Positions 1 to 60,516 of a stretch of 60,516 nt of DNA are shown piece after piece. How positions within the stretch are numbered: the stretch's first letter is position 1; each line of letters opens with the position of its first letter. Below the pieces are notes generated by a model. That model had not been told where the DNA came from. It was given only the letters and a program-made list of their open reading frames with translations, and ran no database searches. The stretch is from Syntrophomonadaceae bacterium. Its GTDB lineage: Bacteria > Bacillota > PH28-bin88. The position numbers were made by a program, and so were the translations under genes. The stretch spans positions 1 through 60,516 of the forward strand of contig JAGXSE010000003.1 in the NCBI GenBank assembly GCA_018333865.1, in the 5' to 3' direction.

Positions 1-244
1 CGTAATCGCTGATGATGGTCTTGCGGTTGTAACCGTTGCGGGAATTCCCTGAATTGTTTCCTTTGATGCTGTGCTTTTCATATCCCAGATGCTCCTCCAT
101 CTCGGCTTCCAGCATCTGCTCTATTGTTCCGGCAAAAAGACGTTTTAACTTCGACTGAATGTCACCCGTGCTTTGGCAGTCCTGCATTAGCAGACGGACC
201 AGCTCCATTTCCTTGTCCGTGAGAATGTTTTTTGATTGTCTCAT
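1..244 (-). CDS. IS256-family (mutator-type) transposase, N-terminal part, runs off the window edge
   Basis: The reverse strand reads from an ATG at 244 and stays open to base 1, giving about 81 residues. The segment EAEMEEHLGYEKHS followed by GNNSGNSRNGYN is typical of the N-terminal region of IS256-family DDE transposases. The catalytic DDE residues would lie beyond the left edge and cannot be checked. An SD-like GGAGGT stands a few bases before the ATG. The gene is divergent from the anion transporter that begins at 294. Family assignment is confident; whether the element is intact is unknown. Confidence 0.85.
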   Translation of the reverse strand, partial: MRQSKNILTDKEMELVRLLMQDCQSTGDIQSKLKRLFAGTIEQMLEAEMEEHLGYEKHSIKGNNSGNSRNGYNRKTIISDY

Positions 245-290
245 TTCATAACCTCCATCTTATTCTATATGGAGATTATTCCCATTTACA
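1..290 (-). mobile_element. End of an IS256-type insertion sequence
   Basis: The transposase start lies about 45 bases inside a probable terminus near 265-290, where the outward strand reads CCGTGTAAATGGGAATAAT, similar to IS256-type ends. CTCCAT at 252-257 pairs with ATGGAG further on, forming a small hairpin near the transposase ribosome binding site. The exact terminal repeat and target duplication cannot be set without the other end. Confidence 0.6.
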
Positions 291-293
291 CGG

Positions 294-1718
294 ATGTTAA
301 TTCAGTCTCCCAAGGAGCATATCCCTAGCACATTTTCTGCTAATAAAGGCGTATTGGTTAAGTGGCTGATAACCCTGATAGTACCATTTTTGGCATTTCT
401 TATTCCCCAATCAGCAGGGGTTACATGGGCTATGCAGGTTTTCTTTGCAATTACTATTTGGGCCATCCTTGCTTGGTTATTAGAAACTGTGTCCGAGACT
501 GCTGTTGCTATAATGCTGCCTGTATTTTATATTATTGCCGGCTTAGGTAATCCGAAAGTAGCATTTAATCCTTGGACTACAACTATTCCATGGATCGTCC
601 TTGGGGGAGTTATCTTTAGTTCTGTTATTATTACTACTGGGCTAGCAAAAAGAATCGCTTATTTTACCATCTTAAAGACCGGCGGTTCATTTAAGGGTTT
701 ATTGTTAGGAATTACGCTTGCGGGACTTATAATTGCGCCTTTTATTCCGTCAGCCATGGGGAAGATGGCAGTGTTGACGCCCATAGCTATTGGTATCTGT
801 CAGGCCCTAAATCTATCAGTCAAATCAAGAGCTGCGACCGCTGTAATGCTAACAGCCTTTTTCGCTGTTACAAATCCAGCCTTTTCTTATCAAACAGGTG
901 GTGCCCATATTGTGTTGGCTTCAGGCGTACTTAGTAAGATTACCCAGCAAACCATTACTTGGTCTCAGTATGCTTATCACAACTTTATTCTTTGGATTAT
1001 ATGGACATTTTTATGCCTTGGATTAGTTATACTTTTATTGAAGCCTGATAAACAGATAGAAGCAAAGGATGTTATAAAACAAAAGTATGATGAGTTGGGG
1101 AGCATGGCGTCCCAGGAAAAGACTGTTTTGGCTTTAATGGGTATTCTTATTATTGCACTGCTCACGAATACCTATCATAAGATAGATCCGGCGTGGATAT
1201 TTTTACTGCTCTGCGGAGTATGCTTTATTCCGGGCATAAATCTTTTGAATCATGAAAAGCTTAGCAAAGTGAATTTTGGGATCGTGCTTTTCGTTGCCGG
1301 AGCAATGTCCATTGGTGATGTGGGGTCGGCTGTAGGAGCAAGTAAATGGATTGCCAACGGGCTGTTCCCATATCTGACTGGTGGTGGTGATTTACATACC
1401 CTGGCAGCTGTTTGGGGTTTTGGAGTTTTCTTGAATTTTATTCTTACACCGCTTGCAGCAACAGCAAGTTTTACTGGCCCATTAGTGGAGATGGCTTTAA
1501 AAGCAGGAATTTCCCCGCTGCCTGTTGTCTATACCTTTTTGCAAGGCCTCGATCAATATTTATTTCCATATGAATATGCTCTGTTGTTGTATGTATATAG
1601 CTTTGGTTATATTTCCATGAAATACATGATTAAAGTATTGGCTCCAAGAATGCTGCTTAGTCTCATTTTTATAGTTCTAATTGCGTATCCCTACTGGAAA
1701 TTGATTGGAATAATGTAA
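294..1718 (+). CDS. DASS (SLC13-type) sodium/anion symporter
   Basis: A 474-residue membrane protein with about 11-12 hydrophobic segments. The segments SETAVAIMLPVFYI and SAMGKMAVLTPIAIGI resemble the two substrate and sodium-binding repeats of the divalent anion:sodium symporter family, which carries dicarboxylates, citrate or sulfate. Length matches the family. The ATG at 294 has no good ribosome binding site and falls 4-5 bases after the presumed IS end, so the native 5' end may have been displaced or the gene may now be read from an IS promoter. A Crp/Fnr regulator follows on the same strand. Substrate cannot be read from the sequence. Confidence 0.8.
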   Translation: MLIQSPKEHIPSTFSANKGVLVKWLITLIVPFLAFLIPQSAGVTWAMQVFFAITIWAILAWLLETVSETAVAIMLPVFYIIAGLGNPKVAFNPWTTTIPWIVLGGVIFSSVIITTGLAKRIAYFTILKTGGSFKGLLLGITLAGLIIAPFIPSAMGKMAVLTPIAIGICQALNLSVKSRAATAVMLTAFFAVTNPAFSYQTGGAHIVLASGVLSKITQQTITWSQYAYHNFILWIIWTFLCLGLVILLLKPDKQIEAKDVIKQKYDELGSMASQEKTVLALMGILIIALLTNTYHKIDPAWIFLLLCGVCFIPGINLLNHEKLSKVNFGIVLFVAGAMSIGDVGSAVGASKWIANGLFPYLTGGGDLHTLAAVWGFGVFLNFILTPLAATASFTGPLVEMALKAGISPLPVVYTFLQGLDQYLFPYEYALLLYVYSFGYISMKYMIKVLAPRMLLSLIFIVLIAYPYWKLIGIM

Positions 1719-1910
1719 AGTATAATTGATAAGAACCCTGCTCTTTGCCAGGGAATGGTAGTTTAATGGCAACCGACCTTGCGCTATTGTTGAATGAGGA
1801 GACAGTGAAAGAAGGCTTCCGGACGCTGAAAAAGAACAGAACTCCGGGGCAGGCGCCGTAACGAGGGAAGAGGTTAGATACGTCTACTCAATAATAAAGA
1901 GGTGGAGGCC

Positions 1911-2627
1911 ATGAACTGTAATGATTCGCTTGATGATAAATATCTTTTATTGACTTCTCCGTTAATTAACATTGATATTCCAGATTGCGAACTAATTATT
2001 AAATATGGTGAAAAAAAATTGTTTCAAAAAAAGGAAATCATTGTTGCTTGCGGAGAAGTTCTTAAGAAATTGCCTTTCTTATACAAGGGACAAATTAAGA
2101 TGTCAAATTATACTGCTCATGGATTTGAAAAAACGATCTGGTATATGAATGCTCCGATTTTCGTGGGAGAGTGTTTAGTTTTTCATGGAAAGCCCAGTAG
2201 GAATAAGATTATTGCTACAGAAACCTGTGAGATTTATTTTCTTGAGGAAAATGTACTCTATAGTTTAGCAGCCACAAATCCTGAGATATTAAAGATTATA
2301 CATAAAATTTTGGCACAAAAGATAAGGGTTTTAACATCCCAAATTGAAGATCTTTGCGTTAATGAACCAACCTTTCGTGTGGCTAAATTACTGTACATGT
2401 TAGCAAAACAAAATGGAGAGAGAATCGGTAATGATAAGTATGTAGTCTATTTTAGACTTACTCATCAAGGGATTGCCGACATTGCTGGCTTACATAGAGT
2501 TACTGTTACTAATATTTTAAACAAATTTTGCTCAAAAGGGATTATAAAAAAAGATAAAGAGAAGATTGTAATACTAGAAATTGAAGAACTGCTCGACTTT
2601 TTTAGCAACCCAACTTTGACAGGGTAG
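1911..2627 (+). CDS. Crp/Fnr-family transcriptional regulator
   Basis: About 238 residues. The first ~140 form a cyclic-nucleotide-binding-like beta roll (KKLPFLYKGQIKMSNY, then FVGECLVFHGKPSRN), followed by a dimer helix and a winged helix-turn-helix near 180-215 (LTHQGIADIAGLHRVTVTNI). ATG 1911 is preferred over GTG 1902 because AGGTGGAGG sits just upstream. Four cysteines are scattered without a clear Fnr iron-sulfur pattern, so an effector other than oxygen is likely. It lies 190 bases after the anion transporter and may control it; this is inferred from position only. Confidence 0.85.
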   Translation: MNCNDSLDDKYLLLTSPLINIDIPDCELIIKYGEKKLFQKKEIIVACGEVLKKLPFLYKGQIKMSNYTAHGFEKTIWYMNAPIFVGECLVFHGKPSRNKIIATETCEIYFLEENVLYSLAATNPEILKIIHKILAQKIRVLTSQIEDLCVNEPTFRVAKLLYMLAKQNGERIGNDKYVVYFRLTHQGIADIAGLHRVTVTNILNKFCSKGIIKKDKEKIVILEIEELLDFFSNPTLTG

Positions 2628-2640
2628 CAGGTGGGGCCGG

Positions 2641-2787
2641 TTGTATGTCAAGCGAAGGCTGGCATTTTTAGCAGGAGATAAACCAAGGTGGACCTATTAT
2701 CTGGCTTATCTGACAGGACTTGGATTGGTTCGCTCTGTGCCTGGTGCCGCTGAAAAGGTTTTTGAATTATGCAATGAAGGGGAATAG
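2641..2787 (+). pseudogene. C-terminal remnant of an unidentified protein
   Basis: An open stretch of 48 codons ending in TAG at 2787 (segments RRLAFLAGDKPRWTYYL and LTGLGLVRSVPGAAEKVF) has protein-like composition but no start codon with a ribosome binding site. It is followed 18 bases later by a terminator, as the end of a gene would be. I do not recognise the family. It is probably the tail of a deleted gene. Confidence 0.3.
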
Positions 2788-2805
2788 GAATATAGATGCG
2801 GTTAT

Positions 2806-2848
2806 GGCTCAACCTAAAGCTGCCAGCTGATAGTTGAGCCTTTTTTTT
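2806..2848 (+). terminator. Rho-independent terminator
   Basis: GGCTCAAC at 2806-2813 pairs perfectly with GTTGAGCC at 2833-2840, directly followed by eight T residues. Confidence 0.9.
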
Positions 2849-3020
2849 ATATAAACTTCCGGCTGAGCCCTTTCGAGAACCGCTGCCTTGTCTGCCTTTA
2901 AATGAATTATCAGGAGAGGTGTTCGCAAAAGTTAATTGGATGGTATACTTATTATTATAGATCCAGGTTGTCCAAAAAACCTGGACGCATTAGACTGATC
3001 CTTGGGAGGATAAAGTAGGG

Positions 3021-3694
3021 ATGGAGGCAAAGCCGAAGGCCGCCTCAGCTTGGCTGGTAATGCTGAGCGCTGCCGCAATTTTGATGATTACCATGGGTGC
3101 CCGCCAGTCAACGGGGCTTTTTATTGCGCCGATTGACGAATCAACTGGCCTGGGGATTGTTTCGATCAGCCTGGCCTTGGCGGTAGGCCAGTTTGTGTGG
3201 GGACTGGTGCAGCCCATATTTGGGGCAATCGCCGACAAGAAAGGCTCATTTCACGTGATTGTTTTCGGCGCTTTTCTTTTGGCAAGCGGTCTTGCTCTCA
3301 CAACGCTGGTGCAGTCCGAATGGTCTCTCATGCTTACTTTGGGAGTATTGACAGCGGCAGGTGCGGGAGCCGGCAGCTTTTCCGTCTTAATTGGCTCCAG
3401 CGCCCAGCAGTTGGATCCAAAGCGCCGCGCCTTTGCCGGAGGCTTTATCAATGCCGGCGGTTCCTTTGGTCAATTTTTGTTTGCGCCCCTCTCCCAGGCA
3501 ATTATCAGTGCTTTTGGCTGGGTTGCGGCAATGGCGACCATGGCGGCAACTACTCTCTTAACAATTCCGCTGGCCGTCTTACTGTGCCGGGGGGCATCCC
3601 CAAATAAAACCGGGGCCTCTGGCCAGGTTTCGGAAGGTTTGTTTTACCAAGTCCGGCAGGCGATGGGAAATACTAGTTATTTATGCCTGCACGG
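3021..3694 (+). pseudogene. MFS transporter, truncated after about six membrane segments
   Basis: An ATG at 3021 with a nearby GGAGG begins a typical major-facilitator N-terminal half: MGARQSTGLFIAPI, then GLVQPIFGAIADKKGS (the loop 2-3 motif), continuing to about residue 225. At about 3695 the frame enters a GTGTCAAGGGG repeat and continues as non-MFS sequence to a stop at 3791. Family members are about 400 residues, so the C-terminal half is missing, and no trace of it lies beyond the repeat element. The gene is best read as destroyed by the repeat element and an associated deletion. Confidence 0.8.
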
Positions 3695-3740
3695 GGTGTC
3701 AAGGGGGGGTGTCAAGGGGACGGGGTTATTGACACATTTC
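3695..3740 (+). repeat. REP-like repeat, left flank of the REP transposase remnant
   Basis: GTGTCAAGGGG occurs twice, the second continuing as GACGGGGTTATTGACACA, so each unit is partly self-complementary (TGTCAA...TTGACA). The same sequence in inverted orientation lies at 4231-4325, bracketing the transposase remnant. Confidence 0.8.
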
Positions 3741-3752
3741 CGACAGTCATAT

Positions 3753-4193
3753 TTATGCCCGGCAAACAATGCCCCGGTTAATCCCTGTTAGTCTTGCGAT
3801 CTGCCTGATTGAAAGGTTGTATTCATCCTTGAGCTTTTTAAGATAAATATTCCTTTGCGTCTTCTCCATCTTTTGTAATTCAGGCCCGCTTTTGATTTTA
3901 CAAATAATTTTCAATTGGCTCACTTTTAAATTGTACCAATAGACATAACTGCCGCATATCCTGCGCATGAACTGTGCGATTGGTTCAACGCCGACTTGCA
4001 GCAACAGGTGAACGTGGTTACCCATTAAACAGTATGCATATAGACTATAGGCACTGATTTCTTTATAGCGCTGCAAAGCATCGAGAAACTTCTGGGTATC
4101 TTCCCCGTCTTCAAAGATGTTTTGCCGGTTGATTCCTCTTGAAAAAATGTGATAAATTCAGCTATAGCTCTTTTCCCTGGCCTGTCTTGGCAC
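3753..4193 (-). pseudogene. REP-associated tyrosine (Y1/HUH) transposase, decayed
   Basis: Read from GTG 4193, the product starts VPRQAREKSYS, meets an in-frame TGA, then continues IYHIFSRGINRQNIFEDGE and YAYCLMGNHVHLLLQVG. HVH is the HUH metal motif of TnpA_REP/IS200-like transposases. After YVYWYN the sequence jumps to a C-terminal region ending in a helix-turn-helix-like LSIRQIARLTGINRG, so the middle, where the family has its catalytic Tyr region, seems deleted. Early stop plus internal deletion make it a pseudogene. It is flanked by inverted REP-like repeats. Confidence 0.8.
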
Positions 4194-4230
4194 AAACAAC
4201 ACCTCTTTGCTACATTAATCCAAAACTGGT

Positions 4231-4325
4231 AATGTGTCAAGAACCCCGTCCCCTTGACCTCCCAGTAATGTGTCAAGAACCCCGTCCCCTTGACCTCCCA
4301 AGAACCCCGTCCCCTTGACCTCCCC
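4231..4325 (-). repeat. REP-like repeats, right flank, three tandem copies
   Basis: Two ~35-base copies beginning AATGTGTCAAGAACCCCG and a third lacking its first part stand head to tail. They are the inverse of the copy at 3695-3740. The right edge coincides with the point where VapC similarity ends. Confidence 0.85.
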
Positions 4326-4548
4326 TGCATTATGTTTCGACTTGAATTGATCGTGCGTACTGTTAGCAGAAATTGCTCCACAACAGCATTATTTTTTTTT
4401 GGATTCGCGGATTTTTCTGCACCATAAAAAAGTTCAGCCACGTTCATAAACGAAACTGAAACTTCTCCTGCAAAATGTTTACGGTATCAATCACCTTTCG
4501 ATTGCCGCGAAGCAATGAAATGCAAACGTCCGTATCAAGGATGACCAC
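4326..4548 (-). pseudogene. VapC-type PIN-domain toxin, frameshifted and truncated
   Basis: From GTG 4548 the frame reads VVILDTDVCISLLRGN, the PIN-domain start with its first acidic residue, and stops at FQFRL. In the neighbouring frame the protein continues as SFMNVAELFYGAEKSANP with the second acidic residue, up to RTINSSRNIMQ, where the repeat begins. One frameshift near 4445-4460 and loss of the C-terminal acidic residues should make it inactive. Its start lies just behind the antitoxin stop, the normal VapBC arrangement. Confidence 0.8.
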
Positions 4549-4550
4549 AG

Positions 4551-4832
4551 CTATAATTCCACCTCTCGACCATGTGTGCGGCGGGATAAAATATCATCTA
4601 TAATTTCCCCCGCTGGACGCGAATCTTCCCATTCTCCAGCCAACTTGCTCCATAATTCAATTTGAGCCTGCATGGAAATAGTGTCGCTGTTTATTCCCAA
4701 GTCGTCTTGCATCACGCCTTTTTCTAGTAACACAAGCACCTCGCTGTTTAAGCTTCTTCTTTCTTTTTGAGACAATTTGCGCAAATTTATTAGCAGACCT
4801 TCTGGAATGTTGCGTATTGTCAGATTTGCCAT
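4551..4832 (-). CDS. VapB/FitA-type antitoxin
   Basis: A 93-residue protein from ATG 4832, chosen because AGAGGTG stands about seven bases upstream. It opens with a ribbon-helix-helix (MANLTIRNIPEGLLINLRK, then RRSLNSEVLVLLE) and ends in an acidic toxin-binding tail. It would bind and silence the PIN toxin encoded next, and repress the operon. Since that toxin gene is broken, the antitoxin is now an orphan. Confidence 0.8.
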   Translation of the reverse strand: MANLTIRNIPEGLLINLRKLSQKERRSLNSEVLVLLEKGVMQDDLGINSDTISMQAQIELWSKLAGEWEDSRPAGEIIDDILSRRTHGREVEL

Positions 4833-4953
4833 GAGAAACACCTCTTATAGGTTCATTATAGTTTTATAATAACACCATTTAAGGTAACTATGAACGTGGT
4901 TAATTTGATAATTATAGGGTGGTTTGATCTCAAAAGGCTAAATCAACAATGTC

Positions 4954-5607
4954 CTAGGCCAGCGTCCGGTGAATTTGAATCAGCAGTTCTGTCACGTTTT
5001 CGGCGACGGCCAGGTCTTCGGTGTGCAGATAGTGATTGGCTGTAGAGTCGAAAAGAATATTGGCACCGGCGGGAAATTCCTCATCACTGGCCCAGACACG
5101 ATACAGGAGCGGAACCCGGGGGAAAAGATACAGGAGTGTTCCGCTGACTGAGTTTTTTTTATAGGGCTGCCCGCCTAAGAGCGTAGCTGCGGCAAAAAGC
5201 TTTTCCGGACAGGAGCCGAAGACATCCGCCAGCGGCTGCACAGCTCTTTTTTGAAACGCAGCATCGTAACTGTTTCCGCCTGATAATAGGCGGTAGGAGA
5301 TGTAACTTTGGGTCAGCGAAACCCCGTCAGCCCTGTTAAGATAGTGCAGCATTACCAACTGGAAGACAAAATGCGGCTCCAGTTCGCTGCCCAAGTATTT
5401 TACCTGCCCTGCGGGATAAGAAATTGTAAAAGGGTGGTTCAGCATGGTGATGTTAAAAGCGGAAAGGCTGCTGTCGAAAAGACAACCGCTGCAGGCGGCT
5501 TTTTCCATCGGGCAGCCGGCAGCCAGTTCTTTCCGTGCCAAGTCAAGGGTAAATCGGTAATTTTTCGGGTCCGAGAAATTGTACAGCGGGATAACCGGTG
5601 TGGCCAT
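4954..5607 (-). CDS. DUF3786 domain protein
   Basis: 217 residues, start ATG with GGGAGGG upstream. A cysteine pair CSGC lies near residues 39-42, and the C-terminal part has the pattern FPRVPLLYRVWASDEEFPAG then ILFDSTANHYL and a helical tail, which I recall as DUF3786, common in anaerobic Clostridia and archaea. Function is unknown; the cysteines might bind metal. It stands alone on the minus strand, convergent with nothing obvious. Confidence 0.65.
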   Translation of the reverse strand: MATPVIPLYNFSDPKNYRFTLDLARKELAAGCPMEKAACSGCLFDSSLSAFNITMLNHPFTISYPAGQVKYLGSELEPHFVFQLVMLHYLNRADGVSLTQSYISYRLLSGGNSYDAAFQKRAVQPLADVFGSCPEKLFAAATLLGGQPYKKNSVSGTLLYLFPRVPLLYRVWASDEEFPAGANILFDSTANHYLHTEDLAVAENVTELLIQIHRTLA

Positions 5608-5889
5608 GCCCGATCCCTCCCAGGCAGATATTTTCAGAAGTAATTCAACGCCAATTTTTTTTTACCTTCCCCTCACCCTGCCCCTCCCACAAATCATGCT
5701 TTAAAAGCTACGAAACAAACTGGTCCTAGTATAGAATATGCGGTATAATTATTGATAATTATACCAAAAAGCATTGCAATCACTGGCCTTATCGAGGAAG
5801 CTACCCGTGAAAGTAAGTGTTTCCTTAATTTACAGCCCGTCCCCGGAATTCCTTTAATAACTTGTAGACTATATTTAGGAGGGAAATTG

Positions 5890-6786
5890 ATGCAAATAGG
5901 CATCGTGGGTTTAGGCAAAATGGGTTACAATCTGGCATTGAATTTGGCAGGCCATGGCCATCGGGTGATCGGATACGACCCCGGCCGGGAAAAGACTGAA
6001 GAGGGGATTGAACTGGTTAACTCTCTTCCTGAACTGGTCAGGAGGTTGGCACCAAGGCGGGTAATATGGATCATGGTGCCGGCAGGAGAAACGGTTGACC
6101 ACCTGCTAAATGAGCTGGTGCTTCTTGTTTCACCGCAGGATATTATCGTTGACGGTGGTAACTCCAACTACAAGGACACCCTGCGGCGGTCAGCAATGCT
6201 TAAGGATAAAGGGCTTAGTTTTGTGGATGTAGGGACCAGCGGGGGAGTGGAAGGCGCCCGGCATGGGGTTTGCGCAATGGTGGGGGCGGAAAAGGAAGCA
6301 TTTGATTACCTGGAACCGGTCTTTCGTGATATCAGTGTGGAAAACGGCTACTTGCACGTAGGGCCAAACGGTAGCGGCCATTTTGTGAAGATGATCCACA
6401 ATGGCATCGAATATGGCATGATGCAAGCCATTGGCGAAGGGTTCGAGATCCTGGCCAGGAGCCAGTTTAACCTTAACCTGGAGGAGATTGCCCGCCTGTT
6501 TAACAACGGTTCGGTCATCCGCAGCTGGCTGATCGAATTACTGGCCCGTTCCCTGGCAAAAGATGCAAACCTGGAAAAAATCCGGGGGGTAATGCATTCT
6601 TCCGGCGAGGGCCTGTGGACTGCTCAAACCGCCCTGGAAATGCAGGTCCCGGCGCCTGTGATTACCACTTCCCTGCTGATGCGTTTCCGGTCTTTGCAGG
6701 AGGACAGTTTCGCCGGGAAGGTCGTGGCTGCTTTGCGCAATGAATTCGGAGGGCATGCGGTGGTGTCCGGCAAAAAGACCGATTGA
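5890..6786 (+). CDS. gnd: 6-phosphogluconate dehydrogenase, decarboxylating (GndA/YqeC type)
   Basis: 298 residues from ATG 5890, with AGGAGGG six bases upstream. It has the N-terminal NAD(P) motif GIVGLGKMGYNLALNLAG, the family signature VDVGTSGGVEGARHG and the catalytic-lysine segment GHFVKMIHNGIEYGM. This short NAD-preferring class oxidises 6-phosphogluconate to ribulose 5-phosphate and CO2. It is followed by a FadR-type regulator 117 bases downstream. A relative acting on another beta-hydroxyacid cannot be excluded. Confidence 0.85.
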   Translation: MQIGIVGLGKMGYNLALNLAGHGHRVIGYDPGREKTEEGIELVNSLPELVRRLAPRRVIWIMVPAGETVDHLLNELVLLVSPQDIIVDGGNSNYKDTLRRSAMLKDKGLSFVDVGTSGGVEGARHGVCAMVGAEKEAFDYLEPVFRDISVENGYLHVGPNGSGHFVKMIHNGIEYGMMQAIGEGFEILARSQFNLNLEEIARLFNNGSVIRSWLIELLARSLAKDANLEKIRGVMHSSGEGLWTAQTALEMQVPAPVITTSLLMRFRSLQEDSFAGKVVAALRNEFGGHAVVSGKKTD

Positions 6787-6870
6787 GCTGGAAAAGGAAT
6801 TTTTTGCATGGTATAGAATAAGTAATGCACTGTCAGATAGAATTGAAAAAAGTTGAATCTGCTTCAGGTG

Positions 6871-6885
6871 GTCAGGCTGCCTGAC
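6871..6885. promoter_or_regulatory. Perfect palindrome, probable operator of the FadR-type regulator
   Basis: GTCAGGC-T-GCCTGAC is a perfect 7+1+7 inverted repeat 18 bases upstream of the regulator start. A related site lies at 7758-7772. Autoregulation by a FadR/GntR protein is inferred. Confidence 0.6.
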
Positions 6886-6903
6886 ATAGGGAGATGATAT
6901 AAT

Positions 6904-7602
6904 ATGTTTACTCCGATTAAGAATGAAAAAATGCATGTGCAGGTTGCTGAGCAGATAAAGATGTTAATTCAGCATGAGAAATTAAAAGTTGGCGAGCGAC
7001 TTCCTTCCGAGCGAGAGTTGTGTAAAATCTTTGGGGTTAGCCGTTCTACAATTCGAGAGGCCTTAACATCCCTTGAAATTCTTGGTTACATTGAAATGAG
7101 AGCCGGTCGCGGTACTTATGTAAATAATATCAATCGTGTCGATAACGAGAATACCTTGATTGATCAACTGGAAGAGAGCGTGAGTCCAACGGAGATATTT
7201 GAAGCGCGCATTCTCATTGAGCCGCGGCTTTCCGGACTTGCGGCCCAGAGGGCCAAAAAAGAAGATTTAGAGGAAATTGAACGAGTTGTTGCTTCAGCCA
7301 AAGAATTGAGTCCCTCGGAAATTGACGAGTTTGAGGAATTGGACCGGAAATTTCATCTTTTGATTGCAAAGGCGGCAAACAACGAAGTTCTTTATAGATT
7401 TGAGGAAAGTATTAACAATGAGCGCATGAGTAAGCTTTGGGGCAATCTCAAAGTAAAAAGCATGCAAAAAAAAGGTCGTGTCGACCGCTACCGGAATGAG
7501 CACGAGGAGATTCTTAGCGCCATAAGGGATCGAAATCCTGCTCTGGCAGAAAAGCTGACCTTAAAGCATTTGCTGGATATTCATAAAAATCTTTTCGGTT
7601 AG
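6904..7602 (+). CDS. FadR-subfamily GntR transcriptional regulator
   Basis: 232 residues. The N-terminal winged helix holds GERLPSERELCKIFGVSRST and REALTSLEILGYIEMRAG, typical of GntR proteins; an all-helical FCD effector domain follows from about residue 95 (EIFEARILIEPRLSGLAA, then DRKFHLLIAKAANN with a metal-type His). Such proteins usually respond to an organic acid and repress an adjacent catabolic operon. The preferred target is the promoter at 7715-7744, which carries a matching palindrome. Confidence 0.9.
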   Translation: MFTPIKNEKMHVQVAEQIKMLIQHEKLKVGERLPSERELCKIFGVSRSTIREALTSLEILGYIEMRAGRGTYVNNINRVDNENTLIDQLEESVSPTEIFEARILIEPRLSGLAAQRAKKEDLEEIERVVASAKELSPSEIDEFEELDRKFHLLIAKAANNEVLYRFEESINNERMSKLWGNLKVKSMQKKGRVDRYRNEHEEILSAIRDRNPALAEKLTLKHLLDIHKNLFG

Positions 7603-7714
7603 CACTTGATTCTGCTGCAAGAATTATATATGACGCGCAGCTTTTGCCATTTGCGGCAAGAGGCTGAGCGCCTGTAGGCAGAAAATATTTTTGCGCTGAT
7701 ACCATGCTTGGGTA

Positions 7715-7744
7715 TTTACAAATGAATGGGCGCAATTCTATAAT
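7715..7744 (+). promoter_or_regulatory. Sigma-A type promoter of the Fe-ADH/TAXI-TRAP cluster
   Basis: TTTACA at 7715-7720 and TATAAT at 7739-7744 are separated by 18 bases. Transcription would start near 7751, leaving about 175 bases of leader. This gap (7603-7926) holds no gene; it also contains a weak GC-rich hairpin around 7635-7670. Confidence 0.65.
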
Positions 7745-7757
7745 TATTGTAAAAGCT

Positions 7758-7772
7758 GTCAGATTATCAGAC
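7758..7772. promoter_or_regulatory. Probable FadR-type operator overlapping the transcription start
   Basis: GTCAGATTATCAGAC is an imperfect 15-base palindrome (12 of 15 positions symmetric) with the same GTCAG...GAC edges as the site at 6871-6885. Its place just after the -10 box suits repression. Confidence 0.55.
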
Positions 7773-7926
7773 CACACTATATCTGATATAAGGCAGCCTA
7801 CTTTAAAATGCCAGGGGAGGTGTAAGAAAGAAGAAAGCCGGCTCAGATCGGCTGCCGGAGCTGCTCATTACCCGCATGGATGTCAGGCTCCAACAATACC
7901 TACATAAAAGTCAAAGGAGAAAAGCT

Positions 7927-9090
7927 ATGTATCAAACAATCAATTTCAGAACGCCAACAATCATATTTGGCATGAACACCTTTGAACAAGTCGGGATCGA
8001 GGCTAAAAAACTGGGGGCCAGCCGGGTATTGCTTGTGACAGGTCCCAATGTCCAGAAGACCGGTCTGGCAGATAGAGCCTTGTCGTTGTTAAAAGCGGAA
8101 TCCATTGAAGTAGAGCTTAATATCCAGGGCAGGAATACCCCCGAACCTTCTGCTTATATCCCGGAAGAGGTGGCGCTGGTAGCCAGGGAAATGAAGGCAG
8201 ACGTAATTATCGGCATGGGTGGGGGCAGCGTTTTGGATGTGGCCAAAATGGCTTCAGCCTTATTGACAAATCCCCTGCGGGTGCGCGATTACTTTGGCAA
8301 AGAGAAAGTGCCCAACCGCGGGAAGCCGACAATCATGATTCCGACAACTGCAGGAACAGGCGCGGAAGTGACCAAACACGCTATTTTTTTAGATGAAGAG
8401 ACAAGTGTTAAAAAAGCAGTGGCTTCCATGGCCCTCTTGCCTAATACGGCTATCGTCGACCCGCTCCTGACGGTAAGTTGCCCGCCTGTTGTCACAGCCA
8501 ATGCTGGAATCGACGCCTTTATCCATGCCGCCGAACCCTTTGTATCGAAAGGGGCTAATCCATTAACCGACAGTATTGCCCTGCGCTCAATGAGCCTGAT
8601 TGCGGAATCTTTAGGCCCGGCCTTTGCCGACGGAGAAAACCTAGATGCGCGGTATAATATGGCGTTGGGGTCCTTAATGTCCGCTCTGGTTTTAAACAAT
8701 TCCGGCACAAGCCTTGTTCATGCATTGGCCTATCCGATTGGCGGAGAGTATCATGTTCCCCACGGTCCCAGTTTAACTTGTCTCATGCTGGCATGCTTTG
8801 ACTATATCATGGTTGCCGCACCGGAAAGGTTTGCTTTGATGGCCGAAGCTATGGGAGAAAATATAACCGGATTGACGACCCGGGAGGCATCCGGATTATC
8901 TCTGGTCGCAATCAGAAATTTCCTGAAAAAGCTCAACCTGCCGGTTAGCTTGACAGACCTTGATATAACCGACAGATCGAGAGTAGATCAGTGGGCAATT
9001 GCCGGGCACGCGGAGCAAAGGCTGTTGTCTAACGCGATCCGTAAGCTTTCGGTTGAGGATGTTAAGATTATTTATCAGAATTCATTTTAA
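7927..9090 (+). CDS. Iron-containing alcohol dehydrogenase
   Basis: 387 residues from ATG 7927 with AAAGGAG upstream. The NAD-binding half has GMGGGSVLDVAKMAS near 95; the metal half has the ligands Asp and His in AGIDAFIHAAEP, His in LVHALAYPIGG and His in YHVPHGPS. The family reduces aldehydes or oxidises alcohols and 2- or 4-hydroxyacids. With a TAXI-TRAP importer, a beta-hydroxyacid dehydrogenase and PanB downstream, it probably acts on an imported hydroxyacid or its semialdehyde; the substrate is not known. Confidence 0.85.
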   Translation: MYQTINFRTPTIIFGMNTFEQVGIEAKKLGASRVLLVTGPNVQKTGLADRALSLLKAESIEVELNIQGRNTPEPSAYIPEEVALVAREMKADVIIGMGGGSVLDVAKMASALLTNPLRVRDYFGKEKVPNRGKPTIMIPTTAGTGAEVTKHAIFLDEETSVKKAVASMALLPNTAIVDPLLTVSCPPVVTANAGIDAFIHAAEPFVSKGANPLTDSIALRSMSLIAESLGPAFADGENLDARYNMALGSLMSALVLNNSGTSLVHALAYPIGGEYHVPHGPSLTCLMLACFDYIMVAAPERFALMAEAMGENITGLTTREASGLSLVAIRNFLKKLNLPVSLTDLDITDRSRVDQWAIAGHAEQRLLSNAIRKLSVEDVKIIYQNSF

Positions 9091-9283
9091 ATAAGAGAAA
9101 AACCTCCAGGGGACAGATGTTACCGGGCCAAGACTCTTTTATAATTTAAATAATCACAGAACACGATGGGATGTCGGTGTTGAAGGACAGAAAAAATAGA
9201 TTAAGGAGGGATCGGCAGGGCTTATTTTCTGCGCTCGCAGGTGGTATCAAAATAATTTGGCTTAGGGAGGGAGATTGGATACT

Positions 9284-10609
9284 ATGAAAAATTGGAAAAA
9301 ATTTATTGGCATGCTGGTTCTCGTCTTGCTAACGGTATTGATGGTGTTTGCTTTAGGCGGCTGTGGCCAGCCAGTTACTCAGGCTCCGGCTCCAGCACCG
9401 GCACCGGCACCGGCTCCGGCACCAACTCCGGCACCGGCACCGGCTCCAGCTCCAACTCCGGCACCGGCCCCGACTCCGGCACCGACCCCGACTCCGGCAC
9501 CGACCCCGACTCCGGCACCGGCCCCGACTCCGGCACCGGCCCCGACTCCGGCACCGACCCCGACTCCGGCACCGACCCCGACTCCGGCACCGGCCCCGAC
9601 TCCGGCACCGACCCCGACTCCAGCACCGGCACCGGCAGCTCCTGGGGCAATAAGACCGCCAGCACCGGCACCGGCTCCGGCCCCGGCTCCTGCTCCGGCA
9701 CCAGCCCCGGCTCCAACCCCGGGTAGAAAACTGCAAATATCTTTCGGCGGCAGTGCGCCGGGCGGCGTTTTCTTTTATATGGTTGGCGCCCTGGCCTCCC
9801 TGTTGAACGAAAAGATCCCTGAAATAAACGTGACCAACGTTGCTTCCGGCGGCGGCGTGGATAATGCCACCAGAGTTGCCAGGGGTGAGTTTGATTTTGG
9901 TTTGACCCACAGCGCCCTGGTCTATGAGATCTGGCACGCTAAAGGAACATATGCCGGCCGGGGTGCCTTGGGCAGATCTGTAACTGGAATGGTTAAAGCC
10001 TACGACAGCCCGCATTATTTTACGGTTCTGCAAGAATCGGGCTTTACAAAAATGTCTGATTTAGAGGGCAGAAGAATAGCAGTTGGCCCTGCCGGTTCCG
10101 GTGCCCAATTTCATTCCAACTTGATCTTAAATGCTTTGGATCTTGGCGGTGTGCAGGAATTCCTGGCTTTTGCAGACGCGCCTTTCGCTTTAAGGGAGAG
10201 AAGGGTGGCAGCAATAGGGACCAGCGGCGCGCCCCACGCATCTATAACTGAGCTTTCCCATACTTCAAACATCAGAGTGCTCCCTTTTTCCGATCAGGAA
10301 ATGGATGTGCTTCAACGGGTAATGCCGTTCTATACCAGGGGTAAATTGCCCAGGACTATGTACAGGGGTATGACCGAGGACGTGCAGGTGCCTATTGTTG
10401 CTATCTATATGATCGCCAACAACAAAGTCCCTGCTCACATAGTAGAAAGAATCATGGAGGTCATGCTAGATCCCGCCAACAGGGCTCGCTTGGTGCAAGG
10501 TCACCCGCTTTGGGCTGAAATGATACCGGATTCCAAAAACTTCGAAGCTCTCGGACCCCCCATTCACCCAGGGGCCAAAGCGTATTTTGATAAAAAAGGG
10601 ATCAGGTAA
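9284..10609 (+). CDS. TAXI-family TRAP solute-binding lipoprotein with a 113-residue Ala-Pro linker
   Basis: A lipoprotein signal peptide ends in LGGC (Cys 27 from ATG 9284; an in-frame TTG at 9275 is also possible). Then come about 113 residues made almost only of Ala, Pro and Thr. The binding domain starts at RKLQISFGGSAPGG and has typical TAXI features: VASGGGVDNATRVARGEFD and GRRIAVGPAGSGAQFHSN. TAXI proteins deliver carboxylates such as 2-oxoglutarate or glutamate to a fused TRAP permease, here the next gene. The linker should hold the receptor well away from the membrane, perhaps across the cell wall; that role is inferred. Confidence 0.9.
   Translation: MKNWKKFIGMLVLVLLTVLMVFALGGCGQPVTQAPAPAPAPAPAPAPTPAPAPAPAPTPAPAPTPAPTPTPAPTPTPAPAPTPAPAPTPAPTPTPAPTPTPAPAPTPAPTPTPAPAPAAPGAIRPPAPAPAPAPAPAPAPAPAPTPGRKLQISFGGSAPGGVFFYMVGALASLLNEKIPEINVTNVASGGGVDNATRVARGEFDFGLTHSALVYEIWHAKGTYAGRGALGRSVTGMVKAYDSPHYFTVLQESGFTKMSDLEGRRIAVGPAGSGAQFHSNLILNALDLGGVQEFLAFADAPFALRERRVAAIGTSGAPHASITELSHTSNIRVLPFSDQEMDVLQRVMPFYTRGKLPRTMYRGMTEDVQVPIVAIYMIANNKVPAHIVERIMEVMLDPANRARLVQGHPLWAEMIPDSKNFEALGPPIHPGAKAYFDKKGIR
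9383..9721 (+). repeat. GC-rich minisatellite coding for the Ala-Pro linker
   Basis: Tandem 6-base (GCTCCG, GCACCG) and 18-base (like CCGACTCCGGCACCGACC) units fill 339 bases. The repeat leaves several other frames open on both strands, producing false ORFs. Such a tract is expected to change length by slippage or recombination in multiples of six bases, so it stays in frame. Confidence 0.9.
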
Positions 10610-10624
10610 TCAGCTGATGTTGTC

Positions 10625-10653
10625 GGAGATGCTTGCGTTACGCAGGCATCTCC
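10625..10653 (+). other. Intercistronic hairpin between receptor and permease
   Basis: GGAGATGC-T-TGCG and CGCA-G-GCATCTCC pair around a TTA loop. No T run follows, so full termination is unlikely. Such hairpins often protect the upstream mRNA and raise receptor over permease synthesis. Confidence 0.6.
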
Positions 10654-10687
10654 GCAGCAAAAATAGCGGCGAAGGAGTTTAGTTGAC

Positions 10688-12571
10688 ATGGAAACAAGAA
10701 AACTGCAAGGGTTATGGAAGCCTGCATTTCGCTGGATGGCAATTGCCTTTTCCCTGGTATTTTTATATTCGGCGGGGATTGGTCTGGTAGCCACTGAGGT
10801 TACCAGGGGCATGTATATCATGTTTAACCTGCTTTTATGCTTTATGCTTTATCCCTTGGCGCGCGGCAAGGGCGGAGGGAATAAGGTTCCCTTTTATGAC
10901 ATCGTTTTAATTGCACTTACTGTAATCGTGTGTGGTTACTGGATACTGGAGTTCAGGGAATATAACAGCGTCCGCATTGGTTTCCCAACATTTTGGGACA
11001 CTTTTTTTGGCTGGATAGCGATAGTACTAGTTTTTGAGGCTACCAGGAGGGTAATGGGCAATGTTCTGCTAGCTGTGGGCCTGGTCTTTTTCTTGCAGCT
11101 TTTATTTGGGCCTTACCTCCCTGGTGTCTTGGCCCACAGGGGTTTCAGCATTGATCGGATTGTTGAGTTTAACTACAGCACCATGGAGGGGATCTTTGGG
11201 CTGATTACCCATACCTTTGCCGTATTTGTTTTGCCTTTTATTATTTTAGGCGCCTTTTTCGAGAAATCCGGAGCCGGCACATTTTTTATCAGACTGGCCT
11301 TGTCATTAACCCGGGGTTGGGTTGGCGGGCCGGCGAAGGTAGCCGTTCTTGCCAGCGCCCTCTTTGGGTCGATCAGCGGCAGTTCGGTGGCAAACGTTGT
11401 AGCAACAGGAGCTTTTACCATCCCCATGATGAAACGGGTCGGCTTTAGGCCTCATACGGCAGGGGCGATAGAGGCGGCGGCCTCTACCGGCGGGCAGTTC
11501 CTTCCGCCGGTAATGGGGGCAGGCGCCTTCCTTTTGGCTACACTGACGGAAACATCTTACGCCAAAATTGCGTTAATGAGCATAATTCCTGCCTTGCTCT
11601 ATTTTTACTGGGTTGGCTGCGCGGTGCATTTCGAGGCCAAGCGTTATAATGTGGGCAATTTGCCTGATGATGAAATCCCCACTTTTAAAGAAACCATGAA
11701 AGAGGGCTGGGTATTTTTTATTCCTCTGGCCATAATAGCGGTCTTTTTAATTCTGGGTTATTCACCGGCCCTGGCTGCCTTTTGGGCCATCATCGCCTGT
11801 ATAGTATTGAGCTGGGCCAGAAAAGAAACCAGGATGGGATTTACTGATATTTTAGATGCCCTGGAACTAGGAGGCAAACAAAACGTATCCGTAGGTGCTG
11901 TTATCGGCATGTTGGGCATTATTATGGGAGGTATTGTCCTGGCAGGGCTGGGGACTAAGTTTGGTGAACTAGTGGTCTCTCTTTCAGGCGGAATCCTCTT
12001 TTTCAGCATCTTCTTAACCGGAATTGTCGGGATCTTCATCGGGATGGGAGCCACCCAAACAGCGACCTATCTTCTTTTATCCTTAATTGTCGTCCCGGGA
12101 CTGGTAGTGTTTGGAGTAGACCCTGTCATTGCTCATCTGGTTGCTTTCTGGTTTTCCGGCCTTTCCAATGTAACGCCGCCGGTGTGTGTTTCAGCCTATG
12201 CCGGCGCGGCTATTGCCAAGGCCGACCCGATGCAGACAGGATGGGCCGGGGTCAAGTACAGCCTGATGATCTTTATCTTGCCCTTTACATTTATTTACTT
12301 CCCGGAAATCTTATTAAAAGGAGACAGCCTTTGGCAGACTGTGTTTTTTGTGGCGGGCCTGTTGATTGCCATGCCGGCTTTTGCAGCAGGGCTGCAGGGA
12401 TATTTTATTAAAAACCTGAACATCGTCGAGCGAGTGTTGATGATGGCTGCGGGAATTGCCCTTTTTGTCCCTGAGTTTATCACCAGCATATCAGGACTGT
12501 TGATTATTGCCCTGGTCTATCTTAAACAGCGAAGGGAAAAGGGGATGGACAACAACATCACACCTGCCTAA
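10688..12571 (+). CDS. TRAP transporter permease, fused small and large subunits (DctQM type)
   Basis: 627 residues and about 16-18 membrane segments. The first four helices correspond to DctQ; the rest is DctM, with GGPAKVAVLASALFGSISGS, VVATGAFTIPMMKRVGF and AASTGGQFLPPVMGAGAF, the hallmark of TAXI-linked fused permeases. It imports the ligand brought by the preceding receptor using a sodium gradient. ATG 10688 has AAGGAG eleven bases upstream. A dehydrogenase follows 42 bases later in the same operon. Confidence 0.92.
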   Translation: METRKLQGLWKPAFRWMAIAFSLVFLYSAGIGLVATEVTRGMYIMFNLLLCFMLYPLARGKGGGNKVPFYDIVLIALTVIVCGYWILEFREYNSVRIGFPTFWDTFFGWIAIVLVFEATRRVMGNVLLAVGLVFFLQLLFGPYLPGVLAHRGFSIDRIVEFNYSTMEGIFGLITHTFAVFVLPFIILGAFFEKSGAGTFFIRLALSLTRGWVGGPAKVAVLASALFGSISGSSVANVVATGAFTIPMMKRVGFRPHTAGAIEAAASTGGQFLPPVMGAGAFLLATLTETSYAKIALMSIIPALLYFYWVGCAVHFEAKRYNVGNLPDDEIPTFKETMKEGWVFFIPLAIIAVFLILGYSPALAAFWAIIACIVLSWARKETRMGFTDILDALELGGKQNVSVGAVIGMLGIIMGGIVLAGLGTKFGELVVSLSGGILFFSIFLTGIVGIFIGMGATQTATYLLLSLIVVPGLVVFGVDPVIAHLVAFWFSGLSNVTPPVCVSAYAGAAIAKADPMQTGWAGVKYSLMIFILPFTFIYFPEILLKGDSLWQTVFFVAGLLIAMPAFAAGLQGYFIKNLNIVERVLMMAAGIALFVPEFITSISGLLIIALVYLKQRREKGMDNNITPA

Positions 12572-12613
12572 ATAAGCAAGGACATTAAAAAACTGCTTTG
12601 GAAGGGAAAGGCT

Positions 12614-13507
12614 ATGAAAAAGATAGGTTTTATCGGGCTTGGCATCATGGGCGGCCCCATGGCGGGACACTTGTTAAATGCCGGTTATGAGATGACGGTT
12701 TATAACCGTACCTTAAGCAAAGCCAAACCGCTGGCGGAGAAGGGCGCAAAAATTGCCGCCTCTCCTGCCGATGTAGCCAGAGACAGCGAAGTTGTGATCA
12801 TCATGGTTAAAGCCGATGCCGAAGTACAGGAGGTACTTTGGGGAGAAAAAGGGGTGGTGGCGGGGGCCGCTCCTGCTCTGACCGTTATCAACAGCAGCAC
12901 AATATCGCCTAAGACCAGCATCAAACTGGCCCAGGAACTGCCGCGCTATGGAATCGAGATCCTGGATGCACCGGTGACCGGCAGTGGTGTGCAAGCCAGA
13001 GAAGCCAAGCTTACGTTCATGGCAGGAGGAAAAAAAGAAGTCTTTTCGGACTGCCTGCCTCTTTTCCATGTTATGGGTAAGCAGGCCTTTTACATGGGCC
13101 AGAGCGGAACTGGATCCTATGCCAAGATTGCAAATAATGTGATGCTGGCAATAAATCTTCTTTCTGTGGCCGAAGGGCTTACGATTGCCACTAAAGCAGG
13201 TATCGATCCGGAAACCTTTGCCCAGGTTGTTGCCGGCGGCGGAGCGCGGAGCGGGATGCTGGAAACAAAAACCCCCAAAATAGTTAAGCGTGATTTTAGT
13301 CCAGCCTTTGGGACAGCCATGCTTTATAAAGACCTGGGATTGGCCTATGACCTGGCCAAGGAGCTGGAGGTTCCGACCCCGGTTCTTGCGGCAGCCAGAG
13401 AGGTGATCAGGATTGCACTGAATAAGGGGCTGGCTGAGGAAGATGTCTGTTCGGTAGTCAAATGCTACGAAGAATGGGCCGGAATCAGGATTCGGCAAAG
13501 GGAATAA
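12614..13507 (+). CDS. Beta-hydroxyacid dehydrogenase (3-hydroxyisobutyrate / tartronate semialdehyde type)
   Basis: 297 residues. It shows GFIGLGIMGGPMAGHLL (NAD(P) site and family signature), the substrate loop DAPVTGSGVQAREAKL and the catalytic lysine in GSYAKIANNVM. Members oxidise 3-hydroxyisobutyrate, D-glycerate or related acids to semialdehydes, or the reverse. It follows the TAXI-TRAP permease, so it likely processes the imported compound or its product. The ketopantoate reductase reaction is another possibility given PanB next to it, though that enzyme belongs to a different family. Confidence 0.85.
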   Translation: MKKIGFIGLGIMGGPMAGHLLNAGYEMTVYNRTLSKAKPLAEKGAKIAASPADVARDSEVVIIMVKADAEVQEVLWGEKGVVAGAAPALTVINSSTISPKTSIKLAQELPRYGIEILDAPVTGSGVQAREAKLTFMAGGKKEVFSDCLPLFHVMGKQAFYMGQSGTGSYAKIANNVMLAINLLSVAEGLTIATKAGIDPETFAQVVAGGGARSGMLETKTPKIVKRDFSPAFGTAMLYKDLGLAYDLAKELEVPTPVLAAAREVIRIALNKGLAEEDVCSVVKCYEEWAGIRIRQRE

Positions 13508-13537
13508 TTTCCTGCCGCTTTCCGGATTAGAATAATC

Positions 13538-13568
13538 TGGACAAAAACATACCCGGATGTGGTAAGAT
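13538..13568 (+). promoter_or_regulatory. Possible promoter of panB
   Basis: TGGACA at 13538-13543 and TAAGAT at 13563-13568 with a 19-base spacer. The boxes and spacer are not ideal, but the site lies just before the structured leader. Confidence 0.35.
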
Positions 13569-13597
13569 AGAAGCGTCGATGCAGTTAAGAAGCGGCT

Positions 13598-13660
13598 CAG
13601 CTAGCTATAAAGTGCAGCATAAGCTGCATTCCCTGCCTGCTGCTGGCGGGGACCTAGCTG
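13598..13660 (+). promoter_or_regulatory. Three-way-junction RNA leader of panB
   Basis: CAGCTAG (13598-13604) pairs with CTAGCTG (13654-13660) and encloses two hairpins: TGCAGC/GCTGCA (13613-13628) and CCCTGCC/GGCGGGG (13631-13651). The structure ends about ten bases before the GGAGGAG ribosome binding site. It does not match a riboswitch I know. Confidence 0.45.
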
Positions 13661-13686
13661 AAAATTATTTTGGAGGAGTGTGTGCA

Positions 13687-14541
13687 ATGGCAAAAAAGAC
13701 TATTCATGATTTTAACCAGATGGTTGCGTCCGGCACAAAGATTGTTTACCTGACAGCCTACGACTATCTCACTGCCAAGATGCAGGAAAAAGCGGGAGTA
13801 GACATGATTTTAGTCGGCGACTCCCTGGGCATGGTCAGCCTTGGTTACGACACCACCTTTCCGGTGACCATGGACGACATGATCCGCCACTGCCAGGCAG
13901 TAAGAAGAGGCGCGCCGAATACCTTTATCGTCGGGGATATGCCCTACATGTCGTATCAGGCTTCCGACGAGCAGGCCATTGCCAATGCCGGCAGGTTTGT
14001 TAAGGAGGCATTGGTGGATGCTGTCAAGTTAGAAGGTGGCGGCCCAATGATCGCCAGCAGAATAAAGGCCATCCAGCAGGCTGGAATCCTGGTTATGGCT
14101 CATATCGGCTTAACCCCCCAATTCATGGGCCAGATCGGGGGTTACAAGGCACAGGGCCGCAGTGCCGGGGACGCGCTGAAACTGGTTAACCAGGCCAAGA
14201 TTGTAGAAGAAGCGGGAGCCTTCAGTATTCTGGTCGAAGGAGTGCCCTCCGCAGTTGGCAAGGCCATTACCGAAAGAGCTGGCATCCCAATTCTCGGGAT
14301 CGGGGCCGGACCCTATACCCACGGGCAATTGCTGATCTATGCCGATATGGTGGGGTTTTATGATAACTTTACGCCCAAGTTTGTGAAGAAGTATGCTAAC
14401 GTAGGCGAGGTTCTGGTAAAGGCTTTTAAAGACTATGCCGAGGATGTGCGGACGGGCCAGTTCCCGGTTGACGGAGAACATACTTATAAGATGAAAGACG
14501 AAGAAGTAAAAGAATTGCTTGCTTTGTTGGAAAACAAATAG
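13687..14541 (+). CDS. panB: 3-methyl-2-oxobutanoate hydroxymethyltransferase
   Basis: 284 residues from ATG 13687, with GGAGGAG upstream. Conserved PanB stretches are IVYLTAYDYLTAKM, LVGDSLGMVSLGYDTTFPVT (metal-binding Asp) and DMPYMSYQ, and VKLEGG. The enzyme moves a hydroxymethyl group from methylene-tetrahydrofolate to 2-oxoisovalerate, the first step to pantothenate, and is reversible. The usual partners panC and panD are not in the window; instead it follows a catabolic transporter and dehydrogenase cluster. It may simply be a lone biosynthetic gene, or act in the degrading direction. Confidence 0.92.
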   Translation: MAKKTIHDFNQMVASGTKIVYLTAYDYLTAKMQEKAGVDMILVGDSLGMVSLGYDTTFPVTMDDMIRHCQAVRRGAPNTFIVGDMPYMSYQASDEQAIANAGRFVKEALVDAVKLEGGGPMIASRIKAIQQAGILVMAHIGLTPQFMGQIGGYKAQGRSAGDALKLVNQAKIVEEAGAFSILVEGVPSAVGKAITERAGIPILGIGAGPYTHGQLLIYADMVGFYDNFTPKFVKKYANVGEVLVKAFKDYAEDVRTGQFPVDGEHTYKMKDEEVKELLALLENK

Positions 14542-14555
14542 AGAGCACAAGTGAT

Positions 14556-14598
14556 GTACCGAAAGCCTGCCCCTTAAATGGGGGAATGCTTTCGGTAC
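14556..14598 (+). terminator. Strong hairpin after panB
   Basis: GTACCGAAAGC at 14556-14566 pairs perfectly with GCTTTCGGTAC at 14588-14598. Only a weak T-rich tail (AATTGTTCT) follows, so it is a probable but untypical terminator. The rest of the gap to 14823 shows nothing further. Confidence 0.55.
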
Positions 14599-14823
14599 AA
14601 TTGTTCTGGCGATATTTAAAAGAATTGGCAGCAAACTCATGGCTGTGATAGCGATTTTTGAGCCTCAAGTTAGTTTCAAAAAAATAACAAAAAAAAAGGA
14701 TATTTGTTGTCGCTGCAGAATACATATTCACTGCTGAAAGATGCCCTGGTTTTTTGCTTGGGTCATTTTAAAAGAAAAAAGCAATAATGCAAGCGCGTTC
14801 AAGATACAAATAATCGATGGAGG

Positions 14824-15342
14824 GTGGCAATAATAAGGGATTTATACTTGGCAAAATTAAGAGATCGATACGGCAGGTTCCATGATGTGAAGGAGCAGCC
14901 TCCCGGCCTTCCGGTTAACCTGGATTTGTATGCCCACTTTTATCAAACCAACCAGAGATATTTCGGCAGCAAAAAAATATCCTTGTGGCGTCTAGATAAC
15001 GAAGAACACTGCCTTGTCAAAGGGTTCGAAGAGATAGATAAGTCTATTATTGTGCAAATGTCGGACCTGCTCAAAGAAGCTGTCGGCCAACTGGTTAATC
15101 CTCACCCGGACCACATGAAAACTGTAATCACTGGCGTGATGCTCGCCTCCAATCCTCTAGCCGCTGAACTGAAACCTATTATTGAAAAATTTAACTATCG
15201 AAAGGTTTATAAGATATACTTATACGGGTGGGCGGAAGTAAGGCTCATGGTATTGGATTTATCATCAAGGCAGGTCCTGTGTAATCCGGCGGGAAAGGAG
15301 GTAAAAAAATTTTACGAGGGCCTGTTAGTCGGTGATAGATAG
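14824..15342 (+). CDS. Conserved-looking protein of unknown function next to cstA
   Basis: 172 residues, soluble, without signal peptide or membrane helix. I see YFGSKKISLWRLDNEEHCLV and a C-terminal YKIYLYGWAEVRLMVLDLSS, resembling a Firmicute family of unknown function (perhaps DUF8052; not certain). GTG 14824 has a poorly spaced ribosome binding site; TTG 14848 with AAGGGA seven bases upstream is an alternative. The stop lies 26 bases before cstA, so both are likely co-transcribed. Confidence 0.65.
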   Translation: MAIIRDLYLAKLRDRYGRFHDVKEQPPGLPVNLDLYAHFYQTNQRYFGSKKISLWRLDNEEHCLVKGFEEIDKSIIVQMSDLLKEAVGQLVNPHPDHMKTVITGVMLASNPLAAELKPIIEKFNYRKVYKIYLYGWAEVRLMVLDLSSRQVLCNPAGKEVKKFYEGLLVGDR

Positions 15343-15368
15343 AAAAAAGTAATGGGAGGGAAGGTTTA

Positions 15369-16988
15369 GTGAGCGCTATTTTGTTGTTAGTTATCGGAAT
15401 TATCTGCTTCCTAATTGCCTATGTTTACTACGGCGCTTGGCTGGCAAAACAATGGGGCATCGACCCCACCAGGAAAACCCCAGCAGTCACTATGAACGAT
15501 GGGGTGGATTATAGCCCTGCGAAAGCCCCGGTTCTATTTGGCCACCATTTCGCCTCCATTGCCGGCGCCGGACCGATAGTCGGCCCCATAGCCGCCAGTA
15601 TTTTTGGCTGGGTGCCGGTGGCATTATGGGTTATTATTGGTTCGATCTTTGTCGGCGGGGTCAAGGACTATGGTACGCTTTTCGCATCAGTAAGGCACAG
15701 CGGAAGATCGATCGCCGAAATTATCGATGTCAATGTTGGCAAAACTGGCAAAAAGCTGTTCGCCGTATTTGCCTGGCTCACAGTTATTCTGGTCATCGCC
15801 GCCTTTTTGAATATCACTGCTAATGTCTTTGCGGCAAATCCTCCGACAGGTACTGCGTCCATTTTGTTTATCTTCCTGGCGATGGCTTTTGGCTACTTGC
15901 TCAATACTAAAAAACAAAGCCTGGCAGTTTTAACCGTAGCCGGAGTAGCCCTATTGCTATTTTGCATCTATATGGGGTTCCTTTTCCCACTTGCTCTTGC
16001 AGCCAAAACCTGGATTGTGATCTTGATCGCATATATATTTGTTGCTTCGGTGCTGCCGGTCTGGCTGCTCTTGCAGCCCAGGGATTACCTGAACTCCTTC
16101 TTGCTCTACGCTGTCCTGGCCGGGGCATTGCTGGGCATAATCTTGACTAACCCCACGTTACAAATGACGCCTTTCGCCGGGTTTGAGGTCAGAAATACGT
16201 TTCTTTTCCCCATGTTGTTTGTGATTGTAGCCTGTGGCGCCGTATCCGGCTTTCACTCCCTAGTGAGCTCCGGCACCACCGCCAAACAGCTGGAGAATGA
16301 GAAAGACGCCAAACCTATAGGCTATGGCTCGATGTTGATCGAGGGTGTTTTGGCCCTGGTGGCTTTGACAACTGCAGCATTCCTTCTCGGACCTAAATTA
16401 ACTGAGCTCCTTAAAGGCGGACCCATCAACGTCTTCGCTGACGGCGTGGGTACCTTCCTGACGGTTTTCAATATCCCCCATGCTGTCGGCAAGACGTTTG
16501 GCGCATTAGCCATTTCGGCCTTTGCCCTGACCAGTTTAGATACCGCCGCCCGTTTGGGCAGGTTCATCTTCCAGGAGTTTTTCACGGAATCAGGTAAGAG
16601 CGAAGCCTCACCAATGACGAACAGGTTTGTGGCCACCGCCGTTACAGTGACGGCAGGGGCTGCGTTGGCCTTTTACGGCTGGGCTGTAATTTGGCCACTG
16701 TTCGGTGCGGCTAACCAGTTGCTGGCAGCTTTAGCCCTGATTGCGGTTGCGGTCTGGCTTAAGAAATCAGGCAAACTCAATCTGATGCTCACAATCCCAA
16801 GCGCATTTATGTTTGCAGTTACCTTGACCGCCCTGGTATTGCTGCTCCAGCGCAATTTAGCTGCCGGAAATATGCTCCTGGTAGTCATTGCCGCTGCACT
16901 CTTTGTTCTGGGTATAGTCTTAGTTTTGCAGGCGGTAAAATCCCTTTCTGGTGCTGCTTCAGGCCAAGGTCCCAATGTAAAGGCTTAA
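15369..16988 (+). CDS. cstA: Carbon starvation protein A, pyruvate/peptide transporter family
   Basis: 539 residues with about 15-16 membrane segments. APVLFGHHFASIAGAGPIVGP and SLDTAARLGRFIFQEFF are CstA signatures. The short form (~540 residues, lacking part of the long C-terminal region of the 700-residue E. coli protein) is common in Firmicutes. Family members take up peptides or pyruvate. GTG 15369 has GGGAGGG upstream. It forms a pair with the unknown protein before it, and acetyl-CoA synthetase follows. Confidence 0.92.
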   Translation: MSAILLLVIGIICFLIAYVYYGAWLAKQWGIDPTRKTPAVTMNDGVDYSPAKAPVLFGHHFASIAGAGPIVGPIAASIFGWVPVALWVIIGSIFVGGVKDYGTLFASVRHSGRSIAEIIDVNVGKTGKKLFAVFAWLTVILVIAAFLNITANVFAANPPTGTASILFIFLAMAFGYLLNTKKQSLAVLTVAGVALLLFCIYMGFLFPLALAAKTWIVILIAYIFVASVLPVWLLLQPRDYLNSFLLYAVLAGALLGIILTNPTLQMTPFAGFEVRNTFLFPMLFVIVACGAVSGFHSLVSSGTTAKQLENEKDAKPIGYGSMLIEGVLALVALTTAAFLLGPKLTELLKGGPINVFADGVGTFLTVFNIPHAVGKTFGALAISAFALTSLDTAARLGRFIFQEFFTESGKSEASPMTNRFVATAVTVTAGAALAFYGWAVIWPLFGAANQLLAALALIAVAVWLKKSGKLNLMLTIPSAFMFAVTLTALVLLLQRNLAAGNMLLVVIAAALFVLGIVLVLQAVKSLSGAASGQGPNVKA

Positions 16989-17025
16989 CCAGCACTGCTA
17001 GCAAAACCGGAAACATTACTTTAAA

Positions 17026-17054
17026 GGGACAGGCGGGGCCATCCTGCCTGTTCC
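17026..17054 (+). terminator. Hairpin after cstA
   Basis: GGGACAGGC pairs with GCCTGTTCC (one G-T pair) around a 10-base loop, 38 bases after the cstA stop. There is no clear T run, so termination is tentative. Confidence 0.4.
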
Positions 17055-17225
17055 TTGGCTTAGAATAGGGGGGGGCGAGAAAAGCAATAGAATAGCAATA
17101 ATTTTCATAAATATCAGAATAAACAAAATATATAACCAGATGGAGCCTTGCATTGTACAAAAACAGAAAAAAGGTGAGAGAGGGGGTGGGCCTGGTTTCC
17201 GGCTGTCAGGAAATCAGGCGGGGTA

Positions 17226-19175
17226 ATGAGCGCAGAAATAGCTATCGAATCCCTGTTAGAGGAAAAACGCTGCTTTAAACCGGAAACTGCCTTTGCCTGT
17301 CTGGCCAATGTAAATAACCCGGGGATCTACCACGAAGCCAGGAAAGACCCCCTGGCATTCTGGGCTGCTCAGGCCGAAAACCTGGACTGGGCCCGCAAAT
17401 GGGATCAGGTGCTGGAGTGGAAACCGCCCTTTGCCAAGTGGTTTCTTGGTGGCCGGCTCAATGCCGCTTACAACTGTGTTGATCGCCACCTTTTGGGTGA
17501 CCGGAAAAACAAGCCAGCCATCATCTGGGAAGGAGAACCGGGGGATACCAGAACCTTAACCTACCAGGAGCTTTATAACGAGGTAGCCAGGTTTGCCAAT
17601 GGGTTAAAGTCTTTAGGGGTAGAAAAGGGAGACCGGGTTATGCTGTACCTGCCCATGATTCCGGAGGCGGCTGTCGCCATGCTGGCCTGCGCCCGCATTG
17701 GTGCTCCCCACAGCGTGGTTTTTGGCGGCTTCAGCGCGGAAGCCCTGCGGGATCGGATCAATGATGCTCAGGCTAAACTGGTGATTACGGCCGACGGCGG
17801 TTTTCGGCGGGGCAGCATTGTTCCCTTGAAACAGTACACCGATGAGGCCATTCGGGAAGCACCCAGCGTGGAGAAGGTGGTAGTAGTCCGGCGGGTCAAT
17901 AACCATGGGCTAACACCTATGCAAGAAGGCAGGGACTACTGGTGGCACGAGTTGATGGACAAGATGCCAGCGGAGTGTCCGGCGGAACCGATGGATGCGG
18001 AAGACATGCTTTATATCCTGTACACCAGCGGCACCACCGGCAAACCAAAGGGAGTGGTGCATACCACCGGAGGCTATTTGACCGGTGTTGCCGCCACTCA
18101 CCAGATGGTATTCGACATTAAAGAGAACGATATTTATTGGTGCACGGCCGATATCGGCTGGGTTACCGGCCATAGCTACGTCATCTATGGACCCCTGGCT
18201 AACGGCACTACAGTTGTGATGTACGAGGGTGCTCCCGACTGGCCACAGCGGGATCGCTTCTGGCAGATCGTTCAGAAATACCGGGTAACGATTCTATATA
18301 CAGCACCTACCGCGATCAGGACATTTATGAAGTGGGGATCGGAGTGGCCGCAAAGGCATGACCTTTCTACTCTTCGTTTGTTAGGGACAGTTGGGGAACC
18401 CATCAATCCGGAGGCGTGGATGTGGTATCGAAAGTTTATTGGCGGTGAAAGGTGTCCCATCGTGGATACCTGGTGGCAGACGGAGACAGGGATGATCATG
18501 ATCAGCCCTCTCCCGGGCCTTACAGAGACCAAACCTGGTTCAGCCACTGTTGCTTTCCCCGGAGTTGAGGCTCAGGTGGTGGATGAAAACTGTCAGCCGG
18601 TGTCGATGGGTAGCGGCGGTTACCTGGTGTTAAAATCCCCCTGGCCGGCCATGCTCCGTACGGTCTACGGAGATGATAAAAGGTATGTAGACCAGTATTG
18701 GAGCAGGTGGGAGAATATATACTTCACCGGGGACGGCGCCAAATGGGACCAGGACGGCTATTTCTGGATTCTGGGGCGGGTAGATGACGTCATCAATGTG
18801 TCGGGCCACCGGATTGGCACAATGGAGGTGGAGAGCGCCCTGGTCAGCCACCCCTATGTGGCCGAGGCGGCGGTAATTGGCAGGACCCATGAAATTAAAG
18901 GCCAGGCTATTGCCGCTTTTGTTACCCTTAAAGAAGGTATCCCGGCCAATACGGAACTGAGGCCAGAACTGAAAGAGCATGTATCAAAAAAGATCGGCAG
19001 TATGGCCAGACCTGAAGACCTCTTTTTCATGGCGGAATTGCCCAAGACCAGGAGCGGCAAAATTATGCGCCGGCTATTGCGGGATATTGCGGAGGGCCGC
19101 GCCCTTGGGGATACCACAACCCTGGCGGATCCAAATGTAGTCAAGTCGCTGATGGAGACGACTGAAGCCTCATAA
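17226..19175 (+). CDS. acsA: Acetyl-CoA synthetase (AMP-forming)
   Basis: 649 residues, the normal length. It shows the AMP-binding motif [28 protein letters not shown], the hinge [16 protein letters not shown] and the C-terminal [14 protein letters not shown] whose Lys is the acetylation site. It activates acetate to acetyl-CoA through acetyl-AMP. The 237 bases before it are A/T-rich. A terminator directly after the stop ends the unit. Confidence 0.95.
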
Positions 19176-19209
19176 GGCACCTCCTCACCCAACCGATCCA
19201 TATCGCGGT

Positions 19210-19236
19210 AAAAGGGCGGCAAAAATGCCGTCCTTT
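19210..19236 (+). terminator. Rho-independent terminator after acsA
   Basis: AAAAGGGCGGC pairs with GCCGTCCTTTT (one mismatch or G-T pair) around AAAAAT, with the T run inside the 3' arm; the A-rich 5' arm suggests use from both strands. Confidence 0.75.
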
Positions 19237-19327
19237 TGCTAAAATATGTTTATGTGTCTTATCGCCGCTTTACCCTTGCCGGAGGCGCCTCTTTGGGTGT
19301 ATAATTTGGCAAAAGATATAACGAGGC

Positions 19328-19362
19328 TAACGAGGCGGCGGGCCATAATCCCCGCCTCGTTA
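19328..19362. promoter_or_regulatory. Perfect inverted repeat before rarD
   Basis: TAACGAGGCGG and CCGCCTCGTTA match over 11 bases with a 13-base loop, 33 bases before the rarD start. ACGAGG also occurs once directly upstream (19321). It may be a leader hairpin or an operator. Confidence 0.45.
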
Positions 19363-19394
19363 AGTGGGTTTTCAAGGGGAAGGAGCGGATCTTT

Positions 19395-20333
19395 TTGTCC
19401 CACCCCGCAGCTAAAGTATTGGATGATAAACTGGTTGGTCTTTGCTATGCACTTGCCGCTTTTGTTGCCTGGGGAATACTTCCTCTTTACTGGAAGGCGC
19501 TGGAGGTGGTTCCAGCCCAAGAGATACTTGCGCATCGGATATTTTGGTCCTTTGTATTTGTGGCAGGTATTATTTATTCCTTAAAAAGCTGGAGCAGCCT
19601 GGCAGGGTTGATCAAAGATGGCAAAAGCCTGGCCATGATTGCCTTTTGTGCTCTACTGATCAGTGTCAACTGGTTTGTCTATATCTGGGCAGTTAATTCT
19701 GACCGGGTTGTCGAGGCAAGTATGGGCTATTATATAACCCCATTAATTACAGTGTTTTTTGGCATCACACTATTAAAGGAAAGATTAGATTTATATCAAT
19801 TAACAGCCTTTATTCTGGCTGTCGCCGGTGTTGCCGTTATTACTCTTCATTTTGGCAGAATTCCCTGGATTGCCCTGGTCTTGGCCGTCACTTTCGCTGT
19901 TTATAGTTTGCTTAAGAAGCTCTTAAAGGTGGATTCTGTTTCGGGCCTGGCTTTGGAAACAGCGTTTATTACACCACTTGCTTTGGCTTTTATTATATTC
20001 AAACAATTTAGCGGAACCGGATCTTTGGGTACCCTTTCCCCCGCTATTTCTCTCTTTTTGGTGGCCTCCGGGATTGTCACCGCAACCCCCCTGTTGTGGT
20101 TTGCCAAAGCCGCCCAGAAAATTGAGCTTTCTACCTTAGGATTTCTACAATATATTGGACCCACTATCAGCTTGCTAATAGGCATCTTTTATTTCAAAGA
20201 AGAATTCTCTGCAATGCATTTCATCAGCTTTTGCCTGATCTGGGCAGGGGTAATCGTTTATTCCTGGTCTGCCATTGGCGGGATGAAAAAACTGCCCGCC
20301 TTCCTAAGGCAAGAATCTTCTCTCAAATCATAA
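19395..20333 (+). CDS. rarD: RarD, EamA/DMT-superfamily permease
   Basis: 312 residues, ten membrane helices in two EamA repeats. AYALAAFVAWGILPLYWKAL-like N-terminus and EILAHRIFWSFVF are the RarD signature; NSDRVVEASMGYYITPLI marks the end of the first repeat. RarD proteins are named for chloramphenicol sensitivity but their substrate is uncertain. The TTG at 19395 is chosen because GGAAGGAG lies about eight bases upstream. Confidence 0.9.
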   Translation: MSHPAAKVLDDKLVGLCYALAAFVAWGILPLYWKALEVVPAQEILAHRIFWSFVFVAGIIYSLKSWSSLAGLIKDGKSLAMIAFCALLISVNWFVYIWAVNSDRVVEASMGYYITPLITVFFGITLLKERLDLYQLTAFILAVAGVAVITLHFGRIPWIALVLAVTFAVYSLLKKLLKVDSVSGLALETAFITPLALAFIIFKQFSGTGSLGTLSPAISLFLVASGIVTATPLLWFAKAAQKIELSTLGFLQYIGPTISLLIGIFYFKEEFSAMHFISFCLIWAGVIVYSWSAIGGMKKLPAFLRQESSLKS

Positions 20334-20408
20334 CTCCCGTCAGTATGGGGTTATTTATCTCTTCCGGACTCAGGCAAATTAACCAAGGCAAATTAAGAGG
20401 AATTGATT

Positions 20409-21833
20409 ATGAAACAAGTTAGAATTCACCGTCATTGGCTGGTCCTGGCCAGCGTTAGCATGGGAACGGTATTGATGGTTACCAATGGTACTATTGTCGG
20501 CGTGGCCCTGCCGACAATGGCCTATGAGATGCAAACAGATCTGGCAGTTATCCAGTGGGTAGTTTTGGCGTACCTCTTGGCATTATCGGCTTTGTTGCCG
20601 ATAACCGGAAGACTGTCTGATATGTTTGGGCGGAAGCTGATGTACTGCACCGGACTGATTATTGTGGTGATCGGGGCCATCGCCTGCGCTGTCGCGCCTA
20701 ATTTGGGCTGGCTGATTGCCGCGAGGGTGCTCATGGCTCTAGGTGCCGCCATGCCAATGTCCAATGGCCAGGCTATCGTTACTTCAGTTTTTCCTGCTAA
20801 AGAAAGGGGCATGGCGTTAGGCATTACCGGTTCCATGGTCGCCATTGGAACCATGGCGGGTCCGGTGATTGGCGGCTTCTTAATCCAATGGGCAGGGTGG
20901 CCGGCAGTGTTTCTTGTCAACATCCCCCTTGGATTCGTTGCATTTGCCGCTGCCGCATGGTTATTGCCCAAGGACAACGGAGGATGCCGGCAGGAGTCAT
21001 TTGATTTTGCCGGGGCAGGCCTCTTCATTGCCGCTACAGTCGCCCTCTTGCTGGCGGTTGCCATGGCCCCGGTTTGGGGAACAGGCCCCGCTACCTGGTT
21101 AGCGGCAATAACAGCGCTTGGCGCAATGCTTTTGTTCGTGGCCCGCGAAAGAAGAACCCAGTATCCCTTAATAGATCTGGATTTATTCAGAATCAGGCTG
21201 TTTTCCTTGAGTATTGGCGCAGCTTTTCTGTCTTTTGTGGCTATGTCTGCCACTGCAATTCTAACCCCCTTTTACCTCCAGGACATTCTGGGCTTTCCCC
21301 CCAGCAGTTTAGGCCTCCTGCTTTTGCCCTACCCTGTTGTTTTGTGTATTGTGGCACCTGTTAGCGGGTATTTTTCCGACAAGATCCCGGGGGTATTTTT
21401 GACCACGACAGGCCTTTTGATCAACGGGGCGGGACTCATATGGCTGGCATCAATTGACCCATCACAAGGGTTGTGGGTTATTTTGACCTGTATGAGTATT
21501 TTAGGTTTTGGCATGGGGCTTTTTCTGTCGCCCAACAATTCGGCCGTTATGGGTTCGGTGCCGGAACAAAGGCTAAGTGTTGCCAATGGGATGAATTCCC
21601 TCATCCGCAACCTGGGGATGGTAATCGGGACAGCAGTTGCGGTTGGTGTTTTCACCGCAGCAAGGAACGACTATCTGATTAGCGCAACGGCGGCGCCAGT
21701 CTTGGCTCAAACCGGAGCCTTTCTGGCCGGGTGGCAGGCAGCCCTGAATTTGTCGGCTGCAGCCGCGCTAACTGCAGCCGTAGTTTCATTGCTGCGGTTG
21801 AAAGCGGTTATTCCGGCCGCAGAGGGAAAATAA
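20409..21833 (+). CDS. DHA2-family (EmrB/QacA) MFS drug exporter
   Basis: 474 residues and 14 predicted helices. GTIVGVALPTMAYEM and WVVLAYLLALSALLPITGRL correspond to motif D1 and helix 2; GRLSDMFGRKLMY is motif A; GPVIGGFLIQWAGWPAVFLV is motif C of antiporters. ATG 20409 has AGAGG eight bases upstream. It would export a drug or organic compound against protons. It lies 75 bases after rarD and may share its transcript. Confidence 0.9.
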   Translation: MKQVRIHRHWLVLASVSMGTVLMVTNGTIVGVALPTMAYEMQTDLAVIQWVVLAYLLALSALLPITGRLSDMFGRKLMYCTGLIIVVIGAIACAVAPNLGWLIAARVLMALGAAMPMSNGQAIVTSVFPAKERGMALGITGSMVAIGTMAGPVIGGFLIQWAGWPAVFLVNIPLGFVAFAAAAWLLPKDNGGCRQESFDFAGAGLFIAATVALLLAVAMAPVWGTGPATWLAAITALGAMLLFVARERRTQYPLIDLDLFRIRLFSLSIGAAFLSFVAMSATAILTPFYLQDILGFPPSSLGLLLLPYPVVLCIVAPVSGYFSDKIPGVFLTTTGLLINGAGLIWLASIDPSQGLWVILTCMSILGFGMGLFLSPNNSAVMGSVPEQRLSVANGMNSLIRNLGMVIGTAVAVGVFTAARNDYLISATAAPVLAQTGAFLAGWQAALNLSAAAALTAAVVSLLRLKAVIPAAEGK

Positions 21834-21939
21834 CGGGGAAAAAGCAGGGGCCTTAACCGGCAAAATCTTGTCCTGACGGAGGATAATAGATTGGTTACGA
21901 AGAACTCTATTGTTATTTTATTGAAGGAGGCCGGTGGAA

Positions 21940-22257
21940 ATGGCTCAATTCGAGAATGTAACCATTATTAAAAAAGCGAATGTCTACTTTGACGGTAAGG
22001 TTACCAGCCGGACAGTTTTGTTTTCTGATGGGACTAAAAAAACACTGGGAGTGATGCTGCCTGGTGAATATGAATTCGGGACTTCAGAAAAAGAGATTCT
22101 GGAAGTTCTGGGCGGGGATGTGGAGGTTCTGCTGCCGGGCGAAGCAAATTGGCGCAACTTTAAAGCAGGGGATACCTTTGAGGTGCCTAAAGGCGCCAAG
22201 TTCGGCTTAAAAGTCAGCACATTATGCGACTACTGCTGCTCATACATTAAGGATTAA
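21940..22257 (+). CDS. ppnP: Pyrimidine/purine nucleoside phosphorylase
   Basis: 105 residues forming a cupin fold: [34 protein letters not shown] and [13 protein letters not shown] match PpnP (formerly DUF1255, YaiE). It splits nucleosides with phosphate to a base and ribose 1-phosphate. ATG 21940 is preferred to GTG 21934 because of GGAGG spacing. Two extra cysteines near the C-terminus (CDYCCSYI) are unusual. It is followed by a clear terminator. Confidence 0.9.
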
Positions 22258-22269
22258 TAAACATAACTA

Positions 22270-22294
22270 GCAGGCCGAAAGGCCTGCATTTTTT
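22270..22294 (+). terminator. Rho-independent terminator after ppnP
   Basis: GCAGGCC-GAAA-GGCCTGC, a GNRA-closed 7-bp hairpin, followed by ATTTTTT. Confidence 0.95.
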
Positions 22295-22373
22295 CGTGTC
22301 GGAGCTGTTCTATTTTTCTGGGGCCAGTGTAAATTATTCTTGATGGGATTAGAGGCACCCTGGAGGTGTAATC

Positions 22374-22550
22374 GTGAGACTGATTGCCTGGTATGCTTCC
22401 AGACCATTTTTTATCAATAGTCCACAAGTAGTTTCCCGCTGCCCGGATTGCGGCAGCCATTTAGTCCGGTTAAAGGAGAACAGGAGGCGCTATTTTTTTT
22501 GGTGCAGATCCTGCCTCTGGTTCAGAAAAGCGCTTGTTTTTGGCTGGTAA
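22374..22550 (+). CDS. Small zinc-ribbon protein (58 residues)
   Basis: From GTG 22374, with GGAGGTG six bases upstream, a 58-residue basic protein is read to TAA 22550. It contains CPDCGS near 27-32 and WCRSC near 46-50, two CxxC knuckles that would bind zinc. I do not recognise a named family. The ribosome binding site and knuckles make it likely to be real. It is convergent with spoVT, 19 bases apart. Confidence 0.65.
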   Translation: MRLIAWYASRPFFINSPQVVSRCPDCGSHLVRLKENRRRYFFWCRSCLWFRKALVFGW

Positions 22551-22569
22551 GCATGCTCTAGGTCTTGCG

Positions 22570-23091
22570 CTACTGCAGCATTCTCTTGCCCAAAAACCTT
22601 CCGGCTACCTCAATAGCCTTTAAAACTTCTTCCTTCAAGTTATCCTTTGCGGCAACGACAATCGTGCCTACCCGTTCTTCTCCCTTCAAGACCGGTGCAA
22701 CGGCAACCTGAGCGAAAACCGGCCCTCCTTCGCTTAAAAGCTGTACATCGCTTAAAATTGAGGGCTCTCCCTTGGCAGCAGCTTCTTCGATGGCAGGGTT
22801 AAGCTCTTTACCTTTTTCTTTTTTGGGCAGACCGGCCAAGGCGATAATTTCCCTGGTGTCGGCAATCGCCACCGGCTGTCCCAAATTCTCATACAGGGAA
22901 ACTGCATATTCCTTAGCATTATCTTCCAGGGAGGTAACAGGAGCATATCGTTTCAGGATCACTTCACCATCGCGGTCGACAAAAATCTCTAAAGGGTCCC
23001 CCTCGCGAATCCTGAGGGTTCTGCGCACTTCTTTCGGAATTACCACCCGGCCCAGGTCGTCTATCCTTCTGACAACTCCCGTAGCTTTCAA
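22570..23091 (-). CDS. spoVT: Stage V sporulation protein T, AbrB-type regulator
   Basis: 173 residues. The N-terminal swapped-hairpin DNA-binding domain is MKATGVVRRIDDLGRVVIPK followed by RRTLRIREGDPLEIFVDRDG; residues 56-173 form a GAF-like domain (VAIADTREIIALAG, VFAQVAVAPVLKGEERVG). SpoVT modulates sigma-G-dependent genes in the forespore, so the host probably forms endospores. It is a single-gene unit. Confidence 0.95.
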   Translation of the reverse strand: MKATGVVRRIDDLGRVVIPKEVRRTLRIREGDPLEIFVDRDGEVILKRYAPVTSLEDNAKEYAVSLYENLGQPVAIADTREIIALAGLPKKEKGKELNPAIEEAAAKGEPSILSDVQLLSEGGPVFAQVAVAPVLKGEERVGTIVVAAKDNLKEEVLKAIEVAGRFLGKRMLQ

Positions 23092-23291
23092 TGTAATTTC
23101 CCCCTCTTCGTGATGTCAGTGTTAGATTGCCCCGATTTAGGTTTTTTAAGCAGAATTTTTCTATGCAGATGTTTCAACTTTTGGTCTCCGATGCCAGGTT
23201 TGTCTTCTGGTAAACATGTTCTAGCAGTTGTGGGCTGGCATATAAATTAGAGGTATTTGCATGGACAGTAAACTAAAGCGAGCTGAGCCGT

Positions 23292-24353
23292 TTGAAGAAA
23301 GAGTTAAACCCATTTTCCCTGGCCGCAACCTACATCGGGACTGTAGTAGGGGCTGGCTTCGCTTCTGGCCAGGAAGTGATGCAGTTTTTCGGCTACCTTG
23401 GCATTAATGGTCTTTGGGCTCTTTTATTAACAACAGTCCTGTTTATCCTTTTTGGTTACTTCGTGCTGGAGTTAGGTTTTAAGCTAAGAGCCAACAGCCA
23501 TTTGCCTGTAATACGTTATGCCGCTGGACCGCTGATTGGCCGGTTTATTGATGCAGTGGTCACCTTTTTTTTGTTTGGTGCTTTAACAATCATGGTGGCA
23601 GGCGCTGGGGCAATTATACACGAGCAATTCGGCCTGCCAAAACTGTTTGGCAATACCTTGCTGGCCATAGTTTCTATTTTAACTGTAATTATTGGGATTG
23701 GCGGTGTCATTTCAGTCAACAGTCTCGTGGTACCCCTATTGTTTCTGGTGGTAATCGGCGTTTCCGGTTATTCCCTTATTAGCCAACCGGGAGCTATTGC
23801 CCAAAACCTGACGGAACTTGGGGCCGCCCCGGCGGCACTATCTTGGTGGCCGGCTGCTGCGGTGGTTTACACTTCCTATAATATGATCCTGGCGGTAGCT
23901 GTCCTGGCGCCTTTGGGGGCCTTAAGCTCAAGCCGGCGGACCCTTAAATTGGGCGCGTTGATGGGCGGATTAGGCTTGGGGGTGGCGGCGGCAACTATTA
24001 CCTTAGCCCTTTGGGCAAACATGCCTGAAGCTGCCCAATATGAAATTCCGATGGCGTATGTTGCCGGGGGCTTTTCTGTCGGAATTAGATGGGCCTACAG
24101 CCTGGTGCTTTTAACTGAGGTCTACACAACAGCAGCAGGAAACCTTTACGGATTCTGCGCCAGGTTGACTGACCCGGAAAGGGGTCGTGGGTTCCCGCAG
24201 TTGGTGGTCGTTACCGGACTGGCGGCATTATTGGCCGCTCAGGTGGGATTTACAGCTATGGTGCGGGTATTATATCCGGCCATGGGTTATGCCGGGATTG
24301 TCCTCCTATTAGCCTTGGCTTACCGGAGGATTAAGCGCCAGTTCACGCCATGA
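23292..24353 (+). CDS. YkvI-family membrane protein
   Basis: 353 residues, about ten helices. GTVVGAGFASGQEVMQFFGY is the highly conserved start of the YkvI family, distantly related to amino acid/sodium symporters with a LeuT-like fold. The transported substrate is unknown. TTG 23292 has only a weak ribosome binding site, but the family N-terminus fits. Confidence 0.85.
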   Translation: MKKELNPFSLAATYIGTVVGAGFASGQEVMQFFGYLGINGLWALLLTTVLFILFGYFVLELGFKLRANSHLPVIRYAAGPLIGRFIDAVVTFFLFGALTIMVAGAGAIIHEQFGLPKLFGNTLLAIVSILTVIIGIGGVISVNSLVVPLLFLVVIGVSGYSLISQPGAIAQNLTELGAAPAALSWWPAAAVVYTSYNMILAVAVLAPLGALSSSRRTLKLGALMGGLGLGVAAATITLALWANMPEAAQYEIPMAYVAGGFSVGIRWAYSLVLLTEVYTTAAGNLYGFCARLTDPERGRGFPQLVVVTGLAALLAAQVGFTAMVRVLYPAMGYAGIVLLLALAYRRIKRQFTP

Positions 24354-24420
24354 TTCGCGGGGTTTAAGCTCAGCCTGAACAGGGCCGGGCTGGTCTTTTC
24401 CTTTTCACACGAGCAGTCCA

Positions 24421-24442
24421 CCCTGATCAGGGGCTTTTTTTT
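24421..24442 (+). terminator. Possible terminator after ykvI
   Basis: The palindrome CCCTGATCAGGG followed by GCTTTTTTTT. The stem is short, so confidence is moderate. Confidence 0.5.
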
Positions 24443-24586
24443 CGTCATCTGTCAGAGGTTTGCAGGGAAACGCCGGTAAAAACCGAAAAAGGAATATAAA
24501 CCGAAAAAAGAATAGTTGCTAATTTGTCTGAATCAAAACCCTTCAATGGGGGATTTTTAGCCGAAAACAGTATAGGGGGGTCTTCT

Positions 24587-25582
24587 TTGGGCACGGTTAT
24601 TGGTATTCTGCACAAGCAAAACCACCGTTATGCAGATCGCAGTATCGCTGAACGCCATCTGGATATGGTCAGGCAACGCTTTCCCGGAGCAAAGATAGTG
24701 CTGGCAGAAAAAGAAATAGAATTAGTTAGAGAAGCTCCGGACGCTCAGGTTTTGGTTACCTGGGGATTATTGATTGAACCGCCGTTAGATTTTTGCCGGA
24801 AGGCAGTCAATTTGAAATGGATCCACACTTTGAGCGCAGGAGTGGAAAGTCTTTTGGTGCCGGAAGTAATCGGACTTGGCATCCCGGTTACCTGTACCAA
24901 GGGCATTCATGGCCTGCCCATCGGCGACCATGTGCTGTCATTTATCCTTTCTTTCAGCCGGGGACTGCCCCGTTTCTTTGCGCAAAAGAACCAGCGGAAA
25001 TGGGCCCGTTTCCCTTCCGTTGATGAAGTATCCGGCAAGATTGTGGCGATTATTGGCATGGGAAGCATTGGCCGGGAAATCGCCCGGAAGTGCCGGGCAC
25101 TTGATATGCGGGTTGCGGCAATCACTCGAAGCGCTCCGGGGAAACCGGAGGTGCAGGGTGTTGATTTCCTGTTTAGCCCCGATCAGGTTGCAGAGATGCT
25201 GTCAATAGCAGATTATGTGGTCTTAGCCTTACCTCTGACAGCGGCCACCCGTCACTATATGGACAGAGAAAAACTAGCTACCATGAAAAAAACCGCAGTC
25301 CTGATCAATATCGGCCGGGGCGGGTCTGTCGATGAAAAGGAATTGATTATAGCACTTAAAGAGGAAAAGCTGGCTGGAGCCGGTTTAGATGTTTTCGAGC
25401 TAGAGCCCCTGCCTGCGGATAGTCCCTTATGGGAGATGGAGAATGTCATCATCACCCCCCATACTGCCGCCCTTTCACCCTACTACATCGACCGGGCGAT
25501 GGAGGTTTTTTGCCAGAACCTGGCCCGGTTCCAGGCCGGGGAGCCCTTGCTCTACCTTGTCGATCCAGAAAAAGGCTACTAG
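24587..25582 (+). CDS. D-2-hydroxyacid dehydrogenase (NAD-binding)
   Basis: About 331 residues from TTG 24587, preferred to TTG 24524 because GGGGGG lies six bases upstream and the family fold starts here. NAD site GMGSIGREIARKCRALDM; catalytic residues are the Arg in LINIGRGGSVDE, the Glu in DVFELEPLP and the His in IITPHTAAL. It converts 2-oxoacids and 2-hydroxyacids. It precedes the second TAXI-TRAP system by 344 bases and may process its substrate. Confidence 0.85.
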   Translation: MGTVIGILHKQNHRYADRSIAERHLDMVRQRFPGAKIVLAEKEIELVREAPDAQVLVTWGLLIEPPLDFCRKAVNLKWIHTLSAGVESLLVPEVIGLGIPVTCTKGIHGLPIGDHVLSFILSFSRGLPRFFAQKNQRKWARFPSVDEVSGKIVAIIGMGSIGREIARKCRALDMRVAAITRSAPGKPEVQGVDFLFSPDQVAEMLSIADYVVLALPLTAATRHYMDREKLATMKKTAVLINIGRGGSVDEKELIIALKEEKLAGAGLDVFELEPLPADSPLWEMENVIITPHTAALSPYYIDRAMEVFCQNLARFQAGEPLLYLVDPEKGY

Positions 25583-25926
25583 CAAGCCAGCTAGCAAGTC
25601 GGGAAGGGTTCTTGACTTGCTAGTGTACTTGTCGGGTGTTCGATAGTTTATGTACGGTCACTTGTCAGTGCTGTCATGGGGGGCATGTTGGCGAGGGGGT
25701 ATTTCCGCTTGCTAGAGTAGAGGGAAAGATAATAAAAATATTGCGAAATATCATTGCAATATAAAAATTTTAAATAATCTAAACATTCAAATCTATTATA
25801 TAATAGTGATAAATGTTTTAAGTTGCAAAAGTAAAGGATGGAGGGATGTGATAAAAATTATTAAAAATATTCAACGGGCAGGGTAATCTATGCCAAGCAA
25901 TTCTACCAGCGAAGGGAGCAGAAGTT
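25583..25926 (+). other. Regulatory gap before the second TAXI-TRAP operon
   Basis: No gene. CTAGCAAGTC (25591-25600) and GACTTGCTAG (25614-25623) form a perfect 10-bp hairpin right after the dehydrogenase. From 25735 the DNA becomes very A/T-rich, with TATAAT at 25799-25804 inside an inverted repeat AAACATT (25781) ... AATGTTT (25818). ATTGCAAT at 25753-25760 is a small palindrome. A promoter with an operator is likely, but no clear -35 box is seen. Confidence 0.45.
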
Positions 25927-27969
25927 ATGGGCGCAAACAATGGTGCCACAGGTTCGGGAGGACAGGCGAAAATAGAGCATGTCCAAAAACTGAACCTTGA
26001 TATGGAAGATGTTGAAATATCTTCACAACGCAAACTATCCGGCAATTTAGCCAAATTCATCACCATCTGGGCTGTAATCGTCGCCGCATTGCATATCTAT
26101 AGCATGGTTTTTTATCCGGTGGACCCCTGGAAGTACCGCAGCTTCCATGTAGCCAGCCTGTCGTTTTTAGGTTTTCTCCTTTTCCCGGGCTGGCAAAAAG
26201 CCGGATCCAGGGTGCATTGGAGCGATTGGGTTTTTGCTGTTGCCAGCATGGCAGTCTTTGGCTATATAGTATACCACCATAGCGAACTGATCTTTCGTAT
26301 CGGCATCATGCCCACAACGGCGGATTATATCATTGCTGTTACCGGAATCATCCTGGTGTTGGAGCTAACCCGCCGTACAGCCGGAATGGCGCTGCCTATA
26401 CTGGTTGGCGTTTTTTTGCTGTACACCTTTATCGGTCCCTACCTGCCGGGAATTATGCATAACCGGAGTTATGCCCCGGAGCGGATGTTCACCTTTATCT
26501 ACAGCCAGGATGGGGTCTTCAGCATTCCGGTGGATATCAGTTCCACCTTCCTCATCATGTTCATCATTTTTGCCTCATTTCTGCAAGTTTCCGGGGTAGG
26601 TAAATATTTTGTGGAATGGGCCTTTTCCATCAGCGGCCATTTGCGGGGCGGGCCGGCCAAGGTGGCGGTCTTATCCAGCGCCTTGATGGGGACGATGAGC
26701 GGCACCTCGGTCGGCAATGTGGTGGCTACCGGCAGTTTTACCATTCCTCTGATGCGCAAAGTTGGCTACTCTCCTCAGTTTGCTGCGGCCACCGAAGCTG
26801 TGGCTTCGACCGGTGGGCAGATTATGCCGCCGATCATGGGCGCAGGTGTCTTTATCATGGCTGAGCTGACGGGAATACCCTACTCCCGGCTGATGCTGGC
26901 CGGGATTATTCCTGCAGTATTGTACTTTGCCTCCTGTTACATGATGGTGGACCTGGAGGCAATCAAGCAAAGGCTGCATGGCATTCCGCGACATCTGCTG
27001 CCGGGACTAAAAGAAGTAATGTCTCGTAGCTATATGTTTCTACCTGTATTAGTTCTGTTTGGGATGCTATTATTTGGTTTTTCCGTTGTTATGGCCGGGT
27101 TTTGGGCCATTATCAGCGCATTTTTAATCAGCTGGACCAGCAAGAAAACCCGCATGGGCCTTAAGGACATCATGAAGGCCCTAGAGGGGGGAGCCCGGGG
27201 TACCATTCAGATGATGGCTGTCTGCGCCTCTGCCGGCATTATCGTGGGAGTTATCGCCCTGACCGGCGTTGGGTTGAGGTTTTCCTCAGTAATCTTAGGT
27301 ATTGCAGGGGAAAGCACCTTCTTGGCCCTGCTCTTTACCATGGGTATTGTTATTATCTTGGGGATGGGGATGCCTACCACTGCCGCTTATGCGGTTGCAG
27401 CGGCTGTTGTAGCTCCCGGTTTAATAGGGATAGGCATTGAGCCATTGATGGCCCACTTCTTTATTTTTTATTTCGCCTGCGTTTCAGCCATTACACCGCC
27501 TGTAGCCCTGGCGGCCTATGCCGGGGCGGCTATCAGCGGCTCGGAGCCGATGAAAACCGGCTATACCGCCTTTCGCCTTGGAATTGCAGCCTACATTGTG
27601 CCCTTTATGTTTTATTATGCCCCGGAAATTTTAATGAGTGGTTCCCCAACGGTGATCATTCTTCGGACAGTCACAGCCCTGGTTGGCATCTATGCTCTGG
27701 CTACTGCCGTGCAGGGGTATTTCTTCGGGCATACTCCGCTAATAATTAGGGCGCTTTTGTTAGTGGCAAGTTATGGTCTGGTAACCCCCAACGAGTTATT
27801 AGATATTATAGGATTGGCTCTCTTGTTGGTATTGTTCATAGTCCAGCGAGCAATCCGCAAAACTGAAGATACCGATGAGGCATCTTCTGACGAGCTTAAG
27901 TCGACCAGGCAGCATACGTCCTCCTTTAAGGGGATCGGAAAGTCTGGAAAAGCAAAAACCCATGTCTAA
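25927..27969 (+). CDS. TRAP transporter permease, fused small and large subunits, second copy
   Basis: 680 residues. A charged cytoplasmic start of ~45 residues is followed by the DctQ-like four helices and the DctM part with GGPAKVAVLSSALMGTMSGT, VVATGSFTIPLMRKVGY and STGGQIMPPIMGAGVF. It resembles the permease at 10688 closely in layout but has a longer hydrophilic N-terminus and a charged C-terminal tail. Here the permease precedes its receptor, the reverse of the first cluster. Confidence 0.92.
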   Translation: MGANNGATGSGGQAKIEHVQKLNLDMEDVEISSQRKLSGNLAKFITIWAVIVAALHIYSMVFYPVDPWKYRSFHVASLSFLGFLLFPGWQKAGSRVHWSDWVFAVASMAVFGYIVYHHSELIFRIGIMPTTADYIIAVTGIILVLELTRRTAGMALPILVGVFLLYTFIGPYLPGIMHNRSYAPERMFTFIYSQDGVFSIPVDISSTFLIMFIIFASFLQVSGVGKYFVEWAFSISGHLRGGPAKVAVLSSALMGTMSGTSVGNVVATGSFTIPLMRKVGYSPQFAAATEAVASTGGQIMPPIMGAGVFIMAELTGIPYSRLMLAGIIPAVLYFASCYMMVDLEAIKQRLHGIPRHLLPGLKEVMSRSYMFLPVLVLFGMLLFGFSVVMAGFWAIISAFLISWTSKKTRMGLKDIMKALEGGARGTIQMMAVCASAGIIVGVIALTGVGLRFSSVILGIAGESTFLALLFTMGIVIILGMGMPTTAAYAVAAAVVAPGLIGIGIEPLMAHFFIFYFACVSAITPPVALAAYAGAAISGSEPMKTGYTAFRLGIAAYIVPFMFYYAPEILMSGSPTVIILRTVTALVGIYALATAVQGYFFGHTPLIIRALLLVASYGLVTPNELLDIIGLALLLVLFIVQRAIRKTEDTDEASSDELKSTRQHTSSFKGIGKSGKAKTHV

Positions 27970-28013
27970 TTGCGGTCGTTACTAAAGCAAACAAAAAATG
28001 GAGGAGGAGAAAA

Positions 28014-29330
28014 ATGAGACTAGGTAAATTGATTGGCCTACTAATCCTGCTGGTTTTATTGAGTCTGTCTTTAGCACTAACGGGATGTGGCGAAAGAGCG
28101 GCAGAAGCTCCTAAACCGGCGCCTGCACCCGCGCCGGCTCCGGCGCCTGCACCGGTACCGGCACCGGCTCCTGCCCCGGCACCCGCCCCGGTACCAGCTC
28201 CGGCTCCTGCACCGGCACCCGCTCCGGCTCCTGCGTCGGCTCCCGCAACTGCGCCTGCCCCGGCTCCAGCGCCGGCACAGGTTCAGCCCCGGCCGGCGGC
28301 TCCGGCGCCTGCTCCGGCACAGGTTCAGCCAAAGCCGGCGGCTCCGGCACCTGCTGCGGTAGCGACCCCGGCTCCGGCCCAGCCGAAGATGTCGGTTACG
28401 GTTGATCGAAGCAAGTGGCCAAGATCCCTCACGGTTGGCGGAGCTTCTGTCGGCGGAGCTGCCTATGTTTATATGGGAGCTGTATCCAGGGTGATAGAAC
28501 GGGTAACAGGTGTTCCCAGCAGTCTTCAAGTTACTGGCGGACCACTTCATAATATCCAGTTAATGGAGCTCGGCGATCTACAAGTAGGGTTCACAACCAT
28601 GGGCCCGGCTTATGAAGCTTTGGAAGGCAAAGAGGCCTGGACCAGAGGGCAAAAGTTTACCAATTTCCGCGGAATATTTCCCATGTATACTACTTACTCT
28701 TTCTGGTGGGTATTCGACCATACCGGCATCAGAAACATCCGGGATCTGGAAAACCTGGTAGTGGGTGTAGGCCCGATAGGAGGAACCCCGGGTACCTTCC
28801 ATCCGCTCTTTCTGCAGGAATTGGGAATTCGCCCGCGGGCGATCCGTCACGCTGGAGCCAGTGCTCTAGTCTCCCAGCATTTAGACCGGCAGATCGAAGC
28901 CAATAGTTTTGCTTCCGGCGTACCGGTCGCTGCGGTATCGGAAACCGCTGCCCATCGGCCCATTCGGGTGTTTGGGGTTGAAGGAGCTGACCGGGATAAA
29001 ATCGTTGCCCGCTGGCCCTTCTGGACACCGACAGTCATCCCGCCTAGGGCATTTGGAGAATGGCAGGATTACGAGATCCAGACGGTGGGGATGTGGAACA
29101 TGGCCCTTGCCCACAAGGACATGCCAGAAGATTTGGTATATACGATTGTAAAGGGTATCTTTGAAAATACATCAGCTTTAGTCGCCGCTACCAGATCGGC
29201 AGAAGAAACCCAAATGCGTTTCATTTCGGAAAATACCTTTTTACCAATGCACCCTGGAGCAATAAAATTCTTCGAGGATAACGGCTTTAAGATCCCGACC
29301 AAGCTCCACCCGCCTGAATTCAAAAGATAG
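28014..29330 (+). CDS. TAXI-family TRAP solute-binding lipoprotein with a 93-residue Ala-Pro linker
   Basis: 438 residues. Signal peptide with lipobox LTGC (Cys 25), then Ala-Pro repeats to about residue 124, within which AQVQPRPAAPAPAP recurs once as AQVQPKPAAPAPA. The binding domain begins near SKWPRSLTVGGASVGGAAYV; further TAXI features are LMELGDLQVGFTTMGPAYEA and VVGVGPIGGTPGTF. It serves the permease 44 bases upstream. The substrate is probably a carboxylate. The binding domain differs clearly from the one at 9284, so this is not a recent copy. Confidence 0.9.
   Translation: MRLGKLIGLLILLVLLSLSLALTGCGERAAEAPKPAPAPAPAPAPAPVPAPAPAPAPAPVPAPAPAPAPAPAPASAPATAPAPAPAPAQVQPRPAAPAPAPAQVQPKPAAPAPAAVATPAPAQPKMSVTVDRSKWPRSLTVGGASVGGAAYVYMGAVSRVIERVTGVPSSLQVTGGPLHNIQLMELGDLQVGFTTMGPAYEALEGKEAWTRGQKFTNFRGIFPMYTTYSFWWVFDHTGIRNIRDLENLVVGVGPIGGTPGTFHPLFLQELGIRPRAIRHAGASALVSQHLDRQIEANSFASGVPVAAVSETAAHRPIRVFGVEGADRDKIVARWPFWTPTVIPPRAFGEWQDYEIQTVGMWNMALAHKDMPEDLVYTIVKGIFENTSALVAATRSAEETQMRFISENTFLPMHPGAIKFFEDNGFKIPTKLHPPEFKR
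28107..28385 (+). repeat. Minisatellite coding for the second Ala-Pro linker
   Basis: 279 bases of GC(T/A/G)CC(G/T/A)-type six-base units with a longer internal duplication around 28270-28350. Codons for Ala and Pro vary more than in the tract at 9383. Confidence 0.85.
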
Positions 29331-29444
29331 AGCAAGTCGTGACGGCTCTGGTCTGCCAGGATAACCAAACTAAAAAAGGACTGGCCAGATTCCGAAAAAA
29401 ACCTTGCGCATCAAGTTATATCGTGATAAACTGACTTTAACAAG

Positions 29445-29731
29445 TTAAAGGAAATGATGGGGAAAAGTAGGTCAGCGGAACCTGCCAGGGAGAGGGTGCC
29501 TTAGACTGGAAGCGCTCTCGAGGGAAAGCTGAGTGAAGTTCACCCCTGATTCGGCAGGCTGAAACTCGTGCTAGCAAGTAGGTTTGCCCGGACACTTCCA
29601 CCGTTAAAAGGAAGGAGGTATCGGACTTAGAGTCCCGTACCTTGAAAGAGGGGGCCTTAACCAGGCCAACTTGGGTGGTACCGCGGCAAGCATTTAGCTT
29701 CTCGTCCCTATTGGGCGAGAAGCTTTTATAT
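29445..29731 (+). promoter_or_regulatory. T-box leader 1 (tRNA-sensing riboswitch)
   Basis: Stem I starts near AAAGTAGG and carries GAAGTTCACC at 29535-29544; the T-box itself is GGGTGGTACCGCGG at 29673-29686. The terminator GCTTCTCG/CGAGAAGC with TTTTA follows at 29695-29731. The specifier is read as UUC (Phe, 29539-29541), or, one base later, UCA (Ser). Uncharged cognate tRNA would prevent termination. Confidence 0.9.
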
Positions 29732-29749
29732 TCTAAAAATCAATAATCT

Positions 29750-30050
29750 AAGGCAATGACGGAGGAAAGTAGGGCGGAACCGGCCCGACAGGGAGGGGGT
29801 GTCACCTGACTGAGAGCACCCCCGGGGTATGACCGTTTGAAGTTCCCTCCCGAGCAGGGGGCTGAAACTTTTTAGCTAAAAAAGCAAGTAGGCCTGCCCG
29901 GGGGCTCCCGCCGTTAATGGGAGGGGATACCGGAGATCTTCCTTGGAAGCCTCTCCCGTATCTTTTGGAGGTGGGCTGCCTTTTGGCAGTTAACCAGGGT
30001 GGTACCGCGGAAGCAAACCTTTCGTCCCTACGGGGCGGAAGGTTTTTTTT
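29750..30050 (+). promoter_or_regulatory. T-box leader 2, in tandem
   Basis: A second complete leader: AAAGTAGGG near the 5' end, GAAGTTCCCTCCCGAGC at 29839-29855, T-box AGGGTGGTACCGCGG at 29996-30010, and terminator AACCTTTCG/CGGAAGGTT followed by T8. The specifier is UUC (Phe, 29843-29845), or UCC (Ser) if read one base later. Two leaders in series would demand the same uncharged tRNA twice. Confidence 0.92.
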
Positions 30051-30079
30051 GATGAGCTATATTGAGAGGAGGGAGATTT

Positions 30080-30187
30080 ATGCTGGGTATTCCTGACCCG
30101 CAAATTTGGCTGGCTTACCTGTTATCTGTTTTTTCCGCCGTGCTATGCGTGGTTTACGGCATTGTTAAATGGAACAGCGACAACTAA
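30080..30187 (+). CDS. Symporter small accessory protein (35 residues)
   Basis: ATG 30080 with GAGGAGGGAG upstream starts a 35-residue protein: a short N-terminus (MLGIPDPQIWLAYLLSV) and one membrane helix ending in IVKWNSDN. It lies 30 bases before the symporter and behind the two T-boxes. Tiny one-helix proteins at this position are known beside sodium:solute symporters. Confidence 0.8.
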   Translation: MLGIPDPQIWLAYLLSVFSAVLCVVYGIVKWNSDN

Positions 30188-30217
30188 TGGTCGAATATAA
30201 CAAGAGGAGGTACTCTC

Positions 30218-31855
30218 ATGGACAGGACTTTGCTTTACGGAGTGGTTTTTCTATATGCATTGGCGGTGGCTGGGCTAGGTTATTATGCCTACTGCCGTAC
30301 CAAGAATGACAAGGATTACCTGATTGCCGGCGGGAACGTGCATCCGGTGTTGATGGCCTTAGCCTATGGATCCACTTTCATCAGCACCGCAGCTATTGTG
30401 GGCTTTGGCGGGACGGCTGCCATGTTTGGCATGGGCCTGTTATGGTTGACGGTTGCAAACATCTTTGTCGGCATTTTTTTGGCCTTCGTCTTTTTTGGCA
30501 AAAGAACCCTTGTAGTTGGCCGCAACCTGGATGCCAAGACTTTTCCGGAATTGCTGGGGCGCCGCTACAACTCTAGCTTTATTCAAAAATATACCGCAGC
30601 AGTGATTGCCGTGGCCATGCCCCTTTATGCGGCTGCTGTGATGATCGGGGGCAGCCGCTTCCTGGAACAGACCTTAAATATTAATTACCAGGCCGCGGTT
30701 TGGGTTTTTGCTTTGTTTGTTGCATCTTATGTGTTGATTGGCGGACTTAAAGGAGTGATCTATACCGATGCCCTTCAGGGAGGGATCATGTTTGTCGGCA
30801 TGGTAACGTTGCTGATCTTAACCTATGCCAAACTGGGAGGCCCTTTGGCTGCCCATGAGTCTTTAACCCAGCTGGCCAGCCAGGTTCCTGCCGCCTTGGC
30901 CCAAAAAGGACACCAGGGCTGGACCCAGATGCCCGTCTTCCTTTCAGAATACTGGTGGGTAGTGGTATCGACCCTGGTATTAGGGGTAGGCATCGGGGTT
31001 TTAGCCCAGCCCCAACTGGTTGTGCGCTATCTGACTGTAAAAAGCCCAAGAGAGCTTAACCGGGCTGTGGGAATTGGCGGCGTATTTATCCTGGCCATGA
31101 CCGGGGTGGCTTTTGCGGTCGGCGCATTAACAAATGTTTACTTCAGCCAGACCGTCGGCCAGATTTCGCTGCTAGCAGCAGCCGATCCGGTGACCAAAAC
31201 CCCTAACATGGACCGGATTATTCCTCTTTATATCAACATGGCTATGCCCCAGTGGTTTGCCTACCTGTTCATGCTGACCCTGTTATCGGCGGCCATGTCC
31301 ACCTTAAGCGGCCAGTTCCATGTTATCGGCACCTCCCTTAGCCGGGATCTTTATGCTGGCAGCCGGAAGGGCTCTGCTGCCCAATCCCTCATGATCAACC
31401 GGTTGGGCCTGGTGGTTGCTCTCGGCATTAGCGTATGGCTCAGTTTCAAGCTGCCTTTAAATATTATCGCGGTGGCAACAGCCATTTTCTTTGGGGTATG
31501 CGCAGCCAGCTTTCTGCCGGCCTATGTGGCGGCCCTGTACTGGCCCAGGGCAACAAAGGCAGGAGCCTTGGCCAGCATGTTGGTAGGCTCGATTACAAGC
31601 TTGTTTCTGCTGACCTTTGTCTTTGCCAGAGGTTCAGCTTCCCTTGGGATTAGCCAGGCAATCTTTAATAAACCGGCCCTCTTTGCCTTCCCCTGGACAG
31701 TGATCGACCCGATCGTCATTGCACTGCCTCTTTCCGCGGTGACCATGATTGCGGTGAGCTTGTTGACGGAACCGGTAGAGCAGTCTCTCCTTCGTCGCTG
31801 CCTCTTAAGCCGCATTGCCTCGCCGGCTGGGACGGCCTCAGCCAAAGAAGTATAA
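30218..31855 (+). CDS. Sodium:solute symporter (SSS family)
   Basis: 545 residues, 13 predicted helices. TKNDKDYLIAGGNVHPVLMA and GLKGVIYTDALQGGIMFVG are SSS-family hallmarks, the latter near the sodium site. Control by tandem T-boxes points to an amino acid or a precursor as substrate, phenylalanine or serine by the specifier codons. This assignment is inferred from the leaders alone. Confidence 0.88.
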   Translation: MDRTLLYGVVFLYALAVAGLGYYAYCRTKNDKDYLIAGGNVHPVLMALAYGSTFISTAAIVGFGGTAAMFGMGLLWLTVANIFVGIFLAFVFFGKRTLVVGRNLDAKTFPELLGRRYNSSFIQKYTAAVIAVAMPLYAAAVMIGGSRFLEQTLNINYQAAVWVFALFVASYVLIGGLKGVIYTDALQGGIMFVGMVTLLILTYAKLGGPLAAHESLTQLASQVPAALAQKGHQGWTQMPVFLSEYWWVVVSTLVLGVGIGVLAQPQLVVRYLTVKSPRELNRAVGIGGVFILAMTGVAFAVGALTNVYFSQTVGQISLLAAADPVTKTPNMDRIIPLYINMAMPQWFAYLFMLTLLSAAMSTLSGQFHVIGTSLSRDLYAGSRKGSAAQSLMINRLGLVVALGISVWLSFKLPLNIIAVATAIFFGVCAASFLPAYVAALYWPRATKAGALASMLVGSITSLFLLTFVFARGSASLGISQAIFNKPALFAFPWTVIDPIVIALPLSAVTMIAVSLLTEPVEQSLLRRCLLSRIASPAGTASAKEV

Positions 31856-31885
31856 AAGGGACCAGGTTGAATTATTTAAAGGATT

Positions 31886-31908
31886 GGGACGGCTGGTTAG
31901 GCCGTCCC
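31886..31908 (+). terminator. Hairpin after the symporter
   Basis: GGGACGGC-TGGTTAG-GCCGTCCC, an 8-bp perfect stem without T run, 30 bases after the stop. Confidence 0.45.
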
Positions 31909-31956
31909 GAAACTACGGTCGTCAGAATATTTGAGAAAAATATTTCTCCAAAAGGG

Positions 31957-31984
31957 TTGCAGAAGGAAAATAAATCATTATAAT
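31957..31984 (+). promoter_or_regulatory. Probable promoter of the tct operon
   Basis: TTGCAG at 31957-31962 and TATAAT at 31979-31984, 16 bases apart. It would give a leader of about 520 bases before tctA. Confidence 0.45.
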
Positions 31985-32510
31985 AAGAGTTGATAGCAAC
32001 TATAGGTTTCCGCTAATAGTACCCTGGCAAAGCCCCCAAAGCTTTAGCCAACAATCCTCAAGCTTTATTTCTGCAATAGAACAGTACCTAACTCAATGGT
32101 GACTGTTCTTCCAAACCGCAGTTGCTGCTTAAAGCGCTGCCGCCTCCCATGAGGTAAATTTTATTTTTTTGCCTTCTCAATTAAACAATCAATTTACTAT
32201 AATTAAAAATTGCGTTTTGAAGCTGGATTTAACTTTTTCGGCTATTGTGGAAGTCAAAAGAAATACAGCTTATATATATTTAGTGAATGTGAATACAAGA
32301 ACAAGTAGTATATGATATATTTGGCAAATAATGAAAAAATCAAGGGCAAAAACGTGGAGGACAATAACCAGAAGGAGGGATAACAAAATAAGATTTATTC
32401 GTTGAACTCAGGGGACTATCCGGATTTTCACCTAGTGCGAAAGGGGCTATCGTCAAGTAAGGAACTGGATTGGGTGTTATCTTTGCCTATAAGTGAGTGA
32501 GGTGAAAGCA
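31985..32510 (+). other. Long A/T-rich leader without a gene, before the TctA-TctB fusion
   Basis: No coding sequence was found. Visible elements are GTTG-ATAG-CAAC near 31992, AGAACAGT/ACTGTTCT (32078-32085 and 32102-32109) with a 16-base loop, and a ribosome binding site-like AGAAGGAGG near 32371 that is not followed by a sensible ORF. Confidence 0.4.
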
Positions 32511-34532
32511 TTGCTTGAGTACATCCTGCTAGGGTTTGTAAACCTTTTCAACCTTGAGCTGATCATGCTGATTATTCTCGGCCTTGCAGGCGGGATTATT
32601 ATCGGTGCCCTGCCAGGTTTCAGTCCAACCATGGGGGTAGCGTTGCTAGTTCCGTTTACCTTTTTCATGTCTCCAATTGAAGGGCTGTCCACTCTTTCCG
32701 CTGTATATGCGGGAGCTGTTTATGGCGGGTCTATCTCCGCCGTCTTGATAAATATCCCTGGTGCGCCGGCCAATGTGGCCACCCTTTTTGACGGATACCC
32801 GATGGCCCAAAAAGGAGAAGGAAGAAAAGCTTTATTGGCTTCGCTGATCGCGTCTGTAAGCGGCGGGCTGATAAGTGCCGTGGCCTTGATTTTCATTGCG
32901 CCGCTATTGGCGGTGATCGCATTAAAATTTGGGTCGCCCGAAAAATTTTGGATGGCTGTTTTCGGCTTGGTGATTATCTCCAGCCTGGGAACCGGAAGAG
33001 AATTGATCAAGGGTCTCCTGAGTGGTGCTTTTGGAGTATGGCTGGGAATTATCGGTACTTCCCCGATTACTGGTGAACCACGGTTTACCTTTGGCTTGGG
33101 GGAACTGTGGGGTGGTATCAGTGTGGTACCGGCACTGGTTGGGCTGTTTGCATTTTCCCAGGCACTGGTCTATTTCGAGCGAATAATGCAGCGAACAGGA
33201 CCTGCGGAAGTGATTGAGGTAAAGAAAGAAAAAGGGGACATCTGGAGGCTGGTGAAAGAGTTTTTTACCAAATACAGGAATTTGACCCTTTACACAGGTG
33301 TCTTGGGTACAGTGATCGGAATTATCCCGGGAGCAGGAGGTCAGGTGGGAGGGGTTGTGGCTTATGATCAAGCCAAGCGCTTTTCAAAGAAAAGCGACCA
33401 GTTTGGCACAGGTGTGGTCGAAGGTGTCATTGCTCCGGAGACTGCCAATAACGCAACGGTTGGGGGAGCGATAATTCCGCTGCTCACGCTGGGGATCCCT
33501 GGTAGCCCTACCGCTGCCGTTCTTTTGGGTGGCTTGCTGATCCACGGTCTGTGGCCCGGCCCGCTGTTATTTACTGATAACGCCGCAATTACATACACAT
33601 TTATGGTGGCCTTTCTGTTTGCCCAGGTGGCTATGTTTTTTGTGGCCTTGCCCATGTTGACCCAAGCGGTTCATATCGTCAGGGTTTCTGACTACTATCT
33701 TGGTCCTGCCGTGGTGGCCTTGTGTATTTTTGGCGCCTTTGCGGTTAATAACAATTTTTTTGACGTGTATGTGATGATCGCATTAGGAATTGTCGGCTAT
33801 TTATTTATCAAGACCGGGATCTCATTGGCCCCGGCCATCTTGGGGATAGTTCTGGGACCGATTGCGGAGCTAAATTTTATGCTGGCGCTTCGGGTCGGGA
33901 CAGCCAAAGGAGACCTTATGGGTTATTTATTCACCCGCCCGATTAGCGTGGCCATCCTCCTCCTAATTCTGGTAGTGTTGGTTAGTACGGTATTAATGGA
34001 AATTAAACGTTACAAGAAGACGCGGGAAACAGTGCCAGATGCGGTTCTGGGCAAAAGTGAAAATGCAACTCGGAACACAGCCAGAGGGCTCTGGTCTCTA
34101 GATGCAGTGATGGGGATAATTATAATTTTTGCCAGTATTTTGATCTGGCAGCTTTATCTGGCAAGGCTCTCCAGCGAAACCGGCCTCTTTCCAATTGCTG
34201 TTTTTATTGTTGTAGGTCTTATTGGTCTTGTCCAGGCAGGATATGGGATCTTTGTTTACAGTGATAGAGTCAAGTGGATACCCTGGCGGGTTGTTATTGA
34301 GGTTACTGCGGCAACAGTCGTGGCGGTTTTGGCAGCAAATACACTCGGATTATTTACAGTGACCTTCCTGTTGTGTACATATGTTGGTATCCGGATGGTT
34401 TCGCTCAGCGGCAATCAAATAAGGGGCTATGCTGCCAAGATCCTGGTATATAACATCGCTGCCATAGCATTTCTTTATGTTTGTTTTAAGGTATTGTTAC
34501 AGCTGCCAACGCCTCAGGGTTTATTTTTCTAA
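32511..34532 (+). CDS. Tripartite tricarboxylate transporter, TctA-TctB fusion
   Basis: About 673 residues. Residues 1-500 are TctA: GALPGFSPTMGVALLVPFTF, GAPANVATLFDGYPMAQKG and GIIPGAGGQVGGVVAYDQAK with LTLGIPGSPTAAVLLGGLL. A hydrophilic linker near 500-525 leads to a TctB-like unit of four to five helices (SSETGLFPIAVFIVVGLIG). TctA and TctB are normally separate proteins. TTG 32511 is preferred to GTG 32493 because GAGGTGA precedes it. With TctC it forms a secondary carboxylate importer. Confidence 0.88.
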   Translation: MLEYILLGFVNLFNLELIMLIILGLAGGIIIGALPGFSPTMGVALLVPFTFFMSPIEGLSTLSAVYAGAVYGGSISAVLINIPGAPANVATLFDGYPMAQKGEGRKALLASLIASVSGGLISAVALIFIAPLLAVIALKFGSPEKFWMAVFGLVIISSLGTGRELIKGLLSGAFGVWLGIIGTSPITGEPRFTFGLGELWGGISVVPALVGLFAFSQALVYFERIMQRTGPAEVIEVKKEKGDIWRLVKEFFTKYRNLTLYTGVLGTVIGIIPGAGGQVGGVVAYDQAKRFSKKSDQFGTGVVEGVIAPETANNATVGGAIIPLLTLGIPGSPTAAVLLGGLLIHGLWPGPLLFTDNAAITYTFMVAFLFAQVAMFFVALPMLTQAVHIVRVSDYYLGPAVVALCIFGAFAVNNNFFDVYVMIALGIVGYLFIKTGISLAPAILGIVLGPIAELNFMLALRVGTAKGDLMGYLFTRPISVAILLLILVVLVSTVLMEIKRYKKTRETVPDAVLGKSENATRNTARGLWSLDAVMGIIIIFASILIWQLYLARLSSETGLFPIAVFIVVGLIGLVQAGYGIFVYSDRVKWIPWRVVIEVTAATVVAVLAANTLGLFTVTFLLCTYVGIRMVSLSGNQIRGYAAKILVYNIAAIAFLYVCFKVLLQLPTPQGLFF

Positions 34533-34674
34533 GTAGGATTGTTTTTTTAGGTCTGAAAAAAATGTTAAGAGGGGGTGTTTTTTAGGGCAGGCAGGAGCCC
34601 TCCTGGTATATAAAAAGTTAGTCTTCTGTCATTGCAACCAGAATTTACTAAAAATCGAAGAGGAGTGAGGCCAA

Positions 34675-35934
34675 GTGTACAAAAGGAACTATAAGCTAAT
34701 CCTGGCTTTAATTGTCATGGTAGTGATGGTAAGTGTGGCCCTAATCGGCTGTGGTGCCGAGCAGGCTGCCCAACAACCTGCGCCAGCACCTGCGCCTGCC
34801 CCAACTCCGGCACCGAAACCTGCGCCGGCACCTGCACCGGCACCTGCGCCAGCACCGGCACCTGCGCCAGCACCAGCACCTGCGCCTGCGCCAGCACCTG
34901 CACCTGCGCCGGTACCTGCGCCAACGCCTGCACCGAAACCTGCTCCTGTCCCGGCACCGACTCCAACTCCGGTGCCGAAACCGGCTCCAGCGCCTGCACC
35001 GGCACCTGCGCCAACCCCGGCACCGGCTAAGACTGTTTCCTTCCCGGTAAGGCCGGTGCAATGTATTGTTTCCTTTAGCGCCGGAGCAGCGACAGACGTT
35101 CAGGTGCGCCCGTTAACGAAATATTTCCAGCAAGAATTCGGCCAACCCCTGGTTATTGTGAACATGGCCGGCGCCGGCGGAACCACTGGCTGGAATCATT
35201 TTGTCGCGCAAAGAGCCGATGGATATAACCTTACTGCGTACAACCTTCCCCATATTATCGGCAAATCAATGACAGAAGACACCAGGTATTTCTGGGACGA
35301 CTTTGTCCCTGTGGCCCACTGGGGTTTTGACCCGGTTACTTTAGGCGTACACCCCCAGAGCAATTTCAGGTCGGTAGCTGATGTGGTTGCAGCGGCAAAG
35401 GCAAAACCTGGCAGCTTAACTGTAGGAACAGCCGGGATCTATTCTGGCCATCATTTTGCCATGCTGCAGCTGCAAAAAGATGCTGGAATCAGGTTAACAA
35501 TGTTGCCTTTCCCAGGTGCAGCCGATGCCCAGGCTGCAATTTTAGGCAATCAAATTGACCTGAATCTTGGCAACTTATCTGACATGTACCGGCTCGGCGA
35601 CAGAATCAGAGTCTTGGCTGTCGCATCGGAAAGTCGGCACCCATTGCTACCGAATGTGCCTACCTTTAAAGAACTCGGTTACCGCAGTGTAGTTATGAGC
35701 ACCGACCGGGGTCTTGCGGTGCAAAAGGGCACCCCCAAAGAGGTAATCGAAATCCTTGAGCGAGGGCTATTAAAAATATTGCGGAGTCCGGAGTATCAAG
35801 AAGACATGAAGAAGCTGGGAGCTCCTCTGATGATTATGGGTCATGCGGAAGCAAAGGAGCATATTGAAAGATATGCTATCGAAATTGAACAGATACTGCG
35901 GGATATTGGCGTGACCGTAAGGAGAAGGAATTAA
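34675..35934 (+). CDS. TctC (Bug-family) solute-binding lipoprotein with an 84-residue Ala-Pro linker
   Basis: 419 residues from GTG 34675. Lipobox LIGC (Cys 26), an Ala-Pro linker of about residues 35-118, then the Bug fold: PVRPVQCIVSFSAGAATDVQ, VIVNMAGAGGTTGWN, a long PGSLTVGTAGIYSGHHFA loop and LPNVPTFKELGY. These loops bind a carboxylate through backbone NH groups and water. It serves the TctA-TctB permease 142 bases upstream. The linker resembles those of two unrelated TAXI receptors in this window. Confidence 0.9.
   Translation: MYKRNYKLILALIVMVVMVSVALIGCGAEQAAQQPAPAPAPAPTPAPKPAPAPAPAPAPAPAPAPAPAPAPAPAPAPAPVPAPTPAPKPAPVPAPTPTPVPKPAPAPAPAPAPTPAPAKTVSFPVRPVQCIVSFSAGAATDVQVRPLTKYFQQEFGQPLVIVNMAGAGGTTGWNHFVAQRADGYNLTAYNLPHIIGKSMTEDTRYFWDDFVPVAHWGFDPVTLGVHPQSNFRSVADVVAAAKAKPGSLTVGTAGIYSGHHFAMLQLQKDAGIRLTMLPFPGAADAQAAILGNQIDLNLGNLSDMYRLGDRIRVLAVASESRHPLLPNVPTFKELGYRSVVMSTDRGLAVQKGTPKEVIEILERGLLKILRSPEYQEDMKKLGAPLMIMGHAEAKEHIERYAIEIEQILRDIGVTVRRRN
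34777..35028 (+). repeat. Minisatellite coding for the third Ala-Pro linker
   Basis: 252 bases of six-base Ala-Pro units (GCACCT, GCGCCA, GCACCG). Lys and Val codons interrupt at intervals (TPAPKPAP, PAPVPAP). Confidence 0.85.
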
Positions 35935-36419
35935 TCATAGACAGCTACCCGCTCTAATACCCCCGCTTCTAAGGAAAGGGGACACACCTGCTGAAGCTCG
36001 GGCCTGTCTTTGGGGACAGGAATGTCCCCAATTAAAGCGGTGGTATAAGAGCGGTTACGCTGCTATATTAACTGGCTCTAAGCTTCAGTGGGGGTAACAA
36101 TCCCCCCTCTGAAGCCAAGACCCAGTTGAATAGAAAATTGATGGAGATTGTTTGTTTTCTCGCTATTTGGCTTCTGGGGCTAGACACCCTGGTCTAACCC
36201 CAGAAGCCCCAATCTCAAATCCCCTATGACAGAACGGCCACAGGATTGCTAGCAATTTGCTTTTGCGCAATAACTATTGATTGAGGACATTCCCTTAATC
36301 TGGATTCCTTACGGAATGAATGTTTTGCATTGCCATTTTACGTGGAAGGGAGGGGTCTACCTGGGAAACCCTGATGTATTTTAACTGAAATCCAAACAAG
36401 AATGAAAGGAGAAAAGGTA
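35935..36419 (+). other. Structured leader region before the korABC-sucCD operon
   Basis: No gene. CCTGTC (36003-36008) can pair with GACAGG (36015-36020), while the overlapping GGGGACA (36012-36018) can pair with TGTCCCC (36023-36029): the two are mutually exclusive. GCTTCAG/CTGAAGC (36082-36115) encloses a G5/C5 stem. GGCTTCTGGGG...CCCCAGAAGCC (36169-36208), extended by TAGAC/GTCTA inside and GAGATTG/CAATCTC outside, is very stable. No T run follows any stem. Confidence 0.5.
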
Positions 36420-38069
36420 ATGAACTGTCAAGATGCAACTGCTAAAAAGGAAAAGACTCCATGCAAAGAAGCCTGTCCTGTTGGAATTGATGTGCCCCAA
36501 TATATCAGACACATTCGCGACGGAGAATTCGACAAGGCCCATGCGGTTATCCGTGAAAGGCTGCCCTTTCCTTCAATCTGCGGGTACGCCTGCATCCATC
36601 ATTGTGAATTTAAGTGTGCCAGAAATCAGCTGGATGAACCCGTCGCCATCCGGGCATTAAAACTCGCTGCTGCGCAAAAGAGCGGATCCGGTTGGAAAAC
36701 AAGCATTATTCAGCAGCCTGCCACAGGGAAGAAGGTAGCGGTAATCGGCTCCGGAACTGCCGGATTAACATCTGCCTATTATTTAAAATTATTTGGCCAT
36801 CAGGTTGATGTTTTTGAGGCACTTCCCCAGCCAGGCGGGATGATGAGATACGCGCTTCCCGAATACCGCCTGCCGGAAGAAGCACTGGATTATGAAATTG
36901 GTCATATCCAGGAAGTAGGCGTCAACATCCTGGTGGGGAAAAAGATATCCGCCATCACTGAGCTAAAAGAGCAAGGATATGATGCGGTATTAGTAGCAAG
37001 CGGGGCCTGGCAGCCTTTGAAACTTGGACTGGAAGAGGAGCAAATGTCTGGCATATATGACGGGCTGACGTTTTTAAAATCCGTCAAAAAGGAAGGGTTC
37101 CGGCTTGAGGGAAAACCCTCAGTAATAGTAATCGGCGGCGGAAACGTGGCCATGGACGTTGCCCGCACCTCCATTCGTTCTGGTGCGGGGAAGGTGAAGG
37201 TGGTCTGCCTGGAGGCCAGGTCAGAAATGCCGGCCAGCGATGAGGAAATTGAAGGGGCATTAGACGAGGCCGTTACCGTCGAACACCGGGCTTCTGTGGT
37301 TAAAATTGCACGTAACAATAAAAAGTACGTTTTAACCTGCCAAAAGATGGAGCTGTCGAAAAAGCTAAAGAACGGGAAGCCCCGCCCCTCAGACTTCGCA
37401 CCAGTAAAAGGCACTGAATTCAGTTTGGAAGCAGATGCGGTAATTATTGCTATCGGACAAAAACCGGAGCAGGAAGCCTTTTTCGGCCTGGAAGCCAATG
37501 AAAGAGGTTTGCTGTCTACAGATCCAAAGACCCTGGCGACCAAGATAGACGGGGTTTTTGCCGGAGGGGAAATTATCACTGGCCCCGCTTCCATCATCGA
37601 AACCGTTGCTTCAGGCCGGGCAGCTGCCAGCAGTATCGACCGCTATTTAGGCGGCAGCGGTGAGCTGGAAAGAACCTTCAACGCTAAAGGCGAATCACTG
37701 GCCTGTGCCACTGATCAAGTAAGGCGGGGCAAGGTCCGGCCATTTATGCCAACTATTCCCCTGCAGGAAAGATTTAAGACCTTCAAAGTGGTCGAAGTCG
37801 GTTATGATCAATCATCATCAGTAAAAGAGGCCAGCCGTTGTCTCAATTGCGATCTGCGAAAATTTAAAGTAGAGGTTAGCGCTACGGCCTGCAAAGAATG
37901 CGGGTATTGCGCTGAAGTATGTAAGCTGTCAGTTTTTTCCCGCGCTGATTTCTTCAACGATCGCGGCTATACACCCATGCTGGCAGCCCAACCCGACAGG
38001 TGTATCGGTTGTTTGGAATGTTATTACGCCTGTCCAGATTTCGCCATTCAAGTTGATCAGGAAAGGTAG
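36420..38069 (+). CDS. GltD-like NAD(P)H:acceptor flavoprotein fused to a 2[4Fe-4S] ferredoxin
   Basis: 549 residues from ATG 36420, chosen because AAAGGAG precedes it. The N-terminus has an iron-sulfur domain (CKEACPVGIDVPQYI, CGYACIHHCEFKCAR). The FAD site is VAVIGSGTAGLTSAYYLKL, the NAD(P) site VIVIGGGNVAMDVARTS, and the second FAD motif GVFAGGEIITGPAS. The last ~75 residues carry CKECGYCAEVC and CIGCLECYYAC, two 4Fe-4S clusters. It directly precedes korABC and supplies the ferredoxin (delta) unit they lack, probably passing electrons from 2-oxoacid oxidation to NAD(P). Confidence 0.88.
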   Translation: MNCQDATAKKEKTPCKEACPVGIDVPQYIRHIRDGEFDKAHAVIRERLPFPSICGYACIHHCEFKCARNQLDEPVAIRALKLAAAQKSGSGWKTSIIQQPATGKKVAVIGSGTAGLTSAYYLKLFGHQVDVFEALPQPGGMMRYALPEYRLPEEALDYEIGHIQEVGVNILVGKKISAITELKEQGYDAVLVASGAWQPLKLGLEEEQMSGIYDGLTFLKSVKKEGFRLEGKPSVIVIGGGNVAMDVARTSIRSGAGKVKVVCLEARSEMPASDEEIEGALDEAVTVEHRASVVKIARNNKKYVLTCQKMELSKKLKNGKPRPSDFAPVKGTEFSLEADAVIIAIGQKPEQEAFFGLEANERGLLSTDPKTLATKIDGVFAGGEIITGPASIIETVASGRAAASSIDRYLGGSGELERTFNAKGESLACATDQVRRGKVRPFMPTIPLQERFKTFKVVEVGYDQSSSVKEASRCLNCDLRKFKVEVSATACKECGYCAEVCKLSVFSRADFFNDRGYTPMLAAQPDRCIGCLECYYACPDFAIQVDQER

Positions 38070-38075
38070 GGGAAG

Positions 38076-39251
38076 ATGATGAAGCGGCTTTTAGAGACTG
38101 GTAATGCAGCTATCACCGAAGGAGCCATATTAGCTGGTTGCAAGGTTTTTGCAGGCTACCCGATTACTCCGGCTACGGAAATTGCCGAAAACATGTCCAG
38201 GAAACTGCCCAAGGTCGGCGGCTACTACTTGCAGGGTGAAGATGAATGCGCCGGCATGCATATGTGTATTGGAGCTTCTTTGGGCGGTTTAAAGGCGATG
38301 ACGGCCAGTTCAGGTCCCGGGTTTATCCTGATGGCAGATCCCTACGGGTGGGCTATTGGCAGTGAAATCCCCCTGGTGGTTGTAAATGCCCAGCGGGTGG
38401 GGCCGGTCAGCGGCATTACCGGCGCTCCTGGACAGGGTGAATTTTATATGAGCCGGTACCCAACCCAGGGAGGCAACTATGAAACAATCGTGCTTGCCCC
38501 AAACGGCGTTCAGGAAGCCATGAACATAACGGTAGAAGCCTTCTACTGGTCTGAGCGTTTTCGTACCCCGGTCACCATTCTGGCTGATCAGCTGGTGACC
38601 GATGGCTGGGAAACCCTCTGCATACCCGAGACGGAAGAAGAAATGGCCCAAATGGGATTAAAAGTAATTCCGCGGAAGATGCACCCGGGTCCCGAGTTTT
38701 ATCCCGCCACAGATGAAATTGATATCCCGCCGGTTGTCCTGGGCCATAACACCGGAGCGGCTTGCTCAGACTGGACCCCAACCGCAGAAGGCTATGACAC
38801 AGAAGAAGTGGAATGGCAGCATAAACATGCCTGGAGACTGATCTATAAAATCAGGAACAATAGGCACCTTTTCACCAAATATGAAACCTACTTTACGGAC
38901 GACAACCCTGATTTAGTCCTGGTTTCCTACGGGAGTCCCTCCAGGGTGGTAAAAAGCGCAGTTAAGGAAGCCCGGGCCCAGGGGTTAAAGGTTGGCGGTA
39001 TCAGGTTGATTACCTTATGGCCTTTCCCGGAAGAAGTTTTCGATATCAGCTCCAAGTATCTCACAGTTGAATTGAACTATGACGGGCAATTGGTGCGTGA
39101 AGTTCAACGGGCTGTCCCCAAGGGCAGTGAAGTTCATTTCTTCGGTAAATGCGGCGAGCTGCCAGGAGTTGGCGAGCTGAACGGGGTAATGAAAGACATC
39201 CTGGCAGGCAAGAAAATAACAGGAAACAAATGGGAATGGGAGGCATGGTAA
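38076..39251 (+). CDS. korA: 2-oxoacid:ferredoxin oxidoreductase, alpha subunit
   Basis: 391 residues. The pyrimidine-binding domain has FAGYPITPATEIAENMS and GLKAMTASSGPGFILMAD, with SGITGAPGQGEFYMSRYP typical of the KorA/VorB type; the C-terminal domain II begins near NPDLVLVSYGSPSRVVK. It splits 2-oxoacids such as 2-oxoglutarate into an acyl-CoA and CO2 with ferredoxin. The start lies six bases after the flavoprotein stop, and korB begins one base after its stop. Confidence 0.9.
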   Translation: MMKRLLETGNAAITEGAILAGCKVFAGYPITPATEIAENMSRKLPKVGGYYLQGEDECAGMHMCIGASLGGLKAMTASSGPGFILMADPYGWAIGSEIPLVVVNAQRVGPVSGITGAPGQGEFYMSRYPTQGGNYETIVLAPNGVQEAMNITVEAFYWSERFRTPVTILADQLVTDGWETLCIPETEEEMAQMGLKVIPRKMHPGPEFYPATDEIDIPPVVLGHNTGAACSDWTPTAEGYDTEEVEWQHKHAWRLIYKIRNNRHLFTKYETYFTDDNPDLVLVSYGSPSRVVKSAVKEARAQGLKVGGIRLITLWPFPEEVFDISSKYLTVELNYDGQLVREVQRAVPKGSEVHFFGKCGELPGVGELNGVMKDILAGKKITGNKWEWEAW

Positions 39252-39252
39252 A

Positions 39253-40104
39253 ATGGCCAGCAGAGTTGATGCTTTAGCAACGAAATATTTAAGACCGAGG
39301 AAAATCCCCAGTACTGCTTGCGGCGGATGCGGTTTGGGCCAGGTCCACAAGCAGGTTATTAAGGCTGTTGATGAATTGGGCTTGGGTCTCGATGACATCG
39401 TCTGGGGGACCGGGATTGGCTGCGCCGGCCGGCAGACCTTCAATACCTGGAAGGGGGACAACTTCGCCGGCACTCATGGAAGGGCCTACGTTATTGCAAC
39501 CGGCCTGAAGCTGGCCTTACCACCGGATAAAAAAATAATACTGACAGTGGGGGACGGAGATGCTTTCAGCATTGGTTTGGCTCACCTGATGAATTGCGCC
39601 CGGAGAAATGTCGGCATGACCGTTATTGTTTTGGATAACCTGGGTTACATGTCAACCGGAGGACAGTATGGCGTCTCGACACCAAAAGGAATAAAGACTG
39701 ACAGCAGCCCTTACGGCATGTATGAACCAAACTGGCTGCAAAAAGGCGCCGGGCTGATGGGGATGCTGCGGGAAGCCGGGGCAACCTTCCTGGCCAGACA
39801 TACCAGTATCCAGGGTCCTGTGGTGGTGGAAAGCGTCAAAAAGGCCTTGTTGAATAACGGTTTTTCCCTGGTGCAGGTGATTTATCCGTGTGTCACCAAC
39901 TTTTCCGGTGTTGCCTTCGGGTCGAGGGATCCGCTGGTGGCTTACAGGTGGCTTAAGGAACATACTGTGGGTATGCATGATGAAACCACCAAAGAAACCT
40001 GCTTCCGGACCGGTATCTACCATGATGCCTCCAACACCCGGATTGAGTACTCAGAGCTGCAAAGAGGTGTGGTATCAGATATCCAAAGGAGGGAATATCA
40101 ATAA
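39253..40104 (+). CDS. korB: 2-oxoacid:ferredoxin oxidoreductase, beta subunit
   Basis: 283 residues. STACGGCGLGQVHKQ and TGIGCAGRQTFNTWK are the beta-subunit signatures, and the TPP/Mg motif is VGDGDAFSIGLAHLMNCARRN. No CxxCxxC cluster array of the PorB type is seen beyond the first CGGC and the conserved GIGC. The stop overlaps the first base of korC. SucCD next door favours succinyl-CoA as product. Confidence 0.92.
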   Translation: MASRVDALATKYLRPRKIPSTACGGCGLGQVHKQVIKAVDELGLGLDDIVWGTGIGCAGRQTFNTWKGDNFAGTHGRAYVIATGLKLALPPDKKIILTVGDGDAFSIGLAHLMNCARRNVGMTVIVLDNLGYMSTGGQYGVSTPKGIKTDSSPYGMYEPNWLQKGAGLMGMLREAGATFLARHTSIQGPVVVESVKKALLNNGFSLVQVIYPCVTNFSGVAFGSRDPLVAYRWLKEHTVGMHDETTKETCFRTGIYHDASNTRIEYSELQRGVVSDIQRREYQ

Positions 40105-40643
40105 TGGCCAAGCGAGTAGAAGTGCTTGTGAGCGGTTTTGGCGGGCAGGGTGTGGTCAGGATTGGCCAGGCAGTAAGTAAGGCTTCTGTTAGCCAGGGAT
40201 ATTTTACCACCATGCTGGTCAGCCATGGAACCGAGACCAGGGGCGGGTATGTCCGCACCCAAACCGTGATGTCTGAAGATGAAATCGACAGCCCGGTGGT
40301 CGAAAACCCCGATTTCTTTATCGCCCTTTCCAAGGCAGCCTACAACCGCTTTAAGCATCTAGTGAAAAAGGGAGTTGTGATCTACGACCCGTCCTATGTC
40401 GATGCCCTTGACGAAGAACTGGCGGCAAAAATAAAGCATGTGCCGCTCAACGCCAGAGACCTGGCTGTCCAAAAATTCGGCAAGGAACTTTTTAACAATT
40501 CCATAATCATGGGTTATCTGGCCAAAAACATGGAAGGCATTATTGACAAGGAAATCCTGGTGCAGTCCATGCTGGAAAGTGTCCCTAAATTCCACGCCGA
40601 AAATAAGGCTGCCTTCGACTTTGGCTATTCCCTGGATATTTAG
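40104..40643 (+). CDS. korC: 2-oxoacid:ferredoxin oxidoreductase, gamma subunit
   Basis: 179 residues. EVLVSGFGGQGVVRIGQAV and MLVSHGTETRGGYVRTQTVM are the gamma-domain marks. It completes the heterotrimer, with the ferredoxin unit provided by the fused flavoprotein at the head of the operon. The start shares one base with the korB stop. Confidence 0.92.
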   Translation: MAKRVEVLVSGFGGQGVVRIGQAVSKASVSQGYFTTMLVSHGTETRGGYVRTQTVMSEDEIDSPVVENPDFFIALSKAAYNRFKHLVKKGVVIYDPSYVDALDEELAAKIKHVPLNARDLAVQKFGKELFNNSIIMGYLAKNMEGIIDKEILVQSMLESVPKFHAENKAAFDFGYSLDI

Positions 40644-40654
40644 TTTAAGTATTT

Positions 40655-40698
40655 GCAGGGGTTCTGTTCATGGGGCCGGCCCTGGACAGAACCCCTGC
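40655..40698 (+). other. 13-bp perfect hairpin between korC and sucC
   Basis: GCAGGGGTTCTGT at 40655-40667 pairs with ACAGAACCCCTGC at 40686-40698, with an 18-base GC-rich loop. No T run follows. It may be an mRNA processing or protecting element, or a weak terminator. Confidence 0.6.
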
Positions 40699-40731
40699 CC
40701 AGGAAATAAGAAAAGATAAAGGAGAATGCCA

Positions 40732-41886
40732 ATGAAGCTTTATGAATATGAAGGCAAGAGTCTCTTTGCTGCCCGGGGAATCCCGGTGCCAATGGGATTT
40801 GTGGCGGAAACTCCGGAGGATGCTAAGGTGCAAGCCGGCAAGATTGGCAGGCCGGTAGTGATCAAGTCTCAAATCCTGCAGGGCGGCAGGGGTAAGGCTG
40901 GAGGAATTAAATTTGCCAATACACCTGAGGAGGCTTCCATCATCAGCCAGGATATTATTGGCGCCAAATTAAAGTCAGAGCAAATCAAAAAGATTCTGAT
41001 AGAAGAAAAACTTGACATCGCAAAGGAGTATTACCTGTCGATCACCATTGACGCCCCTTCGGCCAGTCCTATTATTATCGCCAGTTCAGCCGGCGGGGTC
41101 GACATTGAGGAAATAGCCCAGCAATCCCCGGAAAAGATCGTGATGGAAAAAGTAAACATTTTTCGGGGGTTATTGCCGTACCAAGCCAGGCGGGTTTGCT
41201 ACAAAATGGGCTTAGCGGGTGTTGAGGCCATCAAGATTGCTGATGTGATCGTGCGCCTTTACCAGATTTTCCGCCAGTACGACGCCGAACTGGTTGAAAT
41301 TAACCCGTTAGTGATCACTGGCGATGGTCAAATAATTGCGGCTGATGCCAAGGTAAACATTTATGACAATGCACTATACCGCCAGAAACAATTCACCAGG
41401 AAAAGGGAGCATTTTGAACGGGAAGAGGAATTTCAGGCCGCTGAGATTGGCCTGGGCTATATCAAACTGGAGGGCAATATTGGCATCTGCTGTGCCGGGG
41501 CGGGCTTAACCATGATGACCCTTGATTTGATAAACTATCATGGCGGCAGGGCAGCCAACTTTTTGGAGTTTGGGGGAGCTCAGTATAAAAACGCTTACAA
41601 TGCCCTTAATCTGGTGCTGCAAGACCCGGCAGTAAAGGTTGTGCTGATAAATGTTTTTGGTTTAATTGCCAGAGCGGACGTTATCAGTCAAGGTTTAGCC
41701 GAGGCAGTGAAAATTTTAAAACCCTCTGTACCTTTGGTTGCTTCCATCAGGGGCACAGGTGAGGAGGAAGGCCACAGGATTTTGAAGGAACAAATCGGAC
41801 TGACAGCTTTTAAGGATGCCGAGGAAGCTGTTAAGGAGGCAATAAAGATTGCAGGAGGTGGATCTTGTGGGAATCTTGCTTGCTAG
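40732..41886 (+). CDS. sucC: Succinate-CoA ligase (ADP-forming), beta subunit
   Basis: 384 residues from ATG 40732, with AAAGGAG upstream. ATP-grasp fold: [40 protein letters not shown] and [15 protein letters not shown]. The C-terminal CoA-ligase domain has [20 protein letters not shown]. It makes ATP from succinyl-CoA (or a similar acyl-CoA) with SucD. The last 20 bases overlap sucD. Confidence 0.9.
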
Positions 41887-42757
41887 AGACACCAAGGTAT
41901 TGGTACAAGGCATTACCGGGAGCGAAGGTACTTTCTGGACCCAGCGGATGCTTGAGGCCGGGACGAAGATTGTTGCCGGGGTAACACCGGGGAGGGAAGG
42001 CCAGACAGTGCACGGAGTGCCTGTTTACAACACTGTAAGTGCAGCCGTTAAGGAGTATGGCGCAGAAGCCTCTGTTGTTTTCGTCCCGCCGGCGCTGACA
42101 AAAGATGCGGCTTTCGAAGCCCTTGAGGCAGGAATCCGGTTGCTAGTACTGCTGGCGGACGGCGTTCCAGTTCAGGATTCCATGGAGATCAGGTCTTACG
42201 CCAAGGAGTTAGAGGCGGTGGCGATTGGCCCCAACACGGCTGGCATGGCAACCGTGGGGCAGGGAATGCTGGGATTTGTGCCGGTTTGGCTGGATTACGT
42301 CTACCGGCCCGGAAATATCGGCATTGTCACCAGAAGCGGCAGCCTGACTAACGAGGTGGCCTCCCATATCATTGCGGCAGGCTACGGGATGAGCAGCTCC
42401 GTAGGTTTGGGTGGCGACCCTGTTCCATGTACCAGGACAGTGGAAATAATGGAATTATTCGAGCAGGATACAAAGACCAAAGCCTTGGTGATAGTTGGCG
42501 AGGTTGGCGGAACCATGGAGGAAGAAGCAGCCGAGCTAATCAAGAGCGGCGGTTTCACCAAACCGGTTGTTGCATACATGGCTGGGCGCACAGCACCGCC
42601 CGGAAAGAAAATGGGCCATGCCGGGGCAATTATTTCCATGGGCAAGGGCTCGGTTCAGGGAAAAGAAAAAGCACTTTTGGAGGCTGGCGCCCTGGTAGCC
42701 ACGAAACCCTCCGAAGTAGGTGAGTTGTTGAAAAAAGTCATGTTGTCGGCCGGCTAA
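41867..42757 (+). CDS. sucD: Succinate-CoA ligase (ADP-forming), alpha subunit
   Basis: 296 residues from GTG 41867, chosen because AGGAGGTG lies six bases before. CoA site [20 protein letters not shown]; the phosphorylated His sits in [14 protein letters not shown]. Together with SucC and KorABC it would turn a 2-oxoacid into acid, CO2, reduced ferredoxin and ATP. Substrates close to succinate are possible. Confidence 0.92.
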
Positions 42758-42791
42758 AAGTGACCTGACTAATCCGGGTTAGGGGCGAGGA

Positions 42792-42822
42792 GCCCTGCGG
42801 TTTCGGCTGCAGGGTTGTCTCT
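42792..42822 (+). terminator. Terminator after sucD
   Basis: CCCTGC pairs with GCAGGG around GGTTTCGGCT, followed by TTGTCTCTTTTATTT. Confidence 0.6.
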
Positions 42823-42931
42823 TTTATTTAATGCTGCCGCCTAACTTTTTATTTGGGGGTAAAGGATTTTTGCTGCCGGAGGGAGAACAAATTTCCTACA
42901 AGAATATGTGCTAGGGTGGGGTGTTTTTGCG

Positions 42932-44134
42932 ATGGGTGGACCACTTGCGGGCATAACTGTCCTAGACTTGACTAAAATTCTGGCGGGACCCTTCTGTACC
43001 ATGCAATTAGCGGATTTCGGGGCAAATGTGATTAAGGTTGAGCCGTTAGGCATCGGAGATGAGGCCCGCAGCATTGGCCCTCATGTTTACGGCGAAAGTG
43101 CTTATTTTGTCAGCATCAATAGAAACAAAAAGAGCATAGCCTTAAACATAAAACACCCGCGGGGGAAAAAACTGTTCCAAGACATGGTGCGGAAGACTGA
43201 CATCCTGGTGGAGAATTTTCGCCCCGGAACTATGGAAAGGCTCGGCCTAAGCTACAAAGATCTCCTGGCGATAAACCCCAGCCTGATTTATGCGACCTGC
43301 TCTGGTTTCGGCCAAACCGGTCCCTATGCCCCAAGGCCTGCCTACGACGCTACAGTACAGGCCATGGGCGGTCTGATGTATGTAACCGGTGAAAAGGGAG
43401 GCAGTCCAACCAGAGTCGGCATTTCTATCAGCGACCTGACAGCCGGGCTTTACCTGGCTATAGGCGTTTTATTGGCGTTGGTTCACCGTCAAAAGACTGG
43501 CGAAGGGCAGTTTGTTGATGTGGCTATGCTGGACTGCCAGGTGGCTTTAATGGAAAACCATATCTCCCGCTTTTTTGTAGTAGGCAAAACCCCGGAACCG
43601 ATTGGAAACAGATACGCTTCCTTTGCTCCTTTCGGGTGCTTTGAGACCAAGGACGGTTTTATTACCATAGCGGCAAGCAACGACAAACTATGGAGCATCC
43701 TATGTAAAACAATCGGCAGAAAAGACTTGATTAAGGATCCTCGTTTCCAGACAAATACCGACCGGCTGAGCAACAATACCCAGATATCCATCCTGTTGGA
43801 AGAAGCTTTAAAACTAAAGACAACCAAAGAGTGGGTGCAAATATTTAACGAAGTAGGGGTTCCCAACGGCCCTGTCAATACTGTGGCCGACCTGGCCAAC
43901 GACCCTCAAATCCTGGCGCGGGAAATGATAGTCCCCCTGGAACAGCCCCATTTGGGAAAGACCAGGGTTTCTGGGGTGCCTGTCAAGCTTGCCAAAACCC
44001 CCGGAAAAATAAAAAGCCACGCTCCGTTGCTGGGAGAGCACACGGTTCAGGTATTGAAAGAATTATTAGGTCTTTCTGATGCTGAAATCAAGCAGTTAAA
44101 ACAAGAATGGGTTATTGAGGAAGTCAATGTTTAA
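42932..44134 (+). CDS. Class III (CaiB/BaiF) acyl-CoA transferase
   Basis: 400 residues from ATG 42932; an upstream in-frame GTG (42908) is less likely. ITVLDLTKILAGPFCTMQLA and NVIKVEPLG form the CoA-binding start; SGFGQTGPYAPRPAYDATVQ holds the Asp that forms the acyl-enzyme anhydride. It moves CoA between carboxylates, possibly from succinyl-CoA to the imported acid. A terminator separates it from sucD, so it may be transcribed on its own. Confidence 0.9.
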   Translation: MGGPLAGITVLDLTKILAGPFCTMQLADFGANVIKVEPLGIGDEARSIGPHVYGESAYFVSINRNKKSIALNIKHPRGKKLFQDMVRKTDILVENFRPGTMERLGLSYKDLLAINPSLIYATCSGFGQTGPYAPRPAYDATVQAMGGLMYVTGEKGGSPTRVGISISDLTAGLYLAIGVLLALVHRQKTGEGQFVDVAMLDCQVALMENHISRFFVVGKTPEPIGNRYASFAPFGCFETKDGFITIAASNDKLWSILCKTIGRKDLIKDPRFQTNTDRLSNNTQISILLEEALKLKTTKEWVQIFNEVGVPNGPVNTVADLANDPQILAREMIVPLEQPHLGKTRVSGVPVKLAKTPGKIKSHAPLLGEHTVQVLKELLGLSDAEIKQLKQEWVIEEVNV

Positions 44135-44238
44135 ATGTTTAGGGCAGAATTCCATGGCCACGTCCGGCTGCTTTCAACGCATGTAAATGGCGCCAAGTTT
44201 TTTTAATACTTACAATAATCGCTCAAGGAGTCAGTTTT

Positions 44239-45435
44239 ATGGCTATTGATAAGAACAAACCCGAAAGTATTATGCAATTAATTGATGCGGCTGAGGTTAT
44301 TAAAGTTGCCCGGGATTTAATAAGAATACCCAGCCCAAACCCTCCAGGAAATGAGGCTAAAGTTGCAGAGTATATTGTAAGCTTTATGAATTCAAAAGGG
44401 ATTAAAACCCATATTCAGAAAGTGCTTCCTGACAGATATAATGTCGTTGCCCGGTTAACAGGCCAAGGCTATTCAGCCCCCTTGCTGTTTTCCAGTCATA
44501 TGGATGTAGTCCCGGTTAGTTCTTATGAGGCAAAAAGATGGTGGTGCGACCCCTTTGGTGGGGAAGTGTTAAATGGATTTTTGTACGGGAGGGGCGCTGC
44601 AGATGCCAAGGGTGGGTTGGCAGCGGTGATGGTGGCGATGGGGACACTGGCTGATCATAGAGTTCAGCCACCCGGTGACATTATCCTTGCGGCAACTGTT
44701 GATGAAGAGAACTTGATGAGGGGTGCTAAAGCACTTGTTAATAGCTCGCTGATTTCCGGTGTATCCAGGGTTATTTGTTGTGAACCAACAAATTTGGAAG
44801 TGCAGGTTTCATGCAAGGGGAGGATGTGGGCTGAAATAACAGTTTTCGGGCAAACCGCTCATGCGTCTGTTCGCGGAGCAGGAATAAACGCCATTCACAG
44901 AGCATTAAAACTGATGTCTAAGATAGAAAATTATGAGTTATCCCATCACAGGCACCCTGATCTGGGAGAGTCCTTCTGGCAGACTACGATGATCCAAGGC
45001 GGGGTTGAAAGGGGCATCATTCCTGATCACTGCACTTTAAATGTGGATGTACGGTTGGTACCTGGGCAAACGCCGGATGATATCTGGAAAGAAATGGAAG
45101 GTATTTTTGCGGCAATCAGGCAAGAAATCCCTGATTTCAATGCTGGCATAAGTGAACTGGAGCGTAGAGAACCATGGGAGATCTGCAGGGATGACCAAAT
45201 TGTCAGAGCTTTAGCAAATTCCTGCCAAATGCTAAAGATCCCCCTGGTCTTTTCGGGATATATTGGGACAGCAGAATGTACAATATACCGCAGGGCGGGA
45301 GTTGAGGGAACAATTTTTGGTCCCGGTATCCTTGATAATAACGCATATAAAGAGAATGAAAAGGTGTCCTTAGAGCAGCTTGTTCAAGCGTCTAAAGTGT
45401 ATGCGGCCACCATGTTAAAATGGGAATTTGATTGA
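44239..45435 (+). CDS. M20-family metallohydrolase (ArgE/DapE type) with a changed metal ligand
   Basis: 398 residues. Visible ligands are His 87 and Asp 89 (SSHMDVV), Asp 122 (GAADAKGG), Glu 156/157 (VDEEN) and Glu 182 (CCEPTN); the dimerisation domain spans ~195-310. The last zinc ligand, normally His in an AH..NE or AHxPDE motif, is Tyr 370 here (NNAYKENEKV). The GG after the catalytic Glu is also absent. Family members split N-acyl amino acids or peptides. Activity with one metal, or loss of activity, is possible. Confidence 0.85.
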   Translation: MAIDKNKPESIMQLIDAAEVIKVARDLIRIPSPNPPGNEAKVAEYIVSFMNSKGIKTHIQKVLPDRYNVVARLTGQGYSAPLLFSSHMDVVPVSSYEAKRWWCDPFGGEVLNGFLYGRGAADAKGGLAAVMVAMGTLADHRVQPPGDIILAATVDEENLMRGAKALVNSSLISGVSRVICCEPTNLEVQVSCKGRMWAEITVFGQTAHASVRGAGINAIHRALKLMSKIENYELSHHRHPDLGESFWQTTMIQGGVERGIIPDHCTLNVDVRLVPGQTPDDIWKEMEGIFAAIRQEIPDFNAGISELERREPWEICRDDQIVRALANSCQMLKIPLVFSGYIGTAECTIYRRAGVEGTIFGPGILDNNAYKENEKVSLEQLVQASKVYAATMLKWEFD

Positions 45436-45444
45436 AATACGGGG

Positions 45445-46674
45445 ATGATCCTGGTGGAGAATAACGGCTTAGACCTTCTGCATTATATTGAACAGGATAA
45501 AATGCTGCAGATTATTGAAAGCTTTAAGCAAGCCACTGATATAGTAATTGATATTAACGATAACCTGGGGTTTCCTCTGGTTGAGCATGATTATTTCGTC
45601 GGTTTTTGTAAATATGTCAGGTCAACGGAAAAGGGCTTCAGGCAGTGTATTGAGTCAAACGCACTTGTCGGGTACCATTCGGCCAATAAAGGGCAAGTTG
45701 TTATATCACCTTGTCACGCAGGGCCGCTGTTAATGGCTTTGCCTGTAATGCTGGAGGGCGTATTCTTGGGTTCTATTACCTGCTGCTCCATTCTCCTGCA
45801 GGAGCCGGATGAATTAGCAGTCAATAAGCTGCAAAAAGTGGCGGGTGAATTGGAACTGGATGAAAATAAGCTTATTCGATCCTATAAAGAAATCAATGTA
45901 ATCAGCCATGAAAAATGTACCGCCATATCTAACATGATTCAGCTGATCATTAATTACGTTACAGAGTTAATATATAGAAGCAAAAGGCAAGAGGGCCATT
46001 ATACACGCGAACTGAATTCGATTTTAAAAGATAAGACAAAGACCGAGCTGGAGAACAAACTGCGCCTGGCCGAACTAAAAAATCTCCAGTCCCAAATTCA
46101 GCCACATTTCCTTTTTAATACCCTAAACACCTTAACCGGCTTGGTCACCCTTAACGAAAACCAAAAAGCTCTGGATGTGGCCTATTCCCTTTCAGAAATT
46201 TTACGTTATAACCTGGATAGTTGCGGGGAACTTGTTACATTGCGGGATGAGCTGCGCAATGTAGAAAATTACTTGCAGATAAAAAAGATCAGATTTGGCA
46301 GCAGGCTCAATTATTCCTTCCAAGTGGCGGCTGAATTGTTGGATGTAGAGATGCCTTACCTGACCCTGCAACCTTTGGTTGAGAATGCCTGTGTTCACGG
46401 TTTAGAGCCAAAAGAAGGAGATGGGTATATCCAGATATCTGCTGATAAGGTGGGAGATAAGGTTGAATTGGTGATTGAAGATAACGGCTTAGGTATTCCG
46501 GATGAATTGCTCAGGGATTTCCCAAAGTCTTTGAAAGGACTAAACCAGAAAGGCAGTATTGGTCTGATTAATGTGCACAGCAGGTTGCAGCTTTGTTTTG
46601 GATGGGAATTTGGAGTAAAGCTGTTCAGAAAGAGAGGAGTTACCAGGGTTTTGCTTCTGCTTCCTTTTAGATAG
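45445..46674 (+). CDS. Sensor histidine kinase with PocR ligand-binding domain (LytS/YesM-like core)
   Basis: 409 residues, no membrane helix. Residues ~15-165 form a PocR domain with Cys 55, Cys 68 and Cys 90 (FCKYVRS, QCIESN, SPCHAG). A helical stretch leads to the kinase core: LQSQIQPHFLFNTLNTLTGL with the phosphorylated His 221, the N box LVENACVHGL and the G box EDNGLGIPDE. It should sense a small cytoplasmic ligand and phosphorylate the response regulator 10 bases downstream. The start lies 9 bases after the M20 stop. Confidence 0.9.
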   Translation: MILVENNGLDLLHYIEQDKMLQIIESFKQATDIVIDINDNLGFPLVEHDYFVGFCKYVRSTEKGFRQCIESNALVGYHSANKGQVVISPCHAGPLLMALPVMLEGVFLGSITCCSILLQEPDELAVNKLQKVAGELELDENKLIRSYKEINVISHEKCTAISNMIQLIINYVTELIYRSKRQEGHYTRELNSILKDKTKTELENKLRLAELKNLQSQIQPHFLFNTLNTLTGLVTLNENQKALDVAYSLSEILRYNLDSCGELVTLRDELRNVENYLQIKKIRFGSRLNYSFQVAAELLDVEMPYLTLQPLVENACVHGLEPKEGDGYIQISADKVGDKVELVIEDNGLGIPDELLRDFPKSLKGLNQKGSIGLINVHSRLQLCFGWEFGVKLFRKRGVTRVLLLLPFR

Positions 46675-46684
46675 AGGGGGGGGT

Positions 46685-47470
46685 ATGATGTATAAGATAC
46701 TTATTGTCGAAGACGAGGAACTGGAAAGGATGGTATATCGTAGGCAGTTAGAAAATAGCTGCCTGCCAGTTGAAGTCGCCGATGAAGCAGCAAGCGGAAA
46801 AGAAGCACTGTGGATGCTGAAACAAACCAATCCTCAGATCATTTTGATGGATATAAAAATGCCTGGCATGGACGGGCTTGAAACTGCCAGGATTATCAGA
46901 GAAATGAATTATGAAGTAGAGATTGTTTTTATAACTGCTTACAGTCTGTTTTCTTATTCAAGTCTAGCTATTAGACTTAGAGCAGCCGATTATTTATTAA
47001 AACCTGTTCGCCCCCAAGACTTGATTGCTGCCGTGCAAAGGGTTATTAAGCTGATTGAAGAAAAGAGAAGGCCCCACCACACAGAACCATCCCAGAGATA
47101 TACCTACAAGTGCGTTGATGAGCATGTTGACAATAGTTTGATAATCAATCAACTGAAAGATTATATAAATGAAAATTATGCTCAGAAGTTAACACTAAAC
47201 ACCCTGGCTAAAATAGCGCACTACAACCCTTCATATATCAGCTCCCTGTTTAAAAAGGAAACCGGCCAGGGCATTACTGATTATATCACCGAGTTAAGAT
47301 TGAATAAAGCGAGAGAACTCCTGTTGGATACATCCATGTCAATTGATGAAATAGCGGATAGCATCGGTTTAAATAACAACAGTTACATGACTGCTTTATT
47401 TAAAAAGAAGGTGGGAATGAATCCTTCTGATTATCGAAGATTTTCTAAGGCTGAGGCTGCTAAAACCTAG
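46685..47470 (+). CDS. YesN-type response regulator with AraC DNA-binding domain
   Basis: 261 residues. REC domain with acidic pocket (LIVEDEE), phospho-acceptor Asp 56 (ILMDIKMPGMDG) and Lys in YLLKPVRPQDL; the C-terminal ~100 residues hold two helix-turn-helices (LTLNTLAKIAHYNPSYISSL and DEIADSIGLNNNSYMTALFK). Partner of the kinase just upstream. The taurine operon begins 270 bases downstream and is the closest target. Confidence 0.92.
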   Translation: MMYKILIVEDEELERMVYRRQLENSCLPVEVADEAASGKEALWMLKQTNPQIILMDIKMPGMDGLETARIIREMNYEVEIVFITAYSLFSYSSLAIRLRAADYLLKPVRPQDLIAAVQRVIKLIEEKRRPHHTEPSQRYTYKCVDEHVDNSLIINQLKDYINENYAQKLTLNTLAKIAHYNPSYISSLFKKETGQGITDYITELRLNKARELLLDTSMSIDEIADSIGLNNNSYMTALFKKKVGMNPSDYRRFSKAEAAKT

Positions 47471-47494
47471 CATTGATATATAAGACCTGTTTTT

Positions 47495-47537
47495 AGCCCT
47501 ATCCTTGTGCTGGTTGCTGCATGGGTAGGGCTTTTGT
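47495..47537 (+). terminator. Terminator after the response regulator
   Basis: AGCCCTATCC pairs with GGGTAGGGCT (one bulge or G-T pair), followed by TTTGTT. Confidence 0.75.
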
Positions 47538-47560
47538 TATTGTCATTTGCGCCTAAATAT

Positions 47561-47587
47561 TTTGATAATTTTAAACGATTTATCAAA
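47561..47587. promoter_or_regulatory. Palindromic operator candidate upstream of the taurine operon
   Basis: TTTGATAA at 47561-47568 and TTATCAAA at 47580-47587 form an 8-bp perfect inverted repeat with an 11-base spacer in A/T-rich DNA, 155 bases before ald. It could bind the YesN-type regulator. Confidence 0.45.
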
Positions 47588-47741
47588 TACCTGGCGATAA
47601 ATATAAAAAAAACTAAAACATCATTCAAACATTATATTAAGCTATAAAAAACGCTAATGTTAGAATGATTATGAGATTTAGCATAGGTGGGAGAAAAGGT
47701 CAGATGTTGCATCAAACATGTTGCCATGGAGGTATAGTGCG

Positions 47742-48860
47742 ATGATAGTAGGCATACCTAAGGAAATCAAAAACAATGAGAGCCGGGTAGCTATTACTCC
47801 GGCGGGGGTGGAAACCTTGGCCAGTGCTGGCCATGTGGTTATTATTGAAACTGGGGCAGGTCAGGCTAGCGGCTTCTCAGACGAAATGTATAAAGGCGCG
47901 GGAGCGCAAATATCAAACAGGGCGAAAGAAGTATTCGATGCAGCTGAAATGATAATGAAAGTAAAAGAGCCGCAGCCCCAGGAATATGCCTGTTTTAAAG
48001 AATCACAGGTGCTCTTTACCTTCTTGCATGCCGCCGCCGAAGCAGAAATGACCAGGACTCTAAAGAATAAGAAGATAGTAGGCATATCCTACGATACAGT
48101 GCAGCTGGCGGATAATACCCTGCCCTTACTGGCGCCGATGAGTGAAATAGCAGGTCGAATGGCGCCTCAAATAGGTGCCCAATACTTAGAAAAACCATGG
48201 GGAGGAAAAGGAGTCCTCTTGGGTGGTGTGCCCGGCGTGCCGCCAGCCCATGTGGTGATAATAGGAGCTGGTGTAGTGGGGACAAACGCAGCAAAAATAG
48301 CTGTGGGAATGGGGGCCAGGGTGACTGTCTTTGATATCAACCCTGCAAGGTTAAGGTATTTAGACGATATATTTGGCAACAGGCTGGAAACCGTAATGTC
48401 AAGCCGTTATGCCATTAAAGAGGCGGTCAAGACAGCAGACCTCCTGATTGGAGCGGTATTGATTCCCGGAGCAAAGGCACCTCATTTGGTGACAGAAGAT
48501 ATGGTTATGGAGATGAGCCCGGGATCGGTGATAGTGGATGTGGCAATCGACCAGGGAGGTTGTATTCAAACGATAGATAGAATTACTACGCACAGCGATC
48601 CAGTCTATTTAAAGCACGGAGTAGTGCACTACAGTGTTGCAAATATGCCTGGAGCTGTAGCAAGAACCTCAACCTTAGCTTTGACCAATGCAACCTTGCC
48701 TTATGCCCAAAAACTTGCCGGCAAGGGCTGGAAAGCAGCAGCAAGAGACTGTCCTGCACTGGCCAAAGGGATAAACTTTGCAGACGGTAAAATTACCTAT
48801 CAGGCAATAGCCGATGCTTTAGGTATGGATTATGTGCCCGTAAATGAGGTTTTGTCATAA
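47742..48860 (+). CDS. ald: Alanine dehydrogenase
   Basis: 372 residues from ATG 47742, with GGAGG upstream. MIVGIPKEIKNNESRVAITP is the Ald start, MKVKEPQPQEY carries the substrate Lys, and the NAD site is VVIIGAGVVGTNAAKIAVGM. It converts alanine to pyruvate and ammonia with NAD. As first gene before tpa and xsc it would recycle the alanine formed by taurine transamination. Confidence 0.95.
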   Translation: MIVGIPKEIKNNESRVAITPAGVETLASAGHVVIIETGAGQASGFSDEMYKGAGAQISNRAKEVFDAAEMIMKVKEPQPQEYACFKESQVLFTFLHAAAEAEMTRTLKNKKIVGISYDTVQLADNTLPLLAPMSEIAGRMAPQIGAQYLEKPWGGKGVLLGGVPGVPPAHVVIIGAGVVGTNAAKIAVGMGARVTVFDINPARLRYLDDIFGNRLETVMSSRYAIKEAVKTADLLIGAVLIPGAKAPHLVTEDMVMEMSPGSVIVDVAIDQGGCIQTIDRITTHSDPVYLKHGVVHYSVANMPGAVARTSTLALTNATLPYAQKLAGKGWKAAARDCPALAKGINFADGKITYQAIADALGMDYVPVNEVLS

Positions 48861-48887
48861 ATTGAAAATCTGGGGGGTAATAAAGCT

Positions 48888-50261
48888 ATGGCTACTCAAT
48901 GGGAAGCACAAGAATTGACCAGGCAGGATAAGAAACACCTGTGGCATCATTTAACCCAGCACAGAGTTTTTGAAGCGGTCGAGCCCATGATTGTAGTTGA
49001 AGGAAAAGGCTTAATCTTAAAAGATCATCAAGGCAACGAGTACTTAGACGCAGTATCTGGCGGAGTATGGTGTGTTAATGTGGGTTACGGCCGGGAGAGT
49101 ATTGCCAAAGCAGTTTATGATCAGCTTGTTGTAATGCCCTATTACGCCATGACCTTTGGTAACCCGCCAGCTATCGCGTTGGCAGCAAAGCTCTCCAGTC
49201 TGATGCCGGGCTTTCAAAAATCATTCTTTTCCAACAGCGGTTCCGAAGCCAACGAAAAGGCTTTTAAAATGGCCAGACAGTATATGCGCTTAAAATATCC
49301 CAACAAGGACAGGCATAAAATCATTTACCGCAACAGGGACTATCACGGGACCACCTTTGCAGCGGTAAGCGCCAGTGGTCAATTAGAAAGAAAGGCTATG
49401 TATGAGCCGCTGTTGCCCGGGTTTATCGAAATTCCCCATGCCCTTTGTTACAGGTGCCATTTTGGCAAGACCTATCCTAATTGTGATATTGATTGCGCAA
49501 AGGCTTTGGAAGATACAATCAAGCTGGAAGGGGAAGATACAGTCGGCGCGGTTATCCTTGAGCCGGTTACAGCAGGCGGTGGCATTATTGTCCCGGTTGA
49601 TGAGTATTTTTCAGTTATTGCGGAAATATGTCGCAAGTATGAAGTGCTTCTGATCATGGACGAAGTGGTAAACGGTTTCGGCCGGACGGGAAAATGGTTT
49701 GGTTACCAGCACTTTGATATTACTCCTGATATTATAACCCTGGCTAAGGGTATGGCTAGTTCCTATATGGCCATTTCCGCAACTGTAACAACTTCAGATG
49801 TTTTTAATCAGTTCTTAGGAGAACCTGGTGATAAACTGGGTTACTTCAGGGATATCAGCACCTACGGAGGCTGTGCCGGAGGGCCGGCTGCAGCCTTAGA
49901 AAACATCAGGATTATTGAAGCAGAAAATCTCTGCGAAAACAGCCGGGTGATGGGTGAATACATGTTAGAGAGGCTAAAGGAACTTGAGGGTTTCGAAAAG
50001 GTGGGAGAAGTCCGGGGCAAAGGACTTTTTGCTGGTATTGAACTTGTAGAGGACAAAAAGACCAAAATTCCTGTAAGCGAGGCCTATATCGGGAAGATTG
50101 TGGCCGATGCGAAGTCCCAAGGAGTATTAATTGGCAGGATGAATAGGAGCATCCCAAACCTTAACAACGTATTAGGATTTTCACCGGCTCTGACAGCCAC
50201 CAAAGACGAGATCGACAGAATAGTTGAGGCAGTAAAAAATGCATTGATTAAAAACCAGTGA
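48888..50261 (+). CDS. tpa: Taurine-pyruvate aminotransferase
   Basis: 457 residues, class III aminotransferase. The N-terminal KKHLWHHLTQHRVFE, YLDAVSGGVWCVNVGYGRES and RDYHGTTFAAVSASGQ are close to what I recall of Bilophila Tpa; the PLP lysine is in TLAKGMASSYMAISAT. It transfers the amino group of taurine to pyruvate, giving sulfoacetaldehyde and alanine. The neighbours ald and xsc supply and use its partners, which makes the taurine assignment firm. Confidence 0.92.
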   Translation: MATQWEAQELTRQDKKHLWHHLTQHRVFEAVEPMIVVEGKGLILKDHQGNEYLDAVSGGVWCVNVGYGRESIAKAVYDQLVVMPYYAMTFGNPPAIALAAKLSSLMPGFQKSFFSNSGSEANEKAFKMARQYMRLKYPNKDRHKIIYRNRDYHGTTFAAVSASGQLERKAMYEPLLPGFIEIPHALCYRCHFGKTYPNCDIDCAKALEDTIKLEGEDTVGAVILEPVTAGGGIIVPVDEYFSVIAEICRKYEVLLIMDEVVNGFGRTGKWFGYQHFDITPDIITLAKGMASSYMAISATVTTSDVFNQFLGEPGDKLGYFRDISTYGGCAGGPAAALENIRIIEAENLCENSRVMGEYMLERLKELEGFEKVGEVRGKGLFAGIELVEDKKTKIPVSEAYIGKIVADAKSQGVLIGRMNRSIPNLNNVLGFSPALTATKDEIDRIVEAVKNALIKNQ

Positions 50262-50283
50262 GGAAGCAAAGGAGGTTTAGTAA

Positions 50284-52014
50284 ATGCCGAAAGTAAAAAT
50301 GACACCCAGTGAGGCAATTACAGAACAGTTGCTGGCGGAAGGAGTGGAGTATGCGGCAGGTATCGTAGGGTCAGCCTTTATGGATGTTTTGGATCTGTGG
50401 CCGACAGCAGGCATAAAATTTATTCCGGTCAGAGATGAGCATACAGCGGGCCATATGATGGATGCTTATGGCCGTGTGACTGGAAAAATAGGTGTCTGTA
50501 TTGGACAAAACGGTCCTGGAATGACAAACATGGTGACCAGTGTAGCGACAGCCTACCATGCCCATACACCCATGCTGGTGATTGGCCCGTCAGCAGGTAC
50601 CCCAACAGTAGGGTGGGACGGTTTTCAAGAAGTCGATCAAGTTCCGATTTTCAAGCCGATAACCAAAGCCTGCCTGAGAGTAACTCATCCCAGCAGGGCG
50701 GCGGATGTGATCAGGACAGCCTTCAGGATCGCGTATGCTGATCGCGGTCCCGTGTATGTAGACATTCCCAGGGATTACTTTTATGGTGTGTTGGAAGACG
50801 AAATACTTCCTCCGGAGAAGTATCGTGCCACTACAAGGATCTCACCCGACCCGGAGACTTTAAAACGAGCGGCAGAAGTGCTAAAAGAAGCAAAGAATCC
50901 AGTAATTATTTCAGGAAGAGGGGCTGTGGATGCCGACGCACTAGGCGTTGTAGCCGAAATAGCCAAACACCTGACAGCGCCTGTAGCGGTATCCTATCTC
51001 CATAATGATGCTTTTCCAAGTGATAATCCCTACTGGGTGGGCCCGATAGGCTATATGGGTTCAAAAGCAGCCATGCACTCTGTCAGAGAAGCAGACGTGA
51101 TATTAGCCATAGGTACCAGGCTATCAGTGTTCGGGACCTTGCCCCAGTATGATATTACTTATTTTACGGGCGCCCAAAAGATAGTGCAAATAGACATCAA
51201 TCCCAAGCAGATCGGGCGCAGGCACCCGGTAGAAGTAGGCATCGTAGGAGACGCCAAGATAGCAGCCCAAAAATTGCTTTCGTTTCTTGTGTGCATGGGC
51301 GGGTATGAGCATAATGAGGCCCGCATGGCCGGGATTCAGGCCAAGAAAAAAGCCTGGGAAGAAGAGATCAAAACTCTGGCCATGGTAGAAGGCAATCCCA
51401 TGAATCCCCGCCGGGTGCTGTACGAGTTGGCTAACTATTTGCCGGCAGAATGCATCGTGACGACAGACATTGGAAACGTATCATCAACAGCAAACAGCTA
51501 TCTGAAATTCACAAAACCGCGCAAACACATTGCCTGTCTGACTCACGGCAATACAGGTTTTGCCTATCAGGCGGCGTTAGGTGCCAAACTAGGATCACCA
51601 GAAAGCCCTGTTCTGGCAATTGTAGGAGACGGGGCCTGGGGGATGAGTTTTTACGAGGTGATGACGGCAGTAGAACAAGAACTGCCTGTAATAGGTTGCG
51701 TATTTAACAACGGATCCTGGGCAGCAGAAAAGAAAAACCAGGTAGACTTCTATAACAACCGCTTCTACGGAGTGGAAATCAAACAGCCCAGCTGGGCAGA
51801 AGTGGCCAGAGTGATGGGAGCCCAGGGCATAACTGTGAATAACCCGGCGGATATCAAAGACGCACTGGATGCAGCCTTTAATGCTAAGATACCAACAGTG
51901 ATCGACTTTATGGTGGATGGCAACCAGCTTGCACCTCCCTTCAGAAGAGATGCCTTGGCGCTTCCAACCCGGTACCTGAAAAAGTATGCTCACTTGGATG
52001 TTAATAATTGGTAG
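50284..52014 (+). CDS. xsc: Sulfoacetaldehyde acetyltransferase
   Basis: 576 residues, TPP enzyme of the acetolactate synthase superfamily. The N-terminus [35 protein letters not shown] and [14 protein letters not shown] are Xsc-specific; the TPP-activating Glu 52 is in [10 protein letters not shown] and the cofactor motif is [10 protein letters not shown]. It converts sulfoacetaldehyde and phosphate to sulfite and acetyl phosphate. Acetyl phosphate would feed acetate kinase, which is outside the window. Confidence 0.95.
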
Positions 52015-52066
52015 GGTGCTGAAAAATCTCTAAATTCTGCGAAATAAAACATCATTAATTACCAGA

Positions 52067-52100
52067 TCCACCTTTATCTCTTCTAAGAGATAAAGGTGGA
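52067..52100 (+). terminator. Perfect 14-bp hairpin after xsc
   Basis: TCCACCTTTATCTC (52067-52080) pairs without mismatch with GAGATAAAGGTGGA (52087-52100) around TTCTAA. No T run follows, so it may attenuate or protect rather than end transcription before the transporter genes. Confidence 0.6.
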
Positions 52101-52190
52101 TTGTACAGTTAAACAATTAAATTTGCGATCAATTTGCAAGACCTCCTTTTTGTGCGCACCATAATGTCACTTGATTTAGGAGGGAATAAA

Positions 52191-53513
52191 TTGGGTGTTG
52201 AATTGAGTGTTGAGCTGATCACCGTCTTAATGTTTGTTTGCCTTTTTGGCTCTCTGTTTATGGGACTTCCGGTGGCTCTTGGCTTGGGTGGCACTGCCGT
52301 ATTGTTTGCTATGCTATTTGATCCCCGCACGTTGCTGGCAGCTCCGATGGCCTTTTTTTATACACCCTGGCAGCATATTTTAGTAACAGTACCCATGTTC
52401 CTTTTTATGGGAAATCTGATCCGCTACTCTGGAATTGCTGAAGCTGCTTATGATGCGGCATACAAATTAATTGGCCATCTCCCAGGTGGGCTGGCAATGG
52501 GAACAGTTAAGGTTTGCACCATTTTTGCGGCTATTACTGGGATTACGCCTCCAGCTACCATTACCATGGCTCAGATTGCCTATCCTTCTATGATGAAGTA
52601 CAGATACCACAGAGGAATAGCCATAGGCGCTATTGGGGCTGGGGGCGCACTGGGGGCTCTCATTCCGCCAAGTGTCCCCTTCATCTTCTATGGCCTTTTG
52701 GCTGGCGAATCAGTAGGAGCTCTATTTTTAGGCGGCATTCTACCGGGCTTGTTGTTAGCTGGCCTATATATTTTATATATCGGCATCAGGTGCAAGATCC
52801 AACCGGGGATGGGCCCCCCGATACCTAAAGACGAAAGTTTTACTTTAAAGGAAAAGATTACCGCTGTATTAAGTATCTGGCCGTTTCTCGTCCTTATTTT
52901 TATTGTTCTTGGAGTAATCTGGCTGGGGATAGCTACGCCGCCAGAGGCCGCTGTTTTTGGTGCTAGTGGCGCTCTGTTGATTAATTTAATATACCGTAGG
53001 CTAACTTGGGCAATACTTAAAGAGTCTCTGGATGTTACGGTTAAACTCACTGGAATGGGTTTATGGATTTTAATTGGTGCCAACTTATTCGTTAATGTCT
53101 TCAATGCTTTGGGCTGTCAAAAAATAGTAACTGCGGCAGTAATAGGATTGCCTGGTGGTGAGCTTGGCGTAATCCTGATGATGATGTTAGTGATCATGTT
53201 TTTAGGGATGGTCATGGATGATTGGGCAATAATCATGCTGATTACCCCTTTATATGTGCCGATACTAATTGAGATGGGCATTAGCACCCTGTGGTTCGGT
53301 GTGTTATTCATAGTCAATATCCAGATCGCATATCTGTCACCACCCTTTGGGTTTGTTCTGTTTTGGCTAAAAGGTGTATTGCCTAAGGATGTTACCATGG
53401 GAGATATCTATCGTTCCGTTTTTCCTTTTATCATCATGCAAATAATTGGTTTGGGATTAATTATTGCCTTTCCGCAGATCGCTTTGTGGCTTCCAAGTAT
53501 GTTGATGAAATAA
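52191..53513 (+). CDS. dctM: TRAP transporter large permease
   Basis: 440 residues from TTG 52191, chosen for the strong AGGAGGG six bases upstream. Twelve helices; GLPVALGLGGTAVLFAML, ITGITPPATITMAQIAYPSM and IGAIGAGGALGALIPPSVPF are DctM features. With DctP and DctQ downstream it would import taurine or a similar sulfonate. The gene order M-P-Q with long gaps is unusual, since Q and M are normally adjacent. Confidence 0.92.
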   Translation: MGVELSVELITVLMFVCLFGSLFMGLPVALGLGGTAVLFAMLFDPRTLLAAPMAFFYTPWQHILVTVPMFLFMGNLIRYSGIAEAAYDAAYKLIGHLPGGLAMGTVKVCTIFAAITGITPPATITMAQIAYPSMMKYRYHRGIAIGAIGAGGALGALIPPSVPFIFYGLLAGESVGALFLGGILPGLLLAGLYILYIGIRCKIQPGMGPPIPKDESFTLKEKITAVLSIWPFLVLIFIVLGVIWLGIATPPEAAVFGASGALLINLIYRRLTWAILKESLDVTVKLTGMGLWILIGANLFVNVFNALGCQKIVTAAVIGLPGGELGVILMMMLVIMFLGMVMDDWAIIMLITPLYVPILIEMGISTLWFGVLFIVNIQIAYLSPPFGFVLFWLKGVLPKDVTMGDIYRSVFPFIIMQIIGLGLIIAFPQIALWLPSMLMK

Positions 53514-53626
53514 AAATCTTACAATTTGCGGAATTGTGGAATTTGGTTAAGAGGAGGGTGATTCTCGATTTCAATTGAGTTAAGTAACTTTACTGGCAGG
53601 ATAAAAAGAAAGGGGTTGTTTAAAAA

Positions 53627-54727
53627 ATGAAGAAACTATTGGTTTTAATACTAGTGTTGCTGTTAGCTGCAAGTATTTTTGCAGCAACGGGCTGCGGACA
53701 GAAACCTCAACCAGCGGAAGCGCCAAAAACTGAACCGGCGAAACAAGAGTATGGACCTCCGGCGACAGTAACTACGTGGAGATTTCAACCAATCTTTCAA
53801 CCCACCGATGCTGGTTGGAATAATGGTGTAGTTCCATGGGCAAGGGCTGTAGAAGAAGCTACCAAAGGAACAGTAAAGATCGAACTGCTTCCTGGCGGCT
53901 CGATAACCAGTGCTGCGGAAGCATTTAGAGCTACCATGGCTGGCATGATTGACGTATATGCCGGCTGGGCAACTGTGTATGGCGGAGACATGCCCGAAGG
54001 CATGCTGGCTTATGGAATAGCAATGGGGGCAGAAAATCACCGTGATGCATGGGCAGCCATGTGGGGCGACCCTAAATACCGTATCGGTGAGCTTGTTCAG
54101 ACAGCAGCCAATGAACGCAACCTGCACTGGGTGGGATGGAGCAGCCAGGGACCCAATGTTGCGCTTACCAATTTCCCAGTGAGGCGGCTTGAAGATTTTG
54201 CCGGCCGCAAAATGAGAGCCGGCGCTCCTCAGGCAATATTCCATAAAGCATTAGGTGGTACCCCTGTGGTTGTGCCGGGAGCGGAAATATACATGGCAAT
54301 TAAGTTGGGTACTATTGAAGGAACTTACTGGGATGCAGGAGGAAGTGCTACCATGAAGTTTCATGAGGTTACGGATTATATGATCTTGCCGGGATGGTGT
54401 CCTGCTCAGCATCAGGAAATATATGTTAATTTGGACAGATGGAAAGCATTAAATCAATGGCAGCGGGATCGTATCAGCGAAATCTTTATGCCTGTTTATT
54501 TTGAAACCAGCAGATTGCATTTAGCAAATTTAGCGAAGTCTAAAGAGATTTTTGTTAATGAAGGCAAGGGTCAGATCCTGAATTTGCCAAGTTCGGAAGT
54601 GGAACGGTTGCGCAAAATAGTAAGAGAACAGGTATGGCCTCAAGTTGCAGCACAATCGCCGCGCAATGCCAAGGGAGTGGAGTTGTGGACCCAATTCCTC
54701 GTGGATATAGGAACACTTAAAAACTAA
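53627..54727 (+). CDS. dctP: TRAP solute-binding lipoprotein
   Basis: 366 residues. Lipobox ATGC (Cys 23), then a short charged linker (PQPAEAPKTEPAKQEYG) instead of the Ala-Pro tracts seen in the other three receptors. The DctP fold shows FRATMAGMIDVYAGWAT and EDFAGRKMRAGAPQAIFHKA, the latter holding the Arg that binds the acid group. Its position in the taurine operon points to taurine or another sulfonate. Confidence 0.9.
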   Translation: MKKLLVLILVLLLAASIFAATGCGQKPQPAEAPKTEPAKQEYGPPATVTTWRFQPIFQPTDAGWNNGVVPWARAVEEATKGTVKIELLPGGSITSAAEAFRATMAGMIDVYAGWATVYGGDMPEGMLAYGIAMGAENHRDAWAAMWGDPKYRIGELVQTAANERNLHWVGWSSQGPNVALTNFPVRRLEDFAGRKMRAGAPQAIFHKALGGTPVVVPGAEIYMAIKLGTIEGTYWDAGGSATMKFHEVTDYMILPGWCPAQHQEIYVNLDRWKALNQWQRDRISEIFMPVYFETSRLHLANLAKSKEIFVNEGKGQILNLPSSEVERLRKIVREQVWPQVAAQSPRNAKGVELWTQFLVDIGTLKN

Positions 54728-54890
54728 CCCTCGATATATGCCCTGAAAAACTTATCCTATGGTAATAACCGATAATTATCAAAAACAGGGCTGACGCATG
54801 TTTAAATTGAGGTCATTGTGGTGTAATAGTCATGTGTCAGTTCTGTTTCTTGATAAGTATAGGGGAAGAATTGGAGGCGTTTAGTGTAAA

Positions 54891-55400
54891 ATGAAGGTCT
54901 GGACCAAGATGGAGCAAATAATTGATTCTATAAGCGAAGTTTTTGGCAGAATTAGCTGGTTGCTTGTTTTCTATTGTATGGTTTTTGGATTAACTGACGT
55001 AATACTTAGATATGTGTTTAACCGGCCCTCCTTATGGATTAGTGAGACAATTCAGTATGCGATGGTTTTGTTGGCCTGTTTGTCTGGGGCCTATGCTCTT
55101 AACAAGGATGCTTTTGTTAAACTAGATCTTTTTTATGCCCGCTTTTCTTTGCGGACCAAAGCAATTTTTGATATAGGCACTTCTATCATTGCATTCTTGT
55201 ACCTGTATATTCTGATTACAAAGGGGATTGACGCTGCGCAAATGGCTATTTTCCTAAAGACGGCAACACCAAGCGCTATGCCGATCCCGTTATATCATTT
55301 AAAAGCGTTTATACCATTTGCGGTTTTTTGCTTCTTGCTTGTAGTAATTAAAAAACTTGTTAACGATATACTGCTAATAATTGGATATGAAAAAAGATAG
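54891..55400 (+). CDS. dctQ: TRAP transporter small permease
   Basis: 169 residues, four helices. LTDVILRYVFNRPSLWISET is the DctQ signature. It pairs with DctM to form the membrane part. It lies 163 bases behind dctP, last in the operon and 27 bases before the convergent exporter gene. Confidence 0.9.
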   Translation: MKVWTKMEQIIDSISEVFGRISWLLVFYCMVFGLTDVILRYVFNRPSLWISETIQYAMVLLACLSGAYALNKDAFVKLDLFYARFSLRTKAIFDIGTSIIAFLYLYILITKGIDAAQMAIFLKTATPSAMPIPLYHLKAFIPFAVFCFLLVVIKKLVNDILLIIGYEKR

Positions 55401-55427
55401 CAGTGTGTAAATAACAAGCTGGCAGAA

Positions 55428-56162
55428 TTAATTTAGCTGAGATAAGAGGACATAAACTGCCGCTGCGATCACAACTACCGGGATGCCCTTTTGGAACTGT
55501 TGCTGGGACACCCGGGAGAAAATGCGGTAACCAAGGTTTTTTCCCGCAAAGGTAAAAGGAAACAGGCTGAGCGCCAGGTACACAGTTTCCAGCCTGATGG
55601 ATCCCGCTAATGCCATCAGAAGTAGAGTGCTGGGATAAAGCAAGGTAAAATAAAGGGCAGAAGTGGCCCGGAATTGGTGTTTCGGCAGTTCCATCTGGTT
55701 AAAAAACAATACAATCGGGGGGCCAGGCATTCCAACACTGGAGCTCAAAGAGCCTGAAACAGCCCCAATCATCAATTCTGCCCTGGTCCCCTTAATGCCT
55801 TTTGGGGCTATATTCATTAACAGGGAGCCGGCGAAGGCCACACAAATCGCGCTGATAATAAGTTTCAGAATACCTACATCAAAGGTTAAAAAAATATAAA
55901 GCCCGGGCAGTAGGCCAAGCAAGCTGCCAAGATATAAATTCCGTACCGTCGGCTTTAAAATGTCCTCCTTAACCTGCAGGGTGAGAAAGATCTGGGAAGC
56001 AAAAGAAATCATCAGATTTAACAATACAGCGGTATGAGGATCATGAAAAAGCAAAAACAAAGGCACTGCAACCAGGGCAAAGCCAAACCCGGTGATAGAC
56101 TGCAATACGGTTGCCACTACCACCACCAGAGCCCCTCCCCACCATTCCGGCGACCCAATCAT
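55428..56162 (-). CDS. TauE/SafE (TSUP) family exporter, probable sulfite exporter
   Basis: 244 residues, seven to eight helices. The two TSUP half-repeats show SITGFGFALVAVPLFLLF and GSLSSSVGMPGPPIVLFF. Family members move sulfite, sulfoacetate or thiosulfate out of cells and are often found beside tauXY-xsc or tpa-xsc. Here it faces the taurine TRAP operon on the opposite strand, so it is controlled separately. Sulfite as substrate is inferred from context. Confidence 0.85.
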   Translation of the reverse strand: MIGSPEWWGGALVVVVATVLQSITGFGFALVAVPLFLLFHDPHTAVLLNLMISFASQIFLTLQVKEDILKPTVRNLYLGSLLGLLPGLYIFLTFDVGILKLIISAICVAFAGSLLMNIAPKGIKGTRAELMIGAVSGSLSSSVGMPGPPIVLFFNQMELPKHQFRATSALYFTLLYPSTLLLMALAGSIRLETVYLALSLFPFTFAGKNLGYRIFSRVSQQQFQKGIPVVVIAAAVYVLLSQLN

Positions 56163-56814
56163 CTTTTCTTCCTGCCTTTCCCGTTCAGCAAGCCTTTTAC
56201 CCTTATTTTTACTATAATATATTCTGCAGCATTTAGGAATCGCTTAAATTTAGATTCACTACCGTATATTATAGTTATCGAGCTTAATTGAGTAAATAAA
56301 ACAACAGGAACGGCTTAACATCTCGAATATCGCTAGTGAGAAAACAGGCGCAAATGAACTGGTGTTGCTGGACAAAGGAATCTATACATGCTCTGTAGAA
56401 AATAGACCTCTTATACACCAAGAACAAATCCCCGCTTAAAGATCTGCAGATTTTGCTTCATACCATTAAAGTCATGCTGATGCGCGGCAAGGCGATGTAA
56501 ATGCGTTGAAAATCCTGCATAAACTCAAATAAAATAGAGGTAGCACGAAACTGCTATGCCGGCAGAGCTATCTGAGAACCGGGTTGAGGCAAATTGCCAC
56601 AGGCTCTTTGGCTTTTTCCAAATATTATGTTAAAATAGGTATGAATTTACATGACGGCGCGATAGTGGGAAATTTTTTGGGGTATACTTTGCTTAAAGGC
56701 CTTGCCCAAAGGGAGTAGTCGAAGTGGGCGTCTCAAGGGATGAATTGGATCGAATCGCGACCGTGGCTTCTTTACCTGGGGTAAGTGAAGAAAAAGATGC
56801 GAGGAGAGTTTGAC
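56163..56814 (+). other. Gene-free gap with decayed sequence
   Basis: No intact gene. 56211-56221 (ACTATAATATA) is exactly inverted at 56265-56275, within the likely promoter region of the exporter. Around 56310-56440 a frame reads as protein-like fragments (ELVLLDKGIYTCSVENRPL) without start or ribosome binding site, and another short frame precedes the DUF433 gene near 56715-56800. These look like remnants of lost genes. Confidence 0.4.
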
Positions 56815-57054
56815 ATGGCTAAACTATTTGATCGTATAACTGTGAATCCTGAGGTTTGTATGGGTCAGCCAACCATTAGGGGAATGCGCATTACTATTGC
56901 CTTTGTTCTTAAGCTACTGGCTTCTGGTATGACCCATGATGAAATTCTGAAGGCATACCCTGAACTCAAAGAAGAAGATATTCTTCAGTCTATTGAATAT
57001 GCAGCATGGCTTGCCGGAGAGTACCATCGCCCTATTCCGGCTTATGCAGAATAA
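56815..57054 (+). CDS. DUF433 protein, probable antitoxin
   Basis: 79 residues from ATG 56815, with GAGGAG upstream. DRITVNPEVCMGQPTIRGMR is the DUF433 hallmark, followed by a helix-turn-helix (TIAFVLKLLASGMTHDEILK, YPELKEEDILQSIEYAAWL). Such proteins usually precede a DUF5615 PIN-like toxin gene. Here only a 25-codon frame follows before a repeat, so the toxin is missing. Confidence 0.85.
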   Translation: MAKLFDRITVNPEVCMGQPTIRGMRITIAFVLKLLASGMTHDEILKAYPELKEEDILQSIEYAAWLAGEYHRPIPAYAE

Positions 57055-57059
57055 GAGTT

Positions 57060-57137
57060 ATGAAATTAAAGCTCATATTAAAGGTAAAGGGGCGGATGGA
57101 CTCTTTTGTCAAGCAGAAGGCTGCTGCAGATTATTAA
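57060..57137 (+). pseudogene. Short frame behind DUF433, possible remnant of a toxin gene start
   Basis: ATG 57060 opens a 25-residue frame (MKLKLILKVKGRMDSF...) that runs into the repeat starting near 57083. A toxin gene would be expected at exactly this place. There is too little unique sequence left to identify it. Confidence 0.3.
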
Positions 57138-57150
57138 ATTACTGACAAAG
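57083..57150 (+). repeat. Third copy of the ~70-base repeat AGGTAAAGGGGCGGATGG...
   Basis: AAAGGGGCGGATGGACTCTT and the following bases to TTATTAAATTA recur nearly unchanged at about 58518-58572 and 58980-59042, there with T for C in GGATTC. Confidence 0.8.
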
Positions 57151-57164
57151 GACCGATTCGAGTT

Positions 57165-57245
57165 TGAGACACAAAAGAACCGTCCCCGTGTGCTCCAACA
57201 ACCCCGTCGCCCTGCTTCGTGACCCCTTTAAGAACCGTCCCCTTG
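57165..57245 (-). repeat. REP-like repeats (ACACAAAAGAACCGTCCCC family)
   Basis: ACACAAAAGAACCGTCCCCG followed by degenerate copies (AACCCCGTCGCCC; AAGAACCGTCCCCTTGG). The last copy covers the 3' end of fabH. The family recurs at 58437, 58583, 58929 and 59050 and resembles the copies at 3695 and 4231. Confidence 0.8.
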
Positions 57246-58325
57246 GTTAGATCCTGCGGCACGAGGGCACTCAATATATTCTTTAATCATTTGCAAGCCG
57301 GTTTTTTTGCAGGGCGGCAGCTCGATATCGGCCAAACCAACAGGGGTTACCCGTTCACCCCAACGGATTACGTGAGCACTGTATGTAAGGCCTGCCCCGA
57401 AAGCCGGCAAAAGAACATGACTGCCAGGCTTCACAAAGCCTTCCTCAATGGCTTCCACCAGTGCTACCGGCGTTGTAGCCGACGACATATTGCCATACTT
57501 ATGGATGTTAATAAATACTTTCTCCGGTGAAACTTTCAATCGTTTAGCCACGGCTTCCACGATTCGTAAATTTGCTTGATGGGGCACAACAAGATCAATC
57601 TGGTCAGTAGTCAGGCCGGATTGGGCAATAGCCTCTTCAGAGGCTTCAGACATTCCCAATACTGCTTTCTTGAAAATTTCTTGACCATGAAAATCCCACC
57701 AAATTCCGCCGCGCATACTCCGACCATCAATATACCGCATGCCAATCCCATGAGCCCGTAATATATCACGAGATTCTGCGAAACAACCCAGCTTGTCAGC
57801 CAATAGTCCTTCATTCTGCTCTGTTCCCTGCACCACAAAAGCAGCGGCACCATCACCAAACAGCACAGCCACATTGCGATCCTTCCAATCCTGTACATTG
57901 GTTACAACTTCTGCGCCTATAATCAATGCTGTGCGAACAGCGCCGGTTTTTATCATGGCTGAGGCCACAGATAGCGCATACATAGCACTGGTGCAAGCAG
58001 TATTTAAGTCAAATGCTGCAGCATTTTTAATGCCCAGCAGTTGTTGGATATGGGAGGCATTATTTGGCACCACCTCATCTGGTGTACAACTACCGAAAAT
58101 AATCAAATCCACATCTTTGGCATCTACTCCCGCAGCAGCCAGAGCGCGTGCTGAAGCTATGTGTGCCAGCTGCGTAATGGACACATGGGAAACACGTCTC
58201 TCTTTCATTCCGGTGCGTGTGACAATCCATTCATCACTGGTATCGAGAAAGGTGGAAATATCTTCATTTGTTAAAATGGCAGGCGGCATACACTTGCCCC
58301 AACCGGTAATCGTAGCATGCTTCAT
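57228..58325 (-). CDS. fabH: 3-oxoacyl-ACP synthase III
   Basis: 365 residues from ATG 58325, with GGGAAAG upstream. SDEWIVTRTGMKERRV, the active Cys 111 in LNTACTSAMYAL, His in VVPHQANLRIVEAV and Asn in KYGNMSSATTPVAL form the Cys-His-Asn triad. FabH starts fatty-acid synthesis from acyl-CoA. The protein is ~40 residues longer than usual; the last ~10 residues (AAGSNQGDGS) are encoded by a REP-like repeat, so the natural end was probably altered. No other fab genes are near. Confidence 0.88.
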   Translation of the reverse strand: MKHATITGWGKCMPPAILTNEDISTFLDTSDEWIVTRTGMKERRVSHVSITQLAHIASARALAAAGVDAKDVDLIIFGSCTPDEVVPNNASHIQQLLGIKNAAAFDLNTACTSAMYALSVASAMIKTGAVRTALIIGAEVVTNVQDWKDRNVAVLFGDGAAAFVVQGTEQNEGLLADKLGCFAESRDILRAHGIGMRYIDGRSMRGGIWWDFHGQEIFKKAVLGMSEASEEAIAQSGLTTDQIDLVVPHQANLRIVEAVAKRLKVSPEKVFINIHKYGNMSSATTPVALVEAIEEGFVKPGSHVLLPAFGAGLTYSAHVIRWGERVTPVGLADIELPPCKKTGLQMIKEYIECPRAAGSNQGDGS

Positions 58326-58436
58326 TCTTCTTTCCCGTCCCTTCAGCAAAAAAAACCATATTTTAACCATTATATCATAAAAAACCTTTTCATATGAATC
58401 ACAATATTTTTTGCGTACAACCTTAGACGGGTAGGG

Positions 58437-58490
58437 TGACACAAGGGGACACAAGGGGGGGGCACAAGGGGACGGTGCTCTTGTGTTTTT
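58437..58490 (+). repeat. REP-like repeats upstream of fabH
   Basis: GACACAAGGGG, ACACAAGGGG and GCACAAGGGGACGGTGCTCT stand in tandem, ending with CTTGTGTTTTT, the inverse of ACACAAG. Confidence 0.8.
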
Positions 58491-58492
58491 GT

Positions 58493-58926
58493 AGCGGAAT
58501 TTCGCATTAGAGGTAAAGGGGCGGATGGATTCTTTTGTCAAGCAGAAGGCTGCCGCAGATTATTAAATTATTGATAAATGAAACACAAAAGAACCGTCCC
58601 CATGTGCGCTGAAATAAGCCGGTCCATAGCAACTTGCTATGGACCGGAAAGAGGAAGCTGGTTTTTTAAAAGCGCAGTTGTTGGCTGTTTCCCGGGCTAT
58701 AATGATTCGGGAGGTTCCGCGATAATCCCGTTTTGCATCATCAACTGAGTTACTTCTCTCGACTGCTTAATTAAAGTTACCGCGGAGGCATAAAGCTCAT
58801 CCCTGGATAAAACCTTTCTCGCTACCCCCTGTTCGACAGCCTTTGCGCCAACGGCAGCAGCAATCATGGGGAATACTTCCCATTCCTCCATTGTTGGGAT
58901 AATGTATTCTTCATTCAGCAGGCCCT
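58493..58926. repeat. Duplicated segment, copy 1 (3' end of the malic enzyme gene and downstream DNA)
   Basis: Bases from AGCGGAATTTCGCATTAGAG through the malic enzyme C-terminal codons are repeated at 58960-59432 with few changes. Copy 1 lacks about 36 bases present in copy 2 after CCCATGTGCGC. Confidence 0.9.
58619..58647 (-). terminator. Hairpin, copy 1
   Basis: CCGGTCCATAGC and GCTATGGACCGG pair perfectly over 12 bases; it stands about 50 bases behind the stop of the duplicated malic enzyme fragment. On the plus strand GGTTTTTT follows after some bases. Confidence 0.55.
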
Positions 58927-58928
58927 TA
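58697..58928 (-). pseudogene. Duplicated C-terminal fragment of malic enzyme
   Basis: The minus strand reads KGLLNEEYIIPTMEEWEVFP to the same end (NGIIAEPPESL) as the full gene, about 77 codons. Differences include VGAKAVEQ for VGTKAVEQ and KVLSRDE for KALTRDE. An open frame extends upstream through the repeat, but no ribosome binding site supports it. Confidence 0.85.
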
Positions 58929-58957
58929 ACACAAGGGGACGGTTCTTTTGTGTTTTT
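58929..58957 (+). repeat. REP-like repeat at the duplication junction
   Basis: ACACAAGGGGACGGTTCTTTTGTGTTTT is itself an imperfect palindrome (ACACAA...TTGTGT). It sits exactly between the two copies and at the other ends as well, so it probably mediated the duplication. Confidence 0.85.
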
Positions 58958-58959
58958 AT

Positions 58960-59432
58960 AGCGGAATTTCGCATTAGAGGTAAAGGGGCGGATGGATTCT
59001 TTTGTCAAGCAGAAGGCTGCCGCAGATTATTAAATTATTGATAAATGAAACACAAAAGAACCGTCCCCATGTGCGCGGTGCGCCCGTGTGCGCGGCAGCC
59101 AGCTACCGATATGAAATAAGCCGGTCCATAGCAACTTGCTATGGACCGGAAAGAGGAAGCAGGTTTTTTAAAAGCGCAGTTTTGCGGTTGGCTGTTTCCC
59201 GGGCTATAATGATTCGGGAGGTTCCGCGATAATCCCGTTTTGCATCATCAACTGTGTTACTTCTCTCGACTGCTTAATTAAAGTTACCGCGGAGGCATAA
59301 AGCTCATCTCTTGTCAAAGCCTTTCTCGCTACCCCCTGTTCGACAGCCTTTGTGCCAACGGCAGCAGCAATCATGGGGAATACTTCCCATTCTTCCATTG
59401 TTGGGATAATGTATTCTTCATTCAGTAGGCCT
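58960..59432. repeat. Duplicated segment, copy 2 (native malic enzyme 3' end)
   Basis: Same content as 58493-58926, continuous with the full malic enzyme reading frame, so this is the original. It contains the ~36 extra bases rich in GTGCGC. Confidence 0.9.
59121..59149 (-). terminator. Hairpin after malic enzyme, copy 2
   Basis: Identical 12-bp stem (CCGGTCCATAGC/GCTATGGACCGG), about 55 bases behind the malic enzyme stop. It lacks a T run on the minus strand. Confidence 0.55.
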
Positions 59433-60516
59433 TTGTCTTCAGCATACTTGGCTAACTCCACAGCGGCAGCCAGGCACATTTCATCGGTGATGGTTTTAGC
59501 CCGGACATCGAGTGCCCCTCGGAATATTGCCGGAAAAGTCATCGAGTTGTTTACTTGGTTCGGAAAATCGGAGCGGCCCGTGGCGACAACTTTAGCCCCC
59601 GCTTCTTTTGCTTCCCAGGGCCAGATCTCCGGAATGGGATTAGCGCAAACAAAGACAACGGGGTCCGGTCTCATGGCGGCAATCCAATCCTTTTTGATAA
59701 TATCCGGGCCGGGTTGAGACATGGCGATTAACACATCGGTACCGGCCATGGCCTCGGGAATCCCGCCCTGGCGGCCTTCGGCGTTGGTTAATAAGCATAA
59801 TTCCCATTTTTCCTGGTGTTTTTCCTGCAGTTCTGTCCGGCCTTGGTGCAGCAAACCCTTGGTATCTGTCATATAAATATGTTTGCCATCCGCTCCGGCT
59901 TGCATTAACAGATGGGCGATCCGCACATTAGCAGCTCCTGCTCCCACCATGGCGATTTTTACTTTATCAATCGGTTTCCCAACAACCTTGAGTGCGTTAA
60001 TAATCCCTGCTACAGTTACCGCTGCTGTTCCCTGCTGGTCATCATGCCAGACCGGGATCTCCATTTCATTGCGCAAACGTTCTAAAATTTCGAAACATTT
60101 CGGTTGCGCCAAATCTTCCAGATTAATGCCGCCGAAGGATGGTTGCAGGTACTTGACAGTTTTGATAATTTCCTCAGGATCTTTTGTATCTAAGCAAATT
60201 GCGACCGCGTCTACTCCGCCTAAATATTTATACAGCAATGCCTTCCCTTCCATCACCGGCATGCTTGCCTCAGGTCCGATATCCCCGAGGCCTAATACTC
60301 TGGTTCCGTCGGATATTACCGCAACCGTGTTCCACTTGCTGGTGTAATCGTAAACCAGATCCTTATTCTTTTCAATTTCCTTGCAGGGTTCGGCTACACC
60401 TGGAGAATACCAGACAGCAAAATCCTGCAGGTTGCGCACCGCGCAGCGCGGGACAGTCTGCATCTTGCCGCGATAATAGGGATGCAGCTTTAATGCGTCA
60501 GCCGCAGGCTTTTTTT
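59204..60516 (-). CDS. NAD(P)-dependent malic enzyme, 5' end beyond the window
   Basis: The frame is open from the right edge (residues ...DALKLHPYYRGKMQ) to the stop at 59204, so the Met at 60463 is internal and the true start lies outside. SPGVAEPCKEI, SDGTRVLGLGDIGPEA (Tyr/Lys active-site region), WHDDQQGTAAVTVAG (metal Asp residues) and the NAD motif MVGAGAANVRIAHLL are visible. It decarboxylates malate to pyruvate. The last ~77 codons are duplicated downstream. Confidence 0.92.
   Translation of the reverse strand, partial: KKPAADALKLHPYYRGKMQTVPRCAVRNLQDFAVWYSPGVAEPCKEIEKNKDLVYDYTSKWNTVAVISDGTRVLGLGDIGPEASMPVMEGKALLYKYLGGVDAVAICLDTKDPEEIIKTVKYLQPSFGGINLEDLAQPKCFEILERLRNEMEIPVWHDDQQGTAAVTVAGIINALKVVGKPIDKVKIAMVGAGAANVRIAHLLMQAGADGKHIYMTDTKGLLHQGRTELQEKHQEKWELCLLTNAEGRQGGIPEAMAGTDVLIAMSQPGPDIIKKDWIAAMRPDPVVFVCANPIPEIWPWEAKEAGAKVVATGRSDFPNQVNNSMTFPAIFRGALDVRAKTITDEMCLAAAVELAKYAEDKGLLNEEYIIPTMEEWEVFPMIAAAVGTKAVEQGVARKALTRDELYASAVTLIKQSREVTQLMMQNGIIAEPPESL

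Follow-up and report, generated by a model that had tools for sequence, protein, structure and literature searches.

The Neisseria lipoproteins Lip and Laz (the H.8 antigens) have little in common beyond an AAEAP-rich N-terminal domain (PMC9239064). BP0403 of Bordetella, a TAXI lipoprotein, is extended at its N terminus, which has been proposed to give it freedom of movement (PMC12344293); this extension is globular and helical and belongs to a Gram-negative periplasm (PMC12344293), in contrast to the disordered Ala-Pro chain described here. TAXI receptors are described as having no sequence relationship to DctP receptors and as being lipoproteins more often (PMC12344293). Linkers of the same (AP)n chemistry as those reported here are found in biotin carrier protein and similar multidomain proteins, but these are mostly cytoplasmic interdomain arms, neither the leash of a lipid anchor nor part of a leader cassette. 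No paper on TTT receptors with Ala-Pro linkers turned up in a literature search.

The stretch of DNA that we analyzed (the window; 60,516 nucleotides) encodes a TctC/Bug receptor, L006, at 34675-35934 on the forward strand, with a GTG start that follows the Shine-Dalgarno sequence GAGGAG (34660-34665, forward strand) by nine bases. The product consists, in order, of a 25-residue signal peptide, Cys26, the residues GAEQAAQQ, an Ala-Pro tract, and the TctC core. Read from the sequence, the n-region VYKRNYK, a hydrophobic stretch, and ALIGC26 predict a Sec/SPII lipoprotein; the signal peptide and lipobox (VYKRNYKLILALIVMVVMVSVALIGC; 34675-34752, forward strand) are the leader part of the cassette discussed below. 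The preliminary description placed an 84-residue Ala-Pro tract on a TctC/Bug receptor at 34777-35028 (forward strand), which the translation and the Pfam assignment confirm: the tract (P35-A118) lies between the lipobox Cys and the folded core and is almost pure Ala-Pro, with sparse Thr, Lys, and Val. The DNA pattern for (AP)4 has 35 matches in the window and none in 100 dinucleotide shuffles. The core (35035-35931, forward strand) matches PF03401 with an E value of 3e-33 (115.9 bits vs. a gathering cut-off of 27), and its closest solved structures in a phmmer search are 4x9t (E 2e-35) and BugD, 2f5x (E 1e-34). AlphaFold2 predicts the core with confidence from about residue 121 (pLDDT mostly above 90), whereas residues 24-120 have low pLDDT and no secondary structure.

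Directly upstream of the receptor gene lies tctA (32493-34532, forward strand), encoding the large membrane subunit of the tripartite tricarboxylate transporter (PF01970, E 4e-142, residues 24-450); the hydrophobic sequence of its C-terminal ~230 residues suggests a fused TctB. With a PF03401 match above the cut-off and an adjoining TctA, L006 is a TctC/Bug member of the TTT family. Two long minus-strand open reading frames opposite the tract (34715-35023 and 34741-35061) lack Pfam matches and look like shadow ORFs. Promoter and terminator scans gave scores no better than those of shuffles. A near-palindrome, GGGGACAGGAATGTCCCC, is present in one copy in the window, 3' of the receptor gene at 36012-36029. 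Elsewhere in the window, at 4229-4324, a 36-bp and an overlapping 25-bp sequence are perfectly duplicated in tandem (GTCAAGAACCCCGTCCCCTTGACC), with no relation to the linkers.

Family searches of the source genome (G000; 3.2 Mb in 71 contigs) found 9 TctC, 10 TAXI, and 11 DctP receptors. Long Ala-Pro linkers are carried by 15 receptors: six TctC, eight TAXI, and a divergent TctC-like protein (L085, contig C39) that adjoins TctA and falls below the Pfam cut-off. The distance from Cys to core in these 15 is 89-124 residues (mean 106.6, SD 11.6), as opposed to 22 residues or fewer in every other receptor examined. Nearly all matches to the (AP)6 DNA pattern in the genome fall inside the 15 genes (121 of 122; 47/47 on the forward strand and 74/75 on the reverse). 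Two of the linkered TAXI receptors are encoded in the window, as the preliminary description correctly stated: L019 (9275-10609, forward strand), with a 119-residue linker and its DctM next at 10688-12571, and L017 (28014-29330, forward strand), with a 99-residue linker and its DctM upstream at 25927-27969. The statement that the DctP receptor at 53627-54727 (forward strand) lacks the linker, so that the trait is not universal in the organism, also holds; Pfam and linker measurement make this receptor a control, and none of the 11 DctP receptors in the genome has a long linker (Fisher p 7e-5). The DctP receptors also have lipobox-like leaders; anchoring alone therefore does not account for the restriction of the linker to the other families. 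Short APAPAP stretches are already present on L005 (TctC) and L020 (DctP).

In loci of 12-14 kb, TctA is found beside the linkered TctC genes and DctM beside the TAXI genes, with the exception of L015. This TAXI receptor, linkered and 80% identical to L016, is encoded in locus L092 (G000:C9:129000-143000); DctM was not found within 14 kb, and L015 may be an orphan receptor. Two adjacent DctP receptors, L021 and L024 (G000:C66:28815-31237), have cores that are 85% identical and are a recent tandem duplication; neither has an Ala-Pro linker.

The history of the linker is most visible in the DNA of the leaders, which we compared between pairs of receptors over 28 codons anchored at the lipobox Cys. 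Identity over all pairs averages 0.42 (SD 0.075). The leader of the TctC receptor L004, however, is identical at 0.85 and 0.86 to those of the TAXI receptors L015 and L016, and in the sister genus G001 the leader of the TAXI receptor L083 is identical at 0.94 to that of an ABC peptide receptor (SBP_bac_5, L084); the cores of these pairs give no BLAST hit at E<=10. The TAXI receptor L014 and the TctC-like L085 have leaders identical at 0.67 and cores with only a meaningless BLAST match (E 2.1 over 19 residues). Most codon differences between the leaders of L004 and L015 are synonymous (8 vs. 4 others), which excludes convergence of the signal peptides. Of the 89 cross-family pairs with a linker on both members, 5 exceed a leader identity of 0.6; none of the 284 other pairs does (p 7e-4). 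The pairs are not fully independent, given that L015 and L016 are paralogues and the G001 pairs recur. An assembly artefact is ruled out: the common leaders differ by about 15%, are located on different contigs, and show the same pattern in a second genome. The preliminary description held that TctC and TAXI linkers are not common by descent; for several pairs this is wrong, since the DNA of leader plus linker is homologous across families.

The boundaries of the homology indicate what moved. On the 5' side, leader identity falls sharply to background at the Shine-Dalgarno sequence or the ATG, and the 5' flanks are not in common; on the 3' side, homology fades inside the linker. The alignment of L006 with the TctC receptor L008 reaches background level just upstream of the Shine-Dalgarno sequence at 34660-34665. 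The unit transferred in these cases comprises the start codon, usually the Shine-Dalgarno sequence, the signal peptide, the lipobox, and the start of the linker, and is larger than the minisatellite. Of the two origins that had been offered, convergence or transfer of the linker-coding minisatellite, transfer is upheld, but not with the bare minisatellite as its unit. Leader and core histories are also uncoupled within families. L006 and L008 have leaders with 81% DNA identity over the 28 codons and cores with 31% amino acid identity; the best paralogue of the L006 core in the genome is L003, the leader of which is unrelated to that of L006; and the TAXI receptors L014 and L019 have leaders at 71% and cores at 28%. 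Many leaders are mutually unrelated, and several, that of L006 included, have no close cross-family partner. Judged from sequence, the cross-family proof of a cassette is provided by L004/L015/L016 and L083/L084 and not by L006.

The class of the source organism is represented in our sample by three genomes: its own, G001, and G002. G001 encodes three linkered receptors: the TAXI receptor L083, which is the orthologue of L017 (core 63%), the TctC-like L051, the core of which is 66% identical to that of L085, and the SBP_bac_5 receptor L084. The leaders of orthologous cores in G000 and G001 are at background identity (37-48%), which is weak evidence because signal peptides diverge fast. No linkers were found in G002, a complete genome of the same family. 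The nearest relatives of the L006 core in the sample, in G007 and G053 (core 48-49%, whole alignment 46 and 43%), adjoin TctA and have few residues between lipobox and core. The linker is a clean insertion in the alignment with these orthologues, and its absence from TctA-adjoining orthologues indicates a lineage-specific insertion. As far as can be read from these sequences, the linker is unnecessary for TctC function in general. Orthologues with short linkers in close relatives had been named in advance as evidence against portability; such orthologues do exist in distant relatives (46-49%, with TctA adjoining), and portability is not refuted by them.

Among 398 genomes of the phylum, the source genome has 122 (AP)6 matches and the next genome has 29, in one tract. 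The 28 (AP)6 loci that we read in other genomes are mostly in BCCP, FliN/CheC-like, or wall proteins or in non-genic frames; the sole receptor-like lipoprotein with a short AP stretch among them is in G021, a genome from another family of the phylum. This protein, L117, is NMT1-like and has the short Ala-Pro stretch after the lipobox; a TctC receptor of the same genome, L045, has a short A/P/K/E-rich stretch in this position. These stretches are possibly an independent early case. A survey of TctC receptors in 199 genomes found no other long Ala-Pro linker among the readable long open frames. The TctC frames over 410 residues that we read elsewhere in the phylum proved to be chance upstream open frames, except in G010 and G094; a frame of 479 residues on G090:C15 is a partial match. 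In G010 and G094, the lipobox of the TctC lipoproteins L038 and L173 is followed by a Gly/Ala-rich stretch ~40 residues long, which puts a spacer of another chemistry in the place of the Ala-Pro linker. Of the TAXI receptors among the best matches listed, those of G204 and G113 were checked and have no linker.

The linkers are nearly uncharged and lack aromatic residues, with 0-1 Ser and 2-18 Thr each. Third-base autocorrelation in the L006 linker peaks at lags of 6, 8, 14, and 22 codons, and the tract has tandem periodicities of 18 and 42 bp; the L019 linker peaks at multiples of 6 codons, and the others show little. The pattern reveals tandem duplication within linkers; together with the common leaders, it implies that both copying and local turnover of repeats are at work. 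Third-position C is avoided in the linkers of L002-L019 and L085 (Pro CCC 4% vs. 26% in cores; Ala GCC 16% vs. 38%), which perhaps limits slipping C-runs.

The Omp85/BamA domain PF01103 was not found in G000, G001, or G002, although control searches detect it in diderms, so the cell is probably monoderm. The absence of Omp85 rules out a spacer for outer-membrane sorting, and the receptor does not qualify as an outer-membrane lipoprotein of a diderm. The suggestion that linker use might track the S-layer fares no better, given that each of the three genomes of the class encodes SLH proteins; G002, with SLH proteins and without linkers, rules out the S-layer as a sufficient cause. A polyproline II helix extends 0.31 nm per residue. 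At this rise, the linkers have a computed contour length of 26-38 nm, and their root-mean-square extension comes to about 7-20 nm, depending on stiffness. A review gives 15-30 nm for the outer wall zone of monoderms (PMC5817068). We infer that the tract is a flexible uncharged leash that tethers the receptor to the membrane of a cell with one membrane and SLH proteins; the receptor may be surface-exposed or its leash may span the cell wall, and display of the receptor outside the wall is possible.

We think it likely that the tract is a leash, part of an N-terminal cassette that was copied onto unrelated secondary-transport receptors and was followed by tandem duplications in the linker. The lineage would place a start codon, usually a Shine-Dalgarno sequence, a Sec/SPII leader, a lipobox, and an Ala-Pro linker on unrelated receptors, with copying between receptor genes by a gene conversion-like process or ectopic recombination. 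The 3' junction would arise by recombination inside the repetitive linker, which would then change by tandem duplication. The long, uncharged, polyproline II-like leash would let the lipid-anchored binding domain roam the space over the membrane without losing its ability to dock with its own TctA or DctM. Points against this reading include that orthologues work without the linker and that G002, from the same family, has none. The principal alternative to copying is convergence, in which a short APAP seed after the lipobox of each receptor was extended through slippage or unequal exchange under common selection for a long spacer. The seeds on L005 and L020, the short AP stretches on the TctC receptor and NMT1-like lipoprotein of G021, the tandem duplication within linkers, and the many mutually unrelated leaders all fit this account, but leaders and linker starts with 85-94% DNA identity on dissimilar cores, breaking at the start codon, do not. 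For L004/L015/L016 and L083/L084, leader identity refutes it; for L006 in relation to the TAXI members it does not, and where the leader lacks a close cross-family partner, as here, the linker may have grown independently from a short seed. Taken as a whole, we consider convergence rather unlikely.

Other readings concern what the repeat is for. A repeat that is chiefly a recombination hub, by which cores are swapped onto an expressed leader and uptake specificity is diversified, would explain the uncoupling of leader and core in L006/L008 and L014/L019; cores nevertheless stay linked to the TctA or DctM that matches them and 5' flanks are not in common, which implies that the leader moves and not the expression site, and we regard such a hub as improbable. 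A main role of the linker in carrying O-glycans, as in the Ala/Pro-rich low-complexity regions of Neisseria lipoproteins, seems very improbable: such regions are O-glycosylated in other bacteria (PMC9239064) and the linkers contain Thr, but the described O-OTases use Ser, which is nearly absent here, and Thr number is not conserved. Functionless, neutral minisatellite expansion would account for the 18- and 42-bp periodicity but not for the limitation to TctC and TAXI genes, the narrow length class, the in-frame uncharged A/P composition maintained although third bases vary, or the retention of the linker on two orthologous cores in the sister genus, and it is hardly credible. Beyond the copied leash, we put forward more tentatively, and as something short of probable, a lineage-wide adaptor: a standard anchor-plus-leash cassette on TTT and TAXI-type receptors, newly acquired ones included, that spreads by recombination between non-homologous genes and gives many transporters and receptor families one envelope spacing.

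The portable module proposed in the preliminary description is sustained insofar as it is N-terminal, crosses families, and is absent from DctP receptors; its scope is wider than had been noted, with 15 receptors across the genome. The system is a clear natural case in which signal peptide and tether travelled together as one module between families without sequence similarity, so that a receptor's anchor and its binding domain have separate histories. The linkered TctC and TAXI receptors, together with the linkerless DctP receptors, orthologues, and G002, provide a matched set for asking how tether length affects binding-protein-dependent secondary transport when the cell has only one membrane.

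Neisseria Lip and Laz are the nearest precedent and work alike: otherwise unrelated lipoproteins have a highly conserved Ala/Pro-rich pentapeptide-repeat domain beside the lipid anchor (PMC9239064). In Neisseria, the AAEAP repeat contains Glu and Ser and is found on two proteins of a Gram-negative organism, whereas here 15 transport receptors from two families, or three if the sister genus is counted, carry a nearly uncharged (AP)n chain. AAEAP does not occur in the L006 linker and occurs once in that of L017, so L006 is not an H.8 (Lip/Laz) member. The present case is the broader one, with three receptor families, two genera, and an exchange of leaders that is recorded in DNA.
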